From positions 1 to 20,824 of IMG/VR virus record IMGVR_UViG_3300023210_000277: a stretch of DNA of 20,824 nt; one strand, written 5' to 3'. This document shows, piece by piece, positions 1-20,824 of this stretch (the first letter of the stretch is position 1; each line of letters starts with the position of its first letter). Source of the stretch: a virus. Below the pieces are notes generated by a model that was not told the DNA's origin, made no database searches, and saw only the letters and a program-made list of their open reading frames with translations. The translations under genes were made by a program, and so were the position numbers.

Positions 1-204
1 GATTGGCGGAAAGATTATGGTGAATGGTCAAGAACATATTCATCTATTCAACGACACCTCAATGCATTTTGGATGGGAGAAGATCTTGATCCTGAATCAG
101 GCAAACCCCACTTAACACATGCATTAACACAAATAGCAATACTATTAATGTATTACCATGAACATAAAGATATGGATGACAGATATAAAGGAGAAGAAAA
201 ATAA
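1..204 (+). CDS. dATP/dGTP diphosphohydrolase-like protein, C-terminal part (5' end outside window)
   Basis: The reading frame is open from the first base and gives 67 residues before a stop. It contains R-H-L-N-A-F-W-x-G-E-D-L-D-P-E-S-G-x-x-H-L-x-H-A (residues 18-41). This is the conserved helical motif of the small phage family named dATP/dGTP diphosphohydrolase N-terminal (formerly DUF5664). Members are thought to hydrolyse purine dNTPs and so shape the nucleotide pool of a modified-DNA phage. The position beside a dCMP hydroxymethylase fits that role. The stop codon overlaps the next ATG by one base (TAATG), which implies translational coupling. The N-terminus is missing, so full length and start cannot be judged. 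The family call rests on motif recognition only, and the substrate is unknown. Confidence 0.6.
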   Translation, partial: DWRKDYGEWSRTYSSIQRHLNAFWMGEDLDPESGKPHLTHALTQIAILLMYYHEHKDMDDRYKGEEK

Positions 205-488
205 TGTTTGTAGTACAAAATATAAAGTTTCCAACAGTCTATACACATGTAGACAGCACACAAAAGATTGCTATTTATCATAATAATAAAGATGGCAAAT
301 ACACCACCCGGTTTTATGTTAACAATTATCAACCTAAAGATAAGCGATATCCACAACGAAGCTTCGGCAAGTCTTTCAAAACAATGGGTGAATCTTTAGA
401 TTTTGGTGAAAAGATATGTAGTCACTTATCTAAATTTGACGCGAATGATGAACGTGCACTTAAACGAATTTATGAGGAAACAAAATGA
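204..488 (+). CDS. Hypothetical protein, 94 aa
   Basis: I do not recognise this family. The 94-residue protein is rich in Lys, Tyr and Asn, with no signal peptide or membrane segment. Its first half looks like beta strands (VVQNIKFPTVYTHVDS, then KIAIYHN). Its C-terminal third is predicted helical (ESLDFGEKICSHLSKF). The start overlaps the stop of the upstream nucleotidase-like gene by one base, and its own stop overlaps the ATG of the dCMP hydroxymethylase gene by four (ATGA). A ribosome site (GGAGAAG) lies just upstream. It is clearly part of the nucleotide-modification operon, but a function cannot be assigned. Confidence 0.75.
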   Translation: MFVVQNIKFPTVYTHVDSTQKIAIYHNNKDGKYTTRFYVNNYQPKDKRYPQRSFGKSFKTMGESLDFGEKICSHLSKFDANDERALKRIYEETK

Positions 489-1171
489 AGAAAATGAACG
501 TAAGTGATATAAGAGAACATTTCAAACAGGCCTTAGCTAAAGAGGAATTCACCATTGATAAGACTGGAGCTAAGACTATTGAATTAATCGGAGCTTCTTT
601 TATTGCTGATGAGAATGCTATCTTCGGCAAACCAGTTGATGGTTATATTGCTAAAGAGATTGAATGGTATGAGAGTATGTCAACTAATATCAATGACATT
701 TATGGTGACGAACGTGATGCTCCTGCAGCTTGGAAATATGCTGCGGATAAGCATGGCAATATCAATTCAAACTATGGTAAGTTAATATTCTCTAAAGAAT
801 ATCATAACCAATATTTTAATGTTAGAAATGAATTAGTTAACAACCCTGATGGACGAAGAGCTGAAATGGTTTACAATCGCCCATCGGTTTGGACCGAATT
901 TGATAAAGGTGGTATGTCAGACTTCATCTGTACTAATGCAGTTACATATTATATCAGAAACAAGCAAATCCACTGTGTTGTTCAAATGAGATCTAATGAT
1001 GTAGTCTTTGGATATAAGAATGATTACGCTTGGCAAAAGTATGTATTAGACTCTTTAGTTAAATACATTAACTTACATGAAGATCATCCGGACGAGTTAT
1101 CAACTGGTGATATCCATTGGCAAGTACAGAATCTCCACGTATATGAAAAACACTTTAGCTTGGTAGAATAA
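485..1171 (+). CDS. 42: Deoxycytidylate 5-hydroxymethylase (T4 gp42 homologue)
   Basis: The product should convert dCMP to 5-hydroxymethyl-dCMP using methylene-tetrahydrofolate, supplying hmC for phage DNA. The 228 residues follow T4 gp42 closely: VDKTG/IDKTG and TIELIGASF near residues 25-39, INSNYG (93-98), the active-site Cys149 in SDFICTN, and the M-R-S-N-D-V-V-F-G-Y-K-N-D-Y-A-W block (168-183). Asp180 sits where thymidylate synthases have the conserved Asn that selects dUMP. Asp at this place is the known signature of dCMP hydroxymethylases (T4 Asp179). The protein lacks the last ~20 residues of T4 gp42 (246 aa) and ends just after HVYEKHFSLVE. The start overlaps the upstream stop (ATGA). 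Thymidylate is made elsewhere in the window by ThyX, which agrees with this enzyme not being a ThyA. Confidence 0.93.
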   Translation: MKKMNVSDIREHFKQALAKEEFTIDKTGAKTIELIGASFIADENAIFGKPVDGYIAKEIEWYESMSTNINDIYGDERDAPAAWKYAADKHGNINSNYGKLIFSKEYHNQYFNVRNELVNNPDGRRAEMVYNRPSVWTEFDKGGMSDFICTNAVTYYIRNKQIHCVVQMRSNDVVFGYKNDYAWQKYVLDSLVKYINLHEDHPDELSTGDIHWQVQNLHVYEKHFSLVE

Positions 1172-1204
1172 CATGAGTAAAATATTTAATATAGGAGTTA
1201 TATA

Positions 1205-2629
1205 ATGAAAGTTGCTTTTATCTTTGGAAAGGGCATCGAAGGATGCGGCGTTACTAAAGGCGCAAACATATTTGAATCTTGGTTAGTGTCACAAGGACAT
1301 GAAACCATTGTAGTTGATTTTGACAACAAACAAAAATTTGGTCGTGCTAAAGATACTGAATGGAAAAGTACTATCCATCGTGTTGAATCTAATCACGATC
1401 TTAAAGATGCACAGCCAGTACTTGATGAAGTAAATACTTGCGATATTGCAATTATACATTCATTCCCAACACGTAAAAATGGAAAGTATATCGATCGTTT
1501 CCGTGAATTTGTTGAAGGCATTGGAGATCCAATCATTGTAATGCACGACCATGCTATTACAAAGAACACTATTAACAGACAAACACAAGCCGCTGAGTTG
1601 TTTTCTCTAGCAGACATTGGTGTTACACAATCATTTGAAGGTTACTCTAACGAGGGTTATCTACACACTGATCCAGGCCTTGAAGGTCGACTAATGGAGA
1701 ATCCAATATGGGTTCGCACTGGTGAATACGACAAACATCGTGCATCCCTTGAAGATCGTAAAAAGCACTTTATGTATATGGGTCGTATGTCAACACTTAA
1801 AGATCCGGGTATGATTTGTCGTATTGAACCACATTTAAATAATGACTGGGATTTAACTTTGATGGGTTGTGAACGTTCTATCTCATCTATTGGAAATCCA
1901 AACTCTAAAACTCTTGCCACTGATCCAGCACCTTACCATAAATCATATCAACCAAAGATTAAATTTATTGGCACAAATTCTGCAGGCGAACACTATGAAC
2001 CAGCTAAAGAAAAAGAAAAGACTGGTACCACGATTACAGCATATGATAGTTACAAATATGATTTTGGAATGAATCAACTTGGTAGTTCTATGGCAGCTTG
2101 GTGTGGATATCGTCTAGGTAATCCAAAAGAGTATGGCCATCGTATGGAATATACTGTAATTGAATCATTCCTTTTATCTCTTCCTGTTATTAGTAAGCAC
2201 TTTGCTGAAAACGCAGTATCACCTGAAGGTAAAAAGTGGGGTGAATACTATGGTCCACTAATATCTGAAGCAACATGTGAAGAAGAGTTAGCAGCAGAAT
2301 TAAATAGAATCTATGATAACAAAGAAGAATGGATTACTCGTACAAAAGCTTGCCAAGAATTAGTTTATAACTTTAATGATATTGAAGTGCTTGGTCCTAA
2401 GTTCTTAGATTTTGTGTTGACAAAAGGAAAAAGACGTGATAATATAGACTTTATGGATAGGATTTCAAGTTATTTTCCAAGTGCAAAACAACGACGTGAA
2501 GCTGGTGAGATTATTGTATCAACACCAAGCAGTGTATTAAATGAAAAAGCATACACACTTGTAGATGGCAGACAAAATGAAATCAAAGAACCTAAAGAAA
2601 CAGGTCCTACACTTGAGGGATTTTTTTAA
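1205..2629 (+). CDS. AGT-like DNA hydroxymethylcytosine glycosyltransferase
   Basis: This 474-residue protein starts MKVAFIFGKGIEGCGVTK, which aligns directly with the start of T4 alpha-glucosyltransferase (MRICIFMARGLEGCGVTK). A further shared stretch is YMGRMSTLKDPG (about 196-207), equivalent to the AGT W-I-G-R-T-T-T-W-K-G loop. Near residue 316 it has M-E-Y-T-V-I-E-S, matching the AGT L-E-Y-T-H-L-E donor-binding region. It is therefore a GT-B fold enzyme expected to transfer a sugar to 5-hydroxymethylcytosine in DNA. It is about 75 residues longer than T4 AGT, with an extra C-terminal tail. The donor need not be UDP-glucose, because sugar- or alcohol-activation genes follow directly. A clear AGGAG at 1193-1197 precedes the ATG, in a 33-base gap after the hydroxymethylase gene. 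Confidence 0.85.
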   Translation: MKVAFIFGKGIEGCGVTKGANIFESWLVSQGHETIVVDFDNKQKFGRAKDTEWKSTIHRVESNHDLKDAQPVLDEVNTCDIAIIHSFPTRKNGKYIDRFREFVEGIGDPIIVMHDHAITKNTINRQTQAAELFSLADIGVTQSFEGYSNEGYLHTDPGLEGRLMENPIWVRTGEYDKHRASLEDRKKHFMYMGRMSTLKDPGMICRIEPHLNNDWDLTLMGCERSISSIGNPNSKTLATDPAPYHKSYQPKIKFIGTNSAGEHYEPAKEKEKTGTTITAYDSYKYDFGMNQLGSSMAAWCGYRLGNPKEYGHRMEYTVIESFLLSLPVISKHFAENAVSPEGKKWGEYYGPLISEATCEEELAAELNRIYDNKEEWITRTKACQELVYNFNDIEVLGPKFLDFVLTKGKRRDNIDFMDRISSYFPSAKQRREAGEIIVSTPSSVLNEKAYTLVDGRQNEIKEPKETGPTLEGFF

Positions 2630-3672
2630 TGTATCATAAACGTATTGTAGTAGATTTTGACGACACCTTAGCTTTCCATCAAAACCGTAAATTTGATCAA
2701 GCTTTACCAAACAAGCCTCTTATTACGAAGCTAAACAAGCTGCATGCTGATGGTTGGCAAATTGATATTTTTACAGCTCGTGGTTCTATATCATGTAAAA
2801 ATCGTGAAGATGCTCGTGATAAGTATGAAACAAACATGCTTAAATGGTTGAATAAGCACAAAGTAAAGTTTAATATGCTCTCATTTGATAAACCATTAGC
2901 AACTTATTATATCGATGATAAAGGTATTATGCCTGAAGATTTTATTGAAGTTGATATTCGTGAACTTGAAGGTGGATTATCTGGTGGTGAAATATATACC
3001 GATGGTAAAGTAGTCCATAAGCAAGATAGTAATGCTCATGAAACACGGCTTTGGTTTGAAAGAGCTGAAAAGATTGGTATTAAAACACCTGCTATTCATC
3101 GTGTTGTTGGTGAAACAATTACTATGGATTATATTGATCACGATGAAAACTTCTTTAAAGAAAACTTTTGGATGGCTTTAGCTACAGTTCAAACACAGTT
3201 AGATAAAATGAAGAAATTAAAGCCTGTTGATAATAGATCTTATGTAACGTTTAGTAGTTATATTGATCGTATTGAAGAACATGCACAAAATTCTGGCCAG
3301 AAAAAACTGATGGACGTAGCAGCAAGTTTAAAGGGTTATAAAATAAAGCGTAGTTATTCGCATGGTGATTTTGGCATTAAAAACATGTTATTCAATAATT
3401 GTGATATGCATTTAATGCATTTAATTGATCCAATTTATGGCGTGTTTGGTTCTACTGAATTAGATGCTGCAAAGTTTTGCGCGAGCCTGCTTATTAACGA
3501 GTACCCGAACAAACTATTTAGTCGATCTTTAAATTATTTGGCTATGGCAAATGATATAAATAGAAGTATGCTGGTATCGTTGGTAGCAGCCGAAGTGACT
3601 AGGGTGTACAAATATCACCCTAACAAAGATTTTATTATGGAGTGTATTGATAATGTTTACAAACAAAGCTGA
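2629..3672 (+). CDS. Fusion of BcbF/EcbF-like HAD phosphatase and APH/choline-kinase-like phosphotransferase
   Basis: Two enzyme domains can be read in 347 residues. Residues 1-110 are HAD-like: the D9-F-D11-D-T-L nucleophile motif, IFTARG (about 47-52), then FDKPLATYYIDDKG, supplying the Lys and the Asp pair. The overall order resembles the short capsule-biosynthesis phosphatases BcbF/EcbF. Residues ~120-347 look like an aminoglycoside/choline/ethanolamine kinase: Lys in VVHKQ as ATP anchor, a catalytic H245-G-D247-F-G-I-K-N252 loop and a metal-binding I-D267-P. The start overlaps the glycosyltransferase stop (TAATG). A cytidylyltransferase-like gene follows, overlapping by 20 bases. Kinase plus cytidylyltransferase pairs make CDP-activated head groups in capsule and LPS pathways. 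Here they sit inside a DNA-modification operon. The substrate is unknown. Confidence 0.78.
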   Translation: MYHKRIVVDFDDTLAFHQNRKFDQALPNKPLITKLNKLHADGWQIDIFTARGSISCKNREDARDKYETNMLKWLNKHKVKFNMLSFDKPLATYYIDDKGIMPEDFIEVDIRELEGGLSGGEIYTDGKVVHKQDSNAHETRLWFERAEKIGIKTPAIHRVVGETITMDYIDHDENFFKENFWMALATVQTQLDKMKKLKPVDNRSYVTFSSYIDRIEEHAQNSGQKKLMDVAASLKGYKIKRSYSHGDFGIKNMLFNNCDMHLMHLIDPIYGVFGSTELDAAKFCASLLINEYPNKLFSRSLNYLAMANDINRSMLVSLVAAEVTRVYKYHPNKDFIMECIDNVYKQS

Positions 3673-4120
3673 GATAGCAAGAAAAGTTGGTAAGTCTGTT
3701 GAAGAAGTAAGAATTGGTTTTACCTGTTCTACTTTTGATTTATTACATGCTGGTCATATTGTAATGCTACAAGAAGCTAAAGAGCTTTGTGATTATCTCA
3801 TTTGCGGGTTATTAACCGATCCTACGGTTGACCGTCCTGATTCAAAAAATAAACCAATCCAAACTCCGTTTGAACGATATGTTCAATTGGCGGGTTGTCG
3901 TTTTGTTGATGAAGTCATTCCATTCAGTACAGAACAAGAAATCGTTGATATGATTTTAACTATTCAACCACACATTAGAATCGTTGGCGAAGAATATAAA
4001 GGCACAGATCATACTGGTGTTGGCTTATGTTCTATTCACTATAACAAACGTAAGCACTCGTTTTCATCTACAGATTTAAGGAATCGTGTAGTAGAAGCAA
4101 GTGCAGGAGAAAATAAATGA
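3653..4120 (+). CDS. Cytidylyltransferase-like nucleotidyltransferase (TagD/RfaE2 type)
   Basis: This protein of 155 residues has the nucleotidyltransferase signature G-F-T-C-S-T-F-D-L-L-H32-A-G-H35 and, near the end, S-S-T-D-L-R, the second nucleotide-binding motif. Size and motifs fit the family that makes CDP-glycerol, CDP-ethanolamine, CDP-choline or ADP/CDP-sugars from a phosphorylated precursor. The substrate cannot be chosen from sequence. The preferred start is ATG 3653. A TTG six bases upstream keeps the same frame, but a GGAG at 3639-3642 is better spaced for the ATG. The gene overlaps the kinase fusion and its stop overlaps the methyltransferase ATG (ATGA), so all three are translationally coupled. 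It probably acts on the product of the upstream kinase. Confidence 0.8.
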   Translation: MFTNKAEIARKVGKSVEEVRIGFTCSTFDLLHAGHIVMLQEAKELCDYLICGLLTDPTVDRPDSKNKPIQTPFERYVQLAGCRFVDEVIPFSTEQEIVDMILTIQPHIRIVGEEYKGTDHTGVGLCSIHYNKRKHSFSSTDLRNRVVEASAGENK

Positions 4121-5325
4121 CTTATACATACGCATCCATCGTACCCTTAATTGGTGGTGAAACTCTCGCAATGCAAAGCGTTTTTGGTAAACGACCAGAG
4201 TATATTTTATCTTATGATGTGTTTGCTGGTAACGATAAACACTTATTAGAATATTATAATTATGAAGTACCGTATCATGTTTTAGACAAAGATGATATGT
4301 CAAAGGTTAACCTTGAACAGGTGGACGTAGTTAATACTGTATGTCCTTGTGCTGGGTTAAGTTCGTTGAGTGTTTCTGCTAGTGCTGACTCATCTGTTAA
4401 TGATTGGATGATTAATACTACTAAACATGTATTAGAGAATATGCAACCAAAGGTTTTTTGGGGTGAGAATGCTCCACGTCTTGCAACTAAAATGGGTTCA
4501 CCGGTTGTCGAGAAGATACGTAAGATTGGAAAGGAGTATGGTTATACCTTTTCGATATACAAAACAAAGAGTCTATTGCATGGCTTAAGTCAGGTAAGAG
4601 ATAGAACTTTCTACTTCTTTTGGAAAGGTGATGAAATACCGTTGTTTGATTATTATAATAGACCTAATCAAAACATGTGTGAAATGATTAGATCAGTACC
4701 AAGCGATCCGGCTGACCCAATGAATGTGCTTACATCTAACAAAGTGCCTTCACAAGATGATCATTACTATAAATTTATTCTTGAAGAGATTTGTGGTGGT
4801 ATTACCCATAAAGAATTTGTGGCCAGTCTTGAGCCAGGTCGAAGTGTTAATCCCCAATTGTATATAGAGAAACACAGTGATTATACTAAAGTTGCTGATT
4901 GGTTAATAAAGAATGGTAATCCAAAGGCTGCAGATAAAGCATTGAGAAATGCAGAGAAAATTGCTGGTGGTGGTAACCTTATGAGACGTACCAGTGAAAT
5001 CCCATCTGATTATACAGGTGCTTTCGTTGGACATCTTCCTATGCGCGTAACACACCCTGATGAAGATCGATACTTAACATATCGTGAAGCTATGGAGTTT
5101 ATGAAGTTGCCTAGAGACTTTAATATCATTAGCCCTAAGAAGAATCTTAATCATATCTGTCAGAATGTACCTCTCACGACAGCAGCTGATATGGCAACTA
5201 ATATTAAACGGTATTTAGAAGGGACATGTGAAATGATTAGAGATGATTATCTTATTCAAGACAATAAATCTAAGAAGCTAGTTATGACAAATAGGTCAAG
5301 TTCTTTAGAAGAATTTTTAAAATAA
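4117..5325 (+). CDS. C5-cytosine DNA methyltransferase-like protein
   Basis: The 402-residue protein retains a recognisable order of m5C-methyltransferase motifs. An atypical motif I region is I-V-P-L-I-G-G-E-T (8-16). Motif IV is V-C76-P-C78-A-G-L-S-S-L-S with Cys78 as expected nucleophile. Motif VI is E117-N-A-P (usually ENV), and motif VIII is Q159-V-R-D-R163. Motif IX is R-Y-L-T-Y-R-E-A (about 318-325) and motif X is N350-V-P-L-T-T-A. About 155 residues between motifs VIII and IX would be the target-recognition domain. It may methylate cytosine at C5. Since the phage should carry hmC, it may instead act on residual or host cytosine, or on an altered base. The Gln after the catalytic Cys is replaced by Ala. 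An AGGAGA ribosome site precedes the start. Confidence 0.75.
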   Translation: MTYTYASIVPLIGGETLAMQSVFGKRPEYILSYDVFAGNDKHLLEYYNYEVPYHVLDKDDMSKVNLEQVDVVNTVCPCAGLSSLSVSASADSSVNDWMINTTKHVLENMQPKVFWGENAPRLATKMGSPVVEKIRKIGKEYGYTFSIYKTKSLLHGLSQVRDRTFYFFWKGDEIPLFDYYNRPNQNMCEMIRSVPSDPADPMNVLTSNKVPSQDDHYYKFILEEICGGITHKEFVASLEPGRSVNPQLYIEKHSDYTKVADWLIKNGNPKAADKALRNAEKIAGGGNLMRRTSEIPSDYTGAFVGHLPMRVTHPDEDRYLTYREAMEFMKLPRDFNIISPKKNLNHICQNVPLTTAADMATNIKRYLEGTCEMIRDDYLIQDNKSKKLVMTNRSSSLEEFLK

Positions 5326-5327
5326 CG

Positions 5328-5357
5328 GTGTACTTTTACCGCGTTTTGTGTTATAAT
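5328..5357 (+). promoter_or_regulatory. T4-early-like sigma70 promoter before uvsX
   Basis: The -35 box GTGTAC (5328-5333) and the -10 box TATAAT (5352-5357) are separated by 18 bases, with TGTG just before the -10. The arrangement resembles the T4 early consensus (GTTTAC plus TATAAT) and recurs almost identically before nrdA and before the last gene. It fills the 63-base gap between the methyltransferase and uvsX. Confidence 0.8.
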
Positions 5358-5388
5358 AGATCTATCAAGTAGAAAAAAGGAGAAATAT

Positions 5389-6426
5389 ATGAGTATAATG
5401 GATAAACTCAAGAAGAATAGTAGAATTAAGGAATCGGCAATCCTTAACAAATCTAAGCTATTCACTAATCAGGATATGGTACCTACACCAGTTCCGATGA
5501 TTAACGTAGCATTGTCCGGTGATCCCGATGGTGGATTAACATCAGGCCTAACTGTACTTGCCGGACCATCGAAGCACTTCAAAACTTCGTTTGGTTTGTT
5601 AATGGCTGCAGCTTATCTTAAGAAACATGATGATGCTATTATGTTATTCTATGATTCAGAGTTCGGCTCACCACAATCATACTTTGAAAGTTTCGGTATT
5701 GACACTAGTAGAGTATTACATACACCAATCACTGACGTTGAAGAGCTAAAGTTTGATGTGGTAAATCAGTTAGAAGCTATCGAGAAAGAAGATAAAGTTA
5801 TTATTGTTATTGACTCTATTGGTAACCTTGCATCTAAGAAAGAAATGGAAGATGCTAAGAATGAGAAGAGTGTTGCTGACATGTCACGTGCTAAAGCCTT
5901 GAAAGGTTTGTTTAGAATGTGTACACCATATCTTTCAATGAGAGATATTCCAATGCTTGCAATCAATCATACCTACCAAACAATGGAGATGTTCTCTAAA
6001 GCTGTTGTGTCTGGTGGAACTGGAATTTACTATAGTGCTGATAACATTTGGATCATTGGTAGACAACAAGAGAAAGAAGGTAAGGACATTAAAGGTTATA
6101 ACTTTATTGTTAATGTTGAAAAGTCTCGATTCGTTAAAGAGAAGAGCAAGATTCCTATTGGTGTAACTTGGGAAGGTGGTATTGATCGATACACTGGTTT
6201 ATTAGATGCTGCTATTGAAGGTGGATTTGTTGTTAAGCCTACGATGGGTTGGTATTCAAAAGTGAACACCGCAACCGGTGAAGTCTCCGAAGATAAGTTA
6301 AGAGCTAAAGCATTAGATGGCGAGTTCTGGGAACCTATCCTTAAAGATCAAGCCTTCAAAGACTTCTTAAAGAATAAGTATGAAATCGGTCATGCCACTA
6401 TGATTAAAGGTGATATCTCTGAATGA
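5389..6426 (+). CDS. uvsX: UvsX-like RecA/Rad51 recombinase
   Basis: This is the phage strand-exchange protein, which drives recombination-dependent replication and repair. The 345 residues show Walker A G59-P-S-K-H-F-K65-T (T4 UvsX has GPSKSFKS), Walker B V-I-I-V-I-D142-S, and the E91-F-G-S-P segment carrying a candidate catalytic glutamate. A candidate DNA-binding region lies around AINHTYQTMEMFSKAVVSGG. Length is slightly below T4 UvsX (391 aa). The start is supported by AAAGGAG about 8 bases upstream. It has its own early-type promoter and its stop overlaps the helicase ATG (ATGA), so recombinase and helicase are made together. Confidence 0.93.
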   Translation: MSIMDKLKKNSRIKESAILNKSKLFTNQDMVPTPVPMINVALSGDPDGGLTSGLTVLAGPSKHFKTSFGLLMAAAYLKKHDDAIMLFYDSEFGSPQSYFESFGIDTSRVLHTPITDVEELKFDVVNQLEAIEKEDKVIIVIDSIGNLASKKEMEDAKNEKSVADMSRAKALKGLFRMCTPYLSMRDIPMLAINHTYQTMEMFSKAVVSGGTGIYYSADNIWIIGRQQEKEGKDIKGYNFIVNVEKSRFVKEKSKIPIGVTWEGGIDRYTGLLDAAIEGGFVVKPTMGWYSKVNTATGEVSEDKLRAKALDGEFWEPILKDQAFKDFLKNKYEIGHATMIKGDISE

Positions 6427-7778
6427 ATTTAGAAACATTAATATTACGTAACTTAATTCAAGATGAAAATTATACTAGAACAGTAATACCTCATATCAAG
6501 CCAAAATACTTTAATGGTCCTCATAAGATTTTATTCAATGAGATTGTTAAGTTTGTTACTGAATATAGTAAAATGCCTAACGTTGAAGCACTTAATGTTG
6601 AGCTTCAGAAGAATGGTAATATCCATCAAGATGAAATCGGTGAAGTGTTTGCTATCGCTAATGATTTGGATAAAGTGATTGAAGATACTAATGCAGAATG
6701 GTTAACGAAACAAACTGAGAAGTGGTGTCAAGATAGATCTATTTACCTTGCCATTATGGAATCTATTGATATTATTGATGGTAAGCATGACACACTTCAA
6801 AACAATGCATTGCCTGAATTATTAAGTGATGCATTAGGTGTTTCATTTGATACTAACATTGGCCATGACTATATTGATAACTCCGATGATCGCTATGAGT
6901 TTTATCATAGAGAGGAAGAACATTTACCGTTTGACTTAGAGATGTTTAATAAGATCACTAAAGGTGGACTTGTTAACAAGAGTTTGAATATTGCCCTTGC
7001 AGGCACGGGCGTAGGTAAGTCTTTGTTTATGTGTCATGTAGCTGCAGGTGCTTTAACACAGATGAAAAATGTGTTATACATATCTATGGAAATGTCCGAA
7101 GAAAGAGTTGCTGAACGTATTGATGCTAATCTGATGAATGTACCTATTGACCAGTTAGAGAACTTAAGTAAAGATATGTTCGATAAGAAGTTACATAAGA
7201 TTGCTAACGTCGGTATTGGTAAGTTGATTGTTAAAGAATATCCTACAGGTGCTGCTAATGCTTCTCACTTCAGAGCCTTACTTAATGAGTTGAAGTTAAA
7301 GAAGGACTTCATACCAGATTTGATTTGTGTTGATTATCTAAACATTTGTTCTAGTAGTAGAATGAAAGCTGACGGTGCTGGTGGGTCATATCAATATGTT
7401 AAAGCCATTGCTGAAGAGCTACGTGGCTTGGCTATTGAGAATAACCTACCTATACTATCCGCGACTCAAACAACACGCGGTGGTTATGGTAATTCAGATG
7501 TAGGACTTGAAGATACTTCGGAATCATTTGGTCTACCAGCAACGGCAGATCTAATGTTTGCTTTAATCTCTACTGAAGAGTTGGAGAATCTAAATCAAAT
7601 AATGGTGAAGCAATTAAAGAATAGATATAACGATCCAACAGGAGCTACAAAGAAATTTGTCGTTGGAATTGATCGAGCTAAGATGAGATTGTATGATGTC
7701 GAAGACTCTGCACAATCGTTAAATTTGGGTACTGTTCAAGCAAGTACCACTAACAACTTTGAAGGATTTACAGTATAA
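6423..7778 (+). CDS. 41: DnaB-family replicative helicase (T4 gp41-like)
   Basis: This hexameric 5'-3' helicase of the replisome should unwind the fork and partner with a primase encoded elsewhere. The 451 residues start with a helical N-terminal domain. Next come a linker and a RecA-like core with Walker A A-G-T-G-V-G-K199-S200, I-S-M-E-M-S (DnaB motif 1a), and Walker B I-C-V-D-Y-L-N. The A-T-Q-T-T-R-G-G motif 3 follows, with R-A-K-M-R near the C-terminus. Size is close to T4 gp41 (475 aa). It is coupled to uvsX upstream and to thyX downstream (TAATG). No inteins or frame breaks are seen. Confidence 0.92.
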   Translation: MNLETLILRNLIQDENYTRTVIPHIKPKYFNGPHKILFNEIVKFVTEYSKMPNVEALNVELQKNGNIHQDEIGEVFAIANDLDKVIEDTNAEWLTKQTEKWCQDRSIYLAIMESIDIIDGKHDTLQNNALPELLSDALGVSFDTNIGHDYIDNSDDRYEFYHREEEHLPFDLEMFNKITKGGLVNKSLNIALAGTGVGKSLFMCHVAAGALTQMKNVLYISMEMSEERVAERIDANLMNVPIDQLENLSKDMFDKKLHKIANVGIGKLIVKEYPTGAANASHFRALLNELKLKKDFIPDLICVDYLNICSSSRMKADGAGGSYQYVKAIAEELRGLAIENNLPILSATQTTRGGYGNSDVGLEDTSESFGLPATADLMFALISTEELENLNQIMVKQLKNRYNDPTGATKKFVVGIDRAKMRLYDVEDSAQSLNLGTVQASTTNNFEGFTV

Positions 7779-8491
7779 TGAAAAGAACAAATAATATAAA
7801 AACAGTAGATAAGGTAGCAGCACCAGTAACACACACCACAAGAACAAAAGCAACGTTAGTGAGTTATTCAACACCGTCAGAAGAGTTTAAAGAAGAAGGT
7901 TTGGATGATGTAAAAGACTTAGTTGCATACTGTGCTAGAGTAAGTAATCCATCCAACCAGCTTAATAAAGAGACCGCTGATAAGTTAATTGGGTACTTGA
8001 TTAAACACCAACATTGGTCTCCATTAGAGATGGTAAGTGCTTGTATTGAAATTGAAACTACAAGAGATATTGCACGTCAAATCCTAAGACATAGATCATT
8101 TTCTTTCCAAGAGTTCTCTCAACGATATGCCGATCCTACTAAAGACCTATCATTTATGTTAAGAGAAGCTAGGTTACAAGATACTAAGAATAGACAGAAC
8201 TCTATTGAAAATAACAATGAAGTATTAAGTGCTATGTGGAGAATCAAACAAGAGAACGTTATTAAAAATGCACTTAGCGCTTATAATTGGGCTATTGAGA
8301 ATGGTATTGCTAAAGAACAAGCCAGAGCAGTATTGCCTGAAGGTAACACTATGAGTAGGATGTATATGAATGGAACTATTAGAAGTTGGATTCATTACAT
8401 CGACCTACGATCTAAGAATGGAACTCAAAAAGAACATATTGAAGTTGCATTAGCGTGTGCTCAAGCCATTGATAAAATCTTTAAATTATGA
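7778..8491 (+). CDS. thyX: Flavin-dependent thymidylate synthase ThyX
   Basis: The product makes dTMP from dUMP using FAD, NADPH and methylene-tetrahydrofolate. The diagnostic ThyX motif R104-H-R-x-x-S109-x-x-E112-x-S114-x-R116-Y117 is complete. Downstream are A-R-A-V-L-P (dUMP/flavin region) and S-W-I-H-Y-I-D-L-R, both typical of the family. The 237 residues are a normal length, with about 25 extra low-complexity residues at the N-terminus. ThyX replaces the ThyA of T4, while the ThyA-fold enzyme in this genome has been diverted to dCMP hydroxymethylation. The start overlaps the helicase stop by one base, and the stop overlaps the deaminase start by four. Confidence 0.95.
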   Translation: MKRTNNIKTVDKVAAPVTHTTRTKATLVSYSTPSEEFKEEGLDDVKDLVAYCARVSNPSNQLNKETADKLIGYLIKHQHWSPLEMVSACIEIETTRDIARQILRHRSFSFQEFSQRYADPTKDLSFMLREARLQDTKNRQNSIENNNEVLSAMWRIKQENVIKNALSAYNWAIENGIAKEQARAVLPEGNTMSRMYMNGTIRSWIHYIDLRSKNGTQKEHIEVALACAQAIDKIFKL

Positions 8492-8940
8492 TACATACTA
8501 AGAAATGGGCTGATCGATACTTAAGCATTTGTAATGAAGTTGCTAGTTGGAGTAGAGACCCATCAACTCAGGTCGGTGCGGTAGTTGTAGGTGATAAAGG
8601 ACAAATATTATCACAAGGTTATAACGGCTTTCCGCGAAACATCAGAGATAACGCTAATAGATATAATGATAAAAAGCGTAAGTATGAGTTAATAGTTCAT
8701 GCTGAAATGAATGCTATTTACAATGCTACATTAAATGGCCAATCATTGCAAGGATCTACAATGTATATATCTGGTTTAGGTGTATGTCATGAATGTGCTA
8801 AAGCAATTATTCAAGTTGGTATTACACAAGTGGTTGCCCAATGTAAAGAGATAAAACCAGGTTGGGAAGATAGTTGTAATTTAACTAAAAAATTATTTGA
8901 AGAAGCTGGCATTGATTATTTATTAGAGGAGAAAAAATGA
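8488..8940 (+). CDS. cd: dCMP deaminase
   Basis: This zinc enzyme deaminates dCMP to dUMP, feeding ThyX next door and competing with the hydroxymethylase for dCMP. The 150 residues contain the H71-A-E73 zinc/proton-shuttle motif and C100-H-E-C103 as the remaining zinc ligands. The usual Pro before the first Cys is Val here. G-Y-N-G-F-P-R (44-50) is the expected substrate loop. Length is shorter than T4 Cd (193 aa) but normal for bacterial and phage forms. Start and stop both overlap neighbours (ATGA), giving a tight thyX-deaminase pair. Confidence 0.93.
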   Translation: MIHTKKWADRYLSICNEVASWSRDPSTQVGAVVVGDKGQILSQGYNGFPRNIRDNANRYNDKKRKYELIVHAEMNAIYNATLNGQSLQGSTMYISGLGVCHECAKAIIQVGITQVVAQCKEIKPGWEDSCNLTKKLFEEAGIDYLLEEKK

Positions 8941-9098
8941 TAGCAAATTATAAAGAAAGAGTAAAGAACTTATTTACTAAAAAGCCTAACTACAAAGAGC
9001 TGTATGAAGAAGAAAGAAAAACGGCAGAAGGCTTTGAATTTAAATACAATAAGTTAAGAAGACAGTTAAAGTCTATTATAAAAGAGTGTGATCAATAA
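8937..9098 (+). CDS. Small charged helical protein, 53 aa
   Basis: This small gene is supported by a strong ribosome site (GAGGAG, about 6 bases before the ATG) and by four-base and one-base overlaps with its neighbours (ATGA upstream, TAATG downstream). The product starts MIANYKERVKNLF and continues as a Lys/Glu-rich, probably coiled-coil helix (KELYEEERKTAEGFEFKYNK). I do not recognise the family. Confidence 0.6.
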   Translation: MIANYKERVKNLFTKKPNYKELYEEERKTAEGFEFKYNKLRRQLKSIIKECDQ

Positions 9099-9250
9099 TG
9101 CCTGTAATGACAAAATGGGCGGTGGTATTCCATAATGGTGTTCATAAATCATTATTGGGATTTGACAAAGCCCATATTAGACAAAAATACCCTAATGTAA
9201 AATCAGTATTTAAAATGGGAATTAAACACAACACAGGAGAAATAAAATGA
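9098..9250 (+). CDS. Small hypothetical protein, 50 aa
   Basis: The 50-residue product starts MPVMTKWAVVFHNGVHKSLLGF. It has a WAVVFHNG strand and a basic tail. It is coupled by one-base overlap to the gene before and by a four-base overlap to the one after, in keeping with the operon. The pattern (short beta strand, FDKAHIRQKYPNVKSVFKM) suggests a small folded domain. No family is recognised. Confidence 0.55.
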   Translation: MPVMTKWAVVFHNGVHKSLLGFDKAHIRQKYPNVKSVFKMGIKHNTGEIK

Positions 9251-9378
9251 GTAAGACAGCAATTGATGGCGTAAAGATACGCAAAGATAACAACGGCAAT
9301 AGACTAAGTAAGAAGACTTATAGCCACGGCAGCTATAGATGCAAACGTAAGCCACAGTCAAAGAGATGCAAGAAGTAG
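9247..9378 (+). CDS. Very small basic protein, 43 aa
   Basis: The 43-residue, strongly basic product has two Cys in its C-terminal part (Y-R-C-K-R-K then K-R-C-K-K). The ATG has AGGAGA about 6 bases upstream and overlaps the preceding stop (ATGA). It could bind nucleic acid, judging only by charge. No family is recognised. Confidence 0.5.
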   Translation: MSKTAIDGVKIRKDNNGNRLSKKTYSHGSYRCKRKPQSKRCKK

Positions 9379-9521
9379 TTGATTGGTTGAACATAGCGAT
9401 AATCCTAATATTAGCTGGTATAGTAATGGGGATTGCGTTAATATCAGCATTAATATGGACACCGTTTTTATTATTAGGGATAGCATTAGATTATTATGAA
9501 AGCAGAAAAAGATTACGATAA
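9366..9521 (+). CDS. Small membrane protein, 51 aa
   Basis: The frame codes for 51 residues with a long hydrophobic stretch from about residue 9 to 41 (NIAIILILAGIVMGIALISA, then LIWTPFLLLGIAL). One long or two short membrane helices are followed by a charged tail (YYESRKRLR). It overlaps the gene before by 13 bases and the gene after by 26 bases, which is more than usual here. The hydrophobic composition is unlikely in random frames. Small membrane proteins of this type are often lysis or host-envelope factors in phages, but nothing here shows which. Confidence 0.5.
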   Translation: MQEVVDWLNIAIILILAGIVMGIALISALIWTPFLLLGIALDYYESRKRLR

Positions 9522-9813
9522 GTGGTCCTTCGTTGAGAAGGATTTAGATCAAGAGCAATGGTTTATTAAGTTAGAAGGTGGGTTATATCATGGTGTTGTA
9601 TATAGTTACGATGCTATTAAGTTGAATGAAGATGATGAATCCATTTCATTTGATTATGAGGTGGTTGATTATTTAGATGAAGATCCTCATGGCACTCCAA
9701 GATTCAACGAATGTGTTGGTGAAATTCTAAAGCTTGTGTTAGATGATGCTATGAAAGCAAGTGATTATGTTATAGGTAAGAAAGATGAACGAAGCCCTAA
9801 TAATCCTAGCTGA
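9496..9813 (+). CDS. Acidic hypothetical protein, 105 aa
   Basis: This 105-residue acidic protein starts MKAEKDYDKWSFVEKDLDQE. The middle looks like beta strands (QWFIKLEGGLYHGVVYSYDAI, SISFDYEVVDY) and a helix follows (VGEILKLVLDDAM). No family is recognised. The ribosome site is weak (an AGGGA lies about 15 bases upstream), so translation may depend on coupling to the overlapping membrane-protein gene. It overlaps the MazG-like gene by 29 bases. Confidence 0.65.
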   Translation: MKAEKDYDKWSFVEKDLDQEQWFIKLEGGLYHGVVYSYDAIKLNEDDESISFDYEVVDYLDEDPHGTPRFNECVGEILKLVLDDAMKASDYVIGKKDERSPNNPS

Positions 9814-10048
9814 AGAATGCGCCGAGGTCCAAGTTGAGGTGTCCAAGATACTTCGTTTTGGTGCTGAAGAAGGTAATTTAAAGAACCTTGAAAAAGAGAT
9901 AGGTGATGTTATTGCAATGATGGCTATCTTAGCACATCAAGGTATTATTAATGAAGACGTGATAATGCGTAGAGTCCCATCTAAACTACGAAAGTTAAAG
10001 AAGTATAGCGATATTAAAGATTTAGATATTATTATTAAAAGTTTATAA
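9785..10048 (+). CDS. MazG-like nucleotide pyrophosphohydrolase
   Basis: The 87 residues form the all-alpha NTP pyrophosphatase core: E10-E11-C-A-E14, a spacer, then E38-I-G-D41, the four-carboxylate magnesium site of the MazG/dCTPase superfamily. It should cleave an NTP or dNTP to the monophosphate and PPi. A phage that builds DNA with hydroxymethylcytosine needs to remove dCTP (T4 uses gp56), so dCTP or another noncanonical nucleotide is a reasonable candidate substrate, though this is inference. The start lies within the upstream gene. Its stop codon lies inside the TATAAATA of the next late-type promoter. Confidence 0.8.
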   Translation: MNEALIILAEECAEVQVEVSKILRFGAEEGNLKNLEKEIGDVIAMMAILAHQGIINEDVIMRRVPSKLRKLKKYSDIKDLDIIIKSL

Positions 10049-10051
10049 ATA
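10044..10051 (+). promoter_or_regulatory. T4-type late promoter before the RimK-like gene
   Basis: A perfect TATAAATA ends five bases before the ATG at 10057. In T4 late promoters this octamer occupies about -13 to -6, which would place transcription start at or next to the A of the ATG. No Shine-Dalgarno sequence is seen upstream of that ATG. The identical layout recurs at 11353. Confidence 0.65.
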
Positions 10052-10056
10052 GACTT

Positions 10057-11124
10057 ATGAAACTAGTAATACTAACCAAAGACGTTAAGTCTGAAACTGT
10101 TGAGCGTCTATCCACCGAAATGACTAAAACCGGTGGTGAAGTTTATGCGGTAAACCTTGAAGGTGCCTACCTTAAAGACAATAAGATATTCAACATCGAT
10201 GATAAGAAGGGATTTGAAATATCCCCTCAAGATACAGTCGTTGCTGTTCGCGGGTCAATCACCCTTAAAGACTCTTATTTAGACCTACTATCTCAAATAG
10301 AAAAACGAAAAATCATGACGGTCAACAACCGCTTGTGTAATGAGATATGTGCTGATAAATTCAGAACTTCAATTATCCTCGATGAGGCTGGTATAGCTCA
10401 ACCTAAGACCGCCTTAATTGCTATTGGTGATAATATCAAAACCAATTACCCTGAGCAAGCATTTAACAAACTAGATACTAAATTCCCAGTTATTCTTAAA
10501 ACCCTACGTGGTGCTAAAGGTATCGGTGTATTGCTTATTGAGAGTATGCAAGCTTTAGAATCTACTACCCAATTATTATATAAGCTTGATGAAAGCTCTG
10601 ATTTGTTATTACAAGAATATATTAAATCAGACTTTGATATTAGAGTGCATGTATTAAATGGTGAAATCATTGGGGTTATGCGACGCAACGTGCCAGATGA
10701 TGATTTTAGATCAAATTACGCGCAAGGTGCAACCACTGAAAAATATAAGCTATCTAAGAAAGAAGAGGAAGTTGCACTAGCAGCTGCTAACGCCGTTAGT
10801 GGTTATTGGGTTGGGGTAGATTTTATTCCTAATAAGGGTAATCCATTAGTACTTGAAGTGAATTCATCAGCAGGCACTGAGGGCATCGAGCAGACTATTG
10901 GATCATCTATTAATAGAAAAGTAATTAAAACCATAACTAACTCAGATAATTGGATTAAAGCTAAAACTGTGATTGGTGTTAGAGAAATATTTGAATTTGA
11001 TTTGTTTGGTAAGATGAAGGCCAAATTAGATACTGGCAATTCTGTTAAGACTCTTGTTATGCATGCCGACGATCTTGTAGTTAAAAATGATAAAGTAACC
11101 TTTACATCCCACGGCCGTGAATAA
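10057..11124 (+). CDS. rimK: RimK-like ATP-grasp ligase fused to the N-terminal half of a RimB-like retropepsin domain
   Basis: Residues 1-~285 match the RimK family, which adds glutamates to ribosomal protein S6 in bacteria. The segments F-D-I-R-V-H-V-L-N-G-E, D-D-D-F-R-S-N, V-G-V-D-F-I-P and P-L-V-L-E-V-N-S-S-A-G-T-E-G-I-E match E. coli RimK block by block, including the ATP/Mg-binding D and E-x-N. From about residue 305 a different domain begins, V-I-G-V-R-E-I-F-E..K-M-K-A-K-L-D325-T-G-N-S. This is the start of the ATP-dependent zinc protease/RimB family (retropepsin-like, catalytic D-T-G). The domain stops after T-S-H-G-R-E, midway, and its second half is the next gene. A late-type promoter abuts the start. 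Phage control of S6 glutamylation is a plausible role, not shown by the sequence. Confidence 0.82.
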   Translation: MKLVILTKDVKSETVERLSTEMTKTGGEVYAVNLEGAYLKDNKIFNIDDKKGFEISPQDTVVAVRGSITLKDSYLDLLSQIEKRKIMTVNNRLCNEICADKFRTSIILDEAGIAQPKTALIAIGDNIKTNYPEQAFNKLDTKFPVILKTLRGAKGIGVLLIESMQALESTTQLLYKLDESSDLLLQEYIKSDFDIRVHVLNGEIIGVMRRNVPDDDFRSNYAQGATTEKYKLSKKEEEVALAAANAVSGYWVGVDFIPNKGNPLVLEVNSSAGTEGIEQTIGSSINRKVIKTITNSDNWIKAKTVIGVREIFEFDLFGKMKAKLDTGNSVKTLVMHADDLVVKNDKVTFTSHGRE

Positions 11125-11126
11125 CA

Positions 11127-11357
11127 ATGAAGCTGTATGGTATTAAAAAGATTAGATTAAATGGCGACAATGGATTAGAAGAGAGGCCTATGGTTATGTT
11201 AGACTTTACCTTTAATGGTGTTATTCATAAGAATGTAACCTTTACTTTAGATGATAGATCGACAAAAACAACTGAGGTATTAGTGAATAAAGATTGGATG
11301 ATTGATAACTCATTCATCATCGATCCTAGTCTGATGTATACTTTAGGAGAATTATAA
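11127..11357 (+). CDS. C-terminal half of a RimB-like (DUF785) retropepsin domain, separate gene
   Basis: The 76 residues contain E-E-R-P-M-V-M-L-D-F, a strand pair T-F-N-G-V-I-H-K-N-V-T-F-T-L-D-D-R-S, then W-M..N-S-F-I-I-D-P-S. This follows the family pattern (R-P-x-V-E-L..L-x-D-R-S..F-L-V-D-P-S) seen after the D-T-G half in one-piece RimB/zinc-protease proteins. It begins two bases after the stop of the RimK fusion in another frame. That frame is closed by a TGA at 11118-11120, so a simple single-base error does not obviously rejoin them. The two products probably assemble into one domain. There is no strong ribosome site, so coupling to the upstream stop is likely. Confidence 0.65.
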   Translation: MKLYGIKKIRLNGDNGLEERPMVMLDFTFNGVIHKNVTFTLDDRSTKTTEVLVNKDWMIDNSFIIDPSLMYTLGEL

Positions 11358-11360
11358 ATA
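11353..11360 (+). promoter_or_regulatory. T4-type late promoter before the P-loop kinase gene
   Basis: A perfect TATAAATA overlaps the stop of the preceding gene and ends five bases before the ATG at 11366, the same geometry as at 10044. The transcript would start at or beside the start codon. The nearest AGGAG (11345-11349) is about 16 bases from the ATG, too far to act normally and upstream of the expected transcript start. Confidence 0.65.
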
Positions 11361-11365
11361 TACTT

Positions 11366-12238
11366 ATGCATAATTTTAAAAGCTTTTTAGACGAAGGTAA
11401 ATCTGAGATGTTATCAGAGAAACTTATCATGTTGAATAATGGCCGTAAAGACGGCCAAATCGTATTCCTCGCGGGTGGTGCTGGTTCTGGTAAGGGATTT
11501 GCTGCTACAAACTTCATGGAGAAGGAAAAGTTTAAGGTAAGAGATGTTGATGAGTGGAAGAAAGTGTTTCAAAAGATTGCTGATACTCAAGCAAAGTATC
11601 CAGAAATAAAAGGATTAGACATGAAGAAACCTGCTGATGTTGCTAAGCTTCATATGTTCATTAAGAAACTTGGTCTTAAAGATAAGACACTTGACTTAAT
11701 GTTAGGGCAACTTAAAGATAGAAAGAAGTTACCTAATATCATGTTTGATATTACGGCTAAAGACACTAAAGATGTATCTCAATTCCTTCCAAGATTATTA
11801 GCAGCTGGTTATAACCCTGCCAACATTCATTTAGTATGGGTGTTAACCGATTATAAAATTGCGATTAAGCAGAATGCAGATAGAGATAGAGTTGTGCCTT
11901 CTGACATTATGTTGCAAACACATAAAGGCGCATCTGAAACTGTGTACTCATATGTCACAGGAGAAGGTAAGAAGATGCAAATTAATGGTGAGATACATGT
12001 AATTTTAAATAACAAAGAAAACACCGTTATGTTTACTCCTTCAGGCAATGATAGAACTTCTAAGATAAGTGGTAAGAAGAATGGCGTAGTTGTTAAAGAC
12101 TTTACATACTTAACATTAAAGAAACGCGGCAAAGCACTGATCAAAATAGATAAGGTAATGAAACAACTATACTATTGGGTAGTGGATAATATACCAAAGT
12201 CCGATTTTCAAAAAGCATTAACGGATACAATTAAGTAA
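11366..12238 (+). CDS. Capsid-targeted P-loop kinase-like protein (zeta-toxin/AAA type)
   Basis: The N-terminus M-H-N-F-K-S-F-L-D-E followed by Gly resembles the T4 capsid-targeting peptide (MKTYQEFIAE, then Ala). Its L-x-E is a prohead-protease-type site, so cleavage after Glu10 is predicted. After it comes a P-loop kinase: beta strand I-V-F-L-A then G37-G-A-G-S-G-K43-G (Walker A). V-R-D-V-D-E-W and P-N-I-M-F-D-I-T-A-K-D are likely the acceptor and Walker B regions. Length 290 aa. The fold suggests phosphoryl transfer to a small molecule, protein or nucleic acid, and the substrate is unknown. The C-terminal ~100 residues are beta-rich and unassigned. It is the first of four genes with such N-termini in this block. 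Confidence 0.7.
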   Translation: MHNFKSFLDEGKSEMLSEKLIMLNNGRKDGQIVFLAGGAGSGKGFAATNFMEKEKFKVRDVDEWKKVFQKIADTQAKYPEIKGLDMKKPADVAKLHMFIKKLGLKDKTLDLMLGQLKDRKKLPNIMFDITAKDTKDVSQFLPRLLAAGYNPANIHLVWVLTDYKIAIKQNADRDRVVPSDIMLQTHKGASETVYSYVTGEGKKMQINGEIHVILNNKENTVMFTPSGNDRTSKISGKKNGVVVKDFTYLTLKKRGKALIKIDKVMKQLYYWVVDNIPKSDFQKALTDTIK

Positions 12239-12320
12239 ATACTAAGATCGCTTCTTTGGCTAGTCAATTACCAAACAATCCCCAAGTGAAAGCTTGGATG
12301 GATGTAAATTAAGGATATTC
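12239..12320 (+). other. 82-base spacer with GNRA-capped hairpin and a short peptide-like frame
   Basis: The gap before the nuclease-like gene holds a 6-bp stem-loop at 12282-12297 (CCAAGT, GAAA tetraloop, GCTTGG with one G-U pair). It has no T-run, so it is not a standard terminator. One frame between stops reads KIASLASQLPNNPQVKAWMD and then VN, which looks protein-like but has no ATG and no ribosome site. The downstream ATG has its own AAGGA at 12311-12315. Confidence 0.4.
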
Positions 12321-13193
12321 ATGGACAATTTTAAAGGTTATATATTAAACGAAGCAGCTAACAGTAGCTTTCAAGTCATCATTGACGACATGTTGACAGA
12401 TAAAGAAAAGAAGGTGTATGGTAAGTATGATATTCCTAAGAAGAGTTTTAAGTTAAAGCTTCATCCTAAGGATAAGAAGACTTTCATCAAGCTGTTTAAA
12501 GAAGCTCCTGATAAGACAGTTGGTAATGGTGAAGTTTCCTTATATTGGTTGTTTGACGGCAGAGCCCAAGAGACACGTGGTGGTACTGAGCCAGACTTGC
12601 GTATTCATGGTTTGGCTGTTGAAGTAAAAGCATATCCAAAACATGATCCGATATCGTTAGGAAGATTCCAGGATAGACGAGAGTTTAGAGCATTACTAAA
12701 CACTTTGTTTGGCATCTCTAATTTATTCCAAGCCTTCTCAAAAGATAACAGCAAAGGCAATCAATCTTTCAAAGGGGAATTGTCATTCAGATACCCTGAT
12801 GTACTAGAAGCAGCTGAGAAGTTTATTGAATTATCAGAGCTATTCAAGGGCAACAAAGATCTAATGAACTTTAAAATATTTAAAGACATGAAAAAGACTA
12901 CTGATGATTTTGAGAAACAATTGAAAAAGTTGGGATACGGATCCAAGATTAATGATCCTGAAAGCATTGCTGTAGGTTTAATGAAACGCTTGATTGATGT
13001 GTTAGTTGGGGATAAGCCTGGTGATAAAGGATATATTGCTAATGTCAAAGATAGTGATCCAACTGACATTTGGTTCCATTACATAGACTTTAAAAATATG
13101 GTTAACGACACCAAGACTCTATCTAAAAAAGGAACATTTGCTGTTAATGGTGGAACATTCAAGGCATCTTTCAGTACACTGTTTCCTGGATAA
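12321..13193 (+). CDS. Capsid-targeted PD-(D/E)XK nuclease-like protein
   Basis: I chose ATG 12321 over an in-frame ATG at 12294 because AAGGA lies five bases before it and the protein then starts M-D-N-F-K-G-Y-I-L-N-E followed by Ala, a T4 capsid-targeting-like peptide with an L-x-E cleavage site. The 290-residue protein contains G-N-G-E71-V-S-L, then E-P-D92-L-R-I-H-G-L-A-V-E101-V-K103-A-Y. This layout (Glu in a helix, then P-D..E-x-K across a beta hairpin) is that of PD-(D/E)XK endonucleases. The remaining ~185 residues are mostly helical and unassigned. A packaged nuclease would suit attack on unmodified host DNA or DNA processing on entry, but this is inference. Full alignment is needed to confirm the nuclease fold. 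Confidence 0.62.
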   Translation: MDNFKGYILNEAANSSFQVIIDDMLTDKEKKVYGKYDIPKKSFKLKLHPKDKKTFIKLFKEAPDKTVGNGEVSLYWLFDGRAQETRGGTEPDLRIHGLAVEVKAYPKHDPISLGRFQDRREFRALLNTLFGISNLFQAFSKDNSKGNQSFKGELSFRYPDVLEAAEKFIELSELFKGNKDLMNFKIFKDMKKTTDDFEKQLKKLGYGSKINDPESIAVGLMKRLIDVLVGDKPGDKGYIANVKDSDPTDIWFHYIDFKNMVNDTKTLSKKGTFAVNGGTFKASFSTLFPG

Positions 13194-13197
13194 CATA

Positions 13198-14427
13198 ATG
13201 AAATCATTTGAAAGACATTTAGCAGAAGCTAAGAACACACATATGATCCATATCGAGGATATGGTTATTGATGGTGGAGTTGATGGTACACGTGCAGCAA
13301 TCAATGCTCTCCGTGATTTAAGGAATATGTTAGTGGGTCATACCAATGATACTAAAGCTGTTACGGTTAAATGGGATGGAGCACCTGCAGTATTTGCTGG
13401 CATTGATCCTACTGACGGAGAGTTCTTCGTTGCTAAGAAAGGTATCTTTAATAAAAACCCAAAGGTATATAAAAGTCATGATGACATTAACGCTGATACT
13501 TCAGGTGATCTGGCTGCTAAGCTTCGTATAGCATATACTGAATTAAAGAAAGTAGTTACTAAAGGTGTATTTCAAGGTGATATCATGTTCACTAAAGATG
13601 ACCTTAAAGGTGAGACTATTGATGGACAAAGGTATATAACCTTCCACCCCAACACTATTGTATATGCAGTACCTGTAAAGGATGCTAAAGAAGTATTAGC
13701 CGCTAAGATAGGTGTTGTGTGGCATACTAAATATACAGGCTCTTCATTTGCCGGTATGAGTGCTTCATTCAATGTTAAAGATAGTGACTTTATTAAAACA
13801 TCTAAGGTGTGGCAGAAGACTGCGGATTTGCCTGAAGATCATAGTGCAACGTTAAGTGAAAAGGATTCAAATACAATCTATCAACATTTATCTATTGCTG
13901 GTAAATTGTTTAATAAGATTAAATCGTCTACGCTTAAAGAGGTTTCAACAAATAAAGAGATTAATTTATATATTAATACTTTTAGAAACACTAAGGTAAG
14001 AGCTCAATCTGATATCACTAACACCAAGAAGCATACTGAAGAATTAGTACAGTGGATCCATAACCGCTTTGACAAAGAGATTGATAAGCTTAAATCTGAT
14101 AAGGGTAAGGCTAAGAAGAATGCTAAGAAGATTGAAGCATTGGATTGGTTCAATAAAGAAAATACTAAGAATTTAATACTTATGTTTGACATGCAAAATC
14201 ATTTAGTCATCGTTAAGAGAATGTTACTCACGCACTTAGATTCTATAAAAAGTATAAATACCTTTGTAAAGACTAAAAACGGTTTTAAAGTGACAGGCTC
14301 AGAAGGTTATGTTGCTATAGACCATTTAACAAACGGTGCGTATAAGATCGTTAACCGTATGGAATTTAGTTATAACAATTTTAGTAAAGACATAATCAAA
14401 GGATGGGAGTCTGATGCTAGAGGTTAA
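13198..14427 (+). CDS. Capsid-targeted DUF6267-like protein with ligase-type KxDG motif
   Basis: The true start is ATG 13198, four bases after the previous stop. An in-frame upstream extension lies wholly inside the nuclease-like gene. It gives M-K-S-F-E-R-H-L-A-E followed by Ala, a clear match to the T4 capsid-targeting peptide and its cleavage site. The 409-residue body contains T-V-K58-W-D60-G61-A-P-A-V, F-F-V-A-K-K-G (77-82), V-F-Q-G127-D-I-M-F, and W-H-T-K178-Y-T-G. These resemble, in order, motifs I, III/IIIa, IV and V of nucleotidyltransferase-type nucleic-acid ligases. The protein looks like the conserved phage family DUF6267, which lacks an agreed function. The C-terminal half is helical and Lys-rich. 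A ligase or nucleic-acid-capping activity is inference. Confidence 0.65.
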   Translation: MKSFERHLAEAKNTHMIHIEDMVIDGGVDGTRAAINALRDLRNMLVGHTNDTKAVTVKWDGAPAVFAGIDPTDGEFFVAKKGIFNKNPKVYKSHDDINADTSGDLAAKLRIAYTELKKVVTKGVFQGDIMFTKDDLKGETIDGQRYITFHPNTIVYAVPVKDAKEVLAAKIGVVWHTKYTGSSFAGMSASFNVKDSDFIKTSKVWQKTADLPEDHSATLSEKDSNTIYQHLSIAGKLFNKIKSSTLKEVSTNKEINLYINTFRNTKVRAQSDITNTKKHTEELVQWIHNRFDKEIDKLKSDKGKAKKNAKKIEALDWFNKENTKNLILMFDMQNHLVIVKRMLLTHLDSIKSINTFVKTKNGFKVTGSEGYVAIDHLTNGAYKIVNRMEFSYNNFSKDIIKGWESDARG

Positions 14428-14758
14428 TGAAGCTTTAAATGCTATACAACGTGCGAAGATGAAAATGGCTTTTAAGAAAAGCGCATCTAAGCGTAAGATA
14501 GGTCAGAAGAAAGCTTTAAACAAAGTTGCTAGTGGTGATAAACTTAAAGACCTGGCTCACAAAAAAGCTAAAGACATAATTATTAAAAAGATACTCAAAG
14601 GTAAGAGTAAGTCAGACCTACCAATAGCAGCCCGAGATAAGCTAGAAAAGAAAGTTAAAAAGAAGGCAGGAGTTATTGCTAAACTAGCTAAGAAGATCAT
14701 GCCTAAAGTTAAAGCTGGTAATAAGGCTAGAGTAGCAGCACATGAGGCAAATAAATGA
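14414..14758 (+). CDS. Small, highly basic conserved phage protein, 114 aa
   Basis: The 114 residues are rich in Lys, Ala and Arg, with repeated K-K-x-x patterns (AFKKSASKRKIGQKKALNKV; LEKKVKKKAGVIAKLAKKIM). They are predicted to be helical. Similar basic proteins sit beside DUF6267-like genes in marine T4-like phages. A DNA-binding, head-core or internal-head role is plausible from charge and context, but not shown. A GGGAG site five bases before the ATG and a 14-base overlap with the gene before support the start. The stop overlaps the next ATG (ATGA). Unlike its neighbours, it has no capsid-targeting-like N-terminus. Confidence 0.7.
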   Translation: MLEVNEALNAIQRAKMKMAFKKSASKRKIGQKKALNKVASGDKLKDLAHKKAKDIIIKKILKGKSKSDLPIAARDKLEKKVKKKAGVIAKLAKKIMPKVKAGNKARVAAHEANK

Positions 14759-15573
14759 TTCACGGATTTAAGGAACACTACTTAAAGGAAGAAGCTGCGA
14801 AAGAGGTTGTTATTACCTTTGGTAGATTCAATCCGCCCACAAACGGCCACGAGAAGTTACTTGATAAAGTAGCTAAAGTAGCTAAAGGGGCCTACCGCGT
14901 ATATTCATCACAGTCACAAGATGCAAAGAAGAACCCGTTAGGATTCACTGATAAAGTTAAGTTTATGCGGAAGATGTTTCCTAAGCATGCAAGATCAATC
15001 TTATTAGATAAGTCTGTTCGTGACTTCTTTCAAGCATTATCTGCGACGTATGCTGATGGATTTACCAAATGTACTATTGTCGTTGGTTCGGATAGAGTTA
15101 AAGAATTTGATAAAATCTTAAATAAGTATAATGGTACTAAAGGTAAGCATGGATTCTATGATTTTGATGGTGGCGTGAATGTAGTTTCTGCAGGAGAACG
15201 TGACCCTGACTCGGACGATGTATCTGGCATGTCAGCTTCTAAACTTAGAGCTGCGGCTAAAGATAACGATCTTATTACATTTTCTAAAGGAATGCCTAAA
15301 GGATTCAAAGGTGCTGAATCATTAATGAATTCTGTTAGAGCTGGCTTAGGTCTTAAAGAAACATACGTATACAAGCAAGAAACAAAATTAAAGAGACTTT
15401 CAGTGTTAAGAGAGAAGTACATTAAAGGGAATCTATTTGAGGTCGGTGATGAAGTAATTATCGTCGAATCTCATGAGCGGGCTATTATAAATAAATTATG
15501 TAGCAATTATGTAGAAGTTAATATTAATGGAGAGACAAAGAATGTTTGGATCTCTGATATATGCAAGGAATAA
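14755..15573 (+). CDS. Capsid-targeted nucleotidyltransferase (NMNAT/cytidylyltransferase fold) with SH3-like tail
   Basis: The N-terminus M-I-H-G-F-K-E-H-Y-L-K-E is again a targeting-like peptide ending in L-x-E. Residues 18-32 are V-V-I-T-F-G-R-F-N-P-P-T-N-G-H, the nucleotide-binding motif of NMN adenylyltransferases and relatives (T-x-G-H instead of H-x-G-H). Near residue 158 G-M-S-A-S-K-L-R matches the second motif (I-S-x-T-x-x-R). The C-terminal ~45 residues (F-E-V-G-D-E-V-I-I-V, N-Y-V-E-V-N-I-N-G-E) look like a small KOW/SH3-like beta domain. Length is 272 aa. The reaction should join NTP to a phosphorylated small molecule, such as NMN to NAD. The substrate is not determinable. Delivery with the DNA could alter host NAD or nucleotide metabolism at entry. 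Confidence 0.72.
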   Translation: MIHGFKEHYLKEEAAKEVVITFGRFNPPTNGHEKLLDKVAKVAKGAYRVYSSQSQDAKKNPLGFTDKVKFMRKMFPKHARSILLDKSVRDFFQALSATYADGFTKCTIVVGSDRVKEFDKILNKYNGTKGKHGFYDFDGGVNVVSAGERDPDSDDVSGMSASKLRAAAKDNDLITFSKGMPKGFKGAESLMNSVRAGLGLKETYVYKQETKLKRLSVLREKYIKGNLFEVGDEVIIVESHERAIINKLCSNYVEVNINGETKNVWISDICKE

Positions 15574-15577
15574 GAAT

Positions 15578-15817
15578 ATGAGTTATAAAAAAGAAGGCGT
15601 TTTAGCTAATAGTACTATGTCAGTTGAATTTGGCATTAAAGACAATGATTTAGATCATGTGTGGATTGGTGGTGCTGGAACCTTTACTCAAATTGAATGT
15701 GATGCATTTAATGGCACAAAGAAAAAGGTTGTGAAGAAAAAAGTGGTGAAGAAAAAGGTTGTGAAGAAAAAAGAAACTAACAAATGGATTAATAAACTCA
15801 AAGCTAAACTGAGTTAA
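15578..15817 (+). CDS. Small protein with Lys/Val repeat tail, 79 aa
   Basis: I chose ATG 15578 because AAGGAATAAG lies just before it. An upstream in-frame extension lies inside the nucleotidyltransferase gene. Residues 1-46 begin MSYKKEGVLANSTMSVEFG and contain HVWIGGAGTFTQIE. Three tandem KKKVV units and a fourth KKK then form a strongly basic tail resembling histone-H1-like or nucleic-acid-binding tails. No family is recognised. The Lys-rich tail might bind DNA or RNA, by charge alone. Confidence 0.6.
   Translation: MSYKKEGVLANSTMSVEFGIKDNDLDHVWIGGAGTFTQIECDAFNGTKKKVVKKKVVKKKVVKKKETNKWINKLKAKLS
15719..15772 (+). repeat. Tandem 15-base repeat in coding sequence (KKKVV units)
   Basis: Three 15-base units and a partial fourth (AAGAAAAAGGTTGTG and an AAGAAAAAAGTGGTG variant) encode KKKVV repeats. 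Alternating GTT-GTG and GTG-GTG codons show that the units are slightly diverged. Expansion or contraction by slippage is likely among relatives. Confidence 0.85.
15795..15815 (+). other. Inverted repeat at gene end
   Basis: AACTCA, a nine-base loop, then TGAGTT form a 6-bp stem across the last codons and stop of the Lys-repeat gene. There is no T-run after it, so it is at best a weak pause or processing site. Confidence 0.3.
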
Positions 15818-15832
15818 ACCTGATGAGATTAT

Positions 15833-16192
15833 ATGATGAAATTAACAAAGGAGAACTTTGAGCTATATGCATCAAAGCACTATCAACAATCTAAGTGGGC
15901 AACAACTGAAGACTTTAAAGCTGATTTATCACGATTTAAATATATTAATAGACTCATAAAGAGATATTATAGGGATGATGATTTAAAAGAACGATTGATT
16001 TTAAATCATATTATTATATTAGGTAATGCTTTTGGTCCTAATGCAACAGCAGAAATGCTAATGTTAAATACCAATTATCCTTTGAAGAGTGTGAGTAAAA
16101 CCTTTTTGGTCTATTTAAACTATCTTCTTATAGATAGTCATGTTGATGTCCCATTAGACTCAACAATTGTAAACGTATTAAGAGAATTATAA
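15833..16192 (+). CDS. Conserved phage hypothetical protein, 119 aa
   Basis: The 119 residues are mainly helical (TKENFELYASKHYQQSKWAT; DLKERLILNHIIILGNAFGP). They end with a segment, V-Y-L-N-Y-L..I-D-S-H-V-D-V-P-L-D, that I associate with a short marine T4-like phage family of unknown function. A second ATG follows immediately (15836). The ribosome site is weak, so the exact start is uncertain by one codon. It abuts the next gene (stop immediately followed by ATG), and the pair are likely partners. Confidence 0.7.
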   Translation: MMKLTKENFELYASKHYQQSKWATTEDFKADLSRFKYINRLIKRYYRDDDLKERLILNHIIILGNAFGPNATAEMLMLNTNYPLKSVSKTFLVYLNYLLIDSHVDVPLDSTIVNVLREL

Positions 16193-16720
16193 ATGGGAAT
16201 TTCAAGAGCAGCTGACTTATATTATACATATCGTTTCTTAAAGATTTTAGTAACGGATTGGAAAGATATGGATGCGTATAACGAAGGCATCATCGATGAT
16301 AAAGGTAAGAACCTTATTAAGACTAAAGATCTATTGTCGATAGCGCAGAAAGAGGCGTTCACTACTTTCCATCGATTAGTATTCAATATTAAGCGTATTC
16401 TTGAGAAGGTTCCTTTTGGTTCATCTCGAATTAAATCATATGCCGCAGCCTTATATCTATTAAGAGAAGAGACTGGTATGAGTGAAGAACAACTAAACAG
16501 AGCTTTAGATGAGTTGGGTGTTGATATAGCACCTGATTTAAATGAAGACAATCACAATCTCCTTCCTGGAGATTATATCTTAAATGAAACTTTAACCGAT
16601 CGCGTGGTTAAAGGCTCAGTGATATCATTAAGTAACACTATCCCAGCGGGTTCTTTTTCTGGAATTGATATATATAAGTCTACCACCGGTATTTTATTTA
16701 CTGCATATAATGTAAAATAG
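16193..16720 (+). CDS. Conserved phage hypothetical protein, 175 aa (possible virion-associated)
   Basis: The 175-residue protein starts M-G-I-S-R-A-A-D-L-Y-Y-T-Y-R-F-L-K-I-L-V-T. It contains A-F-T-T-F-H-R-L-V-F-N-I-K-R-I-L-E-K-V-P-F-G and E-E-T-G-M-S-E-E-Q-L. I recognise this as a recurring pattern in marine T4-like phages with no agreed function. The first ~120 residues are helical and the last ~50 are strand-rich (GDYILNETL, VVKGSVISLS). It begins directly after the previous stop, with AAGAGA as a weak ribosome site. It ends just before the early promoter of nrdA. Confidence 0.7.
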   Translation: MGISRAADLYYTYRFLKILVTDWKDMDAYNEGIIDDKGKNLIKTKDLLSIAQKEAFTTFHRLVFNIKRILEKVPFGSSRIKSYAAALYLLREETGMSEEQLNRALDELGVDIAPDLNEDNHNLLPGDYILNETLTDRVVKGSVISLSNTIPAGSFSGIDIYKSTTGILFTAYNVK

Positions 16721-16721
16721 G

Positions 16722-16751
16722 GTTTACTTTTGCGGTAAACTGTGTTATAAT
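16722..16751 (+). promoter_or_regulatory. T4-early-like promoter before nrdA, with inverted repeat
   Basis: The -35 box GTTTAC (16722-16727) exactly matches the T4 early consensus. It lies 18 bases before TATAAT (16746-16751), with TGTG just upstream of the -10. The -35 hexamer is mirrored by GTAAAC (16735-16740), making an inverted repeat that could be an operator. Expected transcription start is near 16758, and GGAGAAA precedes the nrdA ATG. Confidence 0.82.
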
Positions 16752-16792
16752 ATAACTATATTAAGTTATTTTTGAATTGAATTGGAGAAAGA

Positions 16793-19078
16793 ATGTCAGA
16801 CATACATGTCAAGAAGAGAGATGGTTCTCTAGAACCTTTAGACTATGATAAAATCCACGAAGTACTAGAAGTATGTGCTGATGGATTAAATGTATCGGTA
16901 TCAGATACTGCGTTAAATGCACATATCAAATTAGTTAACAAAATATCAACAGTTAACATCCATCAAACATTAGTTAAATCAGCCGCAGAAAAAATCAGTA
17001 CACAAGAACCTGACTACGACGTGTATGCGGGCAGACTTCTTATTACACATATGAGAAAAGAAGTATATGGATCAAATGATCCTATTGACTTTTTATCGTA
17101 TATTGAAAATAATGTAAAGAACAAATTATACTCGCCTGAGATTTTAGACTTCTATTCAGACGAGGAGATCGAAGAACTTGGGTCATTCCTTGATAGAGAG
17201 AACGACTTCAATAGAGGTTATGCTTCGATTGTTCAGATGGAAAGCAAGTACCTTATTAAAGATGTTAAGAGTGGCAAATCATTAGAGATGCCACAAGAAA
17301 CATTCATGATTATTCCAATGGTTATCTTTGCTCATGAGAAGAATAGAAAGAAACTTATTATAAATTTTTATACAGCATTGAAAGACGATGAGATCTCATT
17401 ACCTACACCGATTATATCAGGCGTAAGAACTCAGCTTAAGATGTTTAGTAGTTGTTGTAAGATTAAGATGGGTGATTCATCAGAGTCTATCTTATCTTCT
17501 GAGTATGCATTATCGCTTATGACATCTAAGAGAGCCGGTATTGGTATTGACATGGGACCGGTTAGAGGTATTATGGCTCCGGTCAAGAACAACACCGTTA
17601 AGCATACAGGAGCACTTCCTTTATTAAAAACTGTTGAGGCTGCTTCAAAACAATTCACTCAAAATTCATTGCGTACTGGCGCTACAGTAGTAAACTATCC
17701 AATCTTCAATTGGGAGATAATGGATATTCTAGAATATAAAAACAATCAAGGTTCTAATACTACTAGGGCTAGGTTCATTGATTATACAATCGGCATTCCA
17801 TCAATTTTTATTGAGAGGTTAATGAAGAAGCAAGACTTTACATTGTTCTCATCAGAAGAAGTACCTGAGTTATTTGAGCATTATGGCGATACTGAAAAGT
17901 TCAATGAAGCATACGAGATGTATGAGAATAAGCGTGGTATTAGAAAGAACAAAATCCCGGCATCTGAAATCTTTAATAAGTTAATTAAAGAACGTGTTGG
18001 TACTGGTAGAATCTATTTACATTTCTTAGATAACATTAATAAGCAAGGCTTGTTCTCAGAGCCAGTAACACAAACAAACTTGTGCTCAGAAATCTTCTTG
18101 CCAACTAAAGCAGTTAAGTTCGATGGGTTGAAACACACTAAGTTTGATAATATCAGAGACTATGATTTAGATGATGGTATGATCTCATTATGTATTCTCG
18201 GCTGTGTTAACTTTGGCAAGCTATCTTCTATTACACGTATAGATAACTTAACTAAACTGATGGTTAGATTCTTAGATAACCTTATTGATATTCAAGAGTA
18301 TCCGTTAGATGCTGCTGAGTGGCCAACGAAAGGATACAGATTCTTAGGTATTGGTATATCAGACTTTGCTCATTTCTTAGCTAAGTCAGAGGCAAGATTA
18401 GGAACAGTTAAAGCGAAAGAGTTAACACATAAGTGGGCTGAACGTTTCCAATACGGATTAATTAAAGCCTCTATGGAATTAGCTAAAGAACGTGGAGCAT
18501 GTGAATACTTTGATAGATCAGAGTATTCTAAAGGTAAGTTGCCTATTGATACCTATAATAAGAATGTAGATCAAATTGTTGATAATAAGTTATTATGTGA
18601 TTGGGAAAGTTTAAGAGAAGATATTGCTAAACATGGTATGCGCAATATGTCTCTTTCTGCTATTCCTCCAACGGCGAGTTCATCATTGGTTAGTAATAGT
18701 ACACAAGGTATTGATCCTATTCAAAGTGTGACAGATACATTTGAATCTGCAGCTTATACCGTTAAGAGTTTAGTTCCAGATCATGACAAAGAAAAGTACT
18801 ATATGAAAGCTTGGGATATGCCAAACAATGATAGTTCTGAATACATTAAGCTTATGGCTATCCTCCAGAAGTTTATTGACCAAGGTATGAGTGTTAATCA
18901 ATGGTATGACCTAACCAAAATCGAAGGAAAGATTCTTGATTCAAATAGAGTTAAAAGAGATATTATTACTGCATACAAATATGGACTAAAGAGTTTATAT
19001 TATATCAGAAGTAAAGATAAAGAAAATACTAGTGAAGTGATCCTTGAGGGTTGTGAATCTGGTGCGTGTTCAATTTAA
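16793..19078 (+). CDS. nrdA: Class Ia ribonucleotide reductase alpha subunit
   Basis: The product reduces ribonucleoside diphosphates to deoxy forms, using the radical supplied by NrdB. The 761 residues equal the E. coli NrdA length. An ATP-cone allosteric domain begins V-K-K-R-D-G-S-L-E. Active-site Cys221 (F-S-S-C, E. coli Cys225) and N429-L-C431-S-E433 (E. coli 437/439/441) are present. The adjacent Tyr pair S-L-Y-Y-I near the C-terminus relays the radical. The C-terminal C754-E-S-G-A-C759 is the redox shuttle for thioredoxin or glutaredoxin. No intein or intron is seen. A strong early promoter and GGAGAAA drive it. NrdB follows after a short gap. Confidence 0.97.
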   Translation: MSDIHVKKRDGSLEPLDYDKIHEVLEVCADGLNVSVSDTALNAHIKLVNKISTVNIHQTLVKSAAEKISTQEPDYDVYAGRLLITHMRKEVYGSNDPIDFLSYIENNVKNKLYSPEILDFYSDEEIEELGSFLDRENDFNRGYASIVQMESKYLIKDVKSGKSLEMPQETFMIIPMVIFAHEKNRKKLIINFYTALKDDEISLPTPIISGVRTQLKMFSSCCKIKMGDSSESILSSEYALSLMTSKRAGIGIDMGPVRGIMAPVKNNTVKHTGALPLLKTVEAASKQFTQNSLRTGATVVNYPIFNWEIMDILEYKNNQGSNTTRARFIDYTIGIPSIFIERLMKKQDFTLFSSEEVPELFEHYGDTEKFNEAYEMYENKRGIRKNKIPASEIFNKLIKERVGTGRIYLHFLDNINKQGLFSEPVTQTNLCSEIFLPTKAVKFDGLKHTKFDNIRDYDLDDGMISLCILGCVNFGKLSSITRIDNLTKLMVRFLDNLIDIQEYPLDAAEWPTKGYRFLGIGISDFAHFLAKSEARLGTVKAKELTHKWAERFQYGLIKASMELAKERGACEYFDRSEYSKGKLPIDTYNKNVDQIVDNKLLCDWESLREDIAKHGMRNMSLSAIPPTASSSLVSNSTQGIDPIQSVTDTFESAAYTVKSLVPDHDKEKYYMKAWDMPNNDSSEYIKLMAILQKFIDQGMSVNQWYDLTKIEGKILDSNRVKRDIITAYKYGLKSLYYIRSKDKENTSEVILEGCESGACSI

Positions 19079-19094
19079 AGAAGGAGTATATATC

Positions 19095-20258
19095 ATGAGT
19101 TGTAAAATATTTTCACTAGGTGAAACAGTACATAGTAAAGGCACAAGGTTATTTTTAGGTGAGAATTCATGTCATAGAAACATTCAGACATATCATGATC
19201 CGAAGTATCCTTGGATTCTGGACTTTGCAGAAGAGATGAGAAGTATTGGTAATTGGAGTAAGAATGAGATTGACTTATCAAAGGAGAAGAAAGACTTTGA
19301 ATCACTAGATGAAGCCGGTAAGCATATCTATGAAGCAGGTTTAAAGTTTGCTATTACATTAGATAGTTGTGCTGGTCGTGCCCCTCTTCAGTTGTTTAAT
19401 AATGGTGGTATATCTAATAACCCTGAATGGGAATTATATATTACAAATCACCAGAACAATGAGTTACTGCATTCAGAGTCTTATACTGAAATGGTTCGTG
19501 CAATCTATAATGATGTAGACCTATTCGTTGATTCTATCACATCGGATCCAGAAGTACAGAAAAGAGCTACTTCTATTTTAGGCGCATTCGATTGGGCAAC
19601 AGGTGTATTTGATAGAATGGATGCTAACTCAACCGCGGTTAATCATGGTATGACAAAGCCTTTCCCTGAAGTTGATGAAAAGTTAATTAAGACTGCAATT
19701 TACAAAGCAGCACTAGTTCTTAATATGTTCGAAGGTATTAGATTCTTCTGTACATTCGTTACTAACTGGAGTTTCTCTGAGCAACCAACTAAACTTATGG
19801 CTGGCTCAAGTAATATCTTTAAGCTAATTGCAAGAGATGAGATGATCCATTTAGATATTGTTCAACGTGTACTTAAAATGCTACGAACAGATGAGAGTGA
19901 AGGATTCGTTGAGATTGCACAAGAGCTTGAAGATGAAACATATGAAATGTTCAAGACCGCATATAAAGAAGAGATGGATTGGGTTGAATATCTATTCTCT
20001 AAAGGCACTCCCCTGATTGGTATGAATGAACATATCTTGAAAGAGTACATGGATTATATCTTTGTGGTACGGATGACCAACATTGGTTTAGATCCATCTA
20101 AGCTAGGTCTTGCTATTGGACATAATCCATTACCGTGGGTAGATAATTACCTTGATTCAACTAATGTTAAGAGTGCACCGCAAGAGATTGAGAGTGTTAA
20201 CTACATCGCTGCTATTGATTCAAGTAAAGATGAAGACTTTGATATGGAGGATTTATAA
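19095..20258 (+). CDS. nrdB: Class Ia ribonucleotide reductase beta subunit
   Basis: The 387-residue diiron-tyrosyl radical subunit has candidate iron ligands Asp90, Glu123, His126 (E-L-L-H), a Glu in F-E-G-I-R-F-F, and the I-A-R-D-E-M-I-H pair. Tyr130 in H-S-E-S-Y aligns with E. coli radical Tyr122, so a normal Tyr radical is expected. I chose ATG 19095 over an upstream in-frame ATG at 19044 because AAGGAG (19081-19086) fits it and the upstream extension lies inside nrdA. The acidic tail (KDEDFDMEDL) is the usual type that docks on NrdA. A TusE/DsrC-like gene begins one base after the stop. Confidence 0.96.
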   Translation: MSCKIFSLGETVHSKGTRLFLGENSCHRNIQTYHDPKYPWILDFAEEMRSIGNWSKNEIDLSKEKKDFESLDEAGKHIYEAGLKFAITLDSCAGRAPLQLFNNGGISNNPEWELYITNHQNNELLHSESYTEMVRAIYNDVDLFVDSITSDPEVQKRATSILGAFDWATGVFDRMDANSTAVNHGMTKPFPEVDEKLIKTAIYKAALVLNMFEGIRFFCTFVTNWSFSEQPTKLMAGSSNIFKLIARDEMIHLDIVQRVLKMLRTDESEGFVEIAQELEDETYEMFKTAYKEEMDWVEYLFSKGTPLIGMNEHILKEYMDYIFVVRMTNIGLDPSKLGLAIGHNPLPWVDNYLDSTNVKSAPQEIESVNYIAAIDSSKDEDFDMEDL

Positions 20259-20259
20259 T

Positions 20260-20547
20260 ATGTTAGATAGAACAGGAAATGGGTACCTTGAGGATCCAAC
20301 AATTTGGTCGGAAGAAATAATGTTTGAAATGGCCAAGGAAGATGACATTGTATTAACAGAGTCTATGGTAAAGCAAATTATGCAAGCAAGAGAATACTTT
20401 GAAGAGAATCAAGCCGTGCCACCAATTAGAACATTCTCTAAGTATGTTGGTATTGATAAGAAGGTGCTATTCAAAGAATGGTTGACAGGTCCAATGAAAC
20501 CTATTAGTAAGTATGGCGGAATGCCACAACCACGAGGTTGCGTGTAA
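20260..20547 (+). CDS. tusE: TusE/DsrC-like sulfur-relay protein
   Basis: The 95 residues follow the TusE/DsrC family: G-N-G-Y-L-E-D-P-T-I-W-S-E, P-P-I-R-T-F-S-K-Y, and the C-terminal arm G-G-M-P-Q-P-R-G-C94-V with penultimate Cys. That Cys carries persulfide in the sulfur relay. The second Cys of true DsrC, expected 11 residues upstream, is Ser83, so the protein is more TusE-like (tRNA 2-thiouridine relay) than sulfite-reductase DsrC. I chose ATG 20260, one base after nrdB, with GGAGG upstream. An in-frame upstream extension overlaps nrdB. Such genes are known in marine phages as host-derived metabolic genes. The location directly after nrdAB may also matter for redox or thiol chemistry. Confidence 0.88.
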   Translation: MLDRTGNGYLEDPTIWSEEIMFEMAKEDDIVLTESMVKQIMQAREYFEENQAVPPIRTFSKYVGIDKKVLFKEWLTGPMKPISKYGGMPQPRGCV

Positions 20548-20553
20548 ATAACG

Positions 20554-20583
20554 GTGTACATTTGCTGAGAAATATGTTATAAT
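20554..20583 (+). promoter_or_regulatory. T4-early-like promoter before the terminal membrane-protein gene
   Basis: GTGTAC (20554-20559) lies 18 bases before TATAAT (20578-20583). Its surroundings match the uvsX promoter closely (CGGTGTAC before the spacer and TTATAATAGAT at the -10). Confidence 0.8.
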
Positions 20584-20598
20584 AGATATATTAAAATG

Positions 20599-20606
20599 TA
20601 TAAATA
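20599..20606 (+). promoter_or_regulatory. Possible T4-type late promoter in the leader of the terminal gene
   Basis: A TATAAATA octamer lies 81 bases before the ATG at 20688, just downstream of the early promoter. If used, it would give early and late control. In AT-rich DNA a single octamer can occur by chance, so support is modest. Confidence 0.35.
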
Positions 20607-20612
20607 AATTTG

Positions 20613-20654
20613 CTATTCGTCTGAATAGTTAATGTAAGACAACCGGGACGTTGT
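20613..20654 (+). other. Two stem-loops in a 5' leader
   Basis: The leader contains CTATTC-GTCT-GAATAG (20613-20628), a 6-bp stem with four-base loop. ACAAC-CGGGAC-GTTGT (20639-20654) gives a 5-bp stem. They lie between the promoter and the ribosome site of the terminal gene, where they could affect mRNA stability or translation. They match no riboswitch class I know. Confidence 0.45.
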
Positions 20655-20687
20655 GAAACTATTTTAAAACAACAAGAGGTAAGAAAT

Positions 20688-20824
20688 ATGTTAGATAAAA
20701 TCAATGCTTGGATCAAAGCAGGTACAGAAACTGGTGTAGCACTAATTGCATTTGCAATCGTATTACAGGTTATTTTCGGTGGAACGGTTCCATTTGTAGG
20801 TGGTGACATCATCGCTACAATTAC
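20688..20824 (+). CDS. Small membrane protein, N-terminal part (cut by window end)
   Basis: The visible 45 residues start MLDKINAWIKAGTETGVALI and continue into a hydrophobic helix (GVALIAFAIVLQVIF), followed by a glycine-rich turn and a second apolar segment. The ATG has AAGAGGT about 8 bases upstream and follows a structured leader behind an early promoter, so expression is probably strong. The T-G-V-A-L-I-A motif is one I associate with small marine-phage membrane proteins of unknown function. The C-terminus lies outside the window. Confidence 0.65.
   Translation, partial: MLDKINAWIKAGTETGVALIAFAIVLQVIFGGTVPFVGGDIIATI

What the first reader, a model, noticed from the sequence alone, without database searches (positions are those of the whole stretch)
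11366..15573. Four neighbouring enzymes start with a T4-like capsid-targeting peptide and a prohead-protease site
The proteins at 11366, 12321, 13198 and 14755 start MHNFKSFLDE/G, MDNFKGYILNE/A, MKSFERHLAE/A and MIHGFKEHYLKE/E. T4 internal head proteins start MKTYQEFIAE/A, cut after I-A-E by gp21. The shared pattern is Phe at position 4 or 5, then a short amphipathic stretch and L-x-E. Their bodies are unrelated (kinase, nuclease-like, ligase-like, nucleotidyltransferase), so the N-termini must serve something common. The likely reading is enzymes loaded in the capsid, trimmed, and injected with the genome to act at once in the host. Capsid targeting in this phage is inference; the peptide pattern is seen.
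Basis: partly seen in the sequence, partly recalled or inferred. Interest (0 to 1): 0.88.

Follow-up and report, generated by a model that had tools for sequence, protein, structure and literature searches.

The report
Marine phage enzymes with capsid-loading tags
Four unrelated enzyme-like proteins of a marine T4-like virus of bacteria begin with the same short peptide that T4 uses to load proteins into its head and cut them there; related viruses carry the peptide on enzymes already found in their particles, so these enzymes are probably delivered into the host together with the viral DNA.

Summary
A motif model built only from T4 capsid-targeting sequences (CTS) and tags of isolated phages ranks the four window proteins 1-4 of 28 genes (p 0.0006-0.003 each; next gene 0.10). 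The conserved positions (F4, aromatic/His7, L/I8, E10; position 9 free) are those that T4 mutagenesis showed to act in targeting (4, 7) and processing (8, 10). A model trained on the marine tags finds T4 gp23's known gp21 cut site (E65/A66) as its best position in that protein. The tag recurs on about 20 unrelated bodies in related viral contigs. The closest long relative encodes T4-type gp21, gp22 and gp23 homologues. Independent support: in Synechococcus phage S-CREM2 the five highest-scoring of 219 proteins are all among the 52 found in purified virions (Fisher p = 0.00065), including a cytidylyltransferase, a kinase and a SAM hydrolase. A second phage, S-SZBM1, is not significant. Best reading: T4-type CTS propeptides that load enzymes into the head. 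Loading is well supported in relatives, trimming strongly implied, injection by analogy. CTS cargo is a known kind; the marine enzyme cassette is the addition.

The parts
11366..11395 (+). N-terminal tag 1, MHNFKSFLDE, predicted cut after E10 (next residue G)
   Evidence: p=0.0032 with independent motif model; tag kept in relatives, e.g. MKTFKQHLVE, MKKFNEFITE
11396..12238 (+). body of protein 1: Zeta-toxin-like P-loop kinase, phrog_5268
   Evidence: PF06414 E=3.9e-5, phrog_5268 E=2.6e-51
12321..12353 (+). N-terminal tag 2, MDNFKGYILNE, predicted cut after E11 (next residue A)
   Evidence: p=0.0017; AAGGA upstream of the ATG
12354..13193 (+). body of protein 2: no family; PD-(D/E)XK-nuclease-like motif PDLRIHGLAVEVK
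   Evidence: no Pfam, PHROG or NCBIfam hit; motif read in the sequence; structure model too poor to use (pLDDT 40.6)
13198..13227 (+). N-terminal tag 3, MKSFERHLAE, predicted cut after E10 (next residue A)
   Evidence: p=0.0006; 53 body-anchored N-termini
13228..14427 (+). body of protein 3: DUF6267, with an invariant KWDG motif as in covalent nucleotidyltransferases (ligases, capping enzymes)
   Evidence: PF19782 E=6.7e-94; K58, D60, G61 invariant in 44 sequences; only weak fold similarity to DNA ligase 1 (E about 1)
14414..14758 (+). Lys-rich small protein between two tagged genes; untagged here, tagged in C48C1 (MLSFKQFVSE/V)
14755..14790 (+). N-terminal tag 4, MIHGFKEHYLKE, predicted cut after E12 (next residue E)
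   Evidence: p=0.0010; start overlaps the stop of the gene before it
14791..15573 (+). body of protein 4: cytidylyltransferase-like nucleotidyltransferase, phrog_395
   Evidence: PF01467 E=5.6e-5, phrog_395 E=1.2e-63; tagged homologues of the family in virions of S-CREM2, S-SZBM1 and S-SM1

Best explanation
The four N-termini are capsid-targeting propeptides of the T4 internal-protein type. Late in infection the peptide (aromatic at 4/5, aromatic or His three residues before the cut) would bind the gp22-type scaffold core and carry the enzyme into the prohead. The gp21-type protease would then cut after L/I-x-E and free the enzyme among the packaged DNA. At the next infection the enzymes would leave with the DNA and act in the host before any phage gene is expressed. 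Shown here: the motif, its modularity and its match to T4's targeting and processing residues. Also shown: gp21, gp22 and gp23 homologues in the closest long relative, and the link with virion presence in one cyanophage. Inferred: cleavage, ejection, and the in-cell role of the cargo (most likely nucleotide or nucleic-acid handling or repair).
For: Independent motif model: window proteins rank 1-4 of 28. Body-anchored conservation at the T4-defined positions only. The model trained on marine tags picks gp23 E65/A66 as the best site in T4 gp23 (16.6 bits) and E10 in IPII and IPIII. S-CREM2: top five of 219 are all virion proteins, p=0.00065. S-SM1 GC190 (MKKFSAFLNE/A), S-SZBM1 _140 (MRFRQFIIE/A) and S-CREM2 gp154 (MKNFSSFLTE/A) are virion-detected and tagged. 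The tag behaves as a module: DUF6267 homologues of S-SZBM1, S-CRM01 and S-SM1 lack it, and the S-SZBM1 body starts at the predicted cut point (AKNTH) and is absent from its virion list. About 20 unrelated bodies carry it. gp21 homologues in five isolates and in the closest relative, 97-98% identical to the window's kinase and DUF6267, with residues aligned to T4 H85 and S140 kept.
Against: No mass spectrometry on this phage or any close relative. In S-SZBM1 the link is not significant: tagged _191 and _192 were not detected in a list of 30 proteins. The S-CREM2 authors themselves warn that abundant enzymes may be contaminants. No N-terminal peptide evidence for cutting exists. The window fragment itself carries no head genes.
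Confidence: 0.85

Rival explanations
1. The tagged proteins are packaged and cut but serve head morphogenesis (core filling, scaffold contacts) and are not effectors acting in the next host.
For: T4 IPIII mutants have slower head assembly (PMC9026906). The Lys-rich protein in the cluster looks like a DNA- or core-binding protein.
Against: Conserved enzyme motifs (invariant KxDG in DUF6267; HIGH-type GRFNPPTNGH in the cytidylyltransferase) argue for catalysis. Tags come and go on the same body. Slots change bodies often.
Confidence: 0.12
2. The shared N-terminus is a docking peptide for another partner (an enzyme complex or host target), and the resemblance to the T4 CTS is convergence.
For: Short amphipathic N-terminal peptides are also used for cargo docking in bacterial compartments (general knowledge).
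Against: Match at all four functional CTS positions plus the protease rule, the gp23 cut-site match, and virion enrichment in S-CREM2.
Confidence: 0.05
3. Virion detections in cyanophages are co-purified abundant enzymes, and the tag is unrelated to packaging.
For: The S-CREM2 and S-SCSM1 authors raise this possibility. Non-significant result in S-SZBM1.
Against: Contamination would not pick out the top five proteins by an N-terminal motif learned from other phages; many abundant replication enzymes are absent from the virion list.
Confidence: 0.05
4. Chance similarity of short N-termini.
For: Single weak patterns do hit by chance: loose regular expressions gave 2-7 expected hits per genome.
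Against: Four neighbouring genes at p<=0.0032 each in a 28-gene window; conservation across dozens of contigs.
Confidence: 0.01

Closest known systems
T4 internal proteins IPII and IPIII and their 10-residue capsid-targeting sequence (Mullaney and Black 1996; review PMC9026906)
   Same: MKTYQEFIAE/A: aromatic at 4 and 7, I/L at 8, E at 10, then A; modular N-terminal tag on unrelated bodies; gp21-type protease in the genome
   Different: T4 cargoes are small basic proteins; here they are enzymes of 272-409 aa in a conserved cassette; two window tags have one extra residue between F and the cut
T4 Alt, an injected ADP-ribosyltransferase
   Same: an enzyme packaged in the head and sent in with the DNA, with an N-terminal propeptide
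   Different: Alt's propeptide (MELITELFDE) fits the marine motif poorly; different enzyme class
Virion-associated enzymes of cyanophages (cytidylyltransferase/NMNAT-like, kinase, SAM hydrolase, 'Cas9' of S-CREM2, S-SCSM1, S-SZBM1; T4-GC190 of S-SM1)
   Same: same cytidylyltransferase family; the tag is present on the S-CREM2, S-SZBM1 and S-SM1 proteins
   Different: I found no report in the open papers searched that names the tag or proposes a packaging signal for them
Ejection proteins of giant phages SPN3US and phiKZ, cut by a gp21 homologue
   Same: head-packaged proteins trimmed after a glutamate
   Different: different family and targeting; not tested here

Membership tests
T4-type CTS-bearing internal head proteins | short N-terminal sequence with the functional CTS residues (aromatic 4 and 7, L/I 8, E 10) | tested here: met
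   independent model; column conservation; functional positions. Met exactly at 10 residues by tags 1 and 3 (His at 7 in tag 3); tags 2 and 4 have one extra residue between F and the cut
T4-type CTS-bearing internal head proteins | phage encodes a gp21-type prohead protease and a T4-type scaffold and capsid | tested here: met
   gp21 not found in the 20.8 kb fragment, but in the 79.5 kb contig G001, 97-98% identical to the window's kinase and DUF6267: gp21, gp22, gp23; residues aligned to T4 H85 and S140 conserved
T4-type CTS-bearing internal head proteins | sequence conforms to the gp21 cut rule L/I-x-E | tested here: met
   all four tags; most gp23 homologues show the same type of site
T4-type CTS-bearing internal head proteins | protein present in the virion | tested here: inconclusive
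   no data for this phage; tagged homologues present in S-CREM2, S-SZBM1 and S-SM1 virions
T4-type CTS-bearing internal head proteins | N-terminus removed in the mature particle | not testable with these tools
   needs N-terminal peptide mapping
T4-type CTS-bearing internal head proteins | injected into the host with the DNA | not testable with these tools
   needs infection experiments
ATP-dependent ligase / covalent nucleotidyltransferase superfamily (for DUF6267) | motif I KxDG invariant | tested here: met
   K58-W-D60-G61 in all 44 sequences
ATP-dependent ligase / covalent nucleotidyltransferase superfamily (for DUF6267) | significant fold match to ligases | tested here: inconclusive
   DNA ligase 1 and mRNA guanylyltransferase appear, but only at E 1.1-2.6; model mean pLDDT 74

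The most novel reading that the evidence does not exclude
Marine T4-like phages use one cleavable head-targeting tag as a general delivery signal for a wide, fast-changing set of enzymes (kinases, nucleotidyltransferases, ligase-like proteins, nucleases, SAM-degrading enzymes), injected to pre-empt host defences such as NAD depletion, RNA cleavage or restriction before any phage gene is read; the tag alone predicts a phage's injected set.
Probability: 0.4. Interest if true: 0.85.

Novelty: new variant of a known kind. Interest (0 to 1): 0.7.

Why it matters
Several groups have found metabolic and defence-related enzymes in purified cyanophage particles and could not say whether they were cargo or contamination. 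A short sequence rule that predicts which proteins are packaged, and that matches T4's mutationally defined signal, makes that question directly testable. It also turns many hypothetical proteins of abundant ocean phages into candidate injected effectors.

Tried and rejected
Loose regular expressions from any ATG were too permissive: in T4 they were near expectation (7 seen, 4.7 expected), so I moved to a position-weighted model. Mann-Whitney on the whole score distribution was not significant: the signal is in the tail only. S-SZBM1 alone gives p=0.09-0.14, and its MCP start (MFNSEHLQE) is a likely false positive. A T4 late-promoter-like TATAAATA lies just before 11366, but the window count is not above chance (6 vs 3.9). 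Structure of the 12321 protein failed (pLDDT 40.6). PDB sequence and fold searches gave no convincing match for DUF6267 or, by sequence, for the kinase and the cytidylyltransferase. PADLOC gave no defence-system hit for the four proteins. The 'Cas9' label of S-CREM2 gp12 found no support in Pfam or PADLOC, so I do not rely on it.

Full report
WHAT WAS CHECKED. The window is a 20,824-base viral record. The four starts exist as described. Pfam and PHROGs identify the bodies as a Zeta-toxin-like kinase (phrog_5268), an orphan, DUF6267 and a cytidylyltransferase-like protein. The orphan has a PD-x10-EVK motif suggestive of a PD-(D/E)XK nuclease, and DUF6267 has an invariant KWDG, the motif I of ligases and capping enzymes. 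A predicted structure of DUF6267 (pLDDT 74) gave only sub-significant matches to DNA ligase 1 and mRNA guanylyltransferase.

IS IT CHANCE. I trained a six-column model only on T4 IPII/IPIII and tags of isolated cyanophages. It ranks the four proteins first to fourth of 28 window genes (p 0.0006-0.0032), and the fifth has p=0.10. In viral contigs with a DUF6267 relative and the other loci held, 53 distinct N-termini aligned on the body (KNTH...) show E in 53/53, L/I two before it in 53/53, F/L six before it in 51/53, and H/Y/F three before it in 47/53. The residue just before E is the most variable column of all. The same pattern recurs in the kinase, cytidylyltransferase and orphan families, and on about 20 unrelated bodies in these contigs. 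The gene slot before DUF6267 changes its body often, with several of the replacements tagged.

WHAT THE PATTERN IS. The T4 review PMC9026906 states that the 10-residue IPIII signal uses residues 4 and 7 for targeting and 8 and 10 for processing, and that gp21 cuts after L/I-x-E. These are the conserved positions here; tags 2 and 4 carry one extra residue between the first aromatic and the cut. A second model trained on marine tags only, applied to T4, puts its best site of gp23 at E65/A66 (AFGSFLTE/A, 16.6 bits), the known cut removing a 65-residue propeptide, and finds E10 in IPII and IPIII. It does not find the Alt, gp24 or IPI sites well. The closest long relative, G001, is 97-98% identical to the window's kinase and DUF6267 and carries gp21, gp22 and gp23 homologues. 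Its gp21 keeps the residues aligned with T4 H85 and S140 (that these are the catalytic pair is from memory).

INDEPENDENT TEST AGAINST VIRION PROTEOMICS. For S-CREM2 the published list has 52 virion proteins. I translated all 219 genes and scored them with the marine-tag model, which contained no sequence from this phage. The top five, cytidylyltransferase gp154, kinase gp14, gp13, SAM hydrolase gp6 and gp136, are all in the virion list, and no other protein reaches their scores (Fisher p=0.00065). The protein annotated as Cas9 (gp12), also in the virion, has the tag at residues 19-25 after a leader; this leader-plus-tag is conserved in S-H34, S-N03 and S-B68, with a related form in S-CRM01. 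That extension was found after looking. S-SZBM1 gives a weaker result: its tagged cytidylyltransferase is in the virion, two tagged small proteins were not detected in a 30-protein list, and the test is not significant. S-SM1's virion protein T4-GC190 starts MKKFSAFLNE/A. S-CRM01's kinase, reported in virions according to PMC10665884, starts MISFDQFLSE/K. DUF6267 in S-SZBM1, S-CRM01 and S-SM1 lacks the tag; in S-SZBM1 the body begins at the predicted cut point and was not detected in virions.

MECHANISM. Best supported: the tag brings the enzyme into the prohead core, gp21 removes it, and the enzyme stays with the DNA and is ejected. Steps with evidence: motif and modularity (this window and relatives), virion presence (relatives only). 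Inferred steps: cutting, ejection, early action. The cargo is probably concerned with nucleotides, NAD or RNA ends, but no substrate was tested.

KNOWN VERSUS NEW. Injected proteins found by their signal sequence are known in T-even phages (Repoila 1994, as cited in PMC12373910). I found no paper in the open library that describes the tag in marine T4-like phages or on these enzymes; the library lacks most subscription journals. Hence a variant of a known kind: the same signal logic, but placed on large enzymes in a conserved cassette in another branch of T4-like phages.

LIMITS. Training tags for the larger model were chosen from the contig listing by eye; the window test used a separate set. 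ORF calls in contigs are mechanical. One of two proteome tests is significant. Contamination is a stated caveat of the source papers.

Noticed in passing
T4 NC_000866 18966-19130 (-), gene 61.1: The 54-aa hypothetical protein gp61.1 starts MKTFKEFIKE/D and scores as a capsid-targeting tag (11.8, above IPII and IPIII); a possible unrecognised internal protein of T4.
   Followed up: partly
S-CREM2 gp12 (L004:7704-10313) and homologues in S-H34, S-N03, S-B68; related leader on S-CRM01 g128: Virion protein labelled CRISPR-Cas9 has no Cas9 hit in Pfam or PADLOC; it carries a conserved SRW-containing leader of about 18 residues followed by a capsid-targeting-like site (e.g. GFSSFLKE/A).
   Followed up: partly
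window 10057-11357: RimK-like ATP-grasp ligase gene followed by a small gene matching the C-terminal half of RloA/retropepsin-like Zn_protease domains, just upstream of the tagged cluster.
   Followed up: no
window 3555, 10044, 11353, 14253, 15486, 20599: T4 late-promoter-like TATAAATA sites, all six on the + strand, one directly before the kinase start; the count is not above chance.
   Followed up: partly
S-SZBM1 gp176 and Melnitz major capsid protein N-termini: The major capsid protein starts M..(S/T)EHLQEKW, which scores like the tag; it may be a chance hit or a related core-binding element of the gp23 propeptide.
   Followed up: no
IMG/VR loci, slot directly upstream of DUF6267: Different unrelated proteins occupy this slot in different contigs, and several of them carry the tag, as in an exchangeable cargo site.
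   Followed up: partly

Follow-up and report, generated by a model that had tools for sequence, protein, structure and literature searches.

Among described systems, the internal proteins IPI, IPII and IPIII of bacteriophage T4 are some of the closest to the protein considered here. They carry an N-terminal tag of about 10 residues with aromatic residues at positions 4 and 7 and an L/I-x-E↓A junction (the arrow marks cleavage), and their gene content is exchangeable between relatives. The first ten residues of IPIII are all that its packaging needs; in the T4 capsid-targeting sequence (CTS), positions 4 and 7 are important for targeting and 8 and 10 for processing, and gp21 cleaves after L/I-X-E (PMC9026906). 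The T4 internal proteins are small and basic, and IPI inhibits a host nuclease, whereas the putative cargo described below is itself an enzyme of nuclease type. A nuclease has been brought into the T4 head through a CTS as a staphylococcal nuclease-IPIII fusion (PMC3012670, PMC9026906), which is engineered and not natural.

Here, we analyze a predicted PD-(D/E)XK-type nuclease precursor encoded at positions 12321-13193 (+) of a genome fragment of 20,824 bases from an uncultivated virus ("the window"). The source phage is marine, and its placement as T4-like is based on the window's gene content (UvsX, a gp41-type helicase, ThyX, dCMP deaminase, NrdA/NrdB, and gp42-like and AGT-like proteins) and on the sequence of two close relatives (contigs L129 and L132), in which DNA polymerase, sliding clamp and clamp loader were identified by eye. 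The open reading frame is genuine, with an ATG start, AAGGA a few bases 5' of it and a TAA stop closing a 290-residue product. It is under strong purifying selection, with 128 synonymous versus 33 non-synonymous codon differences to the L009 homologue. Around it are genes of replication and nucleotide metabolism, UvsX, gp41, ThyX and dCMP deaminase before and NrdA/NrdB after, and no head genes are adjacent. Its assignment draws on the reading frame, family alignments and an AlphaFold2 model.

The N-terminal tag and its predicted processing site

The first-pass annotation described a capsid-targeting-like N-terminus, and the T4 rule bears this out. The N-terminal stretch, MDNFKGYILNEAANSS, begins with the predicted propeptide MDNFKGYILNE (residues 1-11; 12321-12353, +), in which F4, Y7 and L9-N-E11↓A12 match the T4 layout and cleavage is predicted after E11. 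Residues 1-12 are disordered in the AlphaFold2 model (pLDDT < 50). The (L/I)xE↓A junction is kept in all seven close homologues (as LNE, LNE, LYE, INE, IVE, IVE and LKE), while the length and sequence of the tail diverge. Across the family, [LI]xE precedes the domain in 46 of 47 members versus 26.5 expected by shuffling, a count informative mainly for short tails because such triplets arise by chance in long N-termini.

Four of the 28 window proteins have aromatic-plus-(L/I)xE N-termini, and their genes form a single run (11366-15573). The nuclease is preceded by a P-loop (zeta-toxin-like) kinase with the CTS-like N-terminus MHNFKSFLDE↓G (11366-12238, +; PF06414 E=3.9e-5, phrog_5268 E=2.6e-51) and followed by a DUF6267 protein with MKSFERHLAE↓A (13198-14427, +; PF19782 E=6.7e-94) and a cytidylyltransferase-like protein with the CTS-like N-terminus MIHGFKEHYLKE (14755-15573, +; PF01467, phrog_395). 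Among the other 24 window proteins only NrdB has the tag layout, which is expected in about 4% of random N-termini. The kinase has a homologue in RB43-like phages that was once annotated as a head morphogenesis protein.

A candidate protease is encoded by relatives. We found a gp21-type prohead protease (Peptidase_S77, PF03420) in 13 of 19 tested family contigs, including all eleven longer than 60 kb and 13 of the 14 longer than 48 kb, and it lies on the nuclease strand in each of 12 mapped contigs. In distant family members the nuclease gene is 13.5-23.5 kb upstream of the protease gene (10 of 12). The window carries no protease gene; like its close relatives, it is a fragment that does not cover that part of the genome. 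Further evidence comes from cyanophages. Prochlorococcus phage P-HM2 keeps the order gp41, MazG, slot protein, DUF6267 and cytidylyltransferase, the last labeled T4-GC190, and mass spectrometry has identified T4-GC190 in virions of S-SM1 (PMC3037559). This detection supports packaging of a cassette neighbor, not of the nuclease itself. The earlier proposal that the nuclease travels with the phage DNA thus gains circumstantial support from the tag, the kept cleavage site, the protease of relatives and a virion-detected cassette protein of cyanophages. We regard packaging through the tag as quite probable, and judge that the nuclease is likely both packaged and ejected.

Active site, predicted fold and family

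The residues proposed as a PD-(D/E)XK active site were located as claimed. E71, the helix glutamate of a GxGE motif (12531-12533, +), opens helix 71-77; D92 of the PD motif (P91-D92; D92 at 12594-12596, +) directly precedes strand 93-95; and E101-V-K103 (12621-12629, +) falls within strand 98-103. Columns invariant across 47 diverse homologues are I21, G68, G70, E71, D92, E101, K103, G114 and K232, so that all four catalytic residues are included and a chance origin is unlikely; the spaced motif arose in 8 of 20,000 shuffles of the protein. The additional invariant lysine, K232 (KPG; 13014-13016, +), lies between helix 213-229 and strand 238-242. Because VEVKAYP was one of the search patterns and could mimic conservation, we also considered members without this string, which had been retrieved via the GxGE motif. 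D92, E101 and K103 are present in 36 of these 36 aligned members, and V100, A104, Y105 and P106 are variable there. The GxGE motif, in turn, also occurs in members retrieved by the VEVKAYP or FKxAPDK patterns.

An AlphaFold2 model built on the 47-sequence alignment (pLDDT 90.4, pTM 0.84) replaced an earlier, poor model from 9 close sequences (pLDDT 61). Its elements run in the order helix 71-77, strands 82-84, 93-95, 98-103 and 111-115, helix 120-139, a helical insertion, helix 213-229, and strands 238-242 and 250-254, an order that fits the expected PD-(D/E)XK core plus an insertion. Foldseek returned no solved PD-(D/E)XK relative (best PDB match E=1.2), although this whole-chain search may miss a small, interrupted core; its best viral matches (E=0.026) are unannotated. 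Structure prediction thus recovered the core element order, and structure comparison gave no match to a PD-(D/E)XK structure. Like members of the superfamily, the protein combines a helix glutamate, PD and ExK with a predicted alpha-beta-beta-beta...alpha-beta order. It differs in its large helical insertion (residues ~158-203), in the extra invariant K232 and in lacking detectable sequence or fold similarity to any solved or named family. Residue invariance and the order of predicted core elements strongly support the PD-(D/E)XK reading, and we consider the protein very probably a PD-(D/E)XK nuclease with predicted catalytic activity.

This putative nuclease is a member of a large, previously undescribed virus-encoded family, as judged from sequence comparison. 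Close relatives are 85-100% identical to it and a second group 60-64%, and the 47 diverse members show 25-37% identity outside the window protein's own clade. Iterated profile-derived scans yielded 144 family loci in viral contigs, of which 80 were retained, some on contigs of 156-164 kb, and the window protein has a direct blastp match to all 93 extracted family members. The protein and its profiles gave nothing significant against Pfam, PHROGs, NCBIfam or PDB sequences; phrog_19855 (E=0.0079) and other weak PHROG matches were disregarded because they fall outside the nuclease core. No cellular relatives appeared when 84,980 bacterial and archaeal genomes were scanned twice with short conserved patterns, which leaves absence unproven. 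In cultured phages, tblastn with the window protein and three relatives as queries gave no match; searches with L027 and L035 produced chance matches only, and a search with L033 led to Flavobacterium phage vB_FspM_immuto. Its gp193 (QQO91872.1, hypothetical protein; HMM E=1.3e-19) is the only cultured-phage homologue found. It keeps GxGE, GD and EIK but is very distant from the window nuclease, being 353 residues long with a long N-terminal module, and has no function assigned. The gp193 gene lies upstream of those for TerL, gp20 and the prohead protease.

Cassette exchange and the variable slot

Comparison with relatives reveals the nuclease gene as a recently exchanged cassette, a feature not visible to the first-pass annotation. 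The sister contig L149 is 99.2% identical to the window up to position 12248 and 99.5% identical from 13215, with no match between; in place of the nuclease it holds a different tagged protein of 456 residues (L149:3040-4542, phrog_1462). The nuclease gene is 98.4-98.5% identical to the copies in L004-L008, whose flanking DNA is only ~73-76% identical, and in a phage with a 98.5% identical nuclease copy the other genes are ~67-90% identical to those of the window. The exchanged cassette (12249-13214, +) comprises a leader relic, the nuclease gene and the first 17 bases of the DUF6267 gene. Since the right-hand breakpoint falls within the DUF6267 tag codons, the tag was exchanged with the cassette. 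The ~80 bases 5' of the window nuclease match the 3' end of the P-loop kinase reading frame in L008; they persist here as a non-coding relic (12232-12314, +, aligning to the L008 ORF at 7300-7992), which indicates transfer from an L008-like donor to the window lineage. Further recombination at the locus is apparent from L004 and L005, which agree in the nuclease (100%) and in downstream DNA (99.9%) but diverge upstream (77%).

The window and L008 alleles of the nuclease differ by nine amino-acid-altering codon changes and one silent change, at codons 24, 28, 33, 72, 94, 96-98, 277 and 285, several of them clustered beside the catalytic strand. We do not claim selection from this 9:1 excess, as the changes are few and near the neutral site ratio. 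The tagged P-loop kinase before the nuclease is of two different types among close relatives (window 11366-12238; L008:7300-7992). Further upstream, a RimK-like ATP-grasp protein is a single 433-residue ORF in L149 (848-2149) and two ORFs of 355 and 76 residues in different frames in the window (10057-11357).

With the DUF6267 gene as anchor, the slot 5' of it is hypervariable in relatives. Among 80 DUF6267-anchored viral loci, the nuclease occurs only in the window's relatives, and the rest of those with upstream DNA carry other proteins at this position. F or Y occupies position 4 in 29 of 33 slot proteins versus 19% of background ORFs. In many slot proteins a head module of ~90 residues recurs (60-88% identity; profile probability 100%, E=2e-43) and is joined to at least four unrelated C-terminal types (in L166, L167, L182, L195 and others); in L009 it forms a separate small ORF immediately 5' of the nuclease. 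In one C-terminal type, A7, most of whose members are ~20-29% identical, a D and an SxK are invariant, an arrangement that we take to be reminiscent of PD-(D/E)XK variants. The [SE]xK pattern in slot proteins is indicative only, because the proteins are related and 23% of shuffles match it. Profile comparison detected no homology between the nuclease and alternative slot cargo, so we claim no common origin for them.

The exchangeable, capsid-targeted cargo slot is the most surprising result of this analysis. As a tentative extension, which we hold to be possible though not favored, marine T4-like phages would have a polymorphic injected-effector locus in which tags, and often the head module, are combined with swapped, unrelated C-terminal domains, many resembling divergent PD-(D/E)XK nucleases (D then [E/S]xK); the window nuclease would be one allele. 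Such a locus would give a changeable set of packaged DNases against host or rival DNA, with a logic comparable to that of bacterial polymorphic toxins.

Proposed function and alternative explanations

We propose that the product is the precursor of a metal-dependent PD-(D/E)XK nuclease belonging to a new phage family. Its first 11 residues would direct it to the prohead core, and a gp21-type protease would cleave after E11; the mature enzyme would then be packaged along with the genome and delivered to the next cell by ejection. Its most likely substrate in that cell would be DNA lacking the phage's protection, from the host chromosome, a plasmid, a satellite or a rival phage. The gene itself would be one alternative cargo of an exchangeable effector slot between the tagged kinase gene and DUF6267. 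The nuclease may thus be a weapon that is injected alongside the phage genome. We find this explanation as a whole, in which catalysis, packaging, ejection, substrate and self-protection are predicted, moderately probable. Its target is less certain, and we put the chance that the ejected enzyme attacks unprotected foreign or host DNA at slightly below even.

A different account, which we consider unlikely, is that the nuclease acts inside the producing cell, either in host DNA breakdown for nucleotides or in DNA processing during replication or packaging; the N-terminal tail would then be no packaging signal, or would only bring the nuclease to the prohead for DNA trimming. The position of the gene between replication and nucleotide-metabolism genes agrees with such a role, and T4-like phages already own a TnsA-like head-completion protein of the PD-(D/E)XK type, gp4 (PF08722). 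Like gp4, the window nuclease would be a head-associated protein of this type, its head association being predicted. However, gp4 has 150 residues and no profile similarity to the nuclease. In two relatives (G004 and G011) a gp4-like protein is encoded as a separate gene beside the protease, so both genes coexist there, and an hhalign probability of 0.2% led us to reject a relationship. The tag-plus-(L/I)xE layout common to the adjacent cassette proteins also argues against a producing-cell nuclease, and a housekeeping role sits poorly with an exchangeable-cargo cassette.

The mobility of the gene raises the question of whether it spreads itself, as a free-standing homing endonuclease does by cutting genomes with another allele and being copied in by repair. 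The gene-sized conversion tract of near-identical sequence within strongly diverged genomes would suit this explanation, as would its presence or absence among 97-99% identical sisters, a sporadic distribution with a precise mobile tract. Yet we found no empty allele, the sister L149 carrying another tagged gene (456 residues); distant members keep the gene on the protease strand, 13.5-23.5 kb upstream of the protease in 10 of 12; tag and cleavage site are conserved; and breakpoints at the following gene's tag codons fit ordinary recombination. We therefore regard self-spreading as improbable. Least probable, in our view, is that the protein retains the fold but is non-catalytic and serves as a structural or DNA-binding component of the head. 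The silence of Foldseek and the potential self-harm of a packaged DNase speak for it, but dead enzymes usually lose their catalytic residues, and here all four are invariant at 25-37% identity. We thus prefer a tagged, packaged and ejected nuclease.

For such a nuclease, the sparing of the phage's own genome becomes an issue. The first-pass annotation had presumed hypermodified phage DNA. The window supports this premise, encoding a dCMP hydroxymethylase (485-1171, +; PF00303) that is 52% identical to T4 gp42 and a DNA alpha-glucosyltransferase (AGT) homologue (1205-2629, +; PF11440 E=2.6e-6, phrog_2888 E=3e-31), and hydroxymethylated, glucosylated cytosine is therefore likely in this phage. 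The proposal that hypermodification would spare the phage genome does not extend to the family. AGT searches gave no match in immuto or in eight family contigs of 89-164 kb, and the thymidylate synthase family was matched in immuto but in none of those eight. Because these large relatives lack both hydroxymethylase and AGT, hypermodification cannot be the family-wide means of self-protection. If the own genome is spared, most members would need other protection, such as another modification, a metal-free head or a sequence preference. Once packaged in active T4, staphylococcal nuclease digested the DNA in the head when calcium was added (PMC3012670), so a packaged nuclease can idle without metal. 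GTP cyclohydrolase I-, QueD- and QueE-like genes, recognized by eye at L132:5499-8177 (the contig of L012), suggest that a close relative has a pathway for 7-deazaguanine DNA modification, and the window has a C5-cytosine DNA methylase gene (PF00145) at 4117-5325, near the gp42-like and AGT-like genes.

If this explanation is true, some phages deliver ready-made DNases together with their genome and exchange them from strain to strain, and attack on host or competitor DNA would therefore precede phage gene expression. It would also prompt us to ask what keeps packaged phage DNA safe from the phage's own nuclease. The variable slot beside DUF6267 in many marine T4-like phages would gain a function, as would a large unannotated protein family.
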